64,000 nucleotides of DNA, taken from contig NZ_JABKDE010000001.1 of assembly GCF_013623835.1 (NCBI RefSeq), positions 186,001 to 250,000 on the forward strand. Reading direction: 5' to 3'. This stretch comes from Brevibacterium oceani (GTDB taxonomy: Bacteria; Actinomycetota; Actinomycetes; Actinomycetales; Brevibacteriaceae). Of this stretch, positions 1 to 64,000 are shown one piece after another (positions within the stretch are counted from its first letter, which is position 1; each line of letters begins with the position of its first letter). The translations under genes and the position numbers were made by a program. The notes beneath the pieces are model-generated. The model ran no database searches, had not been told where the DNA came from, and was given only the letters and a program-made list of their open reading frames with translations.

Positions 1-144
1 CGCGAGCAGGACCGCGGCCTGTCGACCGGCGAGAAGCGCATGCTCTCCAAGGCACGTCAGATCCTCGTCTCCGAACTCGCCCTGGCCGAGAAGAAGGAAG
101 AGTCCGAGGCAGAGGCCCTGCTGGACGAAGTGCTCGCATCCTGA
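1..144 (+). CDS. carD: CarD family transcriptional regulator, C-terminal end (5' truncated)
   Basis: Only the last 47 codons are in the window, in frame 1, ending TGA at 142-144. The residues [18 protein letters not shown], followed by an acidic/alanine-rich helix, match the C-terminal helical domain of CarD, which binds RNA polymerase beta and stabilises open promoter complexes. ispD and ispF directly downstream give the gene order seen in mycobacteria (carD-ispD-ispF), which supports the call. The N-terminal RNA-polymerase-interaction domain lies outside. Confidence 0.85.
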
Positions 145-1160
145 GCACCTGTGTCATCATCCCGGCCGCGGGGTCGGGCTCTCGTCTGGGCGGCGGAGAG
201 CCGAAGGCCTTCGCCCATATCCACGGGCGGAGCCTTCTGGTTCGCAGCCTCGAGACGATCATCTCCTCGGGAGTCGCCACCACAGTCGTGGTGGCCGCTC
301 CCGAGGATTTTCTTTTGCGTGCACGTGAGGAAATCGACTCGGTAACCGAGCGCATGAATACCTCTATTCCAATCACAGCCGTAGCAGGTGGAAAAGACCG
401 CACTGATTCGGTGCAAATCGCCTTGAAACATGTCAGTAATGCTGAGGTCGTGCTCGTCCATGACGCGGCGAGGTGCCTGACCCCGCCCGATGTGTTCCGT
501 CGCGTGCATGCCGCGGTGCTCTCCGGCGCCGAGGCTGTCGTCCCCGTTCTGCCCATGATCGATACCGTCCGGCGGGCAGTTGTTCACCCCGCGACGGGAT
601 CGAGCACGACCGCCGGCGATGACACGGGTGTGGATCGCACTTCCGACGGCATTGTTCGGTCGATCCGCCGCGATTCTGTCGCCGAAACCACGGTGGATCG
701 ACCAAACAATTCTGATCCGGCAGCGGTTGTGGGAACCGCCGGGCCCTACGCTGTGGTGCGCGGAGATCTCGATCGGGCACACCTGCGACGGGTCCAGACC
801 CCGCAGGGATTCCGCGCTATGACTCTGCTGCGCGCCTACGAACATCATGGGACCGACGATGTTGTGACTGCCGAGGGCGAGGAATCGGGCGAGGACCTCG
901 ACGCGGTGCGCGCGGCCGTCCCCACCGACGATGCCGGCCTCGTTGAGCGTCTGGGCATCGAGGTCGTCGCCGTCGCCGGTGACGAAGAGGCACTGAAGAT
1001 CACCTATCCGCTCGACCGCATCCTCGGCGAACACCTTGCACGATTGAGAGACGCGGGCACTGACTCTGGGCGTTCTGGAAGCTCTGGGAGTTCCGAAAGC
1101 ATTGGAAGCTCGAGGAACGGTGAGATCTCGGGGAGCGGGACAGAAGGAGACCCACGATGA
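141..1160 (+). CDS. ispD: 2-C-methyl-D-erythritol 4-phosphate cytidylyltransferase IspD
   Basis: Third step of the MEP isoprenoid pathway: joins MEP and CTP to CDP-ME. The nucleotide-binding start reads [20 protein letters not shown], followed by [30 protein letters not shown] and ALKITYPLD, all typical of IspD. In-frame homology begins at 144, and the only start-like codon before it is CTG at 141, giving CTGA overlapping the carD stop; the first ordinary start (GTG 288) would remove the CTP-binding loop. About 339 residues against about 230 usual: there is a Thr/Asp-rich insertion near residues 150-190 and a Ser/Gly-rich tail after about residue 305. It overlaps ispF by ATGA. The start codon is the uncertain part. 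Confidence 0.88.
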
Positions 1161-1642
1161 GCACGATGATTCCGCGCACCGGCATCGGTGTCGATGTGCA
1201 CGCGTTCTCCGTCGATGCCGAGCGCGAGCTGTGGGTTGCGGGTCTGCTGTGGCCGGGAGAACGCGGACTCGAGGGGCATTCGGATTCCGACGTGGCGGCC
1301 CATGCCTGCTGCGATGCGCTGTTCTCCGCTGCCGGCCTCGGTGACCTCGGTGAGCACTTCGGGGTGGATCGTCCGGAGCTCGCCGGTGCCTCGGGTGCCG
1401 ACCTCCTCAGCGAGGCGGCCCGCATCGTCCGCGACCACGGCTTCGAGGTCGGCAGCATCGCGGTCCAAGTCATCGGCAACCGACCGAAGATCGGCTCCCG
1501 CCGCACAGAAGCCCAGCAGATCCTCTCCGCCTCCGCAGGCGCCCCGGTCTCGGTGTCGGGGACGACGACAGACGGACTCGGGCTGACCGGCCGAGGCGAG
1601 GGGATCGCTGCCATCGCCTCTGCACTTGTCTACGAGAACTGA
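1157..1642 (+). CDS. ispF: 2-C-methyl-D-erythritol 2,4-cyclodiphosphate synthase IspF
   Basis: Fifth MEP pathway enzyme; it cyclises CDP-ME 2-phosphate with loss of CMP and acts as a metal-dependent homotrimer. Metal-ligand motif GIGVDVHAF is at residues 8-16; [20 protein letters not shown] and GDLGEHF follow; the C-terminal [13 protein letters not shown] is also typical. The 161 residues equal the family length. ATG overlaps the ispD stop (ATGA), so the two are translationally coupled in the carD-ispD-ispF operon. Confidence 0.95.
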
Positions 1643-1684
1643 GACACGAGCCTTGAGAGACCCGAACAGAGAGGCAGGCGCACG

Positions 1685-2821
1685 ATGAGAATCCTCTTCC
1701 AAGGAGCCGGAGCCATCGGCCTCGCCGGAGCCGCGCTGTTCACCGATGCCCACGAGGTTGCGGTCGTGTCTCGTAGGCCGGCCGCGCGGCCGCGAGCGGC
1801 CTATCCGCGCCGAGTGAGTGTCATCGATCCGAGCGGTGATCAGCGCCCGATCGGACCCGGCAACGGCAGTTCCGGCGACGGCGAGCCCGATGACAGTGAA
1901 CCCGGGGACGGCGAGCCCGGCAACGGCAGTTCAGGCGACGGCAGTTCAGGCGACGGCAGGCCCGTCAACGACAGGTCCGGTGCGCAGCCCCGTGCACATG
2001 CGGATGGCGACACCTCTGTCGAGGCTTCATCCGGCTGGGCGATGACGCGGGTGGCGGCGACGAGGAGGGTGACGGTCACCGATTGGGACCGGGCGCGGGA
2101 AGCCGGGCGGTGGGACCTCATCGTCCTCTCCACCCGTCCGCGTGACCTCGACCCGACGGTCGCCTCGGCGATTCGTCAGACCTGCGCCCCCGTCATCGCG
2201 ATCACCAGCCAGGTCGATGGCGACCTGGACCGGGCGCGGACGCAGTTCCCCGACGCCGAGGTGGCCGTCTTCGGTCCTGCGTTCGTGTCCGAACGCGTCG
2301 CCGACGGCGACGCCGCGACCGGGCACGAAGTGCGCTATTGGGCCCCGCCAGCCGCGCCGAGGTTCCTCGTCAGCGGACGGCGCGAGACAGTGAAACGACT
2401 GGTCCGTGAGCTCGGCCGACTCGTCATGCCGGTGCCGCACTCCGCGATCGCGCTGCCGCCGACAGTGTTCATCCCCTACGTCGCGGAACTGAGCATCCGC
2501 GGCGGCTCCTGGGTTCAGCTGAAGTCGCACCTGAATCGTCCGGCGAGGGCCGCCGCCGAGGCGGTGCGGGCACGCAGCAGACTGCCCCTTCCCCTGTCTG
2601 CATCGGTGGCGAAGGCCGTATCGGCGCCGGTCGCCCGGGCCGTGCTCGAGGCGATGGAGGCGGTGCTTCCCATCGACGTCACCACCTACGCCGGTCGGCA
2701 CTTCGGCCGTCACGTCGGGCAGACTCGGGACATGCTCTCGGGTTGGGCGGCAGGTGCCTCGGCAACGACGGCTCTGCGGGAGCAGATCGCCGCGCTTGAC
2801 GCCGCGGTTGCTGTCGACTGA
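1685..2821 (+). CDS. Ketopantoate reductase (ApbA/PanE)-like NAD(P)-binding protein
   Basis: The N-terminus MRILFQGAGAIGLAGAAL has the GxGAxG Rossmann fingerprint placed as in ApbA/PanE proteins, which bind NAD(P)H and reduce ketopantoate. At 378 residues it is longer than PanE (about 300). The excess is a Gly/Ser/Asp/Pro-rich stretch at about residues 58-105, encoded by short imperfect DNA repeats (GGCGACGGCAG-like units, 1860-1975). The later TRPRDLDPTVASAIRQ segment fits the family. The C-terminal helical domain is weakly conserved, so the substrate is unknown. It starts 42 bases after ispF and is probably co-transcribed. Confidence 0.6.
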   Translation: MRILFQGAGAIGLAGAALFTDAHEVAVVSRRPAARPRAAYPRRVSVIDPSGDQRPIGPGNGSSGDGEPDDSEPGDGEPGNGSSGDGSSGDGRPVNDRSGAQPRAHADGDTSVEASSGWAMTRVAATRRVTVTDWDRAREAGRWDLIVLSTRPRDLDPTVASAIRQTCAPVIAITSQVDGDLDRARTQFPDAEVAVFGPAFVSERVADGDAATGHEVRYWAPPAAPRFLVSGRRETVKRLVRELGRLVMPVPHSAIALPPTVFIPYVAELSIRGGSWVQLKSHLNRPARAAAEAVRARSRLPLPLSASVAKAVSAPVARAVLEAMEAVLPIDVTTYAGRHFGRHVGQTRDMLSGWAAGASATTALREQIAALDAAVAVD

Positions 2822-2954
2822 GCCTGTGGCTGAGCCTGGTCGGATTCGGTCTGGCTCAGCTCTGCCAGGTCCAACTCAATCTGGCTCAGCCCAGCCTGAA
2901 CCGGCTCAGCCCAGTCCAGTGTGGCCCAGCCCTGCCTGACCCAGCCCGACCGGC
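2822..2954. repeat. Imperfect short repeats between convergent genes
   Basis: The 133 bases between two convergent genes consist largely of about seven imperfect copies of a decamer resembling GGCTCAGCCC, with CCAG spacers. I see no strong hairpin with a T-run here. It looks like slippage-generated low-complexity sequence, possibly also the shared 3' region of the two transcripts. Confidence 0.6.
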
Positions 2955-4373
2955 TCAGGCCCTCGCAGCGGGTCGGCGCTTGGTGACGATGAGGCCGACG
3001 AGGTAGAGCGCGACGATGAAGACGAGCGTCCCGATGATCTGGAAGCGCACGGACGCGACGGTGAGACCGAGGCCGATGATCACGGCGATGCCGGCGAGCG
3101 TGACATACGACAGCCACGGGTAGCCCCACATCCGCAGTGGCAGGGGGTCCCCGGCCGCCTGGGCGCGGCGACGCAGCACGATCTGCGAGACCAAAGTCGC
3201 GACCCAGGTGACGATGAGCGTGGAGCCGACGATGTTGAGCAGGACTCCGAGCACCTCGGCGGCCCAGAAGTAATTGAGCGCCGCAGCCACGAAGCCGAAC
3301 GCCGAGGTTGCGAGCACGGCGGGAACGGGCACGCCGCGTCGGGTCGTGCGACCGAGCCCGCGGGGCAGCATGGACCGCTGCGACATCGAGAACGCCATCC
3401 GGGAGGCACCGTAGATGTTCGCGTTCATCGATGACAGCAGGGCGATGACGATGACGGCGGCGAGCAGGGAGGCGACGAACGGCAGGCCCGCCGTCTGCAG
3501 GACAGCGACGAAGGGGGACGCGCCGAGGCGGTCGTCCGTCCACGGCAGAACGAGGACGATGATCGCCACCGAACCGATGTAGAGGAACAGGATGCGCCAC
3601 ACGATGGTCTTGATCGCCTGGCTCACGCTGCGCTCGGGGTTCGCGGTCTCGGCGGCGGCGACCGCAACGATCTCGATGCCGCCGAAGGCGAAAGCGACGA
3701 CGAGCAGTCCGGCTGCGATGCCCGAGATCCCGGTGGGCATGAACCCGTCTGAGAAGATCTGCGCGGGCGGTTCGGCCGGAGTCCAGCCGAGGAGATAGGC
3801 GATTCCGAGGACGAGGAAGAGCACGACGAAGGCGACCTTGAGCAGTGAGAACCAGAACTCGAACTCACCGAAGCTGCCTGAAGTGGTGAGGTTGATGGCC
3901 GTGAAGACGAGCATGATCGCCAGGGCGATGACCCACTGCGGGACCGCGGGAACGTAGGAGGCGGCGATCTGCGCGGCGGCGGTGGCCTCGGCGGCGACGA
4001 CGAGGCACAGCTGCACCCACCACAGGGCACCGACGGCGAACGCGGCGGCAGGCCCCATCGCCTTGCCCGCGTAGTGGGAGAACGCTCCGGGATTCGGATC
4101 CGCGGCGACGAGTTCGCCGAGGGCGCGCATAACGAAGATGACGATGAGGCCGGCGACGACATAGGACACGAGGACCGCTGGGCCGGCCGCCTGCACGCCG
4201 GCCCCGGAACCGACGAAGAGGCCGGCGCCGATCGCCGAGCCGAGGCTCATCATCACCAGGTGGCGGGGCTTCATCCCCACCTTGAGGCCGGTGGCGTTTG
4301 CGGAGGTGTCGGAGGCGCCGCGAGCCGAGGCGGATGACGCGTCGGAGGGCTGTTGTGAGAGTGAATCGGGCAC
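2955..4373 (-). CDS. AAT-type amino-acid permease (APC superfamily)
   Basis: Integral membrane amino-acid/H+ symporter of 472 residues with about 12 hydrophobic segments. A cytosolic Ser/Ala-rich N-tail (residues 1-35) is followed by MSLGSAIGAGLFVGSGAGV, the substrate-binding kink of TM1 in APC carriers, and then by ALGELVAADPNPGAFSHYA, which resembles the GABA/proline/aromatic permease (AAT) group. Starts at GTG 4373. Monocistronic and transcribed against the apbA-like gene. The transported amino acid cannot be read from sequence. Confidence 0.88.
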   Translation of the reverse strand: MPDSLSQQPSDASSASARGASDTSANATGLKVGMKPRHLVMMSLGSAIGAGLFVGSGAGVQAAGPAVLVSYVVAGLIVIFVMRALGELVAADPNPGAFSHYAGKAMGPAAAFAVGALWWVQLCLVVAAEATAAAQIAASYVPAVPQWVIALAIMLVFTAINLTTSGSFGEFEFWFSLLKVAFVVLFLVLGIAYLLGWTPAEPPAQIFSDGFMPTGISGIAAGLLVVAFAFGGIEIVAVAAAETANPERSVSQAIKTIVWRILFLYIGSVAIIVLVLPWTDDRLGASPFVAVLQTAGLPFVASLLAAVIVIALLSSMNANIYGASRMAFSMSQRSMLPRGLGRTTRRGVPVPAVLATSAFGFVAAALNYFWAAEVLGVLLNIVGSTLIVTWVATLVSQIVLRRRAQAAGDPLPLRMWGYPWLSYVTLAGIAVIIGLGLTVASVRFQIIGTLVFIVALYLVGLIVTKRRPAARA

Positions 4374-4464
4374 CCGTCGAGTGTAGCCGTCGGCAGTGCA
4401 GAAGATGCATGCTGGGTGCTCTTGAAAGGGAGGTCAGCGGCCGCCGCAACTCCACCGAAAACGA

Positions 4465-4497
4465 CGCGGCCCCGGTTCGCTATGAACCGGGGGCCGC
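4465..4497 (-). terminator. Hairpin ending the mscR-MBL operon
   Basis: CGCGGCCCCGGTTC (4465-4478) and GAACCGGGGGCCGCG (4484-4497) pair with one bulged base around a 5-base loop, 30 bases past the stop of the metallo-beta-lactamase gene on the minus strand. There is no T-run, as is usual in high-GC actinobacteria. Confidence 0.6.
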
Positions 4498-4527
4498 GAG
4501 TCGGGTGGAGATGTTCAGGCAGGACGA

Positions 4528-5199
4528 TCAGTGCCCGCGCCTGATCCACTCCTCGAGGCTCGGACGCTCGGCCCCGATCGAGGTCGCATCGCCGTGCCCG
4601 GTGAGCACGACAGTCGCCTCGGGGAGTTCGAAGAGCACGTCGCGGATCGACTCGATGATCGTCTCGAAGCTCGAGTACGACCGACCGGTCGCGCCGGGAC
4701 CGCCGTTGAACAGCGTGTCACCGGAGAACAGCACCGGACCGACCGCGCGACCGGCACCGGCCGTGGCTGGTGCGGGCAGGCCGGTCTCGACGAAGAAGCA
4801 CGTCGAACCGGGGGAGTGGCCCGGAGTGTGCAGCGCCTTGAGTCGGATACCGCCGACGGTCCACGTATCGCCGTCGGCGATCTGACCGTCGGGGCGGTAG
4901 CTGTCATAGGTCATGTCCCACAGGACATAGTCATCGGGATTGAGGTAGACGGTGGGATTGCCCACCCGCTGTGCGAAGTCGCGGACGACTCCCACATGGT
5001 CATCGTGACCGTGCGTGAGCAGAACGGCCTTGACCTCTCTCGATCCGACCGCCTCGGCGATGGCATCGATGTCGTGGGCGGGATCGATGACGATGACCTC
5101 GGAATCGTCGCCGATGATCCACACATTGTTGTCCACGTTGTGGGTCTCCCCGTCGAGGGAGAACGTCCCGGAGGTGACGAGATGGTCGATGGACGTCAT
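4528..5199 (-). CDS. MBL-fold metallo-hydrolase paired with mycothiol-dependent dehydrogenase
   Basis: Binuclear zinc hydrolase of 223 residues. The motif LLTHGHDDHVG (HxHxDH) is at about residues 59-69, HTPGH provides the next ligand, FSGDTLF the bridging aspartate, and TGHGD the final histidine. Its ATG (5199-5197) overlaps the stop of the upstream dehydrogenase as TGATG, so they are coupled. The same pair occurs in mycobacteria (Rv2259-Rv2260). From that I infer that it hydrolyses a mycothiol thioester such as S-formylmycothiol; the activity has not been read from the sequence itself. The frame stays open upstream of this start, but only as antisense-type sequence within the dehydrogenase gene. 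Confidence 0.85.
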   Translation of the reverse strand: MTSIDHLVTSGTFSLDGETHNVDNNVWIIGDDSEVIVIDPAHDIDAIAEAVGSREVKAVLLTHGHDDHVGVVRDFAQRVGNPTVYLNPDDYVLWDMTYDSYRPDGQIADGDTWTVGGIRLKALHTPGHSPGSTCFFVETGLPAPATAGAGRAVGPVLFSGDTLFNGGPGATGRSYSSFETIIESIRDVLFELPEATVVLTGHGDATSIGAERPSLEEWIRRGH

Positions 5200-6290
5200 C
5201 AGAGTTCCACCACCGACCGCAGGACCTTGCCCTGGCCCATCTTCTCGAACGCCGCCTCGACGTCGCCGAGCCCGATGCGCTCGGTGACGAACTTCTCCAG
5301 CGGGAATCGTCCCTGCTGGTAGAGGTCGACGAGCATCGGGAAGTCCCGGTCGGGCAGGCAGTCGCCGTACCACGAGGACTTCAGCTTGCCGCCGCGGCCG
5401 AACACGTCCAGCAGCGGCACGGTCAGCTCCATCTCCGGGGTGGGCACGCCGACGAGGACGACGGTGCCGGCGAGGTCGCGGCCGTAGAAGGCCTGCCGCC
5501 AGGTCGCGGGAAGTCCGACGGCGTCGATGACGACATCGGCGCCGAATCCGCCCGTGCGCTCCTGGATCGCGGCGACGACCTCGTCCTCGCTCATGCCCTT
5601 GGTACTCACGGTGGCCGTGGCGCCGAGGTCCTTTGCCCATTCGAGCTTCTTCTCGTCGATGTCGAGCGCAATGATCGTTCCCGCGCCGGCCAGAGCCGAA
5701 CCGGCGATCGCTGCGCAGCCGACGCCGCCGGCGCCGATGACAGCCACGGTCTTGCCGCGGGTGACCTCACCGGTGTTGATGGCGGCGCCGATGCCGGCCA
5801 TCATTCCGCAGCCGAGCAGGCCGACGACGGCCGGATCGGACTCGGGGACCTTCGTGCATTGGCCGGCGGCGACGAGGGTCTTCTCGGCGAAGGAGCCGAT
5901 GCCGAGTGCGGCCTCGAGCTCGGTGCCGTCGGGCAGGGTCATCTTCTGCGAAGCATTGTGTGTGGCGAAGCAGTACCAGGGCTCGCCGCGCTTGCACGCA
6001 CGGCATTCGCCGCAGATGGCGCGCCAGTTGAGGATGACGAAGTCTCCGACCTCGACGTTGGTGACTCCCTCACCGACCTCGGAGACGACTCCGGCTGATT
6101 CGTGGCCGAGCAGGAACGGGTAGTCGTCGCTGATGCCGCCTTCGCGGTAGTGGAAATCGGTGTGGCAGACGCCGCACGACTTCACATCGACGATGACCTC
6201 GCCCGGTCCCGGATCCGGGATGACGATGTCGGTGAGTTCGACCGGGGCTCCCCTGCTGCGGGAGATGACGCCCTTGACAGTCTGTGGCAT
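5199..6290 (-). CDS. mscR: S-(hydroxymethyl)mycothiol dehydrogenase / nitrosomycothiol reductase
   Basis: Zinc-dependent, NAD-linked class III-type alcohol dehydrogenase of 363 residues. Catalytic zinc ligands lie in CGVCHTDFH and GHESAGVV. Structural zinc cysteines are in [17 protein letters not shown]. The coenzyme domain carries [14 protein letters not shown] and ALDID. Actinobacterial MscR oxidises the formaldehyde-mycothiol adduct and reduces S-nitrosomycothiol. I chose the ATG at 6290 because AAAGGAG lies 6-9 bases before it; the frame is open for another 36 codons without recognisable protein. It is the first gene of an operon with the MBL hydrolase. Confidence 0.88.
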
Positions 6291-6535
6291 TGCGTCTCCT
6301 TTGTGTCTTCCTTCGCGGGTGTCCTGGCTTCGGCAGCGGACATCCGCAGAAGCCGACGCCCGAAGTGGACCGAGTGCACCCCTGGTCGGGGAGCTCACAG
6401 CCCCACCTTAACCAAGCCGCTGGCTGTCGACCAGCGGCGATTCGCGAGTGAGACGCGAGGGCCCGAGTGAGCGGGACCCGAGTGAGGAGAGCGGCCTGCC
6501 GCGGACTGCGAAGACCAGCTGGGCACGCACGACGA

Positions 6536-6568
6536 AGGCGGCCCGATGCATGGTGCATCGGGCCGCCT
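6536..6568 (-). terminator. Perfect 15-bp hairpin downstream of metPS
   Basis: AGGCGGCCCGATGCA (6536-6550) and its exact complement (6554-6568) close a 3-base loop. It lies between the end of metS and the promoter region of mscR, both on the minus strand, so a stop signal for metPS is the simplest reading. Confidence 0.6.
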
Positions 6569-6593
6569 CGGTGGGGGTCGCCTCGGCGAGGGT

Positions 6594-6641
6594 CACCCGG
6601 TGTGGATCACCGGACGGAATCGCCGTCCGGGGCACCGGGTG
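6594..6641 (-). terminator. Nested hairpin just after the metS stop
   Basis: Outer arms CACCCGGTG (6594-6602) and CACCGGGTG (6633-6641) enclose inner arms CCGGACGG (6610-6617) and CCGTCCGG (6623-6630). It begins 4 bases past the metS stop on the minus strand. With the hairpin at 6536 it makes a double stop. Confidence 0.55.
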
Positions 6642-6644
6642 AGT

Positions 6645-6758
6645 TCACTCGGCGGTCTCCTCATCGGGATGCTTGCGCAGGTGCAGGATCGCAGCGCCCA
6701 AGCCGCCCCACACGGTGACCATGGCGATGATCATCATGACGATTGCTGAGGTACCCAT
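6645..6758 (-). CDS. metS: Methionine/alanine importer small subunit MetS
   Basis: A 37-residue peptide, one transmembrane helix (about residues 4-26, starting MGTSAIVMMIIAMVTVWGG) followed by a short charged tail HLRKHPDEETAE. This matches the small subunits that accompany NSS-type MetP carriers; in Corynebacterium both MetP and MetS are needed for uptake. Its ATG lies one base after the metP stop (TGACATG). The two hairpins just downstream are consistent with it being the last gene of the unit. Confidence 0.85.
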   Translation of the reverse strand: MGTSAIVMMIIAMVTVWGGLGAAILHLRKHPDEETAE

Positions 6759-6759
6759 G

Positions 6760-8322
6760 TCAGACTCCCTTGGTTTCGTTGCGGAGGTTCTCTGCGGCCA
6801 CGGAATCGGCGATCGCCGCCTCCGCCTCGTCGATCGTCTGCTTCGGCCATCTGATGAGTGTGAGAACGATCGAGGCCACGACCAGCAGCCCGATCATGCC
6901 CCAGCCCATGACGCCGGTGAGCAGTGTCGGATAGTCCTCGTAGCCCTCGGTGGTGTACGTGATGATCTGCGTGATGAGCATGTAGGCGAGGACCAGGGCG
7001 GTGACACCGCCGAGGATGATCATCCAGAACCAGCCGACCTTGAAGCTCGAGATCGCATTGAGGTGATCGCGCAGCACCGGCAGCTTGCGGGCGAACCAGC
7101 CGACGACGATGAGAGCCACGACAGCGGCACCGACGATGCCGATGTTGTTCGCCCAGGCGTCGACGGTGTCGAGGACGTAGAGGCCGGTGACGGTGGGCAT
7201 GAGCAGGATCGAGATGACCGCCATGGCACCGCCGACGAGGACGGTCGAGGTCTTGTTGCCGAGGCGGAACTTGTCCCGCAGTGCTTGGATCGGCACTTGG
7301 ACGATCGAGATCAGCGAGGTCAGCCCGGCGAAGACGAGGCAGGCGAAGAAGGCGAAGCCGAACAGTCCGCCGCCGGGCATTTCGGAGATCAGCGTCGGGA
7401 AGGCCATGAACGCCAGCCCGATGCCGGAATCGGCGACCTCGGAGACCTGGGTGCCCTGAGCCGCGGCCATGAAGCCGAGCGCTGCGAAGACGCCGATGCC
7501 GGCGAGGATCTCGAACGCGGAGTTCGAGAAGCCGACGACGAGCCCCGAACCGGTGAGGTTCGTCTTCTTCTTCAGGTACGAGGCGTAGGTGATCATGATG
7601 CCGAATGCGATCGACAGCGAGAAGAAGATCTGCCCATAGGCCGCGATCCACACCGTCGGATCCGTCAGTGCTCCGAAGTCAGGAGTGAACAGCGCATTGA
7701 GGCCCTCGGCCGCACCCGGCAGGAACAGGGCTCGGATGACGAGAGCGAGGAAGAGGACGACGAGCAGCGGGATGAAGATCTTCGAGAACCCGGCGATGCC
7801 GTTCTGGACGCCCATGAGCAGGATGCCGATGGTGATGACCCAGACGAGGATGACGGGGATGAGCACGCCGGGGACGAACTCCATCGAGATTCCCGGGTCG
7901 GAGAGCTTGAGGAATTCGCCGGTGAAGAACGTGGTGGCGTCGTCTCCCCATGCCTGATTGAGGGAGAAGAACATATAGCAGCCGGCCCAGCCGATGATGG
8001 CCGCATAGTAGATGCCGATGACGAAGGCGACCCCGGTCTGGAACCAGCCGATGGGTTCGGCGACCTTCGAGGCCATGCGGAACGACAGGGGTGCCGAACC
8101 GCGTGAGCGGTGGCCCATCGCGTAGTCGAAGAACAGCAGCGGGATGCCCGCCGTCAGCAGTGCGACGAGATAGGGGATGATGAAGGCGCCGCCGCCGTTG
8201 TCGTAGGTGACGTAGGGGAAGCGCCAGATGTTGCCGAGGCCGACCGCCGAGCCGATGGCAGCGAAGATGAACGCGCCGCGGGTGGCGAAGACCTCCCTCT
8301 GGGGTGATGTCTTGGGAGACAT
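6760..8322 (-). CDS. metP: Sodium-dependent methionine/alanine importer large subunit (NSS family)
   Basis: Neurotransmitter:sodium symporter family, 520 residues, about 12 transmembrane segments. FAAIGSAVGLGNIWRFPYVT (about residues 15-34) is the family's TM1 sodium/substrate site, and NGGGAFIIPYL follows. The small MetS gene next to it makes MetP the most likely assignment. ATG at 8322 is preceded by AAAGGAC at a good distance; upstream in-frame codons to 8436 show no family residues. The promoter must lie in 8323-8460, divergent from cysS. Confidence 0.88.
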   Translation of the reverse strand: MSPKTSPQREVFATRGAFIFAAIGSAVGLGNIWRFPYVTYDNGGGAFIIPYLVALLTAGIPLLFFDYAMGHRSRGSAPLSFRMASKVAEPIGWFQTGVAFVIGIYYAAIIGWAGCYMFFSLNQAWGDDATTFFTGEFLKLSDPGISMEFVPGVLIPVILVWVITIGILLMGVQNGIAGFSKIFIPLLVVLFLALVIRALFLPGAAEGLNALFTPDFGALTDPTVWIAAYGQIFFSLSIAFGIMITYASYLKKKTNLTGSGLVVGFSNSAFEILAGIGVFAALGFMAAAQGTQVSEVADSGIGLAFMAFPTLISEMPGGGLFGFAFFACLVFAGLTSLISIVQVPIQALRDKFRLGNKTSTVLVGGAMAVISILLMPTVTGLYVLDTVDAWANNIGIVGAAVVALIVVGWFARKLPVLRDHLNAISSFKVGWFWMIILGGVTALVLAYMLITQIITYTTEGYEDYPTLLTGVMGWGMIGLLVVASIVLTLIRWPKQTIDEAEAAIADSVAAENLRNETKGV

Positions 8323-8557
8323 GGTGTCCTTTCTTGGTCGGTCGCGGGGATTCGAGACCGAGTTCAGCCCCCGCAGTCTCGTCTGTGAGACCGGCGGGCT
8401 CGCGCGGAGTCCGGAATGCGAGAATGCCTCTCGCATCGGTCTGCTGTGCTTGCGTCCACTTTACTGGGAATTCGCTGTGCGATGTGCGGTGCATCACGTG
8501 AGGTGCATAACAGTCCCGTATCGAAACCGGACTGACGGCAAGTTCGGTGCGGCCCGG
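8323..8557. promoter_or_regulatory. Divergent metP/cysS promoter region with an 18-bp palindrome-like site
   Basis: No gene here. TGCATCACGTGAGGTGCA at about 8489-8506 is centred on the perfect palindrome TCACGTGA and has matching TGCA ends. It could be an operator for metPS or cysS. This rests on symmetry alone. Confidence 0.35.
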
Positions 8558-8563
8558 TAGACT
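8558..8563 (+). promoter_or_regulatory. -10 element for leaderless cysS transcript
   Basis: TAGACT ends 7 bases before the GTG at 8571, which puts the predicted transcript start on the first codon. The same arrangement precedes three other genes in this window. Confidence 0.55.
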
Positions 8564-8570
8564 TGAGGAC

Positions 8571-10022
8571 GTGACTATCTCGCTCTATAACACCGCCAGC
8601 CGCAGGACCGAAGAACTGCGTCCCGTCAACGACGGACACGTGGGGATCTACGTCTGTGGTGCCACGGTGCAGGGCGAACCGCACATCGGTCACCTGCGCT
8701 CGGCATCGGTCTTCGACACCCTTCGTCGCTGGCTGCTCTACAGCGGCTATGCGGTGACGATGGTCCGCAACGTCACGGACATCGACGACAAGATCCTGTC
8801 GAAGTCCGTCGAAGAGGGCCGCGAGTGGTTCGCCCACGCCTACAAGTACGAGCGGGCCTTCACCGATGCCTACGACGCACTCGACGTGCTGCCTCCGAGC
8901 AGTGAGCCTCGCGCGACCGGGCACATCACCGAGATGATCGAACTCATCTCGCGCCTCATCGAGGCAGGCCATGCCTATCCCGCTCTCGACGGCAGCGCCG
9001 ACGTCTACTTCGACGCCGCCTCGTGGGCTGACTACGGCGAGCTGACGAACCAGAAGCTCGAGGACATGGAGCTGGCCGAAGGCGCCGAACTGCGTGGGAA
9101 GAAGGACGCTCGGGACTTCGCGCTGTGGAAGGCGCACAAGGAGACCGAACCCATCACCGCGTCCTGGCCCTCACCCTGGGGGCGGGGTCGTCCGGGCTGG
9201 CACATCGAATGCTCGGCGATGTCGACGAAGTACCTGGGGTCGAACTTCGACATCCACGGCGGCGGACTCGACCTGCGCTTCCCCCACCATGAGAACGAAC
9301 TCGCCCAGTCACGGGCGGCCGGCGACCGCTTCGCGAACGTCTGGATGCACTCCGGACTGCTCAACGTCGGCGGGGACAAGATGTCGAAGTCGCTCGGCAA
9401 CTCCGTCTTCGCCTCCGACCTGTTCGAGTCCTTCAGTCCGCTGGCCCTGCGCTACTTCCTCACCGGGGCGAGCTACCGGTCGATCCTCGACTTCTCACCG
9501 GAAGCCATGGAACGCTCGGCGGCCTCGCTCGAACGACTGTCGAACTTCCTCCAGCGGGCTCGGCAGTCACTCGGTGCGAGCGTTCCGGTCCTGCCGGATG
9601 TCAGCGACGGATATGCGACTCGCACGGTCGACGTGCCCGTCGAATTCGCCGCCGCCCTCGATGACGACCTCGGCATTCCGCGGGCCCTGTCCGTGGTCTT
9701 CGCCCAGGTCACCGAGGGCGCGAAGCTGCTCGATGCGGGAGGCGATCCCGAGGGTCTGACGAGGATCGTCGCCGAGGTCGAACTCATGCTCGACATCCTC
9801 GGCGTCAATCCCAGCGCTGCTGTCTGGGCCGGCTCGGCCACCGATGAGAAGGCGGAATCGGCACTCGACTCCCTCGTCGCCACCCTGGCGGACAAACGCG
9901 CCGAGGCCAAGCGGGACAAGGACTACGCGACCGCGGATGCGATCCGCGACGAACTCGCTGCGGCCGGCGTCGTCATCGAGGACACGGCCGACGGGTACCG
10001 CTACCACCTCGGCGAGGGCTGA
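8571..10022 (+). CDS. cysS: Cysteinyl-tRNA synthetase
   Basis: Class I aminoacyl-tRNA synthetase charging tRNA-Cys, 483 residues. The HIGH-type motif GEPHIGHLRS follows IYVCGATVQ, whose cysteine is a zinc ligand; other ligands lie in HIECSAM and HHENE; GGDKMSKSLGN is the KMSKS loop. I chose GTG 8571 (TISLYNT) because the family begins there and a -10 box sits 7 bases upstream, implying leaderless translation. In mycobacteria cysS follows ispF directly; here seven unrelated genes intervene. Confidence 0.96.
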   Translation: MTISLYNTASRRTEELRPVNDGHVGIYVCGATVQGEPHIGHLRSASVFDTLRRWLLYSGYAVTMVRNVTDIDDKILSKSVEEGREWFAHAYKYERAFTDAYDALDVLPPSSEPRATGHITEMIELISRLIEAGHAYPALDGSADVYFDAASWADYGELTNQKLEDMELAEGAELRGKKDARDFALWKAHKETEPITASWPSPWGRGRPGWHIECSAMSTKYLGSNFDIHGGGLDLRFPHHENELAQSRAAGDRFANVWMHSGLLNVGGDKMSKSLGNSVFASDLFESFSPLALRYFLTGASYRSILDFSPEAMERSAASLERLSNFLQRARQSLGASVPVLPDVSDGYATRTVDVPVEFAAALDDDLGIPRALSVVFAQVTEGAKLLDAGGDPEGLTRIVAEVELMLDILGVNPSAAVWAGSATDEKAESALDSLVATLADKRAEAKRDKDYATADAIRDELAAAGVVIEDTADGYRYHLGEG

Positions 10023-10085
10023 GGTACGCACGAATCTCGGCCACGGGCACACGCCCGCGGCCTCTACGCACCTGATAGGAATCAC

Positions 10086-11024
10086 ATGGCTTCCACTCCC
10101 CGCTCCGGCGGTTCGAAGAAGGGCCCGACCAAGGGCTCGGGCGGTAAGAACAAGCGCGGACTGCGCGGCAAGGGCCCGACACCCAAGGCCGAGGACCGCG
10201 TCTACCACAAGGCACACAAAGCCGCGCAGAACCGCAAGACCGCCAACGCCTCGGCGCAGGCGAAGCGGAAGAAGAAGGAGCTCGGCCCGAACATGGTCGC
10301 CGGGCGCAATTCGGTGCTCGAGGCGCTGCGCGAGGGAGTGCCGGCGACCGCGATGTACGTCTCCGGTCGCATCGACTCCGACGACCGCGTCCGCGAGTCG
10401 ATCACCCTGGCCACGCAGCGCGGCATCTCGATGCTCGAGGCGAGCAAGCCCGACCTCGACCGGCTCACCGACGACGCGATCCACCAGGGCATCGCCCTGC
10501 AGGTCCCGCCGTACGAATACGCCGACCCCTCCGATCTGCTCGACTTCGCCGCCGATCGGGCCGAGACCCCGCTGCTCGTGGCGCTCGACGGGATCACCGA
10601 TCCGCGCAATCTCGGCGCGATCGTGCGTTCGACCGCGGCCTTCGGCGGTCACGGGGTGATCATTCCGGAACGGCGCGCCGCCTCGATGACGGCAGCCGCG
10701 TGGAAGACCTCAGCCGGAGCCGCCTCACGGATCCGCGTCGCCCAGGTGGTCAACCTGGCCCGGGCGATCGACGAGCTGAAGAAGCAGAACATCTTCGTCG
10801 TCGGCCTCGACATGGACGGCGACGTGGAGCTGCCCGAGCTGAGCTTCACCCGTGACCCGCTGTGCATCGTCGTCGGCTCCGAGGGCAAGGGACTGTCCCG
10901 ACTGATCTCGGAGAAGTGCGACCAGATCGTCTCGATCCCGATCGCCGCGACGACCGAATCCCTCAACGCCGGCATCGCCGCGGCCGTCTCGCTCTACGAG
11001 GTGGCCAGAGCCCGCCGCGCCTGA
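10086..11024 (+). CDS. rlmB: 23S rRNA (guanosine-2'-O)-methyltransferase RlmB (SpoU/TrmH family)
   Basis: 312 residues. The Lys/Gly/Arg-rich leader (residues 1-70) is typical of actinobacterial members. The substrate-binding domain starts at GPNMVAGRNSVLEALREG. The trefoil-knot SAM domain carries ALDGITDPRNLGAIVRSTAAF (motif 1), CIVVGSEGKGLS (motif 2) and IPIAATTESLNAGIAAAV (motif 3). In E. coli this modifies G2251 of 23S rRNA. It lies 63 bases after cysS and is probably co-transcribed. Confidence 0.92.
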   Translation: MASTPRSGGSKKGPTKGSGGKNKRGLRGKGPTPKAEDRVYHKAHKAAQNRKTANASAQAKRKKKELGPNMVAGRNSVLEALREGVPATAMYVSGRIDSDDRVRESITLATQRGISMLEASKPDLDRLTDDAIHQGIALQVPPYEYADPSDLLDFAADRAETPLLVALDGITDPRNLGAIVRSTAAFGGHGVIIPERRAASMTAAAWKTSAGAASRIRVAQVVNLARAIDELKKQNIFVVGLDMDGDVELPELSFTRDPLCIVVGSEGKGLSRLISEKCDQIVSIPIAATTESLNAGIAAAVSLYEVARARRA

Positions 11025-11033
11025 ACGCCCCAT

Positions 11034-11095
11034 TTGCTACCCGACGGCGGCCCAGCAACCACGCGCGAGGTTGCTGGGCCGCCGTCGGGTAGCAA
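11034..11095. terminator. Bidirectional terminator, perfect 27-bp inverted repeat
   Basis: Positions 11034-11060 are exactly complementary to 11069-11095, with an 8-base loop (ACGCGCGA). It sits between the rlmB stop and the stop of the convergent permease, so it can end both transcripts. Short A/T-rich ends flank it but there is no long T-run. Confidence 0.8.
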
Positions 11096-12637
11096 TTAGG
11101 GGTTGAGGGTGGTGCGGTAGGTCGATTCGTCCATGGCACCGACGACCGAGTGGCGGCGGCTGTAGGCGAAGTAGACGAGCGCGCCGACGGCCATCCACAC
11201 GCCGAAGACGGCCCAGGTCGTCCCGCCGAGGTTGACCATGAGGAGCGCACACGCGAGCGCGCCGAGGGCCGGGATGACCGGGCCGAAGGGCACCTTGAAC
11301 GACCGCTCGAGGTCGGGACGCTTCACCCGCAGGTAGATGACGGCGAGGTTGACGAGGAAGAACGCGAACAGGGTGCCGATGCTCGTGGCGTCGGCGAGCT
11401 CGCCGAGCGGGATGAGTGCCGCAGTGATCGCGACGAGTCCGCCGACGATGAGGGTGCCGGCCAGGGGAGTGCCGGTGCGCCGGGAGACGACGCCGAAGAC
11501 CTTCGGCACCATGCCGTCGCGGGCCATCGTCAGCAGGATCCGCGACTGTCCGTAGAGGACGGTGATGACGACGGAGAAGATCGCGAGCACCGCAGCCACC
11601 GCGAAGAGGAGGACGGCGAGGTTCGAACCCGTGATCTCCTCGACGATCTGGACGAGCGGGGCTTTTGCGCCGGAGAACCACTGCCACTGCCTGGCCCCGA
11701 TCGCGGCGACGGCCACGAGCACGTACATCGAGGTGACGATGAGCATCGAGAGGATGATCGCCCGCGGCAGATCGCGGCGGGGGTTCTTCGCCTCCTCGCC
11801 GGCCGTCGAGGCCGCATCGAAGCCGATGTAGGAGAAGAACACGCTCGAGGCGGCCGCGGTGACTCCGGCCGCGCCCATCGGCAGCATCGGTGCGAAGTTG
11901 CCGGCCCTGAACGCGGTGAAGGCGACGATCGCGAAGAACACGAGGATCCCGAGTTTGACGAACACGAGGATCGTGTTGACGATGCCGGACTCCTTGGCCC
12001 CGCGCATGAGCAGCACCGTCGCCAGGGCCACCACGACGAGGGCGGAGACATTGATGACCCCGCCCGGATTGTCCGCCACCCCGGGCCCGGTGGTCAGGGA
12101 GGCGGGCAGTTCGAGCCCGAACACCCGCAGGGTCTCATTGACGTAGTCGGCGGCGCCGACGGCGACCGCGGCGACCGAGACCGCGTATTCGAGGACGAGG
12201 CACCAGCCGCAGACCCAGGCCACACCCTCACCGAGGGTCGCGTACGAGTACGAATAGCTCGATCCCGACACCGGCACCATGCCGGCCATCTCGGCGTAGC
12301 TGACCGCCGAGAGCAGAGCGGTGACGCCGGCGAGGACGAACGCCAGCCACACCGCGGGCCCGGCGACGGGGACGGCCTCACCGAGGATGACGAGGATTCC
12401 CGTGCCCAGGGTGGCCCCGACGCTGATCATCGTCAACTGGAAGACGCCGAACGTCCGACGCAGGCGGCCCGCTCCCTCGGCGTCGGCGTCGATCCGGGCC
12501 TCGGCGTCGGTCCGTGCGTCCGCGTCGGTCCGTGCGTCCGCGACCATCGAGCCGATCGATTTGCGTCGTCCCAGTTGGCGCAGCACCCCCGCCGAGGTGG
12601 CTGTCGGGTGTGCGGAGGGCGTATCAGAATCGGTCAT
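11096..12637 (-). CDS. APC-family amino-acid permease (cationic amino-acid transporter type)
   Basis: 513 residues, about 12 transmembrane segments. VGATLGTGILVILGEAV is the TM1 motif; SYAEMAGMVPVSGSSYSYSYATLGEGVAWVCGW and FFSYIGFDAASTAGEEAKNP are the residues shared by CAT/YfnA-type carriers. The N-tail (residues 30-55) is made of DARTDA-like repeats encoded by tandem 12-30 bp DNA repeats at about 12480-12543, likely a slippage region outside the membrane. Monocistronic. Substrate (basic amino acids or a broad range) is inferred from family only. Confidence 0.87.
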   Translation of the reverse strand: MTDSDTPSAHPTATSAGVLRQLGRRKSIGSMVADARTDADARTDAEARIDADAEGAGRLRRTFGVFQLTMISVGATLGTGILVILGEAVPVAGPAVWLAFVLAGVTALLSAVSYAEMAGMVPVSGSSYSYSYATLGEGVAWVCGWCLVLEYAVSVAAVAVGAADYVNETLRVFGLELPASLTTGPGVADNPGGVINVSALVVVALATVLLMRGAKESGIVNTILVFVKLGILVFFAIVAFTAFRAGNFAPMLPMGAAGVTAAASSVFFSYIGFDAASTAGEEAKNPRRDLPRAIILSMLIVTSMYVLVAVAAIGARQWQWFSGAKAPLVQIVEEITGSNLAVLLFAVAAVLAIFSVVITVLYGQSRILLTMARDGMVPKVFGVVSRRTGTPLAGTLIVGGLVAITAALIPLGELADATSIGTLFAFFLVNLAVIYLRVKRPDLERSFKVPFGPVIPALGALACALLMVNLGGTTWAVFGVWMAVGALVYFAYSRRHSVVGAMDESTYRTTLNP

Positions 12638-12830
12638 ATGAATATTTTTGCATAATGCTGTATATCTTCTCGGCCGGGTTCCCCGCGATCACGGGGATCG
12701 ATCGCTCGTCGCGTCGCCGATCTCACACGTACCGCGCCGCCGGGCAGGCTCCGCGCCGCACCCTGCTGCGCCGCCTGTCAGCCTCCGAATCACCCAGCTG
12801 AGCCGCCGGGCAGGCTCCGAACCACCCGTC
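12638..12830. other. Intergenic region with an 18-bp direct repeat
   Basis: GCCGCCGGGCAGGCTCCG occurs exactly at 12736-12753 and again at 12802-12819, and TCTCACACGT at 12721 and 12830. It carries the permease promoter (A/T-rich 12636-12665) and the 3' end of the SDR gene. No coding signal seen. Confidence 0.5.
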
Positions 12831-13652
12831 TCACACGTCGGGGGTGAACCGGCCGTCCTGGGCCATCCACCCGCCGTCGACGAGCTGCGAGTGCCCGGTG
12901 ATGTAGCTCGAAGCGTCCGAGGCGAGGAAGAGGACGGGCCCGGCGATCTCGTGGAGACGACCCCAACGGCCCAGAGCAGTCTTGTCAGCGTACGCGTTCC
13001 ACCACGTCTCGTCGGCCTTGATCTGCTGTGTCAGCGGGGTGTCGAACGGCCCGGGCAGGATCGCATTGACCCGCACACCCTGCCCGCCGAGCTCACTGGC
13101 AAGCGTCTTCGTCAGCTGCACGACCCCGGCCTTGGCCGCTGCGTACAGGCCCTGACCGGGTTCGATGGCCAGCGCCCTGAACGACGCGTAGGTGACGATG
13201 GAACCCCGGCCCCGAGCAGCCATCTCCCGGCCGAAGCCGCGCATCAGCCGGTAGGTGCCCTTGAGGTTGATGTCGATGACCCTGTCGAACTCGTCATCGG
13301 TCGTCGAAGTCAGCCGCTTGCGCACATTCGCCCCGGGGGTGACGACGAGGACCTGCGCCTCGGCCTGAGCCGCGACGAGGGCGTCGACGGAATCAGTGTC
13401 CGTGATGTCGACGGCGACGGCTTCGGAGGATCCGGCGCCGCGGTCGCCGATGAGCGCAGCGGTCTCCTCGGCTCCGGCGAGGTTGAGGTCGGCGGCGACG
13501 ACATGGGCTCCGGCATCGGCGAGACCGATGGCGCTGGCCTGACCGAGGCCGGACCCGGCGCCGACGACGACCGCAGTGCGACCGGTCAGGTCGAACAGGC
13601 CGGGGATCGACGGGTTGTTCTCGTTCGTGGGCATCGGCTCGGTGGCGGTCAT
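12831..13652 (-). CDS. SDR family oxidoreductase
   Basis: Short-chain dehydrogenase/reductase, 273 residues. Coenzyme motif VVVGAGSGLGQA (TGxxxGxG type, with Gly for Thr) is near residue 28. The catalytic Ser (TYASFRA) and the YAAAK tetrad segment are spaced 13 residues apart as expected; DGGWMAQDGRF closes the fold. The usual NNAG segment reads TPGAN. Likely a soluble NAD(P)-dependent alcohol or sugar dehydrogenase; substrate unknown. Transcribed alone. A GTG- or ATG-start choice at 13652 is supported by a GGAAGGATCC-like sequence upstream. Confidence 0.82.
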   Translation of the reverse strand: MTATEPMPTNENNPSIPGLFDLTGRTAVVVGAGSGLGQASAIGLADAGAHVVAADLNLAGAEETAALIGDRGAGSSEAVAVDITDTDSVDALVAAQAEAQVLVVTPGANVRKRLTSTTDDEFDRVIDINLKGTYRLMRGFGREMAARGRGSIVTYASFRALAIEPGQGLYAAAKAGVVQLTKTLASELGGQGVRVNAILPGPFDTPLTQQIKADETWWNAYADKTALGRWGRLHEIAGPVLFLASDASSYITGHSQLVDGGWMAQDGRFTPDV

Positions 13653-14302
13653 CAGGGATCCTTCCGTGGGGTTTCGACCGGGAAGAACGACATCGTCCCT
13701 CCGCTAAGATCAAAGCTATGCCCGCCGAGGCGGTCGTGCCGTGATCGTTTCACCCTGTGGAACGTAGGCGGGGCGGGTCGCCTCGCTCCGCCGCAGCCGC
13801 CGGTTTCGGTGGTGCCCGCCCTCGGTGGGGCCGCCCAACGGTGGGGCCAGCGGTCACCGCGAAGGTCCATGAGTTCCGTCGAGTGGTCACGTGCCAGCAA
13901 TGCTCTCGCAACGACTATTAGCGTTTAGGATCGGCACCAGGTCACTCCGGGGGCGGATGGTTGGAATTGTCAATCGTCGTAATAGGGCTGGGACAGAGCG
14001 ATAGAAACCAGGTCGCGTTGCCGCATCGGAAGCGCTAGTCTTCAGCTCAGATGTGTGATCCGCAACGGTGTATGGAACGTGCTGCCCTAGCGGGTTTCTG
14101 CTCCGCATGTGTGTTCGCTGAGATTCTAGTCGTACATCCCAAATCAATTGTTCGTCCCGGCGGGAACGACCCGCCCCCGTTCGGCTCCCAGCAGAGAGCG
14201 CCATGATACGGCGTATAGAAGCGAGAAGCCGTTCCTGCTGACAGAGCTCTCCCATTTTGGTAAGTTGCGTTGTGCAAGTGATTTCGGCGATCAAGGGAAC
14301 TC
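13653..14302. other. Boundary region between chromosome and low-GC islet, no gene
   Basis: About 650 bases without a convincing gene. GC content drops visibly from about 13900 onward. Short open frames here (for example minus strand 13652-13900) have no family resemblance and no start signal. The stretch 14134-14158 is one copy of a near-repeat found again at 17399. The promoter of the bacteriocin-like gene should lie in 14180-14290. Confidence 0.5.
14134..14158 (+). repeat. Islet-flanking direct repeat, left copy
   Basis: ACATCCCAAATCAATTGTTC at its start matches 17399-17423 at 22 of 25 positions. It lies upstream of the bacteriocin-like gene. It may be a target or recombination scar, or a shared regulatory site. 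Confidence 0.4.
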
Positions 14303-14766
14303 ATGCTCTCAAAGCAATATGGTGAAGGCGAGCCCGGAATCAGCCAAATGCTGGGCGACGAAGTAACTGGCACCTGGTTGCTCTTCGACGCACATTGTTC
14401 AACATGCACCCGGATCTCACAAGACTTAGAAGCAGCCACGGAAGGTAAGCTTGCAGTACTTCCGCTTGACTCGGACTTTGCGCTACGTGCCCGGCGTCAA
14501 GTGTTCGGCGAAGACATGCCGCACAAGCCTACTTTCCTGAAAGTTGTGCAAGGTGAGCCGCGAGCGTGGACCGGTGCGCGAATAGCACCATTGGTTGCGC
14601 GCGAAGTTGGTTTCGAAAGCTCACTTCAAATATTAAAGATCCTTGGCATTGAGCGATCTGGGCGCAATCGTGACCGTCAAGCTGGGCTGTTGTCTAGGCG
14701 TGGGTTCGCGCAAGTGGCTGGAGGCATTGCCGCTAGTTTCGGGATTCTCGCCGCAGGTAGTTTTGC
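14303..14766 (+). pseudogene. Bacteriocin-type precursor, 5' part (interrupted by ISL3 element)
   Basis: This and 16202-16927 are one gene split by the IS. The start ATG 14303 has AAGGGAAC five bases upstream. The first about 110 residues look like a small thioredoxin-fold domain: WLLFDAHCSTCTRISQDL has the CxxC motif after a beta strand, and HKPTFLKVV a cis-Pro-like turn. Residues 133-160 contain LSRRGFAQVAGG followed by a hydrophobic segment, i.e. a twin-arginine export or membrane signal inside the protein. As it stands the frame runs 5 codons into the IS and stops at 14782 (159 residues). Fused redox domain plus exported cysteine-rich peptide would make sense if the N-domain guides disulfide formation; that is inference. 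Confidence 0.65.
14759..14766 (+). repeat. Target-site duplication, left copy
   Basis: AGTTTTGC directly abuts the left IS end and is repeated exactly at 16202-16209. Eight bases is the duplication length of ISL3 elements. Confidence 0.92.
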
Positions 14767-16201
14767 GGCTCATCGTAAATGAGAGTGTAGAACCGGTCTG
14801 AAGCCACCGGACTCGAGCAGGCACCTGGCGATGTAGTGGGTGATGTTACGGAAGCCCAACGCTGACCCCCGTAGATGTTCGAGCCTGCCATTGATCGCTT
14901 CAGTCGGACCATTGGACGTTCCCGGTCGGGTGAAGAACGCGAGGATATCAGTAGCTCGACGCTTCAAGGTCCGTCCCAACCGTTTGAGCTCAATGAGCTC
15001 TGTGGGCAGGTTCGTCGTCAGGGCGTCAATGACCGTTCTCAAGAGCTTCTTGCCCTCGTTGCGGTCGGCGGTTCGGTAGGCGTTCACAATGTCTTGGTAA
15101 ACAGCCCAGGTGACTTCGACTTCGGTGAAGTTCGCATCAGCGAATAGGCCCGCGATCTTCTCCTGTTGCTTTGTTGTAAGCAGATCAGCTCCGGTGTGCA
15201 GAGTCCTCCTCGCCCGATACAGCGGGTCTTTCGCCCGGCCGCGGTGACCAGTGGTCGCCTGCTGAACACGACGACGAACATCATCGAGAGCATCACCGGC
15301 GAGCTTGACGACGTGGAAGGGGTCCATGACTTCCACAGCGTCGGGCAGCTCCTCAACCGAGGCTGTCTTGAACCCGGAGAACCCGTCCATCGCGACGACG
15401 TCGATGCCATCACGCCAGTCTTTCGGACGGGCTTTCAACCACTCCTTGAACACCTGCTTCGACCGTCCGGACACCATGTCGAGCAACCGCGCCGGGCCTG
15501 CTGCCTGACTGATCGGGGTGAGGTCGATGATGACGGTGACGTACTTGTCACCGCGCCTGGTGTGCCGCCATACGTGCTCGTCGACACCAATGACGCTGAC
15601 CCCGTCGAAACGGGTCGGGTCGTTGATCAACAGCCGGCGACCTTCAGCGAGGATTGCGGAGTTCGCGGTGTGCCAGGACACGGCGAGTTTGCGTGCGATC
15701 ACGGACACGGTGTCGTGGTCAATGACGAGGGCGCGCAGTGCCCAGTCCAATCCGGTGCGCGAGATCTTCGCTCGTGGGGGTGTCGCAGCAGTGGTGTCTT
15801 GACGCCATACACAGCCGCACTCGACGCATTTGTAGCGGCGGAGGCGAATGTGAAGCGTGGTCGGTCGGTGGCCGAAAGGCTCGTGGGCCAGACGACGGAC
15901 GACGGTATCGCGGACGATCCCGTGCCCACCACACCGACGGCACCAGTCATCTGCAGTGTTCGGCGAACATTCCAGAATGGCTTTGTGTCCGGTGACGTGC
16001 TGGCCAATACAGGTCAGGTCGAGGGTGTCGAGTCGGCAGAATGTCGTGAGGTCAGGGGTCGAGAAAGTAGGCTTGGCCACGTCGAGGTCTTTCGGATGGA
16101 CTGTGTGAGAACTTCCATCATCGGAAGACCTCGACGTCTATCCAGGCAGCGCCACGCCGTGTCCTGGAATCACAGATCTACACTCTCAATTGCGAAGAGC
16201 C
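14767..16201. mobile_element. Complete ISL3-family insertion sequence, 1435 bp
   Basis: Ends are inverted repeats: GGCTCATCGTAAATGAGAGT at the left (14767 onward) and, reading inward from 16201, GGCTCTTCGCAATTGAGAGT; 25 terminal positions match with 4 differences. The GGCTCTTCG tip is characteristic of ISL3. Single transposase gene on the minus strand. Flanked by the 8-bp duplication AGTTTTGC, so the insertion is intact and probably recent. Confidence 0.95.
14770..16080 (-). CDS. ISL3-family transposase
   Basis: 436-residue DDE transposase, complete. An N-terminal zinc finger is formed by cysteines in DDWCRRCGGHG and YKCVECGCVW. VIGVDEHVW and VVAMDGFSGF carry the two catalytic Asp residues, and TSNGPTEAINGRLEHL the Glu. 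The stop lies inside the left inverted repeat. No frameshift, so the element can be active. Confidence 0.95.
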   Translation of the reverse strand: MAKPTFSTPDLTTFCRLDTLDLTCIGQHVTGHKAILECSPNTADDWCRRCGGHGIVRDTVVRRLAHEPFGHRPTTLHIRLRRYKCVECGCVWRQDTTAATPPRAKISRTGLDWALRALVIDHDTVSVIARKLAVSWHTANSAILAEGRRLLINDPTRFDGVSVIGVDEHVWRHTRRGDKYVTVIIDLTPISQAAGPARLLDMVSGRSKQVFKEWLKARPKDWRDGIDVVAMDGFSGFKTASVEELPDAVEVMDPFHVVKLAGDALDDVRRRVQQATTGHRGRAKDPLYRARRTLHTGADLLTTKQQEKIAGLFADANFTEVEVTWAVYQDIVNAYRTADRNEGKKLLRTVIDALTTNLPTELIELKRLGRTLKRRATDILAFFTRPGTSNGPTEAINGRLEHLRGSALGFRNITHYIARCLLESGGFRPVLHSHLR

Positions 16202-16927
16202 AGTTTTGCTGGTGCACGCCCTGCCTCGGCGTCTGCCATTAAGCCCAGCAAGATCGCATCGCGGTCGCGTGTCGGAGAATTGGTGAAGACGGCAATCGAC
16301 AGCGCTGACTTTGTCAATATCGCCGATGATACGACCCTTGCGAAGATGAGAGCCGGAAGTTTGTCGGCGCGATCTCAGCTGGCCGAATTTCAGTACCAGC
16401 TGGGCTCAGAAAGTATCGAGATACAGTCATACTCTGACAGCGACCCGCTAGTGCAGGCGTCGTCAGGGGAAGACCAAGACGGGGAGCCAATCGAGACTCT
16501 CGCAATTACCCTTGAAAGTGTCGGCGTGGTGTATTCCGTCAACTTCAGTAATGGCGGAACTGATGTGCGAGCCGAACGGTACGCGGTCGACTTCAAGGAG
16601 GGGGAAGCAGAGCTCGTTGATGCCAGCTCGAATGGAGTTCGCATGGAGCCGCTCCCGGAAGGGATAGCGGCTCAGAAATCTGACCCGTGCGGCGGGTGTA
16701 CCAGTGCAACTAAACTCACTGTGGGTCCTACGTGCAAAACGAATAAGGTGCTCGATTGTGCCTTTGCGGCGTCAAGTTGCGCGGGTTGCGTAGCCGCCTG
16801 CGGTTCAGGCGTGGGGACCGTGGGTTGTGCCACATACCTCTTTAGTGGCTGCGGAGCAGCGATCAAGTATTGCTGCGAAAAAGTCGGCGGCCAAGTGTGC
16901 CCTCCCTGTGGTGGCGGGAAACCATGA
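16202..16927 (+). pseudogene. Bacteriocin-type precursor, 3' part with halocin C8-like domain
   Basis: Continues the gene at 14303 in the same frame once the IS and one AGTTTTGC copy are removed (joined length 1182 bases, 393 residues). After the export signal and ASASA there is an acidic spacer of about 140 residues, then a terminal 75-residue region with 13 cysteines: a CGGC pair, CAFAASSCAGCVAAC, FSGCGAA, YCC and CPPC. Cysteine spacing and small-residue helices resemble the halocin C8-like bacteriocin domain. A frame from TTG 16190 in the IS end still covers this part but lacks a full export signal and an RBS, so the product is probably lost. Confidence 0.65.
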
Positions 16928-17145
16928 GTCGAGAAAGCGGAACAGGAGTCGGCATGGGAGAGCTAATTGGAGCTTTTGCACTAGGTATGACCTTCGCAGT
17001 AGGAGGGATGCTATTTTTCACGGAGGCTCACAGTGGGCCTGCGTCTTTCGCTCTTGGGTTGGCGTTCCCGCTGGTCGCGCTTGCAGGAATGGTTATCCTG
17101 CTGATTCAGCGCTTTCGTCGCCTCCGGGATTCGAATAGCGCGTGA
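16924..17145 (+). CDS. Small two-helix membrane protein, candidate bacteriocin immunity protein
   Basis: 73 residues; ATG overlaps the precursor stop (ATGA). Two hydrophobic helices (about residues 12-32, GAFALGMTFAVGGMLFF, and 40-62, FALGLAFPLVALAGMVILLI) are followed by the basic tail QRFRRLRDSNSA. Small membrane proteins coupled to a bacteriocin gene are often immunity factors; this one shows no family signature I recognise, so the role comes from position. It is intact although the precursor is broken. Confidence 0.55.
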   Translation: MSRESGTGVGMGELIGAFALGMTFAVGGMLFFTEAHSGPASFALGLAFPLVALAGMVILLIQRFRRLRDSNSA

Positions 17146-17469
17146 CTCCTGCTATTTGAACCCGTCACTGCAGGGCTCCAAGTCGATCTATTGGCGTAGC
17201 CAGGTTGGCCTCGCGCAATCCGAACGGCGGCTCCCCGCTGAGACTGGAAGTACTGGTGCAGAGTACTTGGCTCGCAATTTGCCAGGTCGCTCGTTTTCGA
17301 ATGAGTAGCCTTACGTAGTCTCAGCGAGGTGCCGCCGCTGCGTTCGGTGACGACCCATCTGGTTCGACACGGAGTACCAACTTTATGAAGTCCTTTGCAC
17401 ATCCCCAATCGATTGTTCGCCCCTCCCATCGGCACGTCCGTGCAGCGGGGCGGGCCGCCTCGGCGAGGG
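17146..17469. other. Right flank of the islet, no gene
   Basis: 324 bases of mixed composition, with no open frame that looks like protein. The right copy of the islet repeat is at 17399-17423. GC returns to chromosomal level near 17430. Confidence 0.5.
17399..17423 (+). repeat. Islet-flanking direct repeat, right copy
   Basis: Same orientation as the copy at 14134-14158, 22 of 25 bases identical, 3.26 kb apart. The two copies bracket exactly the low-GC bacteriocin segment. Confidence 0.4.
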
Positions 17470-18792
17470 TCAGAACTTCTCGCTGTCGACGTAGCGGATC
17501 TCGTCGGGGAGGTTCGCGAGGTAGTCGACGATGAAGTAGGCGATGGCCTCCATGGTCGGGATGTCGCGCTGCCGGGCGCGGGCCATCGTCCGCCGATGTT
17601 CGGCGAATTCGTAGAAGATCTGTCCCGGCTCGAGCTTGCGGGTGAGGTTCTCCGGGATCGCCTGGATGAGGGGTTTGTAGACCTCGTCGAGCCAGCGTCG
17701 GGCGGCCTCGGATTCGTCGAGTTCGTCCACCTCGGCGATCTCCGGGGCGGAGCGGAACGAGTCGAGGTCGTTGAGCATCGCCCGTGCCTGGTTCTCGTTC
17801 GCCCCGATGCCGGTCAGGCGCAGCAGACGCCGGGAATGGTGATTGGGTTCGACGACCTTCGGTTCGACGAGCAGGCTGATGCCGTCGAGGTCGGTCGTCA
17901 CTGTCACCTCGCCGAGGTCGAAGCCGAGATCGTTGAGGCGGCGGATGCGTTCGTCGATGCGCCAGCGTTCGTTGACGCTGAACTCCTCGACACGGGTCAG
18001 CTCCGTCCACAGCGCCTGATACGACTCGCACAGGCGCTGCCCGGCGGCCATCGGATCGGTCTCGGGATCGACGAGCCCCGCGGCCTGCAGGTCGAGGAAG
18101 TCACCGGCGATGTTCATCCGCGCGATCCGCAGGTCCATGTTCCGCTGCCCGTCGGAGAGCTGGTCGTGCAGCTCCCCGGTCTCCGCATCGACGACGTACG
18201 CGGCGTAGGCGTCGGCGTCACGGCGGAAGAGGGTGTTCGACAGTGAGACGTCGCCCCAGTAGAACCCGACGAGGTGGAGCCGGGCGAGCAGCACAGCCAG
18301 AGCGTCGACGAGGCGGCCGCCGGTGTCCGAGGCGAGATCCCGGGAGAACAGCGCCCGGTAGGGAAGGGAGAATTCGAGGTAGGCGGTGATGAGTGCGCCG
18401 TTGAGCCTCTGCCCGTCTGCGGTGGTCCGGCCGCTGACGACGGCACGCGGTTCGACCAGCGGCACGTCGAGGTTGCCCAGTGCCCCGAGGATGTCGAACT
18501 CCCGCATCGCCTGCTTGTCCTCGGTCTCCTTGATCGCGAGGACTTCGTCGCCGATCTCGACATAGCGCACCACATGGCGGGAGATGCCGCGGGGGAGTCC
18601 GCCGAGGAGCTTCTGCGGCCACTGTGCCAGCGGCAGATGCCACGGCAGTTCGGCGAGAGCGGTGCGATCGGCGTGGCGGACCGTGTGGATCTCGGGCGCC
18701 GTGCTGGGCTCCGATGCTGAACCCGGCTCGGGCGTCGTGCCGGGCGCGCCCGCTGTGCCCGCGGACGAAGGCTGGGACGGGATGCCCGGCAC
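17470..18792 (-). CDS. DUF4032 domain protein, kinase-like
   Basis: 440 residues. A Ser/Thr/Pro-rich N-tail (1-35) precedes a region with a weak protein-kinase-like fold: EVLAIKETEDKQAMREFDIL looks like the lysine/glutamate pair and FYWGDVSLSNTLFRRD like a catalytic HxD-type loop with D and N. The rest matches the DUF4032 type common in actinobacteria. Cytosolic. It lies 3 bases after the degenerate ABC ATPase gene and must share its transcript. Biochemical role unknown. Confidence 0.75.
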   Translation of the reverse strand: MPGIPSQPSSAGTAGAPGTTPEPGSASEPSTAPEIHTVRHADRTALAELPWHLPLAQWPQKLLGGLPRGISRHVVRYVEIGDEVLAIKETEDKQAMREFDILGALGNLDVPLVEPRAVVSGRTTADGQRLNGALITAYLEFSLPYRALFSRDLASDTGGRLVDALAVLLARLHLVGFYWGDVSLSNTLFRRDADAYAAYVVDAETGELHDQLSDGQRNMDLRIARMNIAGDFLDLQAAGLVDPETDPMAAGQRLCESYQALWTELTRVEEFSVNERWRIDERIRRLNDLGFDLGEVTVTTDLDGISLLVEPKVVEPNHHSRRLLRLTGIGANENQARAMLNDLDSFRSAPEIAEVDELDESEAARRWLDEVYKPLIQAIPENLTRKLEPGQIFYEFAEHRRTMARARQRDIPTMEAIAYFIVDYLANLPDEIRYVDSEKF

Positions 18793-18795
18793 GGG

Positions 18796-19536
18796 TTACT
18801 CGTCCGGGGTCGAGGTCGGGTCGGTGTGTGAGACCGAGTCCGGGTCGGTGGAGGACACGAGCGCCTCGGCGAGTTCGGGCTTCTCCACTCCGATGAGCCT
18901 GCCGCGGTCGAGGAAGGCGATCCGGTCGCCGAGGACCTTCGCATCGGCGAGGTCGGAGGTCGCATAGATGGTGGTCAGCTCGAACTCCTGCTGGAGCTCC
19001 TTGATCAGCGACAGGGTTTCGGCCTGCTGCTCGGGGACGAGGTTGACTACGGGCTCGTCCATGATGAGCACCTTGGGCCGGCGGACGACGGCACGTGCCA
19101 GCGCGACGGTCTGGCGCTGCAGCTGGGTGAGGTCGCCGGGAACGGAGTCGAGGATGTCGGTGAGCCCGATCGTCTCCATCACGGATTCGACGCGGTCGGT
19201 GATCTCCTCGACGGGCAGGCCGTCGACGCGCAGCGCGAAGCCGAGGTTGTCGCGCACGCTCATGTGCGGGTAGAGGGCGTAGCTCTCGAGCGCGAGGGTG
19301 ACGTCGCGGTCGTTGACTGCGGTGTGGGTGATGTCGACGCCATCGATGAGGATGGTCCCGGTCTTCGGGGTCTCGAGCCCGTGGAGCATCCTCAGGATCG
19401 TCGATTTGCCGGACCCGGACGGGCCGTAGAGGACGAGGAATTCGCCCGTGTCGACGAAGAGGTTGAAAGGATGCACGGACTCGGACGTCGTGTTCTCGTA
19501 GACATGACTGAGGCCATTCAACGACACCGTTGACAT
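18796..19536 (-). CDS. MalK-like ABC ATPase with degenerate motifs
   Basis: 246 residues of a sugar-importer type nucleotide-binding domain. Walker A GPSGSGKST and Walker B VLIMDEP are intact. However the Q-loop position reads ALESYALYPHM (Gln to Glu), the LSGGQ signature reads LTQLQ, the D-loop aspartate is Val (VVNLVPEQ) and the H-loop reads YATSD (His to Ser). No permease or binding protein is nearby, and the long regulatory C-domain of MalK is missing. A non-transport or ATP-sensing role with the adjacent DUF4032 protein is possible. ATG 19536 has GAGGAGG ahead of it. Confidence 0.8.
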   Translation of the reverse strand: MSTVSLNGLSHVYENTTSESVHPFNLFVDTGEFLVLYGPSGSGKSTILRMLHGLETPKTGTILIDGVDITHTAVNDRDVTLALESYALYPHMSVRDNLGFALRVDGLPVEEITDRVESVMETIGLTDILDSVPGDLTQLQRQTVALARAVVRRPKVLIMDEPVVNLVPEQQAETLSLIKELQQEFELTTIYATSDLADAKVLGDRIAFLDRGRLIGVEKPELAEALVSSTDPDSVSHTDPTSTPDE

Positions 19537-19706
19537 AAGTCCTCCTCTAAGTAACTCGGTGAGCAGCTGGTCGTCGGTGACCTGGCGGGGATGCTCAGTC
19601 CCTCTCATCCTACGGGGTGGATCGGGCGGGTGCTCAGTCTATTCGACAAAGCGTAGAGTGATTCTCAGCACGATGGCTCTGCGCCGACGCACACAACAGC
19701 CGAAAG

Positions 19707-19712
19707 TAGACT
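19707..19712 (+). promoter_or_regulatory. -10 element for leaderless LacI-type regulator
   Basis: TAGACT, then 7 bases, then ATG at 19720. No Shine-Dalgarno sequence is present, consistent with a leaderless transcript. Confidence 0.55.
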
Positions 19713-19719
19713 GGCACGC

Positions 19720-20703
19720 ATGAAGGTCACGCTCGACGAGGTCGCCGCCCGGGCCGGAGTGTCCCTGGCCACGGTCTCCCGTGTCCTCGGCCGGCGCGGT
19801 GCCGTTGCTGAGGCGACGCGTGCCAAGGTCTTCGAGGCGATGAATGAGCTCGGCTATTCGCGTTCGACGCTGCTCCACGACGCGCCGAGGCGGCTGGTGG
19901 CCGTCAGTGCCCCCGGCAACCCCGAATACTGGCAGGTCCAGGTGTGCACCCGTGTGGCCCAGGCTCTGCAGGAGCACGATCTGCTCGTCACCCGCCCCCT
20001 GGTGGAGACCGATCCCGAACCGCTGCAGGTCGCGATCGACGCCGGGGCCGTGGCCCTGGTGACGCCGACGCTGACGAGCCTGCACACCGAGATCCCCTGT
20101 ATCCGCGTCGACGAGCAGTCCGCCAGCGACGGTGAGGACCTCGGCGGCTCCGACCTCATCGCCGCTCGGCTCGACCTCGGCGGCGGAATGACCACCGCGT
20201 TCGAACATCTGCGTGCGATCGGTCACCGGCGGATCGGTCTGATCTGCAACGACAGCGGCGAACTCGCCGTCCAGCTGATCCGCCGCTTCCTCGCCGAACA
20301 CCCCGCACGGAATCTCGGACTCGACCTCGAGGACTGGATCGCACGGGTGCCGAAGTCGTTCTCCGGCGGCTCGCGAGCGGTGCTTGAGCTCAAGGACGCG
20401 ACCTGCACCGCGGTCATCGTGCAGTCGGCGCTGCAGCTGCACGGCGCCCTCTACGGACTGCGCAACCGGCACCTGCAGGTGCCTCGCGACATGTCGATCG
20501 TCGGCTTCGGCGACTCCCCGACGATGAAGTTCACCGGTCCGCCGGCCACGGTCCTCGGCCTCGACATCGAGGGCCTGTCGAACGCGCTGGTCGCGGCGAC
20601 TCTCAATACTCTGCGGATCTCGACGACAGGGGTGCCGACAGTGCCGCCGGTGTTCCGGCCCCGCCTCATCGCCCGCACCTCGACGACGGCGGCCCGGCAG
20701 TGA
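19720..20703 (+). CDS. LacI-family transcriptional regulator (first of a pair)
   Basis: 327 residues. Helix-turn-helix VTLDEVAARAGVSLATVSRVLG at the N-terminus, hinge around residue 50, then a periplasmic-binding-protein-like ligand domain with GHRRIGLIC and the C-terminal VPRDMSIVGFGDSP segment. Represses or activates a sugar operon in response to a ligand that cannot be inferred. Its stop overlaps the next regulator's GTG start. Confidence 0.92.
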   Translation: MKVTLDEVAARAGVSLATVSRVLGRRGAVAEATRAKVFEAMNELGYSRSTLLHDAPRRLVAVSAPGNPEYWQVQVCTRVAQALQEHDLLVTRPLVETDPEPLQVAIDAGAVALVTPTLTSLHTEIPCIRVDEQSASDGEDLGGSDLIAARLDLGGGMTTAFEHLRAIGHRRIGLICNDSGELAVQLIRRFLAEHPARNLGLDLEDWIARVPKSFSGGSRAVLELKDATCTAVIVQSALQLHGALYGLRNRHLQVPRDMSIVGFGDSPTMKFTGPPATVLGLDIEGLSNALVAATLNTLRISTTGVPTVPPVFRPRLIARTSTTAARQ

Positions 20704-21797
20704 GCGAACAGAACAGCGCTGGGCACGCGCTCACGCCCGAGCACCGGCACGTCCGTCTCGCCGAGATCGCCGGCACCGCCGGGGTTTCGAAGGCCACGGC
20801 CTCTCGCGCCCTGCGCGATCCCGACTCGGTCTCAGCGTCGTCGAGGCAGAAGGTGCAGCAGGCGCTGGCCATCCTCGGCGCGGCCGGTCACGGTCTCGAG
20901 CCGCAGGTCTCCGGGCGTTCGCGCACCTCGGAGCCCGCGGGCGGAGAACCGCTCATCGCTCTCATCAAACCCGCGGTGTCCGCGGGCAATGTCGACCCCT
21001 ATTCGCGGCTGGCCGAGATTCTGACGAACCGGATGTTCGGCCTGCGCATCGCCGTCGTCCACATCGAAGCCGTGGCCGAACACAATGAGACCCTCGCCGA
21101 GACGATCCTCGACGACGGACGCGGCGGCCCGCGGGTCTCCGGGGCCATCGTCGTCGGCGGCGGTGCCGCCGGAGTGCTCGCGGGGGTGCTCGCCCAGCGC
21201 GGGCTGCCGCTCATCCGCATCTCGAATGCCCGTCACGACGACGGGATCTCGCGCATCTACCTCGACGCGACCGGAGGCATCGATACTGCTGTGGCCCACC
21301 TCGTCCACCTCGGGCACCGTCGGATCGGACTCGCGGTGCTGCGCGATTCCGCGGCACCGGCCCGGATCGCCGGGTTCCGCCGGTCGATGGCCGGCATCCT
21401 CCACATTCCCGCCACCCGCGATCAGGCCCCCGTCGTCGAGGCCGCAGGAGGGGCGATGGCCGGAGTCGCCGCCGCTGACGAACTCATCGATCTGCGGTGC
21501 ACTGCGGTCATCGCGTGCGCCCCGTCGCTGTCCTTCGGTCTGCTCGAGGCCGCTCAGCGTCTGCGCCTCGACGTGCCCCGCGATCTGTCCGTGCTCACGG
21601 TCGGCGACGTGCCCGATGCCGATGTCATCGAACCCCCGCTCTCGCAGGTCGTCTACGACTGGGCGACCGTCGCACAGTCCGCGATCGACGAGATCCGCGG
21701 AATGATCGCCGCCGGTGAGGACCGTGTCCATGTCGACTACACCGTCAACCCCGATCTCGTGCTGCGCGCCAGTGCGGTACCCCCGCAGCGCCGCTGA
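20700..21797 (+). CDS. LacI-family transcriptional regulator (second of a pair)
   Basis: 365 residues, GTG start overlapping the upstream stop (GTGA). The DNA-binding helix is VRLAEIAGTAGVSKATASRALRDPDSVS; the ligand domain contains GHRRIGLAVLRD and VPRDLSVLTVGDVPD. The first helix is preceded by a 17-residue tail. Two LacI proteins in one transcript could form heteromers or control neighbouring genes such as otsAB; only position suggests this. Confidence 0.9.
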   Translation: MSEQNSAGHALTPEHRHVRLAEIAGTAGVSKATASRALRDPDSVSASSRQKVQQALAILGAAGHGLEPQVSGRSRTSEPAGGEPLIALIKPAVSAGNVDPYSRLAEILTNRMFGLRIAVVHIEAVAEHNETLAETILDDGRGGPRVSGAIVVGGGAAGVLAGVLAQRGLPLIRISNARHDDGISRIYLDATGGIDTAVAHLVHLGHRRIGLAVLRDSAAPARIAGFRRSMAGILHIPATRDQAPVVEAAGGAMAGVAAADELIDLRCTAVIACAPSLSFGLLEAAQRLRLDVPRDLSVLTVGDVPDADVIEPPLSQVVYDWATVAQSAIDEIRGMIAAGEDRVHVDYTVNPDLVLRASAVPPQRR

Positions 21798-21935
21798 GCG
21801 GCGTGGGCACCGCGGGGGAGTGCGAAGGCCCTCGCCGAGGCGGCCGACCGATGATCGCGGATCGACCGGTGGATGACCGCGCCGAGGCGGCCGGGCGAGG
21901 GCCGGAGATCGACGGACATCATCCGCCGGGGCGGT
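21798..21935. other. Intergenic region between convergent genes with long inverted repeat
   Basis: GGCCCTCGCC near 21828 pairs with GGCGAGGGCC near 21894 around a 55-base GC-rich loop that itself contains repeated GAGGCGGCC. May serve as a shared terminator. Confidence 0.4.
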
Positions 21936-22973
21936 TCAGCCGCGCTCGGTGCCGAAGTGCTCCGCACGGAGGTGCTCCGCGCCGAGGTGGTCCGCACGTT
22001 CGGCTGCGAGTCGGCCGAGGAGATCGGCCACGGCATCGGGCCCGGTGATCCGCCACCTCGCCTGAGTCGGAGCGGTGCCGACCTTGACGGTCAGGCCGGC
22101 GTCGAGAGTCGGGCCGGCTTCGTCAGGCAGACCGGTTTTGTCAGTCTGGCCGGTTTTGTCAGTCGGGCCGGAATCGAGAGTCTGGTCGGCTGACAGATCG
22201 TGCAGGGCGGCGAAAGCATCCTCATCGGTGACGTCGTCGCCGAGATAGGCCATCGCCGTCGGCGCTCCCGCGCGGGCCAGGAGCCGCAGGCCGTCGCCCT
22301 TCGTCGCCTGCTTGACCGCGAGCTCGGTGATGTCGTGGCCCTCGATGACCCGGATGTCGGGGAACTCCTCGGCGACCTGCATGGCGTGCTCGTGCAGGGC
22401 AGCGGCGACCTCGGGGTCGAAGCCGCGGGTGTGCACGGTCCGCGAATAGGGTTTGCGCTCGACGAGCAGGTCCGTCAGCATCTCCGGTGCTGTCGGCGGA
22501 AAAGCGTCTTCGAAGGCCTCGATGTGTGCATCGATGGCCGTGAGCCTCTCCTGCTCGGCCGCGGTGAGCTCGGGGGAGTGCGAGGCCCCGGTGCCGTGTG
22601 CGAGGTCCGCGCCGTCGTCTCCGACAGGGGCGATTCCGGCACGGTCACTCTCGATGCCCGAGCCGAGCGCCGCCTCGGCGCCGTGGGAGCCGATCATCCA
22701 CACCGACTCCGGTGTCTCGGTCAGCCGTGACAGGGTCGCGATGTCACGGCCGGAGACCAACGCCACCCGGGTGTGCGGCAGCCTGGCCAGGGCAGCGATC
22801 GCCGCGGCCGATCCCGCGGTCATCTGCGAGGTCTCGGGATCGTCCTGCAGGGGTGCGAGCACTCCATCGAAATCAAGAGCAACCAGCAGGGAATCGGCGG
22901 TGGCGAGCTCACGCAGGTCCACCTCGGCGGGGGTCGACAGGGCAGGGACGAGCACGGTCGGCTTCGATGTCAC
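21936..22973 (-). CDS. otsB: Trehalose-6-phosphate phosphatase
   Basis: HAD-superfamily phosphatase, 345 residues, producing trehalose. Motif I is ALDFDGVLAPL, motif II ALVSGRD, and GSHGAE and YLGDDVTDEDAF (motif IV) complete the site. The start is GTG 22973 with AGGAGG 7 bases upstream. A Thr/Asp/Lys/Gly-rich insert near residues 275-310 comes from 18-21 bp tandem DNA repeats (22110-22195), and the C-terminus ends in AEH/LGAEH repeats; both are unusual for the family. It follows otsA by 10 bases. Confidence 0.92.
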   Translation of the reverse strand: MTSKPTVLVPALSTPAEVDLRELATADSLLVALDFDGVLAPLQDDPETSQMTAGSAAAIAALARLPHTRVALVSGRDIATLSRLTETPESVWMIGSHGAEAALGSGIESDRAGIAPVGDDGADLAHGTGASHSPELTAAEQERLTAIDAHIEAFEDAFPPTAPEMLTDLLVERKPYSRTVHTRGFDPEVAAALHEHAMQVAEEFPDIRVIEGHDITELAVKQATKGDGLRLLARAGAPTAMAYLGDDVTDEDAFAALHDLSADQTLDSGPTDKTGQTDKTGLPDEAGPTLDAGLTVKVGTAPTQARWRITGPDAVADLLGRLAAERADHLGAEHLRAEHFGTERG

Positions 22974-22983
22974 TCGGCGCCTC

Positions 22984-24573
22984 CTAGCGGGCGGTGGAGA
23001 TGTCGTCTGTCCACTCGGCATCATCGGGTCGGTCGGCGCGATCGGAGGGGGCGGCTGGCACATCCGGTGGCGGTGCGGTCCGGTTCTTCTGCACCACGGG
23101 CCCATCGGGGACGATGACCTCGGGATTGTGCTTGATGTGCTCGAGCTCGGCGAGGAAGTTCTGCGACCACCGGCTCACGGTGTCCGTGGCGACCCGCTTG
23201 CGCATCTGCTTCATCCGACGGGAGCGGGTCTTCTCGTCCATCTGCACGGCCTCGAGGATGCCCGCCTTGAGGTCGGCGATGTCATGGGGATTGACCATCA
23301 CCGCGCCCTTGAGCTGTTCGGCCGCCCCGGTGAACTCGGAGAGCACGAGGGCTCCGTCGTCTCGCCTGCGGCAGGCCACATACTCCTTGGCCACGAGGTT
23401 CATTCCGTCGCGCAGAGCGGTGACCAACATGACGTCGGCGGCGAGGAAGAACGCCGTCATCTCATCGCGCGGGTAGGAATGGTGGAGGTAGCGCACGGGG
23501 ATCGAGCCCACGTCGACCTGTTCGCCGTTGATCCGACCGACGGCGAGTTCGACGTCGTGGCGGATGATCTTGTACTGCTCGAGCCGCTCGCGCGAAGGCG
23601 TGGCGATCTGGATGAGCACGACGTCCTCGACTTCGAGACGGCCCTCGGCGAGCAGCTCCCCGAACGCCTTGAGCCGGTGTCGGATGCCCTTCGTGTAGTC
23701 CATGCGATCGACGCCGAGCATGACCACCCGCGGATTGCCGACCTCCTCGCGGATCTGCTTCGCCCGCTCGAGGATCTTCGGATCGCGAGCGAGCTCCTCG
23801 AGGTAGGGGGTGTCGATCGAGATCGGGAACGACTCGGCGCGGACGAGGTGGGCGGGGAGGAAGTCACCCGGCGGGACCGAGACCGTCGACCCCTTCGTCG
23901 AATATCCCAGTCGCCCGCGCACGGCGCGACGGAAGTTCGCCGCGTCCGCCGGCCGTTGGAACCCGATGAGGTCGGCGCCGAGGAGGCCGCGGAGGATCTC
24001 ATCGCGCCAGGGCAGCTGGGCGAAGAGCTCATAGGGAGGGAACGGGATGTGGTTGAAGAAGCCGATCGCGAGGTCGGGGCGCAGCCGCCGCACCATCTGC
24101 GGAACCAACTGGAGCTGATAATCATGGACCCACACGGTCGCGCACTGCGCGGCCACCTCGGCGACCTTGGCCGCGAAGCGCTCATTCACCCGCACATACG
24201 CGTCCCACCATGTGCGGTGGTACTCGGGCGGAACGATGACATCGTGGTAGAGCGGCCACAGTGTGGCGTTGGAGAACCCTTCGTAATACCTGAGGACATC
24301 CTCACTCGTCAGGGACACCGGGGTCAGGTGCATGCCGTCGATCGTGAAGGGTTCGAACTCCTCATCGGGCACCCCCGTCCACCCGATCCACGCGCCCTCC
24401 TGGGACTTCATCACCGGAGCCACCGCTGTGACCAAACCCCCAGGTGAGGTGCGCCATTGCGCGTGCTGATCATCGGGGTCGCGGTCGACGGGAAGACGGT
24501 TGGCCACGACGACGAAATCGCTTCCGTCGGTGGGGGTCTCGGTGCTCGGCTCGGCAGAGTCGACGGTGCTCAT
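22984..24573 (-). CDS. otsA: Trehalose-6-phosphate synthase
   Basis: GT20 glycosyltransferase, 529 residues, joining a nucleotide glucose donor and glucose-6-phosphate. VVVANRLPV opens the sequence, GGLVTAVAP binds phosphate, [14 protein letters not shown] and [19 protein letters not shown] line the acceptor site, and [10 protein letters not shown] and SEFTGAA(E) line the donor site. The Pro/Thr-rich C-tail after residue 490 is extra. Trehalose serves as osmolyte and cell-wall glycolipid precursor in actinobacteria. First gene of otsA-otsB. Confidence 0.96.
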
Positions 24574-24622
24574 CTGCGCTTCCTCCTGTGTCGGTCCTTG
24601 GAATGAACTGTACCCGCTCGAC

Positions 24623-24628
24623 TAGGCT
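24623..24628 (+). promoter_or_regulatory. -10 element for leaderless kinase transcript
   Basis: TAGGCT lies 7 bases before GTG 24636, which supports that GTG rather than the ATG one codon later as the start. Confidence 0.5.
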
Positions 24629-24635
24629 TGGCCAG

Positions 24636-26810
24636 GTGATGGTTCAGGAACTGGGGGGCTACCGCCTCATCGAGGAGCTCGGCTCGGGCGGCATGGGTGT
24701 CGTCTACCTCGGTGTCGACGGCGGAAACAACCCGGTCGCCGTCAAGGTCCTCCACCCCCACATCGCCAATGACGAGACTGCGCGCAAGCGTCTGGCCAGG
24801 GAGACACGGACCCTGCGGCGCATCCGCCACCCCCGCATCGCCGAGGTACTCGATGCCGAGCTCGACTCCGCGCAGCCGTTCATCATCACCGAATTCGTCG
24901 ACGGGCAGACGCTGTCCGATGACGTCCGCGACAACGGCCCCTTCGCCGAGGACGAACTCGTCCACTTCGGGCATGCGCTGCTCGACTCCCTCAACGCCGT
25001 CCATGACGCCGGTGTCATCCACCGCGACCTCAAACCCGCGAACGTGATGATCATGGACGGAGAGCCCATGGTCATCGACTTCGGCATCGCCCAGGTCGCC
25101 GATGAGGTGCGGGTGACCGCGACCGGACTCGTCATGGGCACGCCCGGCTACCTGTCGCCGGAGATCGCCGACGGGAGGGCCTCGAGCGAGAAGACCGACT
25201 GGTGGGGGTGGGCCGCGACGATGGCCTTCGCCGCGACCGGTCGCAATCCCTACGGTTCCGGACCGCTCGAGGCGGTGCTCGGACGAGTTGCCATGGGCAA
25301 GTTCGATCTCGATGGGGCGCCGAAGAACTTCGTGCCCCTCATCGCCGCCTGCCTTGACCCGAAGCCCGAACGTCGCCCCTCAGGGCAGATGATCCTTGAC
25401 GCCCTCGTCGACATCGAGTCCGGACGGATGCCGCAGCTCGGCTCCGGGCCCAGCGGAGGATCCGGTGCCGGGCCCGGGGGCGGCATCAATCGTTCCCCGA
25501 GCGGAACCGCGGTCATGCCTGCCGTGGATGAGGGCGCTGCCGGTGGTGGTTCCGGCGGCGGTGGCCTCGGGGCCGGCGCTCTCGGCGCTGCCGGTGGTGC
25601 GCTGGCCGGGGGAGTGGCCGGCGGCGCTGCCGGCTACGGTGCGGCCGGGCCCGGGGGAGCCGGATCCGGAGCGGCCGACGGGCGCGGCGGAGCGCGCGGG
25701 GACTACGCAGGATCGGGGTATCCGGGCTCGGGGTATTCGGGGTCTGGTTATCCAGGAGCCGCTGACGGCGGGCCCGGTGTCGGCGGTCCGGGTGTCGGCG
25801 GTCCGGGCCATGCCGGACAGCCGCAGTACCCGGGTTCCAGTCGTCCGACGAATCATGGAGGTTCCGGCCACCTCGGCGGCTCGGGGTACGGACCCGGGCA
25901 GACGTCCGATCCGACGCGGCAGGGCACGGCGCCGCCGGTCGGTAATCCGAACGGCAGCATCCAGGCCGCTCCTGGATCTCGGATGGCCGGCGCCGACCTC
26001 GGCCGGTCAGGATTCGTCCAGTCCGGCAACGGGCAGAGGTCGTGGTCCGGTCAGAGCGGTCCCGATGCCCGAGGCCATGGTGCGGGCAATCAGGGTGCCG
26101 GCGGCCAGATCATGCAGCCCGGAGGCCAGAGCGGGCAGATCGGCCAGCCCGGCGGACCGGACGGGCAGGCGATGCAGCCGGGCGGGCAGCCCGGATATCC
26201 GTGGGCCCCGATGACCTACCGGCGGGTGCGCAGCGGCGGATGGGTCGTCTTCGGTCTCATCGTCCTCGCCGTAGCCGTCATGCCGCTGAGTCCGCTGGTC
26301 ATCTGTGTCGTGGCGCTGCTCTGGTCGGTGCTCGCACGCACGGGCACGCGTCTGGACCGGAAGGTCCAGCGGTACCGGTTCGAACGCGGAATGGAATCGG
26401 GCGGATTCGGGCGGGCGCTCGCCTCGGCGCCGGGAGCGGTGCTGGCATCGGTCCTGACATCGATCGCCTCCTTCATCCTGCCGACGATCGCGGCCGTCGC
26501 CATGCTCGTGCTCACGCGACTCGACATCGCAGGGATCGTGCCCAGCGGCGATTCCGAACAGTGGTCGGTGTGGGCCGCTGGGGCCGCGGGCTCGCTCGTG
26601 CTGTGGGTCGGTCCGGGAGCGTCGAGCCTGCGCTACGGCTCCAGAGCAGTCGTCTCGGGCGCAACGCGGAACCACCTGGGGCGGCTCATCGCGCTGGCGG
26701 TGACGGCACTGCTCGTAGTGCTCGCGGTCATGGTCATCCAGTCGGGAGCGGCCATGTCCTGGTGGCCGCTGCCGATCAATCCCTTCGACTACCTGCCGGG
26801 GCCGGTGTAA
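24636..26810 (+). CDS. Membrane-anchored serine/threonine protein kinase (PknB-like)
   Basis: 724 residues. The kinase domain spans residues 1-270: GSGGMGVVYLG (P-loop), AVKVLHPH (Lys), VIHRDLKPANVMIMD (catalytic loop), DFGIAQ (DFG), GTPGYLSPE (APE-like). A Gly/Pro/Gln-rich linker of about 250 residues with YPGSGY- and GGQ-type repeats follows. Then come four hydrophobic helices (about residues 545-715) instead of the single helix plus PASTA domains of PknB. So the kinase faces the cytosol on a polytopic anchor with no extracellular sensor. Leaderless start at GTG 24636. Confidence 0.9.
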   Translation: MMVQELGGYRLIEELGSGGMGVVYLGVDGGNNPVAVKVLHPHIANDETARKRLARETRTLRRIRHPRIAEVLDAELDSAQPFIITEFVDGQTLSDDVRDNGPFAEDELVHFGHALLDSLNAVHDAGVIHRDLKPANVMIMDGEPMVIDFGIAQVADEVRVTATGLVMGTPGYLSPEIADGRASSEKTDWWGWAATMAFAATGRNPYGSGPLEAVLGRVAMGKFDLDGAPKNFVPLIAACLDPKPERRPSGQMILDALVDIESGRMPQLGSGPSGGSGAGPGGGINRSPSGTAVMPAVDEGAAGGGSGGGGLGAGALGAAGGALAGGVAGGAAGYGAAGPGGAGSGAADGRGGARGDYAGSGYPGSGYSGSGYPGAADGGPGVGGPGVGGPGHAGQPQYPGSSRPTNHGGSGHLGGSGYGPGQTSDPTRQGTAPPVGNPNGSIQAAPGSRMAGADLGRSGFVQSGNGQRSWSGQSGPDARGHGAGNQGAGGQIMQPGGQSGQIGQPGGPDGQAMQPGGQPGYPWAPMTYRRVRSGGWVVFGLIVLAVAVMPLSPLVICVVALLWSVLARTGTRLDRKVQRYRFERGMESGGFGRALASAPGAVLASVLTSIASFILPTIAAVAMLVLTRLDIAGIVPSGDSEQWSVWAAGAAGSLVLWVGPGASSLRYGSRAVVSGATRNHLGRLIALAVTALLVVLAVMVIQSGAAMSWWPLPINPFDYLPGPV

Positions 26811-27145
26811 GCGATTGGACACCTTGCCAGGGAAGCCTGCCGGGCGTGCCCGGCACGCGGGACCCTCGGTCGGGTTCGGTCTGGGCAGCGCGGGGACTCT
26901 CGGTCGGGTTCGGTCTGGGCAGCGCGGGGACTCTCGGGCGGGTTCGGTCTGGGCAGCGCGGGGACTCTCGGGCGGGTTCGGTCTGGGCAGCGCAGCGAGT
27001 GACGGGCTCTAGTTGAACCTTGAATATTTCTGGGAGCCGGTGCGGAGACAGTTTCGGTACAGTGGTGCCGTCGGGTCGCCACAGCCGCCCCGCACGCTTC
27101 GGGCCGCAGGCCGCACCGATGTCAGACGATCCAACGTGAGGAACA
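26811..27145. repeat. 34-bp tandem repeats in intergenic region
   Basis: Between about 26859 and 26995 a 34-base unit (starting GGACTCTCGGTCGGGTTCGG and ending GGCAGCGCGG) is repeated about four times, with K-type variation at one base and a degenerate last copy. The remaining 150 bases carry the promoter of the thiol protein (TACAGT near 27058). No gene seen. Confidence 0.8.
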
Positions 27146-28006
27146 ATGGCGAAGAACAGCTCCGGAGATGACAAGCGCAAGAAGGCGCGTGAGAACGCCC
27201 GCCAGATCGCAGCGAATCAGGCGAAGAAGGAGAAGACCGCCAAGACGATTCTGTACGTCGGCATCGGTGTCGTCATCGTCGTAGTCCTGGCCGTGGTCGG
27301 TGTGCTCATATTCCAGCAGAACAAGCCGGCGGTGAATCCCGAGAACTACGTCTCCGAGGGGATCACGGTCTCCAAGGACAACGCTCTCGTCCAGCCGTTG
27401 AAGATGCCGGAAGGTGAGGAGTCCGACCTTCCCGCCGCGACCGACGCCGGCGCGAAGAAGGACGCCGCCACGGTCACGGTCTACCTCGACTTCCAGTGCC
27501 CGGGCTGCAAGGCCTTCGAAGAGTCGAACTCCGGCATGCTGAAGAAGCTCGCCGATGAGGGAACGATCGTCATCAACTACAAGCCCGTGTCGTTCCTCGA
27601 TCGCATGTCCAGCGGCAACGAGTACTCGACCCGTTCGGCCAACCTCGCCGCCTGCGTCGTCGACAGCCAGCCGGACAAGGCCATCGACCTCTTCGATGCG
27701 CTCTACGCCCAGCAGCCCGAAGAGGGCACCGAGGGGCGCTCCGACGACGAGCTGCTCAAGGTGGCCAAGGACGCCGGAATCGACACTTCGGCCAAGCTCA
27801 AGGCCGATCCCGAGCAGACCGTGGAGTCCTGCGTCACCGACCAGACGTTCAAGAAGTTCGTCGAGCAGTCGAGCCAGAGCGCCCTGGACGACAAGGTCGA
27901 GGCCACCCCGTGGGTGCTCATCAACGGCAAGCACACCGAGAACACCAGTGACCCGCAGGCGCTCGCCACCGAGATCCTCAAGGCCACCGGAGAAGTCAAG
28001 GGCTGA
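27146..28006 (+). CDS. Membrane-anchored DsbA-like thiol-disulfide oxidoreductase
   Basis: 286 residues. A Lys-rich cytosolic tail (1-35), one transmembrane helix (about 36-57), then an extracytoplasmic thioredoxin fold. VYLDFQCPGCKAFEE provides the CPGC active site, the helical insert follows, and ATPWVLINGKH is the cis-proline loop. Likely forms or reshuffles disulfides in exported proteins. ATG 27146 has GTGAGGAAC upstream. Transcribed alone before tRNA-Thr. Confidence 0.88.
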   Translation: MAKNSSGDDKRKKARENARQIAANQAKKEKTAKTILYVGIGVVIVVVLAVVGVLIFQQNKPAVNPENYVSEGITVSKDNALVQPLKMPEGEESDLPAATDAGAKKDAATVTVYLDFQCPGCKAFEESNSGMLKKLADEGTIVINYKPVSFLDRMSSGNEYSTRSANLAACVVDSQPDKAIDLFDALYAQQPEEGTEGRSDDELLKVAKDAGIDTSAKLKADPEQTVESCVTDQTFKKFVEQSSQSALDDKVEATPWVLINGKHTENTSDPQALATEILKATGEVKG

Positions 28007-28214
28007 TCGCCGAGGCGCTTCAGCTGAGCGCATCGCTTGCGAAGGCCGGTTCCCGCCGAGGTGGGGGCTGGCCTTCGCCGTCCCCGCGGAGGTGGTGGCT
28101 GGCCTTCGTCGTCCCCGCGGAGGTGGTGGCTGGCCTTCGCCGTCCCCGCAGTTTTGTGGCGGGCACGGGCCATGGACTACTATCGTGTAGGCGCAGACGC
28201 TCGGTCTGCACCAC
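28007..28214. repeat. 31-bp tandem repeats upstream of tRNA-Thr
   Basis: Three copies of a 31-base unit beginning CCGCGGAGGTGGTGGCTGGC occupy about 28050-28148. The tRNA promoter lies after them (TACTATCG near 28181). Confidence 0.75.
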
Positions 28215-28287
28215 GCCTCCTTAGCTCAGTTGGTAGAGCACCGCTCTTGTAAAGCGAAGGTCGTCAGTTCGAGTCTGACAGGGGGCT
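28215..28287 (+). tRNA. tRNA-Thr (anticodon TGT), prophage attachment site
   Basis: Cloverleaf folds: acceptor GCCTCCT/AGGGGGC with one G-T pair, D arm TAGCTCAGTTGGTAGAGCA, anticodon loop CTTGTAA giving TGT, T arm GTCAG-TTCGAGT-CTGAC. CCA is not encoded. The phage integrase gene lies 129 bases downstream and points back at it. Confidence 0.95.
28250..28287 (+). other. Probable attL of the prophage (tRNA 3' half)
   Basis: Tyrosine integrases of this kind recombine at the 3' half of a tRNA gene. The matching attR would be a copy of this stretch beyond the window's right end. Exact core limits cannot be set from one copy. Confidence 0.55.
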
Positions 28288-28365
28288 CACAGTCTCACCA
28301 GGCACAACACGGAAAAAGCGGGACACGAATTGCGTCACCGTTAACAGAGCATCAACACGCAACAC

Positions 28366-28401
28366 AGAGAACCCCCGACCAAACACGGTCGGGGGTTCTC
28401 T
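28366..28401 (-). terminator. Integrase terminator
   Basis: AGAGAACCCCCGACC (28366-28380) and its exact complement (28387-28401) with a 6-base loop, 16 bases past the integrase stop. Confidence 0.75.
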
Positions 28402-28416
28402 CACATTCACCATCAT

Positions 28417-29424
28417 TCACAGAAGCGCGTTCAACACATCCTCATTCGGAACCTCCGCAAGATGCGCATACCGTTGCGTGGTCTGAATGCTGGTGTGACC
28501 AAGCAGCCGCCGAACTTCCTCCACCGGCACACCACCCTGAATCAGCCACGACGCGAACGAATGGCGTAGATCATGGATGCGGAACGGTTCAACCTTCGCC
28601 GCAACCGCCGCATCATCCAGAGCGCGCCGCAAAGACCTGCTGCGGGGCCGTTCGCCACGCGGCGACAGAATCACCGGGTCCGTGCCCCCTATCGACTCAT
28701 GAAGCCATTTAGGGACCGGCACGGTACGACGCTTCTTCCCCTTCGGATAATCGAGCAACTGCCCGTTCTTCTCATCCCACACTTCGGCAACGAGAATCAC
28801 ACCACGCTTACGATCAAACCGATGCGGCTGTAACCCTGCCGCTTCACCCCACCTGAGGCCCGTATAGGCGAGCAGGTATGTCAGTTTCGCCCACTGCGGG
28901 GACAAATGTGCGCACACTCTGTCCACTTCCGCTTTGGTGAGGAACCGTTCGTGTGTGACCTCACCAGTTTTCAACCTGACTCCCTGTGCGGGGTTCACGT
29001 GAATCAGTTCGTGGTCAACGGCTTCGCGTAATGACGTGTTCAGTAGGCCGACTATGCGGTTGACCGTGGTGGGTTTGTGGTTCGCCTTTAGTTCGGCAAC
29101 CCATCGCTTAACGTCGGCGCGGGTGATATCCGATAGTGCAGTCTTTCCCCACCTTGGCATCACATGCAGGTCGATGCGTTGTTCATCGGTGAGTTTCGTG
29201 GATGCGGCTATGTCCCGGTGTGCTTGCCATTCTTTCGACCATTCGCCCCACGTGACGGGTGTGTCCTTTGTTCGCATTTCACGAACTTCGGCTTCCTTCT
29301 TCGCTGCTGCCCGTAGTGCTGCCGGTCGGTGAGTGAACGTTCCGGGCGCGGTCTTCTGCTTCCCGTATGCGTCACGGTATCCGCCCCGGTATTCACCGTT
29401 CGCTAGTTGTCTAACCCACGCCAT
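28417..29424 (-). CDS. int: Phage tyrosine integrase
   Basis: 335 residues. An N-terminal arm-binding region (GGYRDAYGKQKTAPGTF) and SAM-like core-binding domain (residues 60-150) precede the catalytic domain: TGLRWGEAAGL (first Arg), HDLRHSFASWLIQGG (HxxR), LGHTSIQTTQRYAHL (His and nucleophile Tyr). It directs integration and excision at tRNA-Thr. Its ATG overlaps the stop of the repressor gene (TAATG), so it is co-transcribed with the repressor. Confidence 0.95.
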   Translation of the reverse strand: MAWVRQLANGEYRGGYRDAYGKQKTAPGTFTHRPAALRAAAKKEAEVREMRTKDTPVTWGEWSKEWQAHRDIAASTKLTDEQRIDLHVMPRWGKTALSDITRADVKRWVAELKANHKPTTVNRIVGLLNTSLREAVDHELIHVNPAQGVRLKTGEVTHERFLTKAEVDRVCAHLSPQWAKLTYLLAYTGLRWGEAAGLQPHRFDRKRGVILVAEVWDEKNGQLLDYPKGKKRRTVPVPKWLHESIGGTDPVILSPRGERPRSRSLRRALDDAAVAAKVEPFRIHDLRHSFASWLIQGGVPVEEVRRLLGHTSIQTTQRYAHLAEVPNEDVLNALL

Positions 29425-29708
29425 TACTCACTCACCGCGTCCATGATGCTGAAGTGGTCTTCGTCGGAACCCTGTGCCATTCGGATGCCGCGCACTAGTA
29501 CTTCTTGCGGGTCGATGCCGAGGTGATGGCAGGCGACGAAGATTTGGTCCAGGTCGAGGGGTGCCTGTCCGCGCAGCTGTCGGGATAGGTGGGATTGGCT
29601 TATGCCGAGGATTGACGCGAGTTTGGTTTGGGTCACGCCTTTTATCACCATTTGCGCTTTGATGAGGCGCGCGATGGCGTTTGCTTCTGGGGATACTTGG
29701 GCGTTCAT
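29424..29708 (-). CDS. XRE-type helix-turn-helix protein, probable prophage repressor
   Basis: 94 residues from ATG 29708 (MNAQVSPEA). The HTH is GVTQTKLASILGISQSHLSRQLRG at about residues 24-47; the C-terminal part HHLGIDPQEVLVRG resembles other small XRE regulators. Small, no peptidase domain, so not a RecA-cleaved repressor. It is divergent from the Cro-like gene across 29709-29887, a typical lysogeny switch. Confidence 0.8.
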   Translation of the reverse strand: MNAQVSPEANAIARLIKAQMVIKGVTQTKLASILGISQSHLSRQLRGQAPLDLDQIFVACHHLGIDPQEVLVRGIRMAQGSDEDHFSIMDAVSE

Positions 29709-29887
29709 GGGTCCAGCATTGCACGCCACGCCCAACTATGCAAGAAAGTTACAAATTATTTTCCTGAGCATGGTCCGTGCCTGACCTGCATGAACACCCA
29801 CATACCGCATGGTAACCAGCCAAATCACACTGATGCAATTCTATGCTCACCAGCATAAGCCGTGTTCCGTGGGGTAGCTTAGTAGCC
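29709..29887. promoter_or_regulatory. Lysogeny-switch promoter/operator region
   Basis: Contains the inverted repeats TATGCT-CACC-AGCATA (29842-29857) and TACC-GCAT-GGTA (29803-29814), plus single GCAT-type half sites near 29741 and 29767. The first sits where the -35 box of the rightward promoter should be. Likely operators for repressor and Cro-like protein. Confidence 0.6.
29875..29880 (+). promoter_or_regulatory. -10 element of the early rightward promoter
   Basis: TAGCTT followed by 7 bases and then ATG 29888: a leaderless start identical in layout to host genes cysS and the LacI regulator. Confidence 0.55.
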
Positions 29888-30277
29888 ATGAACACCACGA
29901 CAGGCACAGTAGCCAAGAACATCCGAAAGGCTCTCAACGCCGAGGGCTACACCGCAAAGAACATCGCAGAACGACTCAACGTTTCCTACTCGCAAGCAAC
30001 GCGACTCCTCAACGGGAAGTCCCGGTTCCGTCCCGAGTACATCGGCACAATCTCCCGAATGCTCGGCATGGACCCGGAACGACTGATCGGGGTCAACCCG
30101 AACAAGGTGACTATCAAGTTCACGGTGAAGGAAGCAGCAGAGCGCACCAAGTACCACCCGGACACGATCAGGAAGGCCGTGTATCGGGGCGAAATGAAGT
30201 CGGTTCAGAGAGTCAAGGGCGGCAAGTACCTCATTGACGAGATGGATTTGACCGCATGGTTGGCGGGTGCGAGATGA
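29888..30277 (+). CDS. Cro-like/excisionase-like fusion protein
   Basis: 129 residues with two DNA-binding domains. Residues 1-65 are an XRE-type HTH (GYTAKNIAERLNVSYSQATRLLNGKS). Residues 75-129 are a winged-helix excisionase/MerR-type domain (FTVKEAAERTKYHPDTIRKAVYRGEM, then KGGKYLIDEMDLTAWL). The first rightward gene opposite the repressor is the usual Cro place, and the second domain is the usual Xis, so both functions appear joined. Start supported by the -10 at 29875. Overlaps the next gene by ATGA. Confidence 0.75.
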   Translation: MNTTTGTVAKNIRKALNAEGYTAKNIAERLNVSYSQATRLLNGKSRFRPEYIGTISRMLGMDPERLIGVNPNKVTIKFTVKEAAERTKYHPDTIRKAVYRGEMKSVQRVKGGKYLIDEMDLTAWLAGAR

Positions 30278-30543
30278 GTCCCGCAACAGTTACAGACCTC
30301 AGCCGAGTTTCGCACACGGGAGGGACGGCCTCAGGGTTCCAGAACAGGATCATCCGGTTCTGCTTCGATAACGGTATCGAGATTTCGAACTCTAAGGCGC
30401 GGAAGTTGAGTATCCGGTTGGCTCGTCGCATGGATGCGATGAGCGAAGAGTTCGACTTCTATGAGTCCCTCCGCATTCTCGGCATGACCACGGACACGAC
30501 CGCCCGCGACGCGGTTCGCAACCTGGAACGCACCACTCACTAA
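30274..30543 (+). CDS. Hypothetical phage protein
   Basis: 89 residues, ATGA overlap with the Cro/Xis gene. Mostly helical and basic in the middle (NSKARKLSIRLARRMDAM). No family recognised. Ends before a terminator at 30561, so it closes the immediate-early unit. Confidence 0.6.
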   Translation: MSPATVTDLSRVSHTGGTASGFQNRIIRFCFDNGIEISNSKARKLSIRLARRMDAMSEEFDFYESLRILGMTTDTTARDAVRNLERTTH

Positions 30544-30560
30544 GACTGCACCACCCAAAC

Positions 30561-30600
30561 AAGCCCCGGTTCACGTTGGCAGCGTGGGCCGGGGCTTTCT
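30561..30600 (+). terminator. Early-unit terminator
   Basis: AAGCCCCGG (30561-30569) pairs with CCGGGGCTT (30589-30597); an inner CACG/CGTG stem extends it; a short T-rich end follows. Confidence 0.7.
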
Positions 30601-30628
30601 AATACCTACTTACGGGAGACGAATTGTA

Positions 30629-30898
30629 ATGACGATTAAGGATGCGGTTAAGCGGATCATGGCGAATTCGCCGAATACGAATCGGGCGAAGGTGCATAAC
30701 CGGTTGAAGCAACTGGTGGGTGCCGGTGTGTCTGTTGAGGATGCGTTTAATGGCCTGGATGTGGTTGTTCGGACTGAGGGTTTGAACGGTCGTAAGGGTG
30801 GTGGTGATCCTACCGCGCAGGAAGCAATGGCACGCATGGAGACGGATATTCGTGAAGAGCACGGGTATATGACTAATTGGGTTACAAGGTGGGGCTGA
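30629..30898 (+). CDS. Hypothetical phage protein
   Basis: 89 residues, ATG 30629 with GGGAGAC upstream. DAVKRIMANSPNTNRAKVHNRLKQLVGAGVSVEDAF looks like two helices. G/T-rich coding strand. Function unknown. Confidence 0.6.
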   Translation: MTIKDAVKRIMANSPNTNRAKVHNRLKQLVGAGVSVEDAFNGLDVVVRTEGLNGRKGGGDPTAQEAMARMETDIREEHGYMTNWVTRWG

Positions 30899-30933
30899 AC
30901 GGCTTCACGGATTTCACGAGGGAGTGAAGAGCA

Positions 30934-31074
30934 ATGACTGCAAATGGCTTTGATTATGACTGGGACGACCGCATGAATAATGGGTCTGGCGGTTGGCATA
31001 TCAGTGAGCATGAAGAACGGCCTGTCCGTGATGCTGATGATTTTCTGGCCGCACTGCATAGGAAACTGTCATGA
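30934..31074 (+). CDS. Hypothetical small phage protein
   Basis: 46 residues, ATG 30934 preceded by GAAGAG. Acidic, begins MTANGFDYDWDDRMNNG. Its stop overlaps the next ATG (ATGA). Confidence 0.55.
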   Translation: MTANGFDYDWDDRMNNGSGGWHISEHEERPVRDADDFLAALHRKLS

Positions 31075-31286
31075 CCGCGAATCCCGAGTATGTGGTGGCG
31101 CGGACTACGGTTGCGACGCCTTTGGAGGTTCGTGAGGCGGCGTTGTTTACTACGTCGGCGGTTTGGTCTGATTTGGATGTGCGTGTTGCGTCTGTGATTC
31201 CGGCTATGTACCCGGAACGGTTTTCGCGTGACACGTACTGGTTTGATGCTGACGTTACTGCAAGGCTCACGAGGGGGCGGAAATGA
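31071..31286 (+). CDS. Hypothetical phage protein
   Basis: 71 residues, ATGA-coupled on both sides. YWFDADVTARLTRGRK at the C-terminus. No family recognised. Confidence 0.6.
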   Translation: MTANPEYVVARTTVATPLEVREAALFTTSAVWSDLDVRVASVIPAMYPERFSRDTYWFDADVTARLTRGRK

Positions 31287-31456
31287 ACATGCCTCCTGCT
31301 TTTCTTCGCGAGTGCGATATGCAACGTATGCGCGACCACGGGACAGCAACGGTCGCTGAATTGGAACGGGCTGCTGCATGGATTCCTGTGCGCGGTTACG
31401 AAGTGTCTGGTGATGCAATTGCGATTCTTCGACGCAAAGGATTGTTCGATGAATAG
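31283..31456 (+). CDS. Hypothetical small phage protein
   Basis: 57 residues, start ATG 31283 in ATGA overlap. Helical, with ATVAELERAAAWIP. Overlaps the next gene by 8 bases. Confidence 0.5.
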   Translation: MNMPPAFLRECDMQRMRDHGTATVAELERAAAWIPVRGYEVSGDAIAILRRKGLFDE

Positions 31457-31595
31457 GGCACAACGACAGAACGTGTTTTTGACGGTTACTCTCGTGGCGG
31501 TTGTAATCGCCGGAACGCTCGCTTTGGTCGGTTTTGGCGATTATGAGCAGGCACGCGACGACCACCGGCAATCACAACACAAGGACCAACCATGA
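31449..31595 (+). CDS. Small single-pass membrane protein
   Basis: 48 residues: basic start MNRAQRQNVF, a hydrophobic helix LTVTLVAVVIAGTLALVGF, and a polar C-tail rich in Asp/His/Gln. Might be a superinfection or host-takeover factor; nothing identifies it further. Confidence 0.55.
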   Translation: MNRAQRQNVFLTVTLVAVVIAGTLALVGFGDYEQARDDHRQSQHKDQP

Positions 31596-31765
31596 TCTTG
31601 TTGAAAGTTAAACCACTTACGCGTGACCCTGACGATGGTGTTGCTGCCACTTATGAATGCGGGGCGTGCTTGACAACCAGCGTCCAGCGGAAAGACGCGT
31701 ACGCAACACCAGAATACGTTCGCTGCCCACTATGCCAACACTTCGAAGGAGACAACGGATGCTGA
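31592..31765 (+). CDS. Small zinc-ribbon protein
   Basis: 57 residues; YECGACLTT and YVRCPLCQHF provide two CxxC pairs spaced as in a zinc ribbon. ATGA overlap with the upstream gene. Confidence 0.6.
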   Translation: MILLKVKPLTRDPDDGVAATYECGACLTTSVQRKDAYATPEYVRCPLCQHFEGDNGC

Positions 31766-31965
31766 CTATAGAACACGACTGGACAGACAACATTCTCAAA
31801 GTCGTCACAGACAGTACAGTCACACCACTTGATTTCGAAGACGCGCTCGATCTGCTCACTGATCTACAGCATTACACGGAACGCATGGAAGAACGCGAAA
31901 TCGAGTTAGACAAACACCGTTACAGCGACGAATACGGGGACGGCGAAACAGCATGGAGGCAGTGA
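31759..31965 (+). CDS. Hypothetical phage protein
   Basis: 68 residues from ATG 31759, overlapping the upstream stop by 7 bases with GAAGGAG ahead. Acidic, one amphipathic helix DFEDALDLLTDLQHYTERMEE. Confidence 0.55.
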   Translation: MLTIEHDWTDNILKVVTDSTVTPLDFEDALDLLTDLQHYTERMEEREIELDKHRYSDEYGDGETAWRQ

Positions 31966-32357
31966 TGAACAAGCAGGAACTGATCAAGAAGATCGCGGAC
32001 GAGGGTTGGGCACACCGAATGGCCGACGGGATCGTCAACGCCATAGACGCTGAGGGTTGGCTCCGTAACCCTGGTGAGCCCATCGACCCGGCAGACATCC
32101 GCAAGGGCGACCGGGTGCGGTTTGCTTCCCCGAGCGGCCGGATCGCCGAGTACACAGCAGAGGCTACGCCAGCTCGACCCGAGGATGACCCCTGCGACTG
32201 GTTCCTCTTGGACCGACCGGACCCTGAGCCGACGAACGCGGAGAAGCTGAAAGCCGTTCTGGATGCAATCGGAGACAGCACAGGCGGATACCGCGAACAC
32301 CTGGCGAGCAAGCTCGACGAGGCTGGCGTGAAGGCACCGGGAGGCGACGATGACTAA
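31965..32357 (+). CDS. Phage protein with DPEPTNAE-type C-terminal module (copy 1)
   Basis: 130 residues; TGATG start with GGAGG seven bases before. The middle PADIRKGDRVRFASPSGRIAEYTAE looks like a small beta barrel. The end DPEPTNAEKLKAVLDAI...GVKAPGGDD is shared with proteins at 37973, 40233 and 40643. Function unknown. Confidence 0.6.
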   Translation: MNKQELIKKIADEGWAHRMADGIVNAIDAEGWLRNPGEPIDPADIRKGDRVRFASPSGRIAEYTAEATPARPEDDPCDWFLLDRPDPEPTNAEKLKAVLDAIGDSTGGYREHLASKLDEAGVKAPGGDDD

Positions 32358-32520
32358 TGCAACGTTTAATGCTGTTACTTATCCCGATACTGAGGGTGTG
32401 TATTTTGCGGTTGCGCGGGGGGATGTGTCGTTTGCAATGTTCTTCAATCTGGAAGAAATCTCCCGGCTAAAGGAAGTGATTGAAAACGCAACTAGACCCG
32501 AAGCCGATCCTCAGCAATGA
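32350..32520 (+). CDS. Hypothetical small phage protein
   Basis: 56 residues, overlapping the previous gene by 8 bases. Beta-rich start NATFNAVTYPDTEGVYFAVA. No family recognised. Confidence 0.55.
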   Translation: MTNATFNAVTYPDTEGVYFAVARGDVSFAMFFNLEEISRLKEVIENATRPEADPQQ

Positions 32521-32659
32521 CGGGCACGTTCGCCGCGCAGGACTCGGACTGCTCCGGCTGTACCCATCAGATTACGTTTTCGCGCCACGCATCGACTACT
32601 CGCAGCAGTACGAGGACTACATGCAGGCCGAGCGCGATTACCAGGAGGCGCACTCATGA
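32480..32659 (+). CDS. Hypothetical phage protein, TTG start
   Basis: 59 residues. TTG 32480 follows AAAGGAAG and an in-frame stop; the aromatic-rich C-half LYPSDYVFAPRIDYSQQYED looks like real protein, unlike the other frames here. Overlaps the upstream gene by 41 bases and the next by ATGA. Start is moderate confidence. Confidence 0.45.
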   Translation: MKTQLDPKPILSNDGHVRRAGLGLLRLYPSDYVFAPRIDYSQQYEDYMQAERDYQEAHS

Positions 32660-32757
32660 GGCTTGAACTCGCAATCATGTACGCATGCCGCGCCATTGTG
32701 TGGGGTGTTGGCGGTTTCATTATCTGCACTGCCGCTTATGCTTCGGTCTGGTTTTAG
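32656..32757 (+). CDS. Tiny membrane peptide
   Basis: 33 residues, ATGA-coupled; one hydrophobic helix IVWGVGGFIICTAAYASVW. Too short to classify. Confidence 0.45.
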   Translation: MRLELAIMYACRAIVWGVGGFIICTAAYASVWF

Positions 32758-32836
32758 TGGCTAATCCTCGAATAACTGGGATCATCTAACCCGTTAACCC
32801 CACTTACGAGCCACATCACACACATAAGGAGAACCC

Positions 32837-32932
32837 ATGGATGACGGTTGTATCGAATGGGACGAAAACGACAACCCACACCACGACGACCAAAACTGTA
32901 CATGCTGGTGCCATGAAGTGAACCTGATATGA
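32837..32932 (+). CDS. Tiny Cys/His-rich peptide
   Basis: 31 residues after a good AAGGAG. NPHHDDQNCTCWCHE could bind a metal. Stop overlaps the next ATG. Confidence 0.45.
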   Translation: MDDGCIEWDENDNPHHDDQNCTCWCHEVNLI

Positions 32933-33030
32933 ACTACTGGCCGTCTGATGAAGAAGTAGATGCCGCACAGATCGCGGGCGAGCGCAGGCGGGGAGGCGAT
33001 CAAGATCGCAGCGACACCCAAACCAATTAG
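32929..33030 (+). CDS. Hypothetical tiny phage protein
   Basis: 33 residues starting MNYWPSDEEVDAAQIAGERR, ATGA-coupled. It conflicts with the frame at 32960; the sensible-looking N-terminus here and the sensible C-terminus there may mean one gene broken by a frameshift near 32993. Confidence 0.35.
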   Translation: MNYWPSDEEVDAAQIAGERRRGGDQDRSDTQTN

Positions 33031-33157
33031 ACACAAACTCAAAGTCGTGCGCATGCTCGAACGGCTGGGACGCAAACACGATTACACAATGCTGCCGCCC
33101 ATCTGGATTAACGGGGTGCCACATGTTGCATTCAAGAAGGAGAAGGAAGAGGAATGA
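32960..33157 (+). CDS. Hypothetical phage protein, start uncertain
   Basis: Up to 65 residues. The convincing part is RHKLKVVRMLERLGRKHDYT onward to a Glu/Lys tail; first possible starts are ATG 32960, GTG 33047 or ATG 33053, none with a clear RBS. Overlaps the next gene by ATGA. See the frameshift remark for 32929. Confidence 0.4.
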   Translation: MPHRSRASAGGEAIKIAATPKPIRHKLKVVRMLERLGRKHDYTMLPPIWINGVPHVAFKKEKEEE

Positions 33158-33549
33158 AGGAGAAAGGCGAACGCCTGTTCTACCACCACGAGTACCCAGA
33201 CCCGCTATACGAAGACCGGACAGTCATGGTTGGTGGTCACGCAGACCCGGAAATCGCACTGATAGCTCACAAGGGAAATGATGCCGCAATCTATATCCCC
33301 AGGAGTGAGGTCGAATCAGTGATAGTTGCCCTGGCTGTGGGCACTAGTTACGTGACCCGCTCCCGACCCGACCGGGTTTCCAAGAACTATCGCCCCAATG
33401 CAATGTCGGGGTTCGTTGAGTCGTTCCGTGAGGCTATGGTGCCGACGTTCCGGGATCGGATGCGTGCGGCAATTGATGCGGCCGAGGATGACTGGGCAGC
33501 TAAGTGCGCAGTGACCAACATTGTAAATGAGTACGAGAGGTTGCGATGA
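33154..33549 (+). CDS. Hypothetical phage protein
   Basis: 131 residues, ATGA at both ends. Mixed alpha/beta; RLFYHHEYPDPLYEDRTVMVGG then helical C-half with MRAAIDAAEDDWAAK. Position before the exonuclease suggests a recombination or replication accessory, not shown. Confidence 0.6.
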   Translation: MKEKGERLFYHHEYPDPLYEDRTVMVGGHADPEIALIAHKGNDAAIYIPRSEVESVIVALAVGTSYVTRSRPDRVSKNYRPNAMSGFVESFREAMVPTFRDRMRAAIDAAEDDWAAKCAVTNIVNEYERLR

Positions 33550-34232
33550 AGCGAACGTTTTTCAACGAACTAGAACAAGGCACCGACGAATGGTTGCAAG
33601 CCCGGTGCGGCATCGTTACCGCGTCCACGATGCGTAACCTTGTCACCGCATCAGGTAAACCAGCCGACAACGATACGTCGCGCGGGTTTGTTCGGCAGTT
33701 GGCTACGGAACGCATTATTGGTGTTCCCGAGTACACGCACCCGACCCGGCCAATGCAGCGGGGGACAATGTTGGAGCCGTTTGCTCGGGACTTGTACGCG
33801 GAACATTACGCACCCGTTGAAGAAGTCGGATTCATCAGGCTCGATACGGAACGGTACGCACTCGGGTTTTCGCCTGACGGGTTGGTCGAGCGCGATGGGT
33901 TACTTGAAATCAAGTCACCTGGCCCGAAGGAACACCTACGCACAGTCCTGGCTGATATTCAGCCGACCGTTTACGACTGGCAGCTACAGGTTGGTTTGTT
34001 CGTTACCGGGCGCAGTTGGATTGATTTCGTCAGCTTCTGCCCCGGTATGGACCTCTATGTGAAGCGTGTCTACCCGAACCCGGAAGCATTCGAAACCATC
34101 GACACAGCGGTAACCAACGCAGAGGCACAGATTCGCGGCATGCTCCACACCTACTACACCACAGGCCGCGCAAACAACCGACCACACACCGAGTTCTTCG
34201 ACCCGTTCGAAGAAGACGAAATGGAGTTCTAG
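33546..34232 (+). CDS. YqaJ-type (lambda-exonuclease-like) recombination exonuclease
   Basis: 228 residues, close to lambda Exo. Starts with QGTDEWLQARCGIVTASTMRNL, the YqaJ signature. MLEPFARDLYAEHY and the catalytic GFSPDGLVE...LLEIKSP (Asp, Glu, Lys of the PD-(D/E)xK fold) and QLQVGLFVTG follow. It degrades the 5' strand of DNA ends for single-strand annealing recombination. A partner annealase is not recognisable, though 34415 is in the right place. Confidence 0.92.
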   Translation: MKRTFFNELEQGTDEWLQARCGIVTASTMRNLVTASGKPADNDTSRGFVRQLATERIIGVPEYTHPTRPMQRGTMLEPFARDLYAEHYAPVEEVGFIRLDTERYALGFSPDGLVERDGLLEIKSPGPKEHLRTVLADIQPTVYDWQLQVGLFVTGRSWIDFVSFCPGMDLYVKRVYPNPEAFETIDTAVTNAEAQIRGMLHTYYTTGRANNRPHTEFFDPFEEDEMEF

Positions 34233-34234
34233 CA

Positions 34235-34414
34235 ATGAGTAGAGCAAGTAAGTACGAAGACCTGGCAGACGAAATTAACCTCCACGTTCCCGGAAGGGGG
34301 AGCCACTACTACCCGGACGATGATACGCAACGCGATAGGCGCTCGGTTCTCAAGTGGCTCGACAAGCATCCCGAAGATATTCCAGGGCCGACTGTCGCAG
34401 ATAAGGATAACTAA
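34235..34414 (+). CDS. Hypothetical small phage protein
   Basis: 59 residues, charged; DDTQRDRRSVLKWLDKHPED forms a likely helix. Lies between exonuclease and the possible annealing protein. Confidence 0.5.
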   Translation: MSRASKYEDLADEINLHVPGRGSHYYPDDDTQRDRRSVLKWLDKHPEDIPGPTVADKDN

Positions 34415-34939
34415 ATGGATATGACGAGTACGATTCAGCCGAGGTCTGACCAGCTCAATGCGGATGACCTGCTCACCGGCCCTATGACTGTCACGATCAC
34501 CGAGGTTACGCAGGGGAATGCTGAGCAGCCGGTGAACGTGAACACTGTTGAAACACCTGGCCGACCATACAAGCCGAGTAAGAGTATGCGGCGTGTGATG
34601 GTGACGGCGTGGGGCAAGGACGCGAACGCTTATGCGGGGAAACGCCTCACCCTGTTCCGCAACCCTAAAATCCGGTTCGGAAAGGACGAAGTGGGAGGAA
34701 TTGAAATCTCCCACATGAGCGACATTGACGCTGATTTGAAAGTGTCACTCACAGCCACGCGCGGGAAGAAGAAACTGCACACTGTCAAACCACTTGCCCC
34801 TTACACCCCGTCGCAGGATTTCCTGGCACTCATGGCTTCTGCGTCTACGGGTGGCGAGAAGAACGCGATCTGGCAGCAGGCAACGGAAGACGGAGCAGAC
34901 CAAACATATTTGGTCCGGCTGAAGGAGGCTGGATCATGA
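34415..34939 (+). CDS. Phage protein next to YqaJ exonuclease, possible DNA-binding partner
   Basis: 174 residues. VETPGRPYKPSKSMRRVMVTAWGKDANAYAGKRLTLFRNP and GGIEISHMSDI look like a beta-barrel core; such proteins are common beside YqaJ in actinophages. It ends in a helix with TYLVRLKEAGS. Whether it anneals or binds single strands is inference from position. Confidence 0.55.
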   Translation: MDMTSTIQPRSDQLNADDLLTGPMTVTITEVTQGNAEQPVNVNTVETPGRPYKPSKSMRRVMVTAWGKDANAYAGKRLTLFRNPKIRFGKDEVGGIEISHMSDIDADLKVSLTATRGKKKLHTVKPLAPYTPSQDFLALMASASTGGEKNAIWQQATEDGADQTYLVRLKEAGS

Positions 34940-35220
34940 GTCTTTACAGGACAGTTGAATGGACTATCGACAGTGCGTTCGAGCCGACCGACTGCGAAAC
35001 ATGCGGGCCGTCCTATGAAGAATTGAACGTGTCCTGGGACGGCTACAAATTCCACGCAAACTATCGAGTTGGATGTTATGGCGGGGCAAGTGCCTATGAC
35101 ATGAACATCACTTTGTTGGTGGAATGGTTGGGGCAACTACCGGACGGTTTCATTGCGGCCTCGGATGAACGCGAACTGCTCGACGAAGTTCACCGGGAAT
35201 GGAAGTCGAACAACCCGTAA
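34936..35220 (+). CDS. Hypothetical phage protein
   Basis: 94 residues, ATGA overlap. Aromatic and cysteine-containing N-half (DCETCGPSYEELNVSWDGY), helical C-half. Last gene before the strong terminator at 35245. Confidence 0.55.
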   Translation: MSLYRTVEWTIDSAFEPTDCETCGPSYEELNVSWDGYKFHANYRVGCYGGASAYDMNITLLVEWLGQLPDGFIAASDERELLDEVHREWKSNNP

Positions 35221-35244
35221 CCGTCTAACAGTTTCTAACAAGCA

Positions 35245-35275
35245 GGCACCCCAATGTTTTGTGGGTGCCTTTTTT
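35245..35275 (+). terminator. Rho-independent terminator
   Basis: GGCACCC (35245-35251) pairs with GGGTGCC (35263-35269), followed by six T. The clearest intrinsic terminator of the prophage early region. Confidence 0.88.
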
Positions 35276-35295
35276 GGTGCCAGAAAGGTATCAAC

Positions 35296-35442
35296 GTGGC
35301 GAAGAAGAAAGACACCACGGACACGAAATCGCGTCGCTGCCCGCATTGTTTGGGTACGGAGCTTGTGTGCCGACTGCTTGCACGCGACACGAAACAACCA
35401 TGCTGTCGGCAATGCGAACACCCGAAAGGAGGGACAGCGTGA
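35296..35442 (+). CDS. Small zinc-ribbon protein
   Basis: 48 residues from GTG 35296 with AGAAAGG upstream. Two CxxC pairs: RRCPHCLGTELVC and CCRQCEHPKGG. Basic, probably nucleic-acid binding. GTGA overlap with the next gene. Confidence 0.55.
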   Translation: MAKKKDTTDTKSRRCPHCLGTELVCRLLARDTKQPCCRQCEHPKGGTA

Positions 35443-35642
35443 ATGAGTTGCGGGAATTCATTAACGCGGCACAAGCAGGCCGCACGAAACCCGAAGTGAA
35501 ACCGCGCAAACAATGGGACGAACACGACATGTCCATTGCACTCGACCTTCGCCTCACGGGTGTTGAAGCAGCACGCCGTATCGGTTGCACGCCACAGACG
35601 GTGAACAACGAACGGCGGGAATGGCAATACGAATGGAGGTAG
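35439..35642 (+). CDS. Small helix-turn-helix phage protein
   Basis: 67 residues, GTG start. HDMSIALDLRLTGVEAARRIGCTPQTVNNERREW has the length and pattern of a sigma-like or MarR-like HTH. Likely a phage transcription factor; targets unknown. Confidence 0.55.
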   Translation: MNELREFINAAQAGRTKPEVKPRKQWDEHDMSIALDLRLTGVEAARRIGCTPQTVNNERREWQYEWR

Positions 35643-35800
35643 TCGATGCTGACAAATACGTGTCGTGTTTCCGTTGCGGAATCAATATGGGTTTATGGGC
35701 CGAATCGGAACGCGTATTTTGTGCAGACTGCAACCACCCCGACCTTATTGGCGTATTCAGCCGACTTGATTACTCGTACATTTTCGAAGGAGAAGAATGA
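35621..35800 (+). CDS. Small zinc-binding phage protein
   Basis: 59 residues if started at ATG 35621 (ATG 35633 is also possible). SCFRCGINMG and VFCADCNHPD form a zinc knuckle. ATGA overlap with the redoxin gene. Confidence 0.5.
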   Translation: MAIRMEVVDADKYVSCFRCGINMGLWAESERVFCADCNHPDLIGVFSRLDYSYIFEGEE

Positions 35801-36090
35801 CAATGTGTGAATCAAAACCAGTACTAACTTTGTATACAAAGAGCAACTGCTTCCAGTGTGAGGCCACGAAAAAGTACCTGAACAACCACAACACTCGATA
35901 CCAGGAAATCAGCCTCGAAGAAGACGAACTCGCTTTGGCTGCTGCTAAAGACCTCGGTTATCGTGCCGCGCCGGTCGTGTTTGTTCGCTACCCATCCGGT
36001 GCCGAATCACACTGGGCAGGATTCAACCCAGGACGTTTGGCTGACTTCGTTGCATCCGCAAAGAAATGGGCGCGCGATGACCTCAGTTGA
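35797..36090 (+). CDS. NrdH/glutaredoxin-like redoxin
   Basis: 97 residues. VLTLYTKSNCFQCEATKKYL has the CxxC active site, RAAPVVFV the cis-proline strand, and HWAGFNPGRL the C-terminal substrate loop. Probably supplies electrons to a ribonucleotide reductase, host or phage; no nrd gene is in this window. Overlaps the HNH gene by 14 bases. Confidence 0.85.
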   Translation: MTMCESKPVLTLYTKSNCFQCEATKKYLNNHNTRYQEISLEEDELALAAAKDLGYRAAPVVFVRYPSGAESHWAGFNPGRLADFVASAKKWARDDLS

Positions 36091-36787
36091 CGAAATCCTC
36101 GCAACCGAGTTCGGATCAAAGGTCACGATCCTCGGTCCGAACGACTGTTGGACATGGAACGCGGCCACCGATTCATCTGGCTGTGGCCGCGTCCGCATCA
36201 AAGGCAGGAACCGTGCCGCGAGCAAGTACGCATACGAAGTCGCCAACGGTCCACTTCCGAAGGGCGAACGACTCGGCCATCTGTGCTTTAACTCAGGATG
36301 CGTGAACCCAGGACACATGGCCCTCCGCTCAAGCCAGGAGATGCATGAGGCCCGATTCTGGTCGCAGGTCAGTAAGTCAGAGGGCTGCTGGGAATGGGGC
36401 GGATCGTCCTGGGGAGACGGGTATGGGCAGATGCGGGTTAACGGAAAGGCGACGCTAGTCCATCGCCTCTCGTTCGAGTGGAACAGCGGCCCGATCCCGC
36501 CGGGGATGGTGGTGGACCACATGTGCTGGAACAGATCATGCGTTCGACCGGATCACTTGCGGCTGGCAACACCTAGCCAGAACCAGCGGAGTCAGAGCGG
36601 ACCCAACCGCCGCTCATCGACGGGCGTTCGCGGAGTAACTATGAGGCCAAATGGTCGCTATGAGGCTCGCCTGGTCTTAGGGAACAAGAAGATTCAGGTT
36701 GGCAATTTCGAGTCGCTGGAGGATGCCGCTGACGCTATCAGGCTGGCGCGAGAAGAGCTGTGGGGAGAGTTTGCCGGAAATGGATAG
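36077..36787 (+). CDS. HNH endonuclease with duplicated HNH module and AP2-like C-terminus
   Basis: 236 residues from ATG 36077. Two HNH_3-type modules in tandem: residues 15-90 (DCWTWNAATDSSGCGRV ... GHLCFNSGCVNPGHM) and 98-172 (GCWEWGGSSWGDGYGQM ... VVDHMCWNRSCVRPDHLRL). The second keeps the Asp-His pair, while the first has GHLC in its place and may be inactive. The end STGVRGVTMRPNGRYEARL...GNFES is an AP2-type DNA-binding fold. Likely a freestanding homing endonuclease. Confidence 0.85.
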   Translation: MTSVDEILATEFGSKVTILGPNDCWTWNAATDSSGCGRVRIKGRNRAASKYAYEVANGPLPKGERLGHLCFNSGCVNPGHMALRSSQEMHEARFWSQVSKSEGCWEWGGSSWGDGYGQMRVNGKATLVHRLSFEWNSGPIPPGMVVDHMCWNRSCVRPDHLRLATPSQNQRSQSGPNRRSSTGVRGVTMRPNGRYEARLVLGNKKIQVGNFESLEDAADAIRLAREELWGEFAGNG

Positions 36788-36998
36788 AGAAGAGCTTCAG
36801 AAGATACGCGACCAGCACAGGGACGAGTGCCCGGGACTCCACAACTGCCACGACCACCCAGTGCCCGTTGTCTATCCGCTGCATAGATGCCCACAAGGGG
36901 GCTTTGCCTCGATGGGCCGCGACAACTACATCGGCAAATGGTTCAGCACCCTCCCGGAAGCCATGTCTGCTGCTCGTGCATTGGCGGTGCGTGAATGA
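36780..36998 (+). CDS. Hypothetical phage protein
   Basis: 72 residues from ATG 36780. Two HxxC/CxxH-like clusters (CPGLHNCHDH, YPLHRC) may bind metal; C-terminal helix TLPEAMSAARALAV. Confidence 0.5.
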   Translation: MDREELQKIRDQHRDECPGLHNCHDHPVPVVYPLHRCPQGGFASMGRDNYIGKWFSTLPEAMSAARALAVRE

Positions 36999-37174
36999 GT
37001 GATCACCACATCATTATCGACGGCGAACCGGAAATCGAAAGATGCCCCGACTGCGGTTGTGACTCACTCTATGTTTTCAAGCTAACCGCAATGAACGATG
37101 AAGGCATCGGCGACATGGAATCAACAATCTCAAAGTGCTTTACATGCCCTGAAGGAGCAGACGTTGAGGACTGA
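36995..37174 (+). CDS. Small zinc-ribbon protein
   Basis: 59 residues, ATGA overlap. ERCPDCGCDSLYVFK and KCFTCPEG form a zinc ribbon. Confidence 0.55.
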   Translation: MSDHHIIIDGEPEIERCPDCGCDSLYVFKLTAMNDEGIGDMESTISKCFTCPEGADVED

Positions 37175-37343
37175 AGACAAGATCATGATTGGTGCGAAAG
37201 AGATGCATCGCGTGCTTGAGCAAAGGACTGAACGCCGCAAGCCTTTCTACACACGGCAGAAGTGGGACGCTATTGGCGAGAAATGCCAGCAAGAGTTTAT
37301 TGACTGGGCGGCAATAATCGTCCGAGCGGTGGAGGACACATGA
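37164..37343 (+). CDS. Hypothetical phage protein, TTG start
   Basis: 59 residues; TTG 37164 has GAAGGAG 8 bases upstream. Helical and basic (RVLEQRTERRKPFYTRQKW). ATGA overlap downstream. Confidence 0.5.
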   Translation: MRTEDKIMIGAKEMHRVLEQRTERRKPFYTRQKWDAIGEKCQQEFIDWAAIIVRAVEDT

Positions 37344-37555
37344 GCGATTACACGCCCACGCGGTGGCATATCCGTGAACTGTGGATCAACAGCAGGCCAG
37401 AAGGCATAACCGAAAAAGAAGCCCACAACGGATTCTGCACATGGCTGGCTGAAGAAATGGCAGACGGGTGGGACGTGGGCTACGCGACCGGTATTGCCGA
37501 CTGTCCAGGAGTCTTCGTCGCACCCGTCAACCCGTTCAGGAGGACACGTGAGTGA
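37340..37555 (+). CDS. Hypothetical phage protein
   Basis: 71 residues, ATGA start. Helical with Trp-rich segment TWLAEEMADGWDVGYATG. Overlaps rusA by 8 bases. Confidence 0.55.
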   Translation: MSDYTPTRWHIRELWINSRPEGITEKEAHNGFCTWLAEEMADGWDVGYATGIADCPGVFVAPVNPFRRTRE

Positions 37556-37976
37556 GTGGTTTCTTAACGTCTTTGTCCCTGGTGACCCGAAGGCACAAGG
37601 AAGCCTTCGTCATGTGGGTAATGGTCGCATGGTTCACGGTAAGGGCATGGTGGCGTGGCGTAAACACATGACGAGTGTGTTCGAGCAGTGGGCGGGCACA
37701 TGGTTCGGCGGGTGGGAAGCATTGGATGAGCCCGTCGAGGTGCATGCGACTTTCTTTCTGCCGCGCCCGAAGAAACCACGACTCGACAACGCGGCAACCG
37801 GGCTTGATCTTGACAAGTTACAGAGATGCGCCGGTGATGCACTCGAACAATCAGGTGTACTCCGCAACGACGCACGAATCGTCCGGTGGCGGGCAGAAAA
37901 ACACTGGACACACGACATAGAAGGACAAGACGGGCATCAGGCTGGTGTGCGCGTGAAAGTAAGGAAAATCGAATGA
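37548..37976 (+). CDS. RusA-like Holliday-junction resolvase
   Basis: 142 residues from GTG 37548 (GGAGG 5 bases upstream). The family pattern VPGDPKAQGS, HATFFLPRPKKP, then the metal-binding aspartates in RLDNAATGLDLDKLQRCAGDAL and the NDARIV end are all present. Cuts four-way DNA junctions made during phage replication and recombination. Confidence 0.9.
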   Translation: MSEWFLNVFVPGDPKAQGSLRHVGNGRMVHGKGMVAWRKHMTSVFEQWAGTWFGGWEALDEPVEVHATFFLPRPKKPRLDNAATGLDLDKLQRCAGDALEQSGVLRNDARIVRWRAEKHWTHDIEGQDGHQAGVRVKVRKIE

Positions 37977-38431
37977 GCAAGTACAAAGAAATCGAGCACG
38001 CTGAGGCGAAAATCCGGAAGCTTGAGCAGAAGCAGAGGAACCTGCAGGCCAACTTCGACGCACAGGCGCACGGACACAGGAATCGAGTGTGGCAGTACGA
38101 AGCAGAAATCAAGAAACTACGGGCCGAGCTGAATGATCGATCCGAATCCAATGCGCTGGGGATTACCAAAACCAAGTACAACGAGATTCTCAATTTCCTC
38201 GGCAGTCCAGCCCGCGTCGCAGGATTCATTTACGCGCTGAGCCATTTCAGAATACCAGTGCTTAAGGACCCGGAGCCGACGCCATCAAATGCTGACCGGC
38301 TCGAAACGATTTTGGAAGAGAAGTTCAAGAAGTTCAATTGGCTCAACTTCCGGGTCGAGGAAATGAACATTGGTTATCTCGCAGACAGTCTTGACGCAGA
38401 CGGAATCAAAGCGCCAAAGGGGGATTCGTGA
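37973..38431 (+). CDS. Coiled-coil phage protein with DPEPT-type C-terminal module (copy 2)
   Basis: 152 residues, ATGA overlap. A coiled coil (residues 3-60, HAEAKIRKLEQKQRNLQANF) precedes the tail DPEPTPSNADRLETILEE...DADGIKAPKGDS shared with 31965, 40233 and 40643. Confidence 0.6.
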   Translation: MSKYKEIEHAEAKIRKLEQKQRNLQANFDAQAHGHRNRVWQYEAEIKKLRAELNDRSESNALGITKTKYNEILNFLGSPARVAGFIYALSHFRIPVLKDPEPTPSNADRLETILEEKFKKFNWLNFRVEEMNIGYLADSLDADGIKAPKGDS

Positions 38432-38595
38432 GGTTTATTGCATCAATGATTGGTGTTCTGGTTTGCATCGGTGGTTGGCAGATTCTTGGCCCGATGATGA
38501 CTGAGACGCCAGTGCGCGGGGTGATTGGTGTGGGCGTGATCGTGATTGGTGTTGTGATCCTCAACGAGTTCCGCCCCGGACGAAAGGTGGAATGA
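38428..38595 (+). CDS. Small two-helix membrane protein
   Basis: 55 residues, GTG start in GTGA overlap. Helices IASMIGVLVCIGGWQILG and VIGVGVIVIGVVIL flank a short polar loop. Role unknown. Confidence 0.55.
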   Translation: MRFIASMIGVLVCIGGWQILGPMMTETPVRGVIGVGVIVIGVVILNEFRPGRKVE

Positions 38596-39480
38596 GTGGC
38601 GAAGCTGAAGGGGCAGTTGTTCGCTCGGCTTGCGTTGGATTACTTCGATCATCCGAAGATCATGGCACTGTCCGCTGAGGCAATCGTGGCGCATTTGGAA
38701 ATGATCGTTTATAGCCGCAAGTACGGGACTGACGGACAGATTCCGAAGAGGTTTGCATCTCGGTTCGAAGATTCGGCGCTTGATGAACTTGCGTCGAACG
38801 ACTCGGACAAGCCCTCAATTTCTCGGAACGGTGACGGGACGATCACGATTCACGGGTATGCGGATATGCAGGAAACGTCGGATCAGATCAAGGAAAGACA
38901 GCAGCAGCGGCGGGAGGCTGGACGGAAGGGAGGACTGGCGAAAATGGCGACCGCTAAAGCAAACGCTAAGCAACCGCTACAGCAAACGCTTAAGCAAACG
39001 TCTAGCAAAGGCCTTAGCGAAAACGTAGCAGAGACAGAGACAGAGACAGAGACAGAGACAGATATAAATACATCCTCAGGTTTCGCTGACGCTCACCCAG
39101 AGGCCGCCCAAGCACTCGACTACTTCAACGACCGGGTGAAGCAGAACGGGTTCAAACGGCCAGCGGATACGAAAGCGAACCGGGATGCTGCACGACTGTT
39201 GTTCACCCGCGACGAATACCCACCGCCTGTGATTCGTGAAGTCATGGACTGGGCATTGAGCAACGAGTTCTGGCGAACCAACATTCGATCCTTCTCAAAG
39301 TTCCGAGACAAGTTCGAAACCATGCAAGCCCAAATGCGAAGACCACAACAGTCTCAGTCGGGGGTCACATTCGATCAGCAACGCATCCAGAACAGCAACC
39401 AGTTGTTCGAGCACATCAATCGGCAGATTGGTGGTGACATTTGGACCCAAGATTCCTCGCCCAAGCAAATCGGGCAATGA
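38596..39480 (+). CDS. DnaD-like phage replication initiation protein
   Basis: 294 residues, GTG start directly after the previous stop. N-terminal winged-helix-like region (ARLALDYFDHPKIMALSAEAIVAHLEMIVYS), typical of phage replication initiators; a Gln/Thr/Lys-rich linker with (ET)5 from five GAGACA DNA units (39031-39060); and a C-terminal DnaD/DnaT-type helical domain (PPPVIREVMDWALSNEFWRTNIRSFSKFRDKFETM). Likely binds the phage origin, perhaps inside its own gene, and recruits the loader encoded next. Confidence 0.75.
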   Translation: MAKLKGQLFARLALDYFDHPKIMALSAEAIVAHLEMIVYSRKYGTDGQIPKRFASRFEDSALDELASNDSDKPSISRNGDGTITIHGYADMQETSDQIKERQQQRREAGRKGGLAKMATAKANAKQPLQQTLKQTSSKGLSENVAETETETETETDINTSSGFADAHPEAAQALDYFNDRVKQNGFKRPADTKANRDAARLLFTRDEYPPPVIREVMDWALSNEFWRTNIRSFSKFRDKFETMQAQMRRPQQSQSGVTFDQQRIQNSNQLFEHINRQIGGDIWTQDSSPKQIGQ

Positions 39481-39860
39481 GAATCATCGTTGCCTACGAG
39501 CAGCGTGAATCCGACGAGTTCGAGATTCAAGCGCTCGCAATGGCAATGGCACGGTCACCGCATCTCACGAACGAGGACTACGAGGCGGGGATCGTTGACT
39601 ACCACAGTCAGCCACAGCAACGCCGCATGAAAGCTGGGGACGTGTTGCATGCGGCCAAGAGTCGCTTCAACAGGCGTTCTGATTCGCACGGGTTAGAAGC
39701 TGGACCAACCAATGCAGTACCCCGACCAGCCAACTACAAACAAATGGTGATGGGGTACACGCGGATAGTTCGTGAGTTCAAAGAGCAAGGCATCATCAAC
39801 CCATCCAATGATGAGTTGATCCGAGAATACGACCGACGAGTGAAGGAGAACACGAAATGA
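39477..39860 (+). CDS. Probable helicase loader (G39P-like)
   Basis: 127 residues from ATG 39477, ATGA overlap with the initiator. The helical block FEIQALAMAMARSPHLTNEDYEAGIVDYH and RRMKAGDVLHAAKSRF matches the small loader proteins that follow initiators in actinophages. Function by position and pattern. Confidence 0.6.
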   Translation: MRIIVAYEQRESDEFEIQALAMAMARSPHLTNEDYEAGIVDYHSQPQQRRMKAGDVLHAAKSRFNRRSDSHGLEAGPTNAVPRPANYKQMVMGYTRIVREFKEQGIINPSNDELIREYDRRVKENTK

Positions 39861-40240
39861 GCAAACTGACAGCAGAAGATTTCGAAACAGTAGCCGTGGG
39901 ATCAAAGATTCGATTCACGCCACACGACACCAAACGCTGGTGGAACGTGGCCGCACGGAACCCCAGGTACATCATCGCCTCACGGCAGGCGGCATTTAAG
40001 CCTAAGGGCACAGACGTGTACACGGTCGTTGACCTCACGGGCTGGACATTCACCAGGAACTCGGTGCCGCCAGGTGTGGTGCGGTCATCAATCAATCTGA
40101 TCGGCGGCGGATACGACCTGGACGACCCCAACTGGGCGCTGAAGATGCTGAACGAACTTCAGGAGGGAACCCTTGCCCTTTCTGTTCGCCGAGCTGCGGA
40201 AGTTCGGGGATTCGAGCTGAAGGAGAACAACGATGACTAA
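39857..40240 (+). CDS. Hypothetical phage protein related to the DPEPT family N-terminus
   Basis: 127 residues. Starts MSKLTAEDFETVAVG, resembling YTxxDF of the two following genes, then a beta-rich region with VYTVVDLTGWTF. The DPEPT tail itself is absent. ATGA overlap upstream; overlaps the next by 8 bases. Confidence 0.55.
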   Translation: MSKLTAEDFETVAVGSKIRFTPHDTKRWWNVAARNPRYIIASRQAAFKPKGTDVYTVVDLTGWTFTRNSVPPGVVRSSINLIGGGYDLDDPNWALKMLNELQEGTLALSVRRAAEVRGFELKENNDD

Positions 40241-40646
40241 GTACACTGCTGCTGATTTCGCAAACGCACGATTCGCAGAACACCCAGACGGGCGGGTAAT
40301 TGCTAGGTGCGCACCGGAAAGCGATTATGAATGGGAAAACAATAATTTCGTTCTCAGTGACGAGGAAATGGCTAACGCTGGTTGGGTTCCCGTGCCCACG
40401 AAACCCGCCATCACCGAAAGCGTCAAAGCCCGCTATTTGAAAGATGAACCATGGGGGTTCCGATGGGGTTTCTGCACCGCGCTGGCCGTGCTCGACGCTT
40501 CCGTCATCCCTGACCCGGAACCAACCAACACGGAACGGCTCAAGGAACTGCTCGATCACTACTTCAACGACGCAGCCGATGCCACGCTGAGCCTGCAAAA
40601 GTACCTCAACGATCACGGCGTTACCGCGCCCAAGGAGAACAAATGA
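40233..40646 (+). CDS. DPEPT-family phage protein (copy 3)
   Basis: 137 residues. TKYTAADFANARFAEHPDGR, then NAGWVPVPTKPAITES, then DPEPTNTERLKELLDHYF and HGVTAPKENK. Tandem paralogue of the next gene. Function unknown. Confidence 0.6.
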   Translation: MTKYTAADFANARFAEHPDGRVIARCAPESDYEWENNNFVLSDEEMANAGWVPVPTKPAITESVKARYLKDEPWGFRWGFCTALAVLDASVIPDPEPTNTERLKELLDHYFNDAADATLSLQKYLNDHGVTAPKENK

Positions 40647-41077
40647 AATACACGAGCGAAGACTTCGAACAAGCTAAATTCGCAGAACACGAAGACGGAC
40701 GAATCGCAATGAGGGTCAACCCGCATTTGGAAGAGCCATGGGAGAGTCTGGAAGATTACCACTCCGATGCAAACATGGCCCACAACGGTTGGGTTCCTGT
40801 TCCGGGCAAACCCACCATCACCGAAAGCGAACTAGAAGAGATTAGAACGGGCTGGGGAAAAATAGCTGCCCAGGCGTGGCTGCGAGGATTCACCAAAGCA
40901 GGCGGCGAAATCATCCCCGACCCTGAACCGACCAATGCGGAGAAGCTTGAACAGCTCCTGTGGGCGATCAACAAAGAACACGAAGGCGAATACCTAGAGG
41001 ACGAGGCTGCGGTAAGAGCATGGGCCGAAGCACTCGACGCAGCAGGCATCACCCCACCCAACGTGAAGGACAACTGA
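40643..41077 (+). CDS. DPEPT-family phage protein (copy 4)
   Basis: 144 residues, ATGA overlap with copy 3. MKYTSEDFEQAKFAEHEDGR, HNGWVPVPGKPTITES, DPEPTNAEKLEQLLWAI, AGITPPNVKDN align with copy 3 along the full length. Clear tandem duplication followed by divergence. Confidence 0.6.
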   Translation: MKYTSEDFEQAKFAEHEDGRIAMRVNPHLEEPWESLEDYHSDANMAHNGWVPVPGKPTITESELEEIRTGWGKIAAQAWLRGFTKAGGEIIPDPEPTNAEKLEQLLWAINKEHEGEYLEDEAAVRAWAEALDAAGITPPNVKDN

Positions 41078-41196
41078 TGTTTAATCCTGACGATATTGAC
41101 GAAGACTACATCGTGTGGTGCGTTGCGCACGACGAATACTACGGATACGACGATGAAACAGATGCGCAACACGCGCATTCCTCCGCACGCGCCTAG
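41077..41196 (+). CDS. Tiny acidic phage protein
   Basis: 39 residues, TGATG overlap. Very acidic, with DPDDIDEDYIVW; may mimic DNA, but that is speculation. Confidence 0.45.
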   Translation: MFNPDDIDEDYIVWCVAHDEYYGYDDETDAQHAHSSARA

Positions 41197-41219
41197 CCGA
41201 CGCATGGGATGAAGGGTTC

Positions 41220-41309
41220 ATGGCTTGGAGTAATTATGAAAGTTCCCTTGACTACTTGTTTAATCCCGAGGTTCCAGACAACCCATACCGAACAGTTAAG
41301 GACAACTGA
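41220..41309 (+). pseudogene. Remnant of a phage gene (C-terminal part)
   Basis: The frame reads LADAWDEGFMAWSNYESSLDY..NPYRTVKDN to TGA 41307-41309, the kind of WDEGF...NPYR ending seen in many actinophage small proteins (compare AEVWDEAVEW...NPYREDT at 45290). Only ATG 41220 is available as start; the upstream part of the frame is closed, so it is probably decayed. Confidence 0.4.
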
Positions 41310-41321
41310 TATGTCACTGAC
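41298..41321 (+). repeat. 24-bp repeated translation-start cassette, copy 1
   Basis: AAGGACAACTGATATGTCAC plus TGAC, containing the RBS, stop and ATG. Identical at 41839-41862. Here it opens only an 11-codon frame (41311-41346), a likely leftover of a duplicated gene. Confidence 0.7.
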
Positions 41322-41345
41322 CGAAACCGAACACAAGGGACACTA

Positions 41346-41528
41346 ATGGACTGGACAGCATTCACCCTATCCGGGCTGTTCTGCACCGCAATAGGACTGT
41401 TCCTCCTACTCGGCCGAGAAATCATGCTCTACGCACACAAACGGCTCTGGGTTTCACTACTCATCACCCCACTCCTGATCCTCAACATTGCGACCTGGGT
41501 TGGACTCGCAGCCCCACACATGAAATGA
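41346..41528 (+). CDS. Small two-helix membrane protein
   Basis: 60 residues, TAATG start. Hydrophobic helices FTLSGLFCTAIGLFLLLG and LWVSLLITPLLILNIATWVG. Role unknown. Confidence 0.55.
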   Translation: MDWTAFTLSGLFCTAIGLFLLLGREIMLYAHKRLWVSLLITPLLILNIATWVGLAAPHMK

Positions 41529-41535
41529 GATCGAT

Positions 41536-41850
41536 ATGTCACTGACCACCACACTCGAATGGGCGGACCCAGGTAAACCACTCCCAACGAAACCCGGCAA
41601 GACGGTCGGTGTGATCGCAACATGGCCCAACCATCACCGCAGCCACCCCGGCGCAACCACCCAATGTTCGGTGTGCTTCAGGACCGCAACTGGGGAAACA
41701 CAATGGGCCGTCAACGCAATCGACTTCCGAGGAGACACCGCAAACGGTTGGGCATCATCACTCGGACGCGCAACCGGGACAGCGCTCCCATACCGACGCT
41801 GCGACGACTGCCGCAGCCAACACAAACACCCCACCGTGAAGGACAACTGA
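41536..41850 (+). CDS. Phage zinc-binding protein
   Basis: 104 residues from the GATATGTCACTGACC-type start. TQCSVCFRTATG and RRCDDCRSQHKH make a zinc ribbon. Function unknown. Confidence 0.55.
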   Translation: MSLTTTLEWADPGKPLPTKPGKTVGVIATWPNHHRSHPGATTQCSVCFRTATGETQWAVNAIDFRGDTANGWASSLGRATGTALPYRRCDDCRSQHKHPTVKDN

Positions 41851-41862
41851 TATGTCACTGAC
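41839..41862 (+). repeat. 24-bp repeated translation-start cassette, copy 2
   Basis: Exact copy of 41298-41321; here it starts the gene at 41852. A shorter related start (GATATGTCACTGACC) precedes 41536. Confidence 0.7.
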
Positions 41863-42064
41863 AGTTACCGAACCCAAAAAACGCAACAACATCATCGAAA
41901 CCTACCTCGACCAGTGCACACCCGCCGACCGAGAAGACGCGTTGGGTTACCTGACACGACCCGACATGTACACACACGTAGACCTCGCAGAAGCACTCTC
42001 AAACGAGTTGGGTTACCGCATTTCCGAAATGGCAGTACGCGGATGGAGGCGCAGGAACCTCTGA
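41852..42064 (+). CDS. Small helix-turn-helix phage protein
   Basis: 70 residues. TPADREDALGYL, then HVDLAEALSNELGYRISEMAVRGWRRRNL, which fits a HTH with a basic recognition end. Closes its unit before the terminator at 42103. Confidence 0.5.
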   Translation: MSLTVTEPKKRNNIIETYLDQCTPADREDALGYLTRPDMYTHVDLAEALSNELGYRISEMAVRGWRRRNL

Positions 42065-42102
42065 AACGCACAGAATGGTGCCTAGAGGCGCCTAACACAC
42101 CA

Positions 42103-42133
42103 AACCCGGACATACTCTCGTCCGGGTTATTTT
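42103..42133 (+). terminator. Rho-independent terminator
   Basis: AACCCGGAC (42103-42111) pairs with GTCCGGGTT (42120-42128), followed by ATTTT. Confidence 0.85.
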
Positions 42134-42154
42134 CATCGCCCAGAGAGGCACACA

Positions 42155-43003
42155 ATGACGCTAACCGTTAAACCACGAATCACAAAGAAAACAATCCAAT
42201 CAGTGAACGTACTGACCTTCGACATAGAACGCATCCCCGGACACGCGAAAATCAAACATCGCGGACTCACCATCGAAGGCGAATTCTGGGACCTGGGCGG
42301 ATGGAAACACACAATCGGCAGACGCATCCACGCCGACGATGTGGTGTCCTGGCCGCGAACCATCTGCGCAGCCGGACGATGGTACGGACAAAGCAAAGTC
42401 ATGTTCGCCGCAGAATGGCAGGAAGGCGGACACGAACAGTTCATGCGCACCATGTGGGAATGGTTCGATTCCGCCGCGCTCATCATCGGACACAATGCCG
42501 CAGCCTTCGATGTGAAGCACGTCCGATCAGGATGGGCCGAATACGGGTGGGTTCAACCATCACCGTGGGCCGTCGTGGACACACTGAAAGTTGCACGCTC
42601 GGAACTGAACTTCGAATCCAACACGCTCGACGCACTCGCTAAGCGGCTCGGCGTATCGGCAAAAACCGACAAGTACAGTGCCGACGTCGCCCAAGCCGCA
42701 GTAAACGGCGACGAGAAGGCGCAACGCAAGATCGCCCGGTACAACGAGGGAGATATTCGCGCGACCGAAGCCGTCTACGACCGGCTTCGACCCTTCATTA
42801 AGAATCACCCGCACCTCTCAATGCACAACGGGGAAATCTGGGGCTGCCCGAACTGCGGAAACCCCGACGTGTCAACAAACCGAAAGGGCGACGCATACAC
42901 CCACGTGCAAAGGTACGCCGCATACCAGTGCGACAACTGCGGCCACTGGATCAGGAGCACCAAGAAACTCCAAGACGCCACACACACCCGCACATACAGG
43001 TAA
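42155..43003 (+). CDS. DEDD-type 3'-5' exonuclease with C-terminal zinc ribbon
   Basis: 282 residues. VLTFDIERIPG (Asp-x-Glu), IIGHNAAAFDVKHV (second Asp), and ARYNEGDIRATEAVYDRL (Tyr...Asp) are the exonuclease motifs of DNA polymerase proofreading or YprB-type ribonuclease H folds. The end WGCPNCGNPD and YQCDNCGHW is a zinc ribbon. No polymerase domain; a separate proofreading or nucleic-acid processing enzyme. The coding strand is rich in A and C. Confidence 0.82.
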   Translation: MTLTVKPRITKKTIQSVNVLTFDIERIPGHAKIKHRGLTIEGEFWDLGGWKHTIGRRIHADDVVSWPRTICAAGRWYGQSKVMFAAEWQEGGHEQFMRTMWEWFDSAALIIGHNAAAFDVKHVRSGWAEYGWVQPSPWAVVDTLKVARSELNFESNTLDALAKRLGVSAKTDKYSADVAQAAVNGDEKAQRKIARYNEGDIRATEAVYDRLRPFIKNHPHLSMHNGEIWGCPNCGNPDVSTNRKGDAYTHVQRYAAYQCDNCGHWIRSTKKLQDATHTRTYR

Positions 43004-43013
43004 GGAGAAGGTA

Positions 43014-43244
43014 ATGCCAGAACTTGAACCACGACTCGACAGACGCGACCGAGAAGCACTGTTCGGAATGATCTGGGCAATTGCAGGAGTCAAAGAAACC
43101 AGCGTCAGCCGGGGGAGCCTCTACCTCGAAGAAGGGCGCGCAGGCAACTACGTGCTCTCCGCTGACGTGTTTGACAAAAACAACGTCCCCCGTGAGCGCC
43201 GATTCGTTTTCCGCCCACTCGGGGAAGCATCAGAAGGCTACTGA
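43014..43244 (+). CDS. Hypothetical phage protein
   Basis: 76 residues, GGAGAAGG upstream. Helix EALFGMIWAIAGV then beta strands with YLEEGRAGNYVLSADVF. No family recognised. Confidence 0.5.
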   Translation: MPELEPRLDRRDREALFGMIWAIAGVKETSVSRGSLYLEEGRAGNYVLSADVFDKNNVPRERRFVFRPLGEASEGY

Positions 43245-43327
43245 CCCACGCCACCCCGCAACACCCCGGCCCGCACCAAAAATGGTGAGGGCTATTTTCA
43301 TGCAACGAAACAGGAGGAGAAAGCATT

Positions 43328-43768
43328 TTGAGTAACGTCACCGTTATCGGAACCATCAACGATCCCGAGCTTCGATTCACCCCCGCAGGTAAGCCCGTCC
43401 TCGGCTTCTCATTGGCTCAGAACCATCGCCGTAAGGATCAGTCGGGGGAATGGCAGGATGACGGCACCACATGGCGGAAGGTGACCGTGTGGGACAAGAA
43501 GGGCGAACATTTGGCCGAACACCTCAGCAAGGGTATGCGTGTCATCGTGACCGGCGAGGAGCGTATTCGTGAGTTTGAGAAGAAGGATGGCAGCGGTAAG
43601 GGGCAGTCGTTGGAGCTGAACGCGAGGGAGGTTGGGATCGTGCCGAGGCGGAACAGCGGCGGTGGTAGTTTCCCTGCTCCTGCTGGTTTTAATGCTGAGC
43701 ATCAGCCGACGCAGCCTCAGTCTGATCCGTGGGCAGCATCCAACGGGCAGGCAGAAGCACCCTTCTGA
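43328..43768 (+). CDS. ssb: Single-stranded DNA-binding protein
   Basis: 146 residues, TTG start 43328 with AGGAGGAG upstream. OB-fold pattern: NVTVIGTINDPELRFTPAGKPVLGFSLAQ, WRKVTVWDKKGEHLAEHLSKGMRVIVTGEE, then a Gly/Pro/Gln-rich tail ending EAPF in place of the usual acidic DDDIPF tip, so contacts with host partners may be weak. Coats single strands during phage replication. Confidence 0.92.
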   Translation: MSNVTVIGTINDPELRFTPAGKPVLGFSLAQNHRRKDQSGEWQDDGTTWRKVTVWDKKGEHLAEHLSKGMRVIVTGEERIREFEKKDGSGKGQSLELNAREVGIVPRRNSGGGSFPAPAGFNAEHQPTQPQSDPWAASNGQAEAPF

Positions 43769-43803
43769 AGTCATAAAACCGGGCACACGTTGTTATGAAA
43801 AAC

Positions 43804-43872
43804 GCGCACGTATACGCCCACCGTATGCGTGCGCACATTTGGCGGGTGTTCAGTTTTTCGTGAACACCCGCC
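43804..43872 (+). terminator. Two adjacent hairpins after ssb
   Basis: GCGCACGTATACG and CGTATGCGTGCGC (about 43804-43834, one G-T pair) are followed by GGCGGGTGTTCA (43841-43852) and its exact complement (43861-43872), whose loop holds TTTTT. The second ends just before the next RBS. Could be terminator or structure controlling 43893. Confidence 0.6.
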
Positions 43873-43892
43873 CGGCACCGAAGGAGAACAGC

Positions 43893-44048
43893 ATGACGCT
43901 GAAGACAAGAATCGCAACCATCCTCCGCGAATGGGCGCACCGACTCGACCAGCAACCATACGTGGTGGCGGCGAACGAACACGGATGGACAATCAAAACC
44001 AAAGAAGGCCTGCCCATTGCCAAAATCTCCACAGGCCGGAGCGTCTAA
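43893..44048 (+). CDS. Hypothetical small phage protein
   Basis: 51 residues, GAAGGAG upstream. Starts LKTRIATILREWAHRLDQQPY, then beta hairpin. Function unknown. Confidence 0.5.
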   Translation: MTLKTRIATILREWAHRLDQQPYVVAANEHGWTIKTKEGLPIAKISTGRSV

Positions 44049-44080
44049 ACACGCACCCCCGACCCGAGACAAGTTGAAAA

Positions 44081-44242
44081 ATGAACTACCCACCACACCT
44101 ACCCAACAACCCCTACGCCATACACGGAGCACAAGGCGGCCCAGAAGCACAAGCACTACTCGCACTCGCATACGAAATCGCGGAAATCAGACGCATAATA
44201 GGCCCACACGATGACAGAAGGAGCGGCAATGAGTGCGGATAG
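44081..44242 (+). CDS. Hypothetical small phage protein
   Basis: 53 residues. Pro/Asn-rich start NYPPHLPNNPYAIHG, then helix QALLALAYEIAEIRRII. Weak RBS. Confidence 0.45.
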   Translation: MNYPPHLPNNPYAIHGAQGGPEAQALLALAYEIAEIRRIIGPHDDRRSGNECG

Positions 44243-44408
44243 ATCGTGGACACTCACCTGTGACGGGTGCGGAGAGATATTCGACTCCGGGTTCAACCAC
44301 ACAGCAAGAGAATGCAGAATAACAGCCCGATACTACGGGTGGGCGACCGGAGTGGGAAGGCACCGAGACGATTTCTGCCCAGAATGCAAGGAGGACACTA
44401 ATGACTGA
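44229..44408 (+). CDS. Small zinc-ribbon protein
   Basis: 59 residues; ATG 44229 with AAGGAG upstream. LTCDGCGEIF and DFCPECKED bind zinc. Confidence 0.55.
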   Translation: MSADRSWTLTCDGCGEIFDSGFNHTARECRITARYYGWATGVGRHRDDFCPECKEDTND

Positions 44409-44661
44409 CACCGTGAAGGCGTGGATCGAGGAACGACGAGCAATCCAAGCTTCGGGAGTCCCGTTCTCTGACCGGGACAGCCGCGCCAACTTTCCCCGCG
44501 CCCTGACAGCCATTGAGGCGGTGCTCGGAGTGCACCGGCCGGACCAGAACGGAGAGTGCGGGGAGTGCACTGTCATCCATCACGGTAACTGGCACGTATA
44601 CCACCTCGAGTACCCGTGCCCGACGGTTCGTGTAATCGAAGGGGCGATCAACCATGACTGA
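44401..44661 (+). CDS. Hypothetical phage protein
   Basis: 86 residues. ALTAIEAVLGVHRPDQNGECGECTVIHHGNW; the CGEC pair and following His residues may bind a metal. Overlaps both neighbours. Confidence 0.55.
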   Translation: MTDTVKAWIEERRAIQASGVPFSDRDSRANFPRALTAIEAVLGVHRPDQNGECGECTVIHHGNWHVYHLEYPCPTVRVIEGAINHD

Positions 44662-44842
44662 CCAGGCCGACCTGCGGGAAAGACTGACGTCCATCATCCT
44701 CGGGCGAACCGCACCAGCAGCCGCACAGGCAATCATTGACGAGTTCGGGCTGACCGTGGAGACACACTCAGCCGCCGAAGCAAAACGCAGCATGACACGC
44801 ATCACAGGAGCATGGGAATGGGAACCCGAATGCCCCCAATAA
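44654..44842 (+). CDS. Hypothetical phage protein
   Basis: 62 residues, helical: DLRERLTSIILGRTAPAAAQAIIDEFGLTV. No family recognised. Confidence 0.5.
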   Translation: MTDQADLRERLTSIILGRTAPAAAQAIIDEFGLTVETHSAAEAKRSMTRITGAWEWEPECPQ

Positions 44843-45039
44843 TGCGTTTCTGGTTCAACCTGCACCGACACAACACACGACCCCTGAAAGACCGCAACAT
44901 CAACAAGATAGAACGCGCACTCATAATCTGGCCACTCCACGCCTACATGTGGGTTAAACGAAGAAGGCAACCGCAGCCAACAATTCAACCGCCTACGGGC
45001 GGTTTTTTAGTGCCCGAAAACGGCAAGGAGGACACATGA
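44842..45039 (+). CDS. Hypothetical phage protein with embedded terminator
   Basis: 65 residues, TAATG start 44842. Basic with an aromatic segment LIIWPLHAYMWVKRRRQ. The last 18 codons contain a terminator-like hairpin (44987-45009) that is translated as QPPTGGFLVPEN. Confidence 0.45.
   Translation: MRFWFNLHRHNTRPLKDRNINKIERALIIWPLHAYMWVKRRRQPQPTIQPPTGGFLVPENGKEDT
44987..45009 (+). terminator. Terminator-like hairpin inside a reading frame
   Basis: AACCGCC (44987-44993), loop TACG, GGCGGTT, then further T. A full intrinsic terminator in shape, but within 44842-45039 rather than after it. Confidence 0.6.
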
Positions 45040-45293
45040 ACAGCCGCATCAGGGAACGCGCAAAAGCCAACGCACTACAAGGCCTGCACCTCCGATCCGC
45101 GCTCAGATACCAACGCAACCGGCTCGGACTATCCGAAGCAGAGCTGGCCGAACGAATGGGGGTCTCAGAAAAATTCGTCCACGAATTCGAACGCTACGAC
45201 AGCAACCCTACACTCCGAGACATACAACGCTACGCAACCGGAGTCGAATCGCTCATCGAACTCAACATCACGCCGGGCAAGGAGGATGAATGA
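45036..45293 (+). CDS. XRE-family helix-turn-helix protein
   Basis: 85 residues. RSALRYQRNRLGLSEAELAERMGVSEKFVHEFERYDSNPTLRDIQRYATGV is a complete XRE domain. A second phage regulator, separate from the lysogeny switch. Confidence 0.8.
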   Translation: MNSRIRERAKANALQGLHLRSALRYQRNRLGLSEAELAERMGVSEKFVHEFERYDSNPTLRDIQRYATGVESLIELNITPGKEDE

Positions 45294-45541
45294 CTGAGAA
45301 AGAATTCACCAGTGTTGGCCGCATCCGAGGCATCTACCTGACCCTCGTCAAAAGCCAACTCGAAAGCATCGGGCTCCACGACATTACAGAAGCAGACCGG
45401 CGGTTCGGGGAAATGCTGCGCAGAGTCCGCGCCGAGGTGTGGGATGAAGCCGTTGAGTGGACGCTCAACGAAGTGGCTGATAACGACCACGCCAGAAAAC
45501 AGGCATACCTGACAGAGAACCCATACCGGGAGGACACATGA
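45290..45541 (+). CDS. Hypothetical phage protein
   Basis: 83 residues, ATGA overlap. Ends RRVRAEVWDEAVEW...NPYREDT, a common actinophage small-protein ending, related to the remnant at 41220. Confidence 0.55.
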   Translation: MTEKEFTSVGRIRGIYLTLVKSQLESIGLHDITEADRRFGEMLRRVRAEVWDEAVEWTLNEVADNDHARKQAYLTENPYREDT

Positions 45542-45708
45542 GGGGACGATTCGTGGCCGTAATGATCTGCTGGCTGATAGTGGTCGCTGGACTAATCATC
45601 CTTTTCAACTTCGACAACAACCTTTCCAAATTTTTCGGCGGTATGGGAGTCGGTCTAGGAATGCTCGGTGCCGGCTGGAACTCAAGAGCAGAGGTTGATG
45701 AAGCATGA
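45538..45708 (+). CDS. Small membrane protein
   Basis: 56 residues with helices FVAVMICWLIVVAGLIILF and FFGGMGVGLGMLGAGW. ATGA overlaps. Confidence 0.5.
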   Translation: MRGRFVAVMICWLIVVAGLIILFNFDNNLSKFFGGMGVGLGMLGAGWNSRAEVDEA

Positions 45709-45977
45709 CCGCGCTTAGTGATCGTGCCGCACAAATCGAAACACAACGCGACCGACTCTACGACGGCATCAAACGAATCTACGACGTATGGCACGCCTAC
45801 TGCGCCTGCGCCGACGACACCATCAAACAAGCCATAGACGCCGACTTTGAAGACGCGTTACAACTCATTGATATTGCAGTTATTCGCGCCGGTGCACTCT
45901 ACGTTGTCGAACTCAAAAAACTCGCAGACAAAACCGAGGCAGAAGCCAACCGGGCCGAGAAAGAAGGAACAGGATGA
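45705..45977 (+). CDS. Helical phage protein
   Basis: 90 residues, probably coiled coil: RAAQIETQRDRLYDGIKRIY and VVELKKLADKTEAEANRAEK. Function unknown. Confidence 0.5.
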   Translation: MTALSDRAAQIETQRDRLYDGIKRIYDVWHAYCACADDTIKQAIDADFEDALQLIDIAVIRAGALYVVELKKLADKTEAEANRAEKEGTG

Positions 45978-46012
45978 CCGCACGCATCGAAAAAGAAGGA
46001 ACAGGGGAATGA
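45974..46012 (+). pseudogene. Twelve-codon fragment duplicating the start of the gene at 46789
   Basis: MTARIEKEGTGE repeats the MTARIE start of 46789, and the surrounding GAAGGAACAGG sequence occurs on both sides of it. It looks like a scar of a local duplication and deletion; it may still couple translation to 46009. Confidence 0.35.
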
Positions 46013-46224
46013 GAAAAGAAGCCATCTACACAACCCAAACAAACACCCTCGGCGAACTACAAGACCTCATCCAAGCACTAACAGAACGAGCCGGACGAGA
46101 AGCAAAAATCGCCGCCATCGAAGCAGACATCGAAACCACTTGGGAAGAAAACAAATTCCTAGGAACCAGAACACCAAACCGATACCGAGGACCAATCGGC
46201 ATCCGCGTAGTCGAGGAGGACTGA
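46009..46224 (+). CDS. Hypothetical phage protein
   Basis: 71 residues, ATGA start; helical GELQDLIQALTERAGREAKI. TGATG overlap with the next gene. Confidence 0.5.
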   Translation: MRKEAIYTTQTNTLGELQDLIQALTERAGREAKIAAIEADIETTWEENKFLGTRTPNRYRGPIGIRVVEED

Positions 46225-46613
46225 TGAACTGGGGATCATTCTGGATCGGCGTGGCGGCCCTCCCGCTACTGCTCATCGCCGCACTAATCGTCCTCGGTAT
46301 CTTCTACTTCGGGGGGCGGCTGCTCGGCGTTCTAGCCCGTGAGTGGCGTTTCCGAAAGACCAAAGACTCCGGCATCAAAGCGAACTTCGCGGCAAGCCTG
46401 GCCGTCATGGACTGGTGGATCATCTCGCCGCATAAAAGCGTGGCACTGATAATCGCACCACTCCGGAAGCAGACGGGCGAGCAGCGCAACCGTATATCAA
46501 ACGTCAAGTGGGAAATCGCTAAAGAAAACGGATATGGCGGACCAAAAGTGTTCAAGCCAGAATTCAAGACTGGCGACGAACCAGAGTTCCAGCGCAAGAA
46601 GGAGCAGCAATGA
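46224..46613 (+). CDS. Membrane-anchored phage protein
   Basis: 129 residues. N-terminal helix FWIGVAALPLLLIAALIVLGIFYF, then a basic cytosolic part. Function unknown. Confidence 0.5.
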   Translation: MNWGSFWIGVAALPLLLIAALIVLGIFYFGGRLLGVLAREWRFRKTKDSGIKANFAASLAVMDWWIISPHKSVALIIAPLRKQTGEQRNRISNVKWEIAKENGYGGPKVFKPEFKTGDEPEFQRKKEQQ

Positions 46614-46789
46614 ACTGGGAAAGCGCACTAATCGTTCTAGCAGTCGGAGCAATCGGCCTGCCACTAGTACACGCCACAGGAATATGGGCAACCAAAAGGG
46701 AACTCAAAGACCGACCCCTAGTCTGGCAGGTGGACGCAATAATCGCATTCGCAACACTCGCCTTCGCATTACTAGCAGGAGTTGCCTAA
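46610..46789 (+). CDS. Small two-helix membrane protein
   Basis: 59 residues; helices ALIVLAVGAIGLPLVHATG and DAIIAFATLAFALLAGVA. ATGA and TAATG overlaps. Confidence 0.5.
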   Translation: MNWESALIVLAVGAIGLPLVHATGIWATKRELKDRPLVWQVDAIIAFATLAFALLAGVA

Positions 46790-46944
46790 TGACCGCACGC
46801 ATCGAATACGGGATCGCACGCAACCCAAACAACTACGTAATCCCATCACGAACACTCACCGACGCAATCAACCAAGCAAAAGAAATGGGCAAAGACTGGC
46901 TAATCGTCGAACGGACCATAAGCGACTGGGAAGAAGTCGAATGA
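46789..46944 (+). CDS. Hypothetical small phage protein
   Basis: 51 residues, MTARIEYGIARNPNNYVIPS, helix LTDAINQAKEMGKDWL. TAATG start. Confidence 0.5.
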   Translation: MTARIEYGIARNPNNYVIPSRTLTDAINQAKEMGKDWLIVERTISDWEEVE

Positions 46945-47273
46945 TCGGGCTAATAATCGCAACAGCCATAACCGGATACTTCACCATCGGCGCATACTCA
47001 GCCTGGAAGCTACTACCCCGACGCTGGGAAAAGGCGAGGCTGAAGAATGAGAGCAGATTTCCGTCGATGAAGGGAACGCACAGCATAGAGGGATGGATAC
47101 GCGAAGACGTAATGCTCAAAACCCTGGGCGTCCTCACAGTCTGGCCGGTCATGATCGCCATCAATTTCTTCACGACCGCAGTAGACTCCACAGACCCACG
47201 CGCACGCAAAAGAGAAATGGACGAACGCGAACAACACATCCGAGACCTCGAACGAGAGCTAGGTATTAGATGA
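46941..47273 (+). CDS. Membrane-anchored phage protein
   Basis: 110 residues; helix LIIATAITGYFTIGAYSAW, a second hydrophobic stretch TLGVLTVWPVMIAINFF, and a charged coiled-coil tail EREQHIRDLERELGI. Confidence 0.5.
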   Translation: MIGLIIATAITGYFTIGAYSAWKLLPRRWEKARLKNESRFPSMKGTHSIEGWIREDVMLKTLGVLTVWPVMIAINFFTTAVDSTDPRARKREMDEREQHIRDLERELGIR

Positions 47274-47971
47274 TCCAACCCCATCACATAACGCAAGCGT
47301 GCCGGAGAACCCAAGACGCACTACTCATAGCAACCGAGAAACCCTCACCAAAGCCACAAAACGGCGGCGGTGGGGGTTCATCCATTGAAGCACCATTACC
47401 GCTGCCAGTGGGGCTAATAAGCGCGAAACGGGAACTCGCAGACTGGTTGGCCGACTGGTGCAGTTTGGTGAGAGACGGGTTAGAGGTAGTCGCCACATAC
47501 GACCTCGACGAACACTCACGCCTCGAATGGTTAGGTTCTGGCGAGCGGGCCGAGTTCCTAGCTAATCACGAAACAGCGCAAGACTTCCTCGACGAAATCA
47601 CCGTGCTCACGAAGCAGTTGGAGAATCCCTATCTTCCGAGAGCAGGGAAAAAATACATCGGGTTCTACGGCGGCGGAAACGTCTACATACGCGACGGACA
47701 AACCGAAGTCACCCTAGAAGACGGCGAAACCCACCGTGTAGCCGACCTAAGAGCATACAACGCAGCACACATGCTCGACACAGAAGGAACCGCATCAGAC
47801 GTAGCCGAAATCATTAAAACATTCTTCGGACACGACATAACCCCGCAAAAAATCACAGTCGCCCACAGGAACGATAAAACACGCAAGGAAGGCAAACGAT
47901 TAGAACCCATCCGCAAAGAAGGCAACAGCAACATCTACCGGGTATGGGACGTACTCAACAGACTATGCTGA
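47270..47971 (+). CDS. Hypothetical phage protein, possible late regulator
   Basis: 233 residues, ATGA start. Helical N-half with ISAKRELADWLADWCSLVRD; C-terminal segment DVAEIIKTFFGHDITPQKITVAHRND...SNIYRVWDVLNRL looks like a winged-helix DNA-binding end. Last gene before the late promoter, the position of actinophage late activators; role inferred only. Confidence 0.5.
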   Translation: MIQPHHITQACRRTQDALLIATEKPSPKPQNGGGGGSSIEAPLPLPVGLISAKRELADWLADWCSLVRDGLEVVATYDLDEHSRLEWLGSGERAEFLANHETAQDFLDEITVLTKQLENPYLPRAGKKYIGFYGGGNVYIRDGQTEVTLEDGETHRVADLRAYNAAHMLDTEGTASDVAEIIKTFFGHDITPQKITVAHRNDKTRKEGKRLEPIRKEGNSNIYRVWDVLNRLC

Positions 47972-47990
47972 AAATAAATCACTACAAGAG

Positions 47991-48024
47991 TTGACAAACG
48001 GCCAACTATCATGTACTGTTTGTC
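47991..48024 (+). promoter_or_regulatory. Putative late promoter with overlapping operator
   Basis: TTGACA (47991-47996), exactly 17 bases, then TACTGT (48014-48019). GACAAAC (47993-47999) and GTTTGTC (48018-48024) form an inverted repeat that spans both boxes. The best consensus-like promoter in the prophage. Confidence 0.7.
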
Positions 48025-48093
48025 ATAGTGGAAAAAGTGTCAAGGTCCGGTTCAGGCGAATCGGGCCTTTTTCTATGCCACGAAGGAGAACCC

Positions 48094-48363
48094 ATGTACG
48101 AAATCACACAAGCACTCATCAAGTTCCGCGACGAACTAGAGTCCGCACACTTCACCCCCACCGAAGTGGCGTCAATGAGCAACACCTTCCTCAAGGCGCT
48201 AATCGCTGAAGCAGAAGATACCGACTCACTGCAGGACGAAGTATTCGAGCGCAAAGAAGAAGGCGCGGATGACGAAACAGGAACCATCACGGTCAACCTG
48301 AGACCGGAAGTTGACCTGAGCAAAGTAAAAGAAGCCTTCGCTAAGATCAACAGCGTCCTGTAA
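48094..48363 (+). CDS. Hypothetical phage protein
   Basis: 89 residues, GAAGGAG upstream. Acidic; ends VNLRPEVDLSKVKEAFAKINSVL. First gene under the late promoter. Confidence 0.55.
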   Translation: MYEITQALIKFRDELESAHFTPTEVASMSNTFLKALIAEAEDTDSLQDEVFERKEEGADDETGTITVNLRPEVDLSKVKEAFAKINSVL

Positions 48364-48452
48364 CCCCAAAAGACCAACCACGGCACCGGGCAGATTCGCT
48401 ACCTGACGGGTGAGTGGTTACCGAGTTGCCGGACCTCAACAAAACCGGCACA

Positions 48453-48526
48453 GACCTTCTAGCCCAACAGGCAGAGGCAACGCACTCAAAATGCGTACAG
48501 TCCGAGTTCGAATCTCGGGGAGGTCA
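48453..48526 (+). tRNA. Phage tRNA with CAA anticodon (Leu) and short variable loop
   Basis: 74 bases. Acceptor GACCTTC/GGAGGTC (one G-T), D arm GCCCAACAGGCAGAGGC, anticodon stem ACGCA/TGCGT with loop CTCAAAA (CAA), variable loop ACAGT (5 bases), T arm CCGAG-TTCGAAT-CTCGG, discriminator A. CAA reads UUG (Leu), but bacterial tRNA-Leu normally has a long variable arm. Confidence 0.85.
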
Positions 48527-48735
48527 CACCATTCAGCCCGGTCGTAGCAACAGGTGTGGCCACACTTTACGATGCGGGCTGGAGTCTTATGGGTGGCCAG
48601 GTGCCAGATAAGAGCGATGAGAACAGTGGCAAGCACAGCCCCTTCGCCGCCACCACACATTCTTCCCGTCGCGAGACTCGCTGCGAAACAATTCGAGCGG
48701 CCACGACGGGGTTAAACATATTAAGGCGGTGGAAC

Positions 48736-48924
48736 ATGTTTTCCGAGTCAGCAGAACTCATAGCGTTCCGCCAACAACTGCTCGACGGCGGGTTCGACAA
48801 AGACGAGACTTTCCAACTCATCATGACCTACTTCGAGGCAAAAGTAGACACGCGCCAAACCGAAGACGGCATGGTGTACTTAACCAACGGGCAAGTCGAC
48901 CTAGGCGATGATGCTGATGGATAA
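48736..48924 (+). CDS. Hypothetical phage protein
   Basis: 62 residues from ATG 48736 (AAGGCGGTGG upstream); longer frame to 48556 overlaps the tRNA flank and reads unlike protein. Helical LIAFRQQLLDGGFDKDETFQLIMTYFE. Confidence 0.5.
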   Translation: MFSESAELIAFRQQLLDGGFDKDETFQLIMTYFEAKVDTRQTEDGMVYLTNGQVDLGDDADG

Positions 48925-49078
48925 AACCGCCCGCTTCGAACTATCACCCGGCAGCATCACAATCGGCGAATGCACACAATGCGGGGCCGATTCCTATTCT
49001 TTCCTCGCCGTCGCACTATCTGATGGAGGTGTGCACGATGTGGGCCGCATCACCAAATGCGAAGGATGCGAACAATGA
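48917..49078 (+). CDS. Small zinc-ribbon protein
   Basis: 53 residues, start ATG 48917 (48908 possible). GECTQCGADSY and TKCEGCEQ bind zinc. Confidence 0.5.
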   Translation: MDKTARFELSPGSITIGECTQCGADSYSFLAVALSDGGVHDVGRITKCEGCEQ

Positions 49079-49254
49079 GCCGCACAACACGCAAACACCT
49101 GCGCTACGACTGGGATACCGACCAAATGCGTCTCGACCCCAAAGGCCGCGACGATAAACAACGATGCCACTGCTGCGGAAACAGTTACCAGAAACAGCAG
49201 AACAAACGCGACAGGGCAACAATCAAACGCAACCTACGCAACCCCTCGCAGTAA
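49075..49254 (+). CDS. Small basic zinc-finger protein
   Basis: 59 residues, ATGA overlap. QRCHCCGNSYQKQQNKRDRATIKR; probably binds nucleic acid. Confidence 0.5.
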   Translation: MSRTTRKHLRYDWDTDQMRLDPKGRDDKQRCHCCGNSYQKQQNKRDRATIKRNLRNPSQ

Positions 49255-49379
49255 CCCAACTGCGGCCCCAACACTTCCATTGATCGCGGCACCCATCGGA
49301 GCGTGCGCGGAATGGAAGGCTCGCCCCATCCAGATACCTCCTTCATCTGGGTGGGGCTGAGTTCCACAAACCAAAGGCG

Positions 49380-49526
49380 ATGAGTGATGTGCACAGTCAA
49401 GTCGAGCAGTACGCAGGAGACAACGCCCTCTACTGCATGAACGGTGCACACGCATACACCAACGGCACATGCGCATGGTGCGGACGCAAAGACCACACCC
49501 AAACACTTCCGACCGTAAACAACTGA
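49380..49526 (+). CDS. Small zinc-ribbon phage protein
   Basis: 48 residues from ATG 49380. LYCMNGAHAYTNGTCAWCGRKDHTQT. Weak RBS. A stem-loop (CCAGAT/ATCTGG, 49333-49353) lies just upstream. Confidence 0.45.
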   Translation: MSDVHSQVEQYAGDNALYCMNGAHAYTNGTCAWCGRKDHTQTLPTVNN

Positions 49527-49616
49527 TCTGCTCGGTTTGTCGGAACCGAGACCCCACGGATAGTTAGCTGCTATCGCGGTGGGGACTATCTATTCCTACC
49601 GACATAGGAGCCACGC

Positions 49617-50087
49617 ATGGCACGCAAGACAATCGAAGAACGGTTTAACGCCAAGGTTCGCATGGACGCAGACGGATGCCACCGCTGGGTTGCATGCACG
49701 AACAGCGAAGGATACGGGTACTTTTGGGACGGCACGCGCCCGGTATTCGCGCATCGGTGGGCATACTCCGCCGCGCACGGAGAGATACCGAAAGGCATGG
49801 ACATTGACCACATGTGCTGGAACAAGGAGTGCGTCAACGTGGAGCACCTGCGCATCACCACGCGGAAGCAGAACCTGGAGAACGTGAGCGCACTGCAAGG
49901 TAACAACACCAGCGGATATCAAGGCGTGACGTGGCACAAGCATGCACGCAAGTGGTGTGCTCGCATTAAGCACAATGGAAAGCGCATACATGTTGGATAC
50001 TTCAATGATATCAATGAAGCCAATGACGCAGTGATCGAAGCGCGCAATAAGTACTTCACTCACAACGATCTTGATCGAGCATCATGA
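49617..50087 (+). CDS. HNH homing endonuclease with AP2-like domain
   Basis: 156 residues, AGGAG upstream of ATG 49617. HNH_3 module: GCHRWVACTNSEGYGYF, FAHRWAYSAAHGEIPKGMDIDHMCWNKECVNVEHLR. The C-terminus SGYQGVTWHKHARKWCARI and HVGYFNDINEANDAVI is AP2-like. One of three such genes here. It lies ahead of the packaging genes. Confidence 0.85.
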   Translation: MARKTIEERFNAKVRMDADGCHRWVACTNSEGYGYFWDGTRPVFAHRWAYSAAHGEIPKGMDIDHMCWNKECVNVEHLRITTRKQNLENVSALQGNNTSGYQGVTWHKHARKWCARIKHNGKRIHVGYFNDINEANDAVIEARNKYFTHNDLDRAS

Positions 50088-50431
50088 CTTGGCGCGTATG
50101 CAATGTTGCGCGGTGCCCTGAGCTAACACAAGCCAAGCAATGCGAAGCCCACACAAAGAAGCGTGAGGCACAGCGATATACCACCAGGGACAAGGGATAC
50201 AACACGGCAGGGCACAAGGCGTTCCGTACCCTAGTCCTACAACGCGACCCCATCTGCGTCCTATGTGACATAGCCGTGGCCACAGACGCAGACCATTACC
50301 CCATCGACCGCAAGCAGTTGGTGCTACTCGGAATGGACCCAAACGACCCCGAGAACGGTCGCGGCCTGTGCCACGACTGCCACTCAAAAGAAACCGCACG
50401 CAACCAACCAGGCGGATTCCTCCAACAATAA
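50084..50431 (+). CDS. HNH endonuclease of the packaging module
   Basis: 115 residues, ATGA overlap. Different from the homing type: FRTLVLQRDPICVLCDIAVATDADHYPIDR and GRGLCHDCHSKETARN are the HNH pattern of proteins that lie just before terminase in HK97-like phages and help terminase nick at cos. Confidence 0.85.
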   Translation: MTWRVCNVARCPELTQAKQCEAHTKKREAQRYTTRDKGYNTAGHKAFRTLVLQRDPICVLCDIAVATDADHYPIDRKQLVLLGMDPNDPENGRGLCHDCHSKETARNQPGGFLQQ

Positions 50432-50677
50432 CCGGTGCGAACCGTCCCACACGAAACATTTTCGACGGGGGATCACCGCGCAACCCGCGCAAACACTGAG
50501 CACATCGAGGCGGGGGCATACCCCAGGTCAACTTGCTCGAAAAGATCGCCGAAGAGGCAAATATTGTCAGCGGCGGGTTCAAACATCTTCATTTTCAACT
50601 ACTTTCAATGCCCTCGGTTCGCAATGTTCCTTGGCTTTTCCGGTGTCGGCGCAATGCCGTTGTCAGGAGTGATTCAT
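50432..50677 (+). other. Gap before terminase, possible cos region
   Basis: 246 bases, no credible gene. G-rich clusters (GACGGGGGATCACC at 50464, GGCGGGGGCATACCCC at 50509) near the HNH and small terminase genes are what a cohesive-end site would look like. No cut site can be named. Confidence 0.35.
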
Positions 50678-51124
50678 GTGGCTTCAGGTGGTGCACGGAA
50701 CCGTAGCGGTCCGTCGAAAGACCCGAACAGTATTCGTTCGTCCGGGATGACGTATGTGAATTTGCCGTCAGGCGGGTTCGACGGTGACGCACCCGAGTTC
50801 CCTCTACCGCTTGCGTCTGAACGAGAACTGGAAACGTGGGCGCGACTGTGGAAAACACCCCAGGCTGCGGCGTGGGCTGTTGAGGAATGGCGTTGGCCCC
50901 TGGTCGGTATGTACGCGCGCCTGTTCGTGCGCACCGAAGCACCGGATGCGGCACCCACACTTATTGGTCAGTTGCATCGGTTGGCGGATCAGATTGGGAT
51001 GACTCCGGCTGGCTTGAAGGAGAACGGTTGGCTTATTGCCCACGACGAGGTTTCGGAGCGGAGGAAGCCGGTCGCTAAGTCTTCTGCGCGTGATCGTTTG
51101 AAGGCGGTGGGCAATGATTCCTGA
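50678..51124 (+). CDS. Terminase small subunit
   Basis: 148 residues from GTG 50678, with AGGAG 8 bases before. The start MASGGARNRSGPSKDPNSIR is the usual opening of actinophage small terminases; then LPSGGFDGDAPEFPLPLASERELETWARLW and QLHRLADQIGMTPAGLKENGW. Recognises phage DNA for packaging. The longer open frame to 50435 is not protein-like. Confidence 0.82.
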   Translation: MASGGARNRSGPSKDPNSIRSSGMTYVNLPSGGFDGDAPEFPLPLASERELETWARLWKTPQAAAWAVEEWRWPLVGMYARLFVRTEAPDAAPTLIGQLHRLADQIGMTPAGLKENGWLIAHDEVSERRKPVAKSSARDRLKAVGNDS

Positions 51125-52703
51125 GCTTACTCTCGGGTTCTTGGTTGCTGACTGGATTGAGGCTCATTGTGTTGTGCCGGATGGGTTCTCTAAGGGTGAC
51201 CCGTTCATGCTGCAGGACGAGCAGCTTGTGTTTGTTGCGAATCATTATGCGGTGAAGGATTCCGCGATGGTTGGTGATCTTGCTACGGCGTTCGTGCATC
51301 GTAGGTCCACGCTCATCCGGGCGCAGAAGTGGGGGAAGTCGCCCCTGATTGCGGCGTTCATTTGCGCTGAGGGTGTTGGCCCTGTCGTGTTTGATGGGTT
51401 TGCTGAACCGGGCGAAGTGTATGCGTGTGATGAGCATGGTTGTGGTTGTGGGTGGGTTCGTGAGTATGAGCCGGGTGAGCCTAAGGGCACTCAGTGGCCG
51501 ACTCCGCTTATTCAGTTGACTGCTACTACTGAAGATCAGGTTGAGAACACTTATGACGCGCTGAGGCCGATGATTGATGCTGGTCCGCTTGCGTCCGTGA
51601 TCCCTAGGACGGGTGAGGAATTCATTCGCCTGCCTGGTGGTGGTCGGATTGATGTTGTCACGTCTAAGGCCACTTCACGGCTTGGTCAGCGTGTCACGTT
51701 TGTTGTGCAGGATGAGACTGGCATTTGGGTTGATGCCCGAATGAAGAAGGTTGCGTCTACTCAGCGTCGTGGTTTGGCTGGTATGGGTGGTCGTTCGATT
51801 GAGACCACTAATGCATGGGACCCTTCAGAAGACAGTGTGGCTCAGCAGACGTTTGAGTCTCAGTCTAAGGACATTTACAAAGACTTCCGCACCCCGCCGA
51901 ATAAGTGGCAGTTTTCGCTCAAGGTGGATCGCCGCAAGATCTTTAAGCACAATTACGCGGGTGCCCCGTGGGTGAATATTGATGCGATTGAGGCTGAAGC
52001 TGCGGAGCTGTTAGAGAAGTCTCCTGCTGAGGCTGAACGGTTCTTTGGTAACCGCATTGTTGCCGGTGACGGTAAATGGTTGGACATTGGCCGGTGGGAA
52101 GTCAAAGCCGAGAAGCAGACCGTGCCTGATGGTGCGCGTATTTGTCTTGGCTTTGACGGTTCTGATGTTGATGACTGGACGGGCATTCGTGCGGAAACGC
52201 TTGACGGCTACCAGTTCACGCCAACGTTTGCTGGCGGTCGGCTGACTATCTGGAATCCTGCCGCTCATGGTGGGCGTGTTCCGCGTTCGGAAGTGAACGC
52301 GGCGGTTGAGGAACTGTTCGCCCGTTATGACGTGATCCGCATGTATTGTGACCCGCCTTATTGGCAGTCCGAGGTTGATGCTTGGGCAGGTCGCTGGGAG
52401 AAGAAGGTTTTTCAGTGGGCAACGTATCGGCCCACTCAGATGCATGCGGCATTGGAGCGCTTGAAGACTGATGTTGTGTCTCCTGACTCGGGGTTCACTC
52501 ATGACGGTTGTGAGCAGACGCAGGCGCATGTTCGTAACGCTGTTGAACGCCCAAGGCCTAATCAAACGTACCTGTTGGGTAAGGCTTCTCAGCCGCAAAA
52601 GATTGACCTTGCAATGTGTTCCGCGTTGGCTCATGAGGCTGCTGGTGACGCGATTGCGGCTGGTGCGAATGCGGTTACTAATTCTTATGTCTACTTCGCT
52701 TAG
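51114..52703 (+). CDS. Terminase large subunit
   Basis: 529 residues. ATPase half: RRSTLIRAQKWGKSPLIAAF is the Walker A-like motif and VTFVVQDETGIW the Walker B. Nuclease half: ICLGFDGSDVDDWTGI carries the first acidic cluster, MYCDPPYWQSEVDAW the second. Packages DNA into the prohead. Its codons are strongly T-ending, unlike the early genes. Confidence 0.9.
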   Translation: MIPELTLGFLVADWIEAHCVVPDGFSKGDPFMLQDEQLVFVANHYAVKDSAMVGDLATAFVHRRSTLIRAQKWGKSPLIAAFICAEGVGPVVFDGFAEPGEVYACDEHGCGCGWVREYEPGEPKGTQWPTPLIQLTATTEDQVENTYDALRPMIDAGPLASVIPRTGEEFIRLPGGGRIDVVTSKATSRLGQRVTFVVQDETGIWVDARMKKVASTQRRGLAGMGGRSIETTNAWDPSEDSVAQQTFESQSKDIYKDFRTPPNKWQFSLKVDRRKIFKHNYAGAPWVNIDAIEAEAAELLEKSPAEAERFFGNRIVAGDGKWLDIGRWEVKAEKQTVPDGARICLGFDGSDVDDWTGIRAETLDGYQFTPTFAGGRLTIWNPAAHGGRVPRSEVNAAVEELFARYDVIRMYCDPPYWQSEVDAWAGRWEKKVFQWATYRPTQMHAALERLKTDVVSPDSGFTHDGCEQTQAHVRNAVERPRPNQTYLLGKASQPQKIDLAMCSALAHEAAGDAIAAGANAVTNSYVYFA

Positions 52704-52711
52704 GAGGGCGT

Positions 52712-54217
52712 GTGGAAACGCTTGATAGCGCCCGTCTGAGGGTGGAGAAACTGTATAACCGGATTGCGCATAGGTCTTCGTCTATTGAGACGTTAGAGGC
52801 ATATTACGAGGGTAAGCAACCGTTGGCTTATGCTTCGGATGAGTGGCGCAAGTTTCACCAGAACAGGTATGCGGGGTTCTCGGATAACTGGTGTGGTGTG
52901 GTTGCTAATGCCCCGGCTGAGCGTTTGCATGTTGATGGGTTCAAGTTGGACACGTCAACGGTTAAGGCTACGGATTCTGAGTCTCAGTTGTGGCGTGACT
53001 GGCTTGATAATGAGATGGATATTCAATCGTCGCAGGGTTTTCTTGGTTCGATTGTGTCTAAACGTTCTCATGTTCTCGTGTGGGGCGATGAGGATGGGGA
53101 GCCGGTTGTCACGTGGGAGCATCCGGCGTTCGTTGAGGCCGAATACGACTATGAGAATCCCCGTCTTTACACTGCCGCGTTGAAGGTGTGGCGTGACGAT
53201 GAAACAGAGTTCGCAACTCTGTTCACGGCGGATCAGGTGTGGAAGTTCTCTCGCCCGTCGAAGACTGTTGAGGATGCGCGTTCGTGGCCGGAGCAGAAAC
53301 GTCAGGCCATGTTGGCTGGTACGTGGCTGTTGCGTGAACGTGGTGATGCCCCTAACCCGCAACCTAACCCGTTGGGTGAGGTGCCGGTTACGGAGTTCCC
53401 GAACCGGCCCACTCTGCGTGGTGTTCCCCTTAGCGATATTGAGGGCACCATGTCTATGCAGAACGCGATTAACCTGTTGTGGGCGTATCTGTTTACGGCT
53501 GCGGATCATGCGTCGTTCCCTGCCCGTGTTGTGATGGGCCAGGAACCCCCGAAGATGCCGATCATGGACGCTTCCGGCAGTGTTGTGGGCGAGAAGACGG
53601 TCAAGATTGATGACCTTGCCAATGGGCGTTTGCTGTGGTTGACGGGGCAGACTACGAAGATTGACCAGTTCGATGCCGCGAAGCTCGATGTGTTCACTGC
53701 GGTCATTGAAGAAGCGGTCGGTCATATTGCGGCCCAAACCCGCACGCCGCCCCACTACCTTGTAGCGAATAAGGGTCTATCTAACCTGTCTGGTGATGCC
53801 CTTGTTGCAGCCGAGACTGGTTTGGCGAAGAAGGTGCAGGAACAGCAAATGTTCTTCTCACCTGCTATTCGTCGCGTGTTCCGTCAAATCGCTTTGGTTC
53901 GGGGCAATAAAGCTCTCGCGGATGAAGCGCGTCGTGGAAATGTTTTGTGGCGTAACGCTGAGAACCGTTCCGAAAACCAGTTGGCCGATTCACTGATTAA
54001 GAAGAAGCAGATTGGTTACCCGTTCGAATGGTTGCTGATGGAGGACGGTAAATCACCGGAAGACATTAAGCAGATTATTGCTATGCGGGATAAGGAACAG
54101 GAAGCGGCGATTGAGCAGGGCATGAACGCTATTACTGCGGCTGCTGAGAATCCGAATGTGGAGGTTCCTGGTGAGCGTGGAGACGGTAGCGAAGAACCAC
54201 CAGCGGACGGTCAATAA
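52712..54217 (+). CDS. Portal protein (SPP1 gp6-like)
   Basis: 501 residues, GTG start 52712 with GGAGG. YNRIAHRSSSIETLEAYYEGKQPLAYASDEW, NWCGVVANAPAERLHVDGF and GLSNLSGDALVAAETGL are portal landmarks. Forms the dodecameric DNA channel of the head. The acidic C-tail ends EEPPADGQ. Confidence 0.9.
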   Translation: METLDSARLRVEKLYNRIAHRSSSIETLEAYYEGKQPLAYASDEWRKFHQNRYAGFSDNWCGVVANAPAERLHVDGFKLDTSTVKATDSESQLWRDWLDNEMDIQSSQGFLGSIVSKRSHVLVWGDEDGEPVVTWEHPAFVEAEYDYENPRLYTAALKVWRDDETEFATLFTADQVWKFSRPSKTVEDARSWPEQKRQAMLAGTWLLRERGDAPNPQPNPLGEVPVTEFPNRPTLRGVPLSDIEGTMSMQNAINLLWAYLFTAADHASFPARVVMGQEPPKMPIMDASGSVVGEKTVKIDDLANGRLLWLTGQTTKIDQFDAAKLDVFTAVIEEAVGHIAAQTRTPPHYLVANKGLSNLSGDALVAAETGLAKKVQEQQMFFSPAIRRVFRQIALVRGNKALADEARRGNVLWRNAENRSENQLADSLIKKKQIGYPFEWLLMEDGKSPEDIKQIIAMRDKEQEAAIEQGMNAITAAAENPNVEVPGERGDGSEEPPADGQ

Positions 54218-55112
54218 TATTACGTCTGCCGCCGTCTATGAGGCGGATAAAGCATGGCGGATGGTTGATGTTGACAACCTGGATGCGTCGTGGCGTTTGG
54301 TGGCACCTTCGGCGGTTGCGTTGGTGGGTGCCGCCCAGGTTGCCGCTGCCGCCCAGTCTGACACGTATCTGGCGCGCATGGCCGGTGCGCATGGTGTCAC
54401 TGATTCCCCGGCTGGTCGGGTGAACGCTGACGCATTTCGTGAGTTCACCGGGTCGGGCATTTCCCTGGCCGCGTTCCTTGGCGGCTCCATTGGTGCCGTC
54501 AAAGGGTTAATCGGCCAGGGCTGGTCGCCCGCCCAGGCATTGCAGTCTGGGCGGGCACGGTTCGCAAACTCGATCATCACCACCGTCACCGACCAGGCCA
54601 GGCAATCCACCGCCACAGCAATGGGTACACGCGCCTCTGGCCTGAAACAAGGCTGGGTTGGCGGGTACACGCGCATGGTGTCCCCAGGTGCATGCTCGCG
54701 GTGCATCATCCTCGCCGGTCGCCGCTACCAATCACAAGAAGCATTCCTGCGGCACCCCGGATGCAAGTGCACGCACATTCCCGCCGCAGAAAACAAAGAC
54801 GACGACCCTACCACCGATCCGCATGCCGCCTTCGAGTCCATGACTCGCGAGGAACAAGACGAACGGTTCGGGCAGGCGAACGCTGAAGCGATTCGGCAGG
54901 GTGCCGATATTTTCCAGGTCGTGAACGCCACTAATCGCGGCGGTGTCTACACGGCTGGCGGTGAACGATACACGCGCGAGGGAATTACCCGTCGCGGTTC
55001 TTACGGTCGCACAGGCCGGGGGGCGCGTATGACCCCGGAAACGATCTTCAAGAACGCTAAAACCCCCGCTGAAGCAGTCGAGCTTCTGCGGTTCTACAAA
55101 TACATTCTCTGA
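54171..55112 (+). CDS. MuF-like minor head protein
   Basis: 313 residues from GTG 54171 (GGAGG 7 bases before); overlaps the portal gene by 47 bases. Helical front part; YTRMVSPGACSRCIILAGRRYQSQEAFLRHPGCKCTHIP is the cysteine/histidine signature of phage Mu F-type head morphogenesis proteins. The C-tail GGVYTAGGERYTREGITRRG is typical of actinophage versions. Confidence 0.85.
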   Translation: MSVETVAKNHQRTVNNITSAAVYEADKAWRMVDVDNLDASWRLVAPSAVALVGAAQVAAAAQSDTYLARMAGAHGVTDSPAGRVNADAFREFTGSGISLAAFLGGSIGAVKGLIGQGWSPAQALQSGRARFANSIITTVTDQARQSTATAMGTRASGLKQGWVGGYTRMVSPGACSRCIILAGRRYQSQEAFLRHPGCKCTHIPAAENKDDDPTTDPHAAFESMTREEQDERFGQANAEAIRQGADIFQVVNATNRGGVYTAGGERYTREGITRRGSYGRTGRGARMTPETIFKNAKTPAEAVELLRFYKYIL

Positions 55113-55143
55113 CCGCAATGGTTGGCCCGCAATGGAGGAAAGA

Positions 55144-55671
55144 ATGACGGAAGAAAACACCACCCCCGAAGTTGAAGAAACCGAAACCGAACAGACTGAG
55201 GAATCAACGACGGAGGTTAAGAACCCTGACGCACTGCTCAAAGCCTACGAGGCCGAGAAAGCTAAACGTCGGGAACTGGCGCAGAAGCTCCGAGAGCATG
55301 AAGCGTCGAAGGAGGAACCGGACCCTGTAGACACTGACGCTATACGCGCTCAGGCGGTCCAGGAAGCTAACGCGAAGGTTGCTGAACGGATTATCCGCAC
55401 GGAGGTGAAAGCCGCCGCTAAGGGGCTTATTGCGGACCCGAACGATGCACTCGCGTTCATTGATCTTTCACAGTTCGACGTGAGCGAAGACGGTTCAGTT
55501 GATGAAACTGATATTGCCGACGCGATCAAGGGACTGCTGGAAAAGAAACCCTATTTGGCCGCACCGGCTAAACGGTTTCAAGACAGCGCGGATGGTGGTA
55601 GTCGCAACGACTCCGCGAAGCGCGAGCCGACTCTAAACGACCTGTTGCGGTCGGCTGCTGGAAAGAACTAA
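55144..55671 (+). CDS. Scaffolding protein
   Basis: 175 residues, ATG 55144 with GGAGGAAAG. Very acidic N-terminus (EETETEQTEESTTE), coiled coil (DALLKAYEAEKAKRRELAQK), DNDALAFIDL-type module with DPNDALAFIDLSQF, basic C-tail. Position directly before the capsid gene fits scaffold. Confidence 0.8.
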   Translation: MTEENTTPEVEETETEQTEESTTEVKNPDALLKAYEAEKAKRRELAQKLREHEASKEEPDPVDTDAIRAQAVQEANAKVAERIIRTEVKAAAKGLIADPNDALAFIDLSQFDVSEDGSVDETDIADAIKGLLEKKPYLAAPAKRFQDSADGGSRNDSAKREPTLNDLLRSAAGKN

Positions 55672-55692
55672 TCACACGAAAGGAGCCACACT

Positions 55693-56646
55693 GTGGCTGA
55701 TATTACTCGTGCTGACGCTCTCGCGCTTCTGAAGGAAGCGAGCGTTGGCGACATCATTCAGGAGGCTACCCAGTCTTCTGCCGCTCTCTCTACTTTCCGT
55801 AACATTCGGATGCCCGCCAAGCAGCACCGCATGCCGGTTCTCGCGGCCCTCCCTGATGTTGGGTTCGTTGGTGAAGGCGCAACCGGAGCCGGGAACGTTA
55901 AGCCCCAGTCGAAGGTGAACTGGGAAAACAAGTACCTCACCGCCGAAGAGCTTGCCGTCATCATCCCCATTCACGAGAACGTGATTGAGGACCAGGACTT
56001 CGACATTTGGGGCCAGGTCCGCCCGCTCGTTGCTGAGGCGTTCGGTCGGAAGCTCGACGAGGCCGTGTTCTACGGCACCGACAAGCCCGCCACCTGGACT
56101 GATGACGCACTTGTTCCGGGCGCTATTGCTGCCGGAAACCAGGTTGTTGCCGGTACTGGCGTTGATCTTGCCGATGACTTCAACGAAGCATTCGGACAGG
56201 TCGAGGACGAAGGCTTCGACGTAAACGTTGCCTACGCTGGCCGCAACATTCGCCGTCAGCTCCGTGGACTCCGCGACGCGAACGGCAACCCCATCTACCT
56301 TGATGGTCTCCGCTCGGACAACAACACCGCCCAGATTTTCGGGCAGGAACTCTACTGGGTTCGTAACGGTTCGTGGGACCGCGAAGAGTCGGTTGCTCTC
56401 GTCGGTGACCGCGATAAGGCGATCATCGGTATCCGTTCGGATATGGAAGTGAAGCTCCTCGACCAGGCCACCCTCGGCACTGGTGCGAACGCTGTGAACC
56501 TTGCTGAGCGCGACATGATCGCCCTCCGCTTCAAGTTCCGTGTTGGTTTCGCCACCGCCGCACCGAAGTTCACCCGTGAAGGTGGAGAGAACCCTTACCC
56601 GTTCTCGGTCATCACCCCGGCTGTTACGGGCGGCGGCGAAGGCTGA
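55693..56646 (+). CDS. Major capsid protein (HK97 fold)
   Basis: 317 residues, GTG start 55693 with AAAGGAG. AALSTFRNIRMPAKQHRMPVLAALPDVGFVGEGA, KVNWENKYLTAEELAVIIPIHENVIED and FGRKLDEAVFYGTDKPATW are the N-arm, E-loop and P-domain pattern of HK97-fold capsids. Confidence 0.93.
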   Translation: MADITRADALALLKEASVGDIIQEATQSSAALSTFRNIRMPAKQHRMPVLAALPDVGFVGEGATGAGNVKPQSKVNWENKYLTAEELAVIIPIHENVIEDQDFDIWGQVRPLVAEAFGRKLDEAVFYGTDKPATWTDDALVPGAIAAGNQVVAGTGVDLADDFNEAFGQVEDEGFDVNVAYAGRNIRRQLRGLRDANGNPIYLDGLRSDNNTAQIFGQELYWVRNGSWDREESVALVGDRDKAIIGIRSDMEVKLLDQATLGTGANAVNLAERDMIALRFKFRVGFATAAPKFTREGGENPYPFSVITPAVTGGGEG

Positions 56647-56669
56647 CCTGACCTGATTGGAGGGTGACC

Positions 56670-57227
56670 ATGTTCGCAACTATCAATGATCTTGAGTCGC
56701 GGCTTGGGCGGACCCTCGAATCTGGCGAACGTCAGATCGCTGAGTTCGCTTTAACGGATGCGACCGCTTACCTGCGTGGCGTTATTGGTGCGCAGGTAAG
56801 CCCGCCCGCACAGGTCACTGTGCGTGACTATTTGAGTGCGGGCGAAAAATGGGTGCATCTGCCGGGTTCGCCTATTGTGTCCGTCGAGTCGGTGACTGTC
56901 GACGGTGAAGACGCGGACTTCCTGCATTTGGATAATGCGGTGAAGGTTCGCGGGCATTCGCTGGTCGAGGTCACGTACACGGTTGGTTACGCCACCGTAC
57001 CGGATGAACTGAAGGCGTGGGCATGTGTCCTTGCCGCTGATGTTCTGTCTTCCATTGACGACCTTGGCGCGCTCCACTCTGGTGGTGTCGCTTACGTGTC
57101 GATTGATGACTACCGGAAAGGTTGGCAGGCCGGTGGTGACTCTAGCGGGTTCGTTCTACCCCAAAGGGTGGAAGACGCACTGAAGTCTCGTTACGGGCAG
57201 TCCACGCATGTTGTGAGGACACTATGA
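56670..57227 (+). CDS. Head-tail connector protein
   Basis: 185 residues, ATG 56670 after GGAGGG. TINDLESRLGRTLESGERQIAEFALTDATAYLRG and LPGSPIVSVESVTVDG are typical of the gp6/gp15-like adaptor ring under the portal. ATGA overlap next. Confidence 0.8.
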   Translation: MFATINDLESRLGRTLESGERQIAEFALTDATAYLRGVIGAQVSPPAQVTVRDYLSAGEKWVHLPGSPIVSVESVTVDGEDADFLHLDNAVKVRGHSLVEVTYTVGYATVPDELKAWACVLAADVLSSIDDLGALHSGGVAYVSIDDYRKGWQAGGDSSGFVLPQRVEDALKSRYGQSTHVVRTL

Positions 57228-57622
57228 GCGCCCGCGCCGCAATCCTACAAGGGCGGCGGTTAGCGGAATCACTCATGGTTGACCAGTGGCGCATCTACAG
57301 GGTCGAAAAAGGTGCTGTAGATGACCTGACTGGCCTACCTGGACCCGACCAGCAGATCACCGTGTATGAGGGCAAGGGCAAGCTGCAATCGTACGAAGGG
57401 TATGAACGTAACCCGGAAACGATTGGGCACACGTCTACCGTTCAGCGCATGTCACTGCATTTGCCGGTCGGTGGTTATCGCCCCCAGGTGGATCATGTGG
57501 CGGTGTGTGTCGATTCCTTCGACGCGAACCTTGTCGGCACCGAATATCGGATCACCCAGGATGCGCCGTTCAAATCCCTCGCAACAGCATACAGGGCGTT
57601 CGTTGATTTCAAGGCGGCGTAA
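57224..57622 (+). CDS. Head-closure protein (DUF6093-like)
   Basis: 132 residues. ESLMVDQWRIYRVEKGAVDDLTGLPGPDQQ and LHLPVGGYRPQVDHVAVCVDS fit the stopper family of actinophages. Confidence 0.75.
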   Translation: MSARAAILQGRRLAESLMVDQWRIYRVEKGAVDDLTGLPGPDQQITVYEGKGKLQSYEGYERNPETIGHTSTVQRMSLHLPVGGYRPQVDHVAVCVDSFDANLVGTEYRITQDAPFKSLATAYRAFVDFKAA

Positions 57623-58009
57623 ATGGACATTAACGCGAAAGAACTAGAAACACTCTCGCACGACCTCGGGAAAGTTGGAGACAAAGCTCTCAAAGAGGTT
57701 GAAAAATCAGTGTTCAAGGGTGCCATGAACGTCAAGAAGGGCATGCAAGATGCCTTTGACGGTCACACATACTTCGGGAACAAGAAGGGCCTGAAATACT
57801 CGGTTGACTTCGACATGAACGTAACCCCGAACGCCGTTGAGGCCGAGATTGGCCCCAGGCGCGGGCGGGGCGAGCCGGGAAACTTGGCGAACGTCGCCTA
57901 TTTCGGAACATCTCGCGGCGGCGGAACCGTGGACTTCCTTGGCCCCGTCAACGAAGAGGCACCGAAGTTCGAGAAAGCGATAGGAGACATACTCAAAAAT
58001 GTTCTCTGA
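57623..58009 (+). CDS. HK97 gp10-like neck/tail component
   Basis: 128 residues, directly after the preceding stop. Helix VGDKALKEVEKSVFKGAMNVKKGM and AEIGPRRGRGEPGNLANVAYFG are the gp10 landmarks. Confidence 0.8.
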   Translation: MDINAKELETLSHDLGKVGDKALKEVEKSVFKGAMNVKKGMQDAFDGHTYFGNKKGLKYSVDFDMNVTPNAVEAEIGPRRGRGEPGNLANVAYFGTSRGGGTVDFLGPVNEEAPKFEKAIGDILKNVL

Positions 58010-58385
58010 ACTAATCGCAACCCTGCGAACACTCGGATACCAGGTATACGACACTGACGTAACCGACGCATCACCCGCGTTCCCTTACATTCTTGTTTGG
58101 GGCGGTGATTCTCGCCCGCACGCGGAACAGAACCTCGGCTCACAAGCTGACGGAGTTTCCGACCGTGTTGGTGTCACCGTTGCTGCTGGTACTGCTGCGG
58201 GTGTGCGGATTGTGCATCAGCAGGTGCGCTCACTGTTGCAGCCTAACGGGTTCCCGATTCAGGTTGCCGGGTTCACATTGAAGATTCGTGACCATCAACC
58301 AACCCAGGTGGATCGTGACGAAGTGATAACTGGTTCCGGTCGTCATCCTGCGTTCTGTGTGGACATTTACGACGTAACCAAATAG
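57999..58385 (+). CDS. Tail terminator protein
   Basis: 128 residues, overlapping by 11 bases. ELIATLRTLGYQVYDTDV, FPYILVWGG and a C-terminal beta sandwich fit gpU-like tail terminators. Confidence 0.7.
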   Translation: MFSELIATLRTLGYQVYDTDVTDASPAFPYILVWGGDSRPHAEQNLGSQADGVSDRVGVTVAAGTAAGVRIVHQQVRSLLQPNGFPIQVAGFTLKIRDHQPTQVDRDEVITGSGRHPAFCVDIYDVTK

Positions 58386-58403
58386 GCCATTACCCGTTTA
58401 TCT

Positions 58404-58430
58404 AGCCTCGGTCTCCTGCCGGGGCTTTTC
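58404..58430 (+). terminator. Terminator-like hairpin before tail genes
   Basis: AGCCTCGG (58404-58411) and CCGGGGCT (58419-58426) pair with one G-T; TTTTC follows. Confidence 0.6.
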
Positions 58431-58451
58431 TTATGCCCTAAAGGAGACAAG

Positions 58452-58655
58452 TTGGCTCACACATTCGATGAAGACGCTTTCGTTGAAGCGTACGACAAAA
58501 CGACCGGGAAGAAGGTTGGGCGGGTTCCGAAGACTCACCTAAAGATTTTCCCGAATCTTTCTGCAACTCCCAAGGCGCGGGCGGCTAAGCCTAAGCCAGT
58601 CGAGGCACCGAAAATCCCCGACTTCATTTCTTCTAACACTGAAAAGGAAGGCTGA
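58452..58655 (+). CDS. Hypothetical small structural-module protein
   Basis: 67 residues, TTG start with AAGGAGA. FDEDAFVEAYDKTTGKKVGRVPKTHLKIFPNL, then a Lys/Pro-rich tail. Probably a head-tail accessory; unknown. Confidence 0.6.
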   Translation: MAHTFDEDAFVEAYDKTTGKKVGRVPKTHLKIFPNLSATPKARAAKPKPVEAPKIPDFISSNTEKEG

Positions 58656-58660
58656 TCAAA

Positions 58661-59191
58661 TTGCCGAAAAGTTTGGCTGACGGTCACACAAAGGTCGCTA
58701 TTCTCTCTACCAAGCCTGCCGATCCTCTGCACCCCACGGTTGCAGAGCTGACGGCTGGCATCGACGCATCTTGCCGCATTAACTCGGCAGATTACAATGT
58801 CACCGCAACCGCCTCGGAAACCGTCGAGGAAAAGGAACTCTGCATCGAAGGAAACGCGGTCGCGTTTGGTCCCTCGAACGCAACTATCGAGTTCACCCCT
58901 TTCCGTTACTTCGGCACCGATGGTTCCGCTGAGGAAACTGAGGCTGACGAGATTGGTGACGCGGTTTTCCAGGCCACCAAGTTCAAGGGCACCCGCCTTT
59001 GGCTCTACCAGCGTGAGACTTCCAAGAAGTCCACGGACGATTGGGCGGTCGGTGACGAGGTTGACGGCTTCGAGTTCATCACTGATAACCCCCAGCAGGT
59101 CGACCGCACCGGCTATGTAAAGAAAAAGGTGACGGGCGCTTACCAGGACCTTTGGGTCAATGGTGAAGTTGGCCCCGTCGCTGGCGGCTGA
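58661..59191 (+). CDS. Major tail tube protein
   Basis: 176 residues, TTG start 58661. LTAGIDASCRINSADYNVTATASETVEEKELC and QVDRTGYVKKKVTGAYQDLWVNGEV fit siphovirus tube proteins; position before the tail chaperone agrees. Confidence 0.85.
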   Translation: MPKSLADGHTKVAILSTKPADPLHPTVAELTAGIDASCRINSADYNVTATASETVEEKELCIEGNAVAFGPSNATIEFTPFRYFGTDGSAEETEADEIGDAVFQATKFKGTRLWLYQRETSKKSTDDWAVGDEVDGFEFITDNPQQVDRTGYVKKKVTGAYQDLWVNGEVGPVAGG

Positions 59192-59207
59192 TCTATTCCC
59201 ACATAAT

Positions 59208-59240
59208 CACAGTGGCACTACAGAAGATAGTGCCACTGTG
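59208..59240 (+). terminator. Perfect 13-bp hairpin after the tail tube gene
   Basis: CACAGTGGCACTA (59208-59220), loop CAGAAGA, exact complement 59228-59240. No T-run. May attenuate transcription of downstream tail genes. Confidence 0.65.
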
Positions 59241-59322
59241 GTACAGCGGTAGCACAAATTAATAACGCCCCCGGCAGTGCTTGCAACACTAAACCGAGGG
59301 CTGACCACTGTAAGGAGTGGCT

Positions 59323-59889
59323 ATGGCTGATTATACATGCATCATCGAAGGTTGCGCAAAGAAGCGTACCGGGCGGGGCTTATGCCCAATGCACTACCGC
59401 CGCGCTAAGATCGCGGGAGAATTTATGCCCGGCCCAATCCCGCCAGGGACCAGGTTCTGGGCGAAGGTGGATAAATCTTCTGACTGCTGGGAATGGACTG
59501 GCGGCGTAACCGGTAGCGGATATGGCTACTTCTCACCGGCACGGAGCAAGATGGTCCGTGCACATAGATATTCTTTCGAGCTTGCTTACGGCACGATCCC
59601 CGAGGGGACCGAGATCGACCATACTTGCGACAGCAGGACTTGCGTCAACCCTGAGCATCTGCGCGCTATTTCCCACAAGCAGAACGGCGAGCATCGCGTC
59701 TCATCCAACTCGAATACTCCCACAGGCTTCCGTGGCGTAACGATAAAACGGAACAAGTTTGTTGCGCGCGTCGGCCACAAGGGGAGAACGGTTTACGTCG
59801 GGACGTTCGACACCGCCGAAAAAGCGGCTGAAGCGGCTCGGGCGAAGCGGCTGGACCTGTTTACCCACAGTGACCGCGATAAAGACTAG
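59323..59889 (+). CDS. HNH homing endonuclease inserted in the tail module
   Basis: 188 residues, ATG 59323 with AAGGAG five bases before. An N-terminal zinc knuckle (TCIIEGCAKKRTGRGLCPMHYRR), then HNH_3 (DCWEWTGGVTGSGYGYF, HRYSFELAYGTIPEGTEIDHTCDSRTCVNPEHLR), then AP2-like (TGFRGVTIKRNKFVARV, YVGTFDTAEKAAEAA). It separates tube and chaperone genes, which are normally adjacent, and is bounded by hairpins on both sides. Confidence 0.88.
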   Translation: MADYTCIIEGCAKKRTGRGLCPMHYRRAKIAGEFMPGPIPPGTRFWAKVDKSSDCWEWTGGVTGSGYGYFSPARSKMVRAHRYSFELAYGTIPEGTEIDHTCDSRTCVNPEHLRAISHKQNGEHRVSSNSNTPTGFRGVTIKRNKFVARVGHKGRTVYVGTFDTAEKAAEAARAKRLDLFTHSDRDKD

Positions 59890-59909
59890 CCACTCAATCG
59901 TTTAGAAAA

Positions 59910-59935
59910 GGCACCGGTTTACCCGGTGCCTTTTC
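59910..59935. terminator. Bidirectional terminator after the homing endonuclease
   Basis: GGCACCGG (59910-59917) and CCGGTGCC (59923-59930) flanked by AAAA on the left and TTTT on the right. Confidence 0.82.
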
Positions 59936-59951
59936 TGTGCCCAAAATCCCT

Positions 59952-59982
59952 CTCGGCACGGTTCCTCCATGGCCGTGCCGAG
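59952..59982 (+). other. Hairpin with TTCCTCC loop before the tail chaperone
   Basis: CTCGGCACGG (59952-59961) and CCGTGCCGAG (59973-59982). The loop TTCCTCCATGG could pair with a GGAGG-type ribosome-binding site. Confidence 0.5.
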
Positions 59983-60008
59983 AGTCATACCCTCATGGAG
60001 AATCACAC

Positions 60009-60677
60009 ATGGAGATGATGATTATGAGCGCAAGTTTCAACCCTGATGACTTCCTGGCCGGTATTCGTACTGCGCAGACGAAGGTAACTATTTTCCAGCG
60101 GGCCGATCTGGCTGGTGAGCTGATTGCGGTTGAGGAAGACCTCGCCGCCTTCGAAACCAACGACGATACCGAGCAGGATATGACTGCTGGTGCTGAGCGT
60201 GCCGAACTGGTGGAGAAGCAGGAGCGTCTACAGGCCGAGCTTCAGGAATCGGCTGTTGAGTTCATTGTGCAGGCTCTCGATCAGGAAACGATTGACCGGC
60301 TGGCGAAGGAAGCTCGTAAGGCTGCTGCGGATCGTGCGGATGAGGCGGCGAAGGAAGCTGCCGGTTATGCGCGCGAAGAGTGCAAGCGGTCCGAGGTGGG
60401 CGATCCGAAGGAGATTAAGGAATCGGTGCGGAGGGCTTCGTCGAATGCTTCTGCCGCCATTCTTCAGTATGAGACGGGTCTGCATATTCTGACGGCTGCT
60501 GTTGTTGATGAGACTGGTGCGCCGGTGTTCACGGTTGATCAGATGCGTGTTGCGGCGGGGAAGCTGGGTGCGCCCCAGTTCCAGAAGTTGCAGGGCGCGT
60601 TTTATGACCTGACTTCGACTGATCCGGGTTCGTTTGTCCCAAAATCGCTGAAGCCTGGGCGAACGAACGCGGGCTGA
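60009..60677 (+). CDS. Tail assembly chaperone (G-type, zero-frame product)
   Basis: 222 residues from ATG 60009 (ATG 60024 also possible; GGAG suits both). Acidic and helical with heptad-like AERAELVEKQERLQAEL and KEARKAAADRADEAAKEAAGY. Longer than typical gpG-like chaperones (about 130-150). Guides assembly of the tail around the tape measure. Near its end lies the C-CCA-AAA slip site, giving a longer product as well. Confidence 0.82.
   Translation: MEMMIMSASFNPDDFLAGIRTAQTKVTIFQRADLAGELIAVEEDLAAFETNDDTEQDMTAGAERAELVEKQERLQAELQESAVEFIVQALDQETIDRLAKEARKAAADRADEAAKEAAGYAREECKRSEVGDPKEIKESVRRASSNASAAILQYETGLHILTAAVVDETGAPVFTVDQMRVAAGKLGAPQFQKLQGAFYDLTSTDPGSFVPKSLKPGRTNAG
60638..60644 (+). promoter_or_regulatory. 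-1 programmed frameshift slippery heptamer
   Basis: C CCA AAA in the zero frame, the X XXY YYZ type. Slipping back by one joins ATC GCT GAA GCC TGG, which is open to 60982. Confidence 0.8.
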
Positions 60678-60982
60678 ACAGTCTGACGGAAACCCGTACA
60701 GCACGGGCGTGGGGTGTTCCCGTGTCCGTGCTGCGGGGTGAGCGTAAGCCTGGGAAGAAGTTCACAGGCAAGGATCGTGCGTTCGCGTTGGCGTTGACCG
60801 TGTATGAGGCGGACCTGTGCGGGGGTTGTGGTAAACCCATGTCGCTCACGTCTGGGGATCATCCGCATGATTACGACGTTCGCACTACGACGTGTGTTGG
60901 GTGTGCGGAGTTGGAGATGTTCCGGGAAGGGTCGAGGGAACCCGAGAAGGGCGAGAAAACGTTCGTCGTTAAGGACGATTGA
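60644..60982 (+). CDS. Tail assembly chaperone T extension (made by -1 frameshift)
   Basis: The joined product 60009-60644 plus 60644-60982 has 324 residues. The extension reads AEAWANERGLNSLTETRTAR, then LTVYEADLCGGCGKPM and TCVGCAELEMF, a zinc knuckle common in actinophage T domains. It has no RBS of its own; GTG 60722 is the first start codon and would cut off its front. Confidence 0.8.
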   Translation: MAEAWANERGLNSLTETRTARAWGVPVSVLRGERKPGKKFTGKDRAFALALTVYEADLCGGCGKPMSLTSGDHPHDYDVRTTTCVGCAELEMFREGSREPEKGEKTFVVKDD

Positions 60983-61154
60983 TCTTCTTGTTTTCCCGGA
61001 TTTTTACGAACGCGGCGATGAGAGCCACTACTAGTGCCGCGCAGAACCCGATTGCGACGACGGTGTTTGTTGTCGATGCGGTGTTCACGACCAGCCCGAA
61101 TATGAGGATTGCTGCGGCGAGCAGGAACAGGTTCGTTGACGGCTTTGTCTTCAT
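60969..61154 (-). CDS. Possible minus-strand two-helix membrane protein
   Basis: 61 residues; GGGAGAAGCC just before ATG 61154. Helices NLFLLAAAILIFGLVVNTA and TVVAIGFCAALVVALIAAFV, basic tail KIRENKKINRP. Fills the gap between chaperone and tape measure, which is otherwise empty on the plus strand. Its end overlaps the T extension by 14 bases. Direction against the whole late module makes it remarkable; it could be a lysogenic-state gene. Confidence 0.55.
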   Translation of the reverse strand: MKTKPSTNLFLLAAAILIFGLVVNTASTTNTVVAIGFCAALVVALIAAFVKIRENKKINRP

Positions 61155-61226
61155 GGCTTCTCCCTAAATTGTTTTGGCCTCTTGGCCGCTTATTCTAACT
61201 CACTTTTTAGCAGGGGGCAATCTCTT

Positions 61227-64000
61227 ATGGCCGAATCGCGTACTGTAAGCGTAGTACTTTCTGCGAAGGTGAACTCTTTCAAGGCGGACATGCAGGCCGC
61301 GTCGAAGGCGGCAGTTGATGCCGCGCAGAAGACTGAGACCGCCTGGGATAAGTCGAACACCCGCACGGGTAACGCCATGAAGCAGATCACTCGCTACAGC
61401 AGTGAACTGACCACGGCGGGCACTGCTATGGCGACGTTCGGCGGTGTCGTCGTGGGTGCGCTGGGCCTGTCGGCAAAGGCGGCAATGTCGTGGGAGTCCG
61501 CTTTCGCGGGTGTGTTGAAAACCGTTGACGGGTCACCCCGTCAACTGGCAAAGGTTGAGGAAGGGCTTCGCGGGCTGACGAAGGTTCTGCCTGCGTCGCA
61601 CGAGGAGATTGCGGCTGTCGCTGAGGCTGCCGGTCAGCTTGGCATCAAGACTGAGAATGTTGTGTCGTTCACGAAAACGATGATCGACATGGGCGAATCG
61701 ACGAACCTGTCTGCCGAAGATGCCGCCACGTCCCTTGCCCGCCTCTCGAACATTATGGGCACGTCCCAGAATGATTTCGGCAAGATGGGTGCCTCCATCG
61801 TCGGGCTGGGTAACAACTTTGCTACGACTGAGCGCGAAATCGTTGAAATGTCGATGCGCATTGCCGGCGTTGGTAAGCAGGCTGGTCTAACTGAGGGCGA
61901 CGTGTTCGGCCTCGCGACGGCGCTGTCTTCGGTGGGCATTGACGCGGAGGCTGGCGGTACGGCCATTTCGATGGTCATGAAGAAGATCGGCAACGAGGTC
62001 GCCGGCGGAGGAGACAAGGTTGCCGAGTTCGCGCGCATCGCGGGGATGTCTTCTGACGACTTCTCCGCCGCCTGGCGCGATGATGCTGGTGGCGCACTTA
62101 ACTCATTCATTCAGGGCCTCGGAAACGCACAGGCGCAGGGCGAGAACGTCAACGGGACTCTCACCAATCTTGGAATTACCGGCATCCGTGAGTCTGATGC
62201 ACTGCTGCGCCTCTCCGCGTCCGGGGATGTTCTGTCCGATGCGCTGAAGACCGGCAACGATGAATTTGAGCGCGGGACCGCGCTCGCCCAGGAAGCCGCG
62301 AAGCGTTACGAAACTGCTGATTCCAAGATCAAAATGGCCGGTAACTCGCTGAAGGATACTGCCATCACGATTGGCGGCACGTTCCTTCCCGCGATTGCAG
62401 GTGTCGCGCAGGCGCTGGCTGGTGTTGCATCGTGGTTTGGAGACCTGCCTGAACCCGTACTGAGGTTCGGTGCGGCCATCGGTGGTGTTGTCGGAACACT
62501 GGCTCTTGCCGCTGGTGGATTCCTTGTGCTGGCACCCCGGATCGTCGAAACGATCACTGCCGTCAACACGCTGCGCAATTCCTCCACGACACTCGATAAG
62601 ACGCTCTCGGCCATTGGCGGTGGCGGGAAGACTGCCACGGCGCTAAGGAACATTGGTAAGGCTGCGGGAATCGCGGCTGGCGCTTGGGTTGGGCTTCAGC
62701 TTGCGGCGGCTGCGTATAACGCAATTTCGACAAAGCCTGCCGTGCAGGGCGTCGAGGACATTACGAATGCGCTCATCAAGGCGGCTCAGCAATCGGGCCA
62801 CACGAATACCGAACTGGACAAACTGTTCCAGGCTAAAGATGGCGGGAAGCTGGCCGGTAACGTCCGCGACCTTGACAGCGCCATTGAGTCTGTCATGTAC
62901 AAGGGCGACCCGTTCAACAAGTTCATCAACGAGAGCCTTGGCGGGGACGCCATCAACAAGGCTCTCGGTACGACAAGCAAGGCCCGCGACCAGTTCTATG
63001 AGCTGGATGAGGCTGTAGCCAATCTGGCTAGTTCCGGTAACGGCGAACTCGCTGCGGAGACGTTCTCCAAGGTGGCTGATTCGTTCGAGGCGCAGGGGTA
63101 TTCGGTTAAGGACGCTGCTGCGCTCTTCCCCGAATACGAGAAAGCCCTGATGGGTGTTGCTAACGAGGCGGGCGTTGCTGTTACCGAGCAGGAAAAACTT
63201 GCTTGGATGGCGTCCGGCGAGTTGCCACCTGCGCTGGCTTCTGTTTCCGGTGCGTCTGATGCGGTGGCCGAAGCGGTCTCGGGCATGGGCGACAAGGCGG
63301 ACTCGACCAAGGAGAAGCTGGCGGCGCTGGCTGATGAGATTCGCGGGTTCGGTTCGGAAACGCTCAGTGCTCGCGAGGCCGCACGGCAAGTTGAGGCTGG
63401 CTGGGACGACCTGACGGAAGCCATCAAGAGCGGTAAAACATCGCTCGATGACAGCACCGAGGCGGGGCGTAAGAACAACGAGCTGCTGGATGCTCAGATT
63501 CGGAACATTAACGAGGAAACTGCGGCGAACATTGAGCGCGGTGACTCTGTTGCTTCGGTCACGAAGAAGCATAAGGCGAATCGTGACGAGATGATCCGCA
63601 TGGCTACGGCTTTCTTCGGTTCGGAGAAGAAGGCCAAGGCGTATGTGGATCAGGTCCTCAAGACGCCCAAGCAGATCAAAACCGACATCAAGCTCAACTC
63701 TGAAGGCGCTGTCTCCAAGCTGAAGACCACCAAAGAGTGGATGGACAAGATCAAGGACAAGACTGTTTGGGTCAAGGTCAATGAGGTCTATGTCCGCAAG
63801 GAAGGCGACCAGACTAAGTACAAAACGTCTCGTCATGGGTCAACGTTTGAGGCCGCTGGGTCGATCATGGAGTTCTATGCGGGTGGTGGTCTGCGCCCGA
63901 TGGACCCGGTTGCGAAGATGGTTCACCCGAATACGTGGCGTGTTGTGGGTGACCGTTCCGATGTGGATGAAGCGTATATCCCGTTGGATGGTTCTCGTCG
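61227..64000 (+). CDS. Tape measure protein (runs off the window end)
   Basis: At least 924 residues from ATG 61227, with CAGGGGG upstream; no stop before 64000. SVVLSAKVNSFKADMQAASKAAVDAAQKTE is the usual opening; FTKTMIDMGESTNLSAEDAATSLARLSNIMGTS and GTAISMVMKKIGNEV are the TP901-type tail tape measure core; hydrophobic stretch FGAAIGGVVGTLALAAGGFLVLAP near residue 415. Sets tail length and forms the DNA exit channel. Confidence 0.93.
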   Translation, partial: MAESRTVSVVLSAKVNSFKADMQAASKAAVDAAQKTETAWDKSNTRTGNAMKQITRYSSELTTAGTAMATFGGVVVGALGLSAKAAMSWESAFAGVLKTVDGSPRQLAKVEEGLRGLTKVLPASHEEIAAVAEAAGQLGIKTENVVSFTKTMIDMGESTNLSAEDAATSLARLSNIMGTSQNDFGKMGASIVGLGNNFATTEREIVEMSMRIAGVGKQAGLTEGDVFGLATALSSVGIDAEAGGTAISMVMKKIGNEVAGGGDKVAEFARIAGMSSDDFSAAWRDDAGGALNSFIQGLGNAQAQGENVNGTLTNLGITGIRESDALLRLSASGDVLSDALKTGNDEFERGTALAQEAAKRYETADSKIKMAGNSLKDTAITIGGTFLPAIAGVAQALAGVASWFGDLPEPVLRFGAAIGGVVGTLALAAGGFLVLAPRIVETITAVNTLRNSSTTLDKTLSAIGGGGKTATALRNIGKAAGIAAGAWVGLQLAAAAYNAISTKPAVQGVEDITNALIKAAQQSGHTNTELDKLFQAKDGGKLAGNVRDLDSAIESVMYKGDPFNKFINESLGGDAINKALGTTSKARDQFYELDEAVANLASSGNGELAAETFSKVADSFEAQGYSVKDAAALFPEYEKALMGVANEAGVAVTEQEKLAWMASGELPPALASVSGASDAVAEAVSGMGDKADSTKEKLAALADEIRGFGSETLSAREAARQVEAGWDDLTEAIKSGKTSLDDSTEAGRKNNELLDAQIRNINEETAANIERGDSVASVTKKHKANRDEMIRMATAFFGSEKKAKAYVDQVLKTPKQIKTDIKLNSEGAVSKLKTTKEWMDKIKDKTVWVKVNEVYVRKEGDQTKYKTSRHGSTFEAAGSIMEFYAGGGLRPMDPVAKMVHPNTWRVVGDRSDVDEAYIPLDGSR

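What the first reader, a model, noticed from the sequence alone, without database searches (positions are those of the whole stretch)
14303..16927. Bacteriocin-type precursor with built-in CxxC domain and halocin C8-like tail, cut by an ISL3 element
Deleting 14767-16201 and one AGTTTTGC restores a single frame from 14303 to 16927 (393 codons). The joined protein has an unusual order: thioredoxin-like CxxC domain, internal twin-arginine segment, acidic spacer, then a 13-cysteine domain like halocin C8. Halocin C8-like domains are known from archaea and some bacteria, but a redox domain in the same chain is not something I know. It could be a self-guided disulfide-rich peptide system.
Basis: partly seen in the sequence, partly recalled or inferred. 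Interest (0 to 1): 0.8.

Follow-up and report, generated by a model that had tools for sequence, protein, structure and literature searches.

The report
IS-broken redox-headed bacteriocin-like precursor
A foreign two-gene cassette carries a probable antibacterial-peptide precursor, here broken by a jumping gene, whose thioredoxin-like front end is shared by a largely unrecognised family of bacterial proteins that bolt the same front onto many unrelated, mostly toxin-like, tails.

Summary
Observation confirmed. An ISL3 element (14767-16201, 25-nt inverted repeats, 8-bp duplication AGTTTTGC) splits one gene. An uninterrupted homologue in the same genus has the same order: CxxC domain, Tat-like signal, spacer, cysteine tail. 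The gene plus a small two-helix membrane gene form a ~3.6-kb low-GC island, absent at this site in 11 of 11 relatives examined.

Interpretation partly supported. The tail does not match the halocin C8 model (TIGR04449), which an archaeal control does match. The redox-domain fusion is not unique. The same head (thioredoxin fold predicted; CxxC in 37/37) occurs across Actinomycetota and in Thermomicrobium. It precedes at least six tail groups with no detectable similarity to each other, including fulvocin C-related (NF033852) and an M23 peptidase. Of 595 protein pairs, 590 align in the head and 84 in the tail. Tails with only 2-4 cysteines keep the CxxC, so the head is probably a general export module rather than a dedicated disulfide maker.

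Best reading: an inactivated member of a polymorphic antibacterial precursor family, exported by a Tat-like signal, with the adjacent membrane protein as likely immunity. No activity is shown. A head shared by unrelated tails appears undescribed in the papers searched.

The parts
13820..17440 (.). Acquired island (approximate ends): low-GC insert between an SDR oxidoreductase gene and the gene at 17470-18792
   Evidence: In 11 of 11 relatives examined the flanking genes adjoin without it; GC 55-60% apart from part of the IS, against 65-71% in most flanking bins; best-resolved empty site L097
14303..14764 (+). Precursor gene, 5' piece: CxxC head plus start of Tat-like signal (154 codons before the insertion; ORF as it stands 14303-14782)
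   Evidence: 66% identical to the head of intact homologue L004; AAGGG five bases before the ATG
14369..14638 (+). Thioredoxin-fold domain (residues 23-112), CxxC = CSTC at 14396-14407
   Evidence: AlphaFold2 pLDDT about 90 for most of this stretch; listed best PDB matches are thioredoxin or PDI domains, prob up to 0.98, none with E<0.001; CxxC in 37/37 heads
14693..14764 (+). Tat-like signal SRRGFAQVAGGIAASFGILAAGSF, continued after the insertion by AGARPASA
   Evidence: Sequence; family pattern S/N/T-R-[RSGA]-x-F; relative L060 passes the TIGR01409 Tat cut-off
14759..14766 (.). Target-site duplication AGTTTTGC, left copy
   Evidence: D10
14767..16201 (-). ISL3-family insertion sequence, single copy in this genome; inverted repeats 14767-14791 / 16177-16201
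14770..16080 (-). ISL3 transposase, 436 aa, open
   Evidence: NF033550 E=8e-108; PF01610 E=9e-57
16202..16209 (.). Target-site duplication AGTTTTGC, right copy
   Evidence: D10
16202..16678 (+). Precursor gene, 3' piece: end of signal (ARPASA site) and spacer/pro-domain
   Evidence: Homologous to L004, L008, L009, L024 and Rubrobacter-type proteins (hhalign Prob 97)
16679..16927 (+). Cysteine-rich tail, 13 Cys, stop at 16925-16927
   Evidence: no TIGR04449 match
16924..17145 (+). 73-aa protein with two predicted membrane helices (14-32, 43-61), ATGA-overlapped with the precursor; candidate immunity protein
   Evidence: homologue downstream of L004 (31% over 61 aa, E=3e-8); small 2-3-helix ORF downstream in most window-type loci

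Best explanation
The locus is a horizontally acquired two-gene antibacterial cassette whose precursor gene has been inactivated by an ISL3 insertion. The intact precursor has a conserved cytoplasmic head (DCC/thioredoxin-like domain with CxxC) directly before a Tat-like signal, then an extracytoplasmic spacer and a cysteine-rich tail. Inferred steps: the head keeps the chain export-competent and gates or docks it at the membrane; the Tat-like signal exports the rest; signal peptidase cuts at the Ala-x-Ala site, leaving the head behind; the exported tail oxidises to about seven disulfides; a protease removes the spacer and releases the antibacterial peptide; the small downstream membrane protein protects the producer. 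Shown: architecture, selection on the reading frame, predicted head fold, island, IS break, polymorphism of tails behind one head. Inferred: export, processing, antibacterial action, immunity and the exact job of the head.
For: Intact homologue with the same order. Head CxxC 37/37 and thioredoxin fold. Heads 590/595 pairs alignable, tails 84/595 in seven clusters by BLAST; of 115 pairs with heads at least 60% identical only 25 share a tail. Three paralogues in one ~20-kb cluster have heads 77-88% identical and tails without convincing alignment. One tail class is NCBI's fulvocin C-related bacteriocin family, whose model covers only the part after the signal. Small 2-3-helix membrane ORF downstream of most window-type precursors, and five small membrane ORFs in a row in Thermomicrobium. 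Patchy: 3 of 57 genomes in the genus, two of the three broken by different insertion sequences; another copy, in a Rubrobacter-like genome, is followed by an IS982-type transposase right after the Tat motif. Island and empty sites.
Against: No antibacterial activity is known for any member with this head. The second arginine of the Tat motif is not conserved (R, S, G, A or K; about 10 of 24 have RR), so Tat use is uncertain. No model matches the window tail. AlphaFold of the spacer and tail failed (pLDDT 36). Foldseek matches for the head are weak (best E 0.0087). Downstream small ORFs differ in sequence between sub-groups and none was found beside the two Nocardiopsis precursors.
Confidence: 0.62

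Rival explanations
1. The head is a dedicated in-cis disulfide oxidase or isomerase that folds the cysteine-rich tail in the cytoplasm before Tat export.
For: CxxC invariant; most tails are rich in cysteine; separate thioredoxin-like accessory genes assist disulfide bacteriocins elsewhere (pediocin PedC, PMC4919988, abstract); a Streptococcus pneumoniae bacteriocin transport accessory protein is among the top structure matches (1zma).
Against: The same CxxC head sits before tails with 2-4 cysteines (L085, L086, L066, L073, L074) including an M23 peptidase. An Ala-x-Ala site follows the signal, so head and tail would be separated at export.
Confidence: 0.25
2. The small membrane gene is not immunity but part of export or maturation, and the spacer itself is the immunity domain, as reported for the halocin C8 precursor (HalI; own knowledge, title of Sun 2005 cited in PMC12893001).
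For: Same overall order as halocin C8 precursors after the signal (signal, pro-region, Cys tail); weak pro-region profile similarity.
Against: Profile probability only 10-17%; type-specific small membrane genes recur, and an array of five in Thermomicrobium looks like stacked immunity.
Confidence: 0.25
3. A secreted disulfide-rich protein with a non-antagonistic role (surface, signalling, metal binding).
For: No activity data; one tail type is an M23 peptidase that could serve the producer's own wall.
Against: Tail polymorphism, patchy island distribution, recurrent inactivation and neighbouring small membrane genes fit antagonism better.
Confidence: 0.18
4. The split is functional: the head and tail are now two proteins.
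For: Both frames remain open; a TTG start at 16190 precedes the tail.
Against: The tail piece has lost the head and the core of its signal; homologues are single chains.
Confidence: 0.04

Closest known systems
Bacteriocin fulvocin C-related protein, NCBIfam NF033852
   Same: Several members carry the same CxxC head and Tat-like signal in frame before the model region; named a bacteriocin
   Different: The model covers only the part after the signal; the window tail and spacer do not match it. In two Streptomyces plasmid records (L028, L128) the annotated start lies inside the frame and leaves the CxxC out
Halocin C8 precursor family, TIGR04449
   Same: Tat signal, pro-region, C-terminal Cys-rich tail; single-gene precursor
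   Different: No redox head; tail model does not match the window or relatives
DCC1-like thiol-disulfide oxidoreductase PF04134 / thioredoxin fold
   Same: DxxCxxC motif, thioredoxin-like model, weak matches (best E 0.0026)
   Different: Below the Pfam cut-off where the score was shown; here fused before an export signal
Polymorphic toxins with a constant trafficking head (e.g. LXG proteins of T7SSb, PMC9600955)
   Same: Constant N-terminal module, variable C-terminal part, adjacent candidate immunity genes
   Different: Small Tat-like exported precursors with a thioredoxin-like head; no dedicated secretion machine seen
Thioredoxin-like accessory proteins of disulfide bacteriocins (PedC type)
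   Same: CxxC oxidoreductase tied to a Cys-containing bacteriocin
   Different: There a separate gene in trans; here a domain of the precursor itself

Membership tests
Halocin C8-like domain (TIGR04449) | C-terminal Cys domain scores above 24 bits with the model | tested here: not met
   Window tail and relatives: no match at E up to 10; control L056 9.5e-12; no match in the window's whole genome at E 0.1
Halocin C8-like domain (TIGR04449) | Pro-region homologous to the halocin C8 immunity/pro-region | tested here: inconclusive
   hhalign 10-17% probability, E 0.001-0.003 for a single comparison
Fulvocin C-related (NF033852) | Match above 35 bits to the post-signal region | tested here: not met
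   0 families for the window tail; L010 scores 113.9
CxxC-headed Tat-like precursor family (named here) | Thioredoxin-like head with CxxC before an R-x-x-F signal | tested here: met
   Head profile E=4.8e-48 for the window, which is also one of its 16 rows; CxxC and signal present; fold
CxxC-headed Tat-like precursor family (named here) | Head and tail in one chain in intact copies | tested here: met
   L004 and many others
Bacteriocin | Antibacterial activity of the mature peptide and producer immunity | not testable with these tools
   Sequence evidence only
Tat substrate | Twin arginine S/T-R-R-x-F-L-K with modest hydrophobic stretch and AxA site | tested here: inconclusive
   Window has SRRGF and RPASA; second Arg variable in the family; one relative passes TIGR01409
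ISL3 insertion sequence | DDE ISL3 transposase, inverted repeats, 8-bp target duplication | tested here: met
DCC1-like oxidoreductase (PF04134) | Score above the gathering cut-off of 27.8 bits | tested here: not met
   Window head: no Pfam match at E up to 1; a relative scores 17.7 bits, E=0.0087; no own-genome match at E 0.01

The most novel reading that the evidence does not exclude
A previously undescribed polymorphic antibacterial system of Actinomycetota and neighbours: one cytoplasmic redox (CxxC) trafficking head plus Tat-like signal, onto which many unrelated toxic tails are shuffled, each with its own small membrane immunity protein, the head acting as a redox-sensitive gate for export.
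Probability: 0.45. Interest if true: 0.8.

Novelty: new variant of a known kind. Interest (0 to 1): 0.6.

Why it matters
If right, a single searchable head sequence exposes many antibacterial precursors that are scattered among hypothetical proteins, and in some records are annotated with the head cut off. It also raises a testable question: why an invariant thioredoxin-like CxxC domain should sit on the cytoplasmic side of a Tat-like signal, even before tails that hardly contain cysteine.

Tried and rejected
Pfam and NCBIfam for the two window pieces: no family. First genome-contig query (A3) lacked a conserved stretch; the second (A4) gave five loci. The tail alone found nothing in plasmids. 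AlphaFold of spacer plus tail: uninformative. DCC proteins in the own genome for comparison: none. Head in phages: none. Literature: only two papers name fulvocin C; none found that describes the CxxC head; one paper on archaeal antimicrobial peptides that I tried by DOI was not held. I considered that tails merely diverge faster than heads; rejected because paralogues with heads 86-88% identical have unalignable tails while a pair with heads at 68% (L063/L065) keeps tails 49% identical.

Full report
1. The observation. The window holds one gene cut in two. The left piece (14303-14766) encodes a CxxC domain and the start of a Tat-like signal; the right piece (16202-16927) encodes the rest of the signal, a spacer and a 13-cysteine tail. 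Between them lies a 1435-bp ISL3 element with 25-nt inverted repeats and an exact 8-bp target duplication, present once in the genome; similar elements are common on actinobacterial plasmids.

2. It is one gene. A second species of the genus (G006, locus L004) carries an uninterrupted 396-codon homologue, collinear with both pieces. Substitution patterns show purifying constraint on head, spacer, tail and the next gene. A third species (G022) has nearly the same gene as G006, broken by another insertion sequence with a TTAG duplication. Only 3 of 57 genomes of the genus have the gene. In a Rubrobacter-like genome a head is followed by an IS982-type transposase directly after the Tat motif.

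3. The island. In eleven relatives the SDR gene and the 17470-18792 gene adjoin; the window has about 3.6 kb more, of low GC. Apart from the IS it holds the precursor and a 73-codon gene whose ATG overlaps the precursor's stop. That gene encodes two predicted membrane helices and has a homologue in L004.

4. The family. Profile searches find the head in 16 of 395 genomes of the class with the first profile, 17 of 390 with the head profile and 25 of 396 of a phylum sample, many of them in one family (f69) that must include Rubrobacter (L061 encodes the same protein as Rubrobacter radiotolerans L029). It also occurs on a Thermomicrobium plasmid. Within 35 distinct proteins, 590 of 595 pairs align in the head and 84 in the tail, in seven BLAST clusters. 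Profile comparison joins several cysteine tails to the window type but not the fulvocin, L058/L020/L021 or L066/L071 types. One tail is an M23 peptidase. In one genome three paralogues within about 20 kb have heads 77-88% identical and tails without convincing alignment. This is what exchange of tails behind a constant head would give.

5. The head. AlphaFold2 with six sequences gives pLDDT about 90 for most of residues 23-112; the listed PDB matches are almost all thioredoxin or disulfide-isomerase domains, though none reaches E 0.001. Sequence models give weak hits to DCC1-like oxidoreductases and thioredoxin. CxxC is present in 37 of 37 heads, including those before tails with 2-4 cysteines. 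This argues for a general export role rather than, or in addition to, service to tail disulfides. The second arginine of the Tat motif varies.

6. The tail. It does not match the halocin C8 or fulvocin models. Relatives of the same type mostly have 14 or more cysteines; this copy has 13. Small membrane genes follow most window-type precursors, and five in a row follow the Thermomicrobium one.

7. Mechanism. My best account is given in Best explanation; what is shown and what is inferred are separated there.

8. Novelty. One branch is known by name; the shared head over unrelated tails was not found in the papers searched, but that library is open-access only. I file it as a new variant of a known kind.

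Noticed in passing
L008, L009, L024 (downstream genes; L032:6163-7350, L009:3022-4125): In two Nocardiopsis precursors and one relative, the precursor is beside a Fe-ADH-type enzyme; the two tested are closest to the daptide RiPP dehydrogenase (NF041822, E 5e-47 and 3e-40, below cut-off), and all three precursors end in Thr, the residue that daptide enzymes decarboxylate (PMC10036551). Possible C-terminal modification of this branch.
   Followed up: partly
L127:5021-8028 (Thermomicrobium roseum plasmid): Five consecutive small membrane proteins (90-115 aa) directly after a CxxC-headed precursor; looks like an immunity array.
   Followed up: partly
L028:8253-8957 and L128:3268-3933 (Streptomyces plasmids): The annotated start of the fulvocin C-related gene lies inside the open frame, so the CxxC head is missing from the annotated protein.
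   Followed up: yes
L029:5522-6919 and L127:1-1666: An S8 serine peptidase gene lies upstream of the precursor in Rubrobacter and Thermomicrobium; candidate maturation protease.
   Followed up: no
L088:13821-18915: ABC-2 transporter genes beside a cluster of head paralogues in G529.
   Followed up: no
L005, L006, L037: Independent insertion-sequence breaks of the same gene family (G022; Rubrobacter-like MAG), suggesting repeated inactivation.
   Followed up: partly
window 28417-36000: Integrase-like gene followed by phage-like small ORFs, including a YqaJ-like and a glutaredoxin-like ORF; probable prophage (ORF list; by eye).
   Followed up: no
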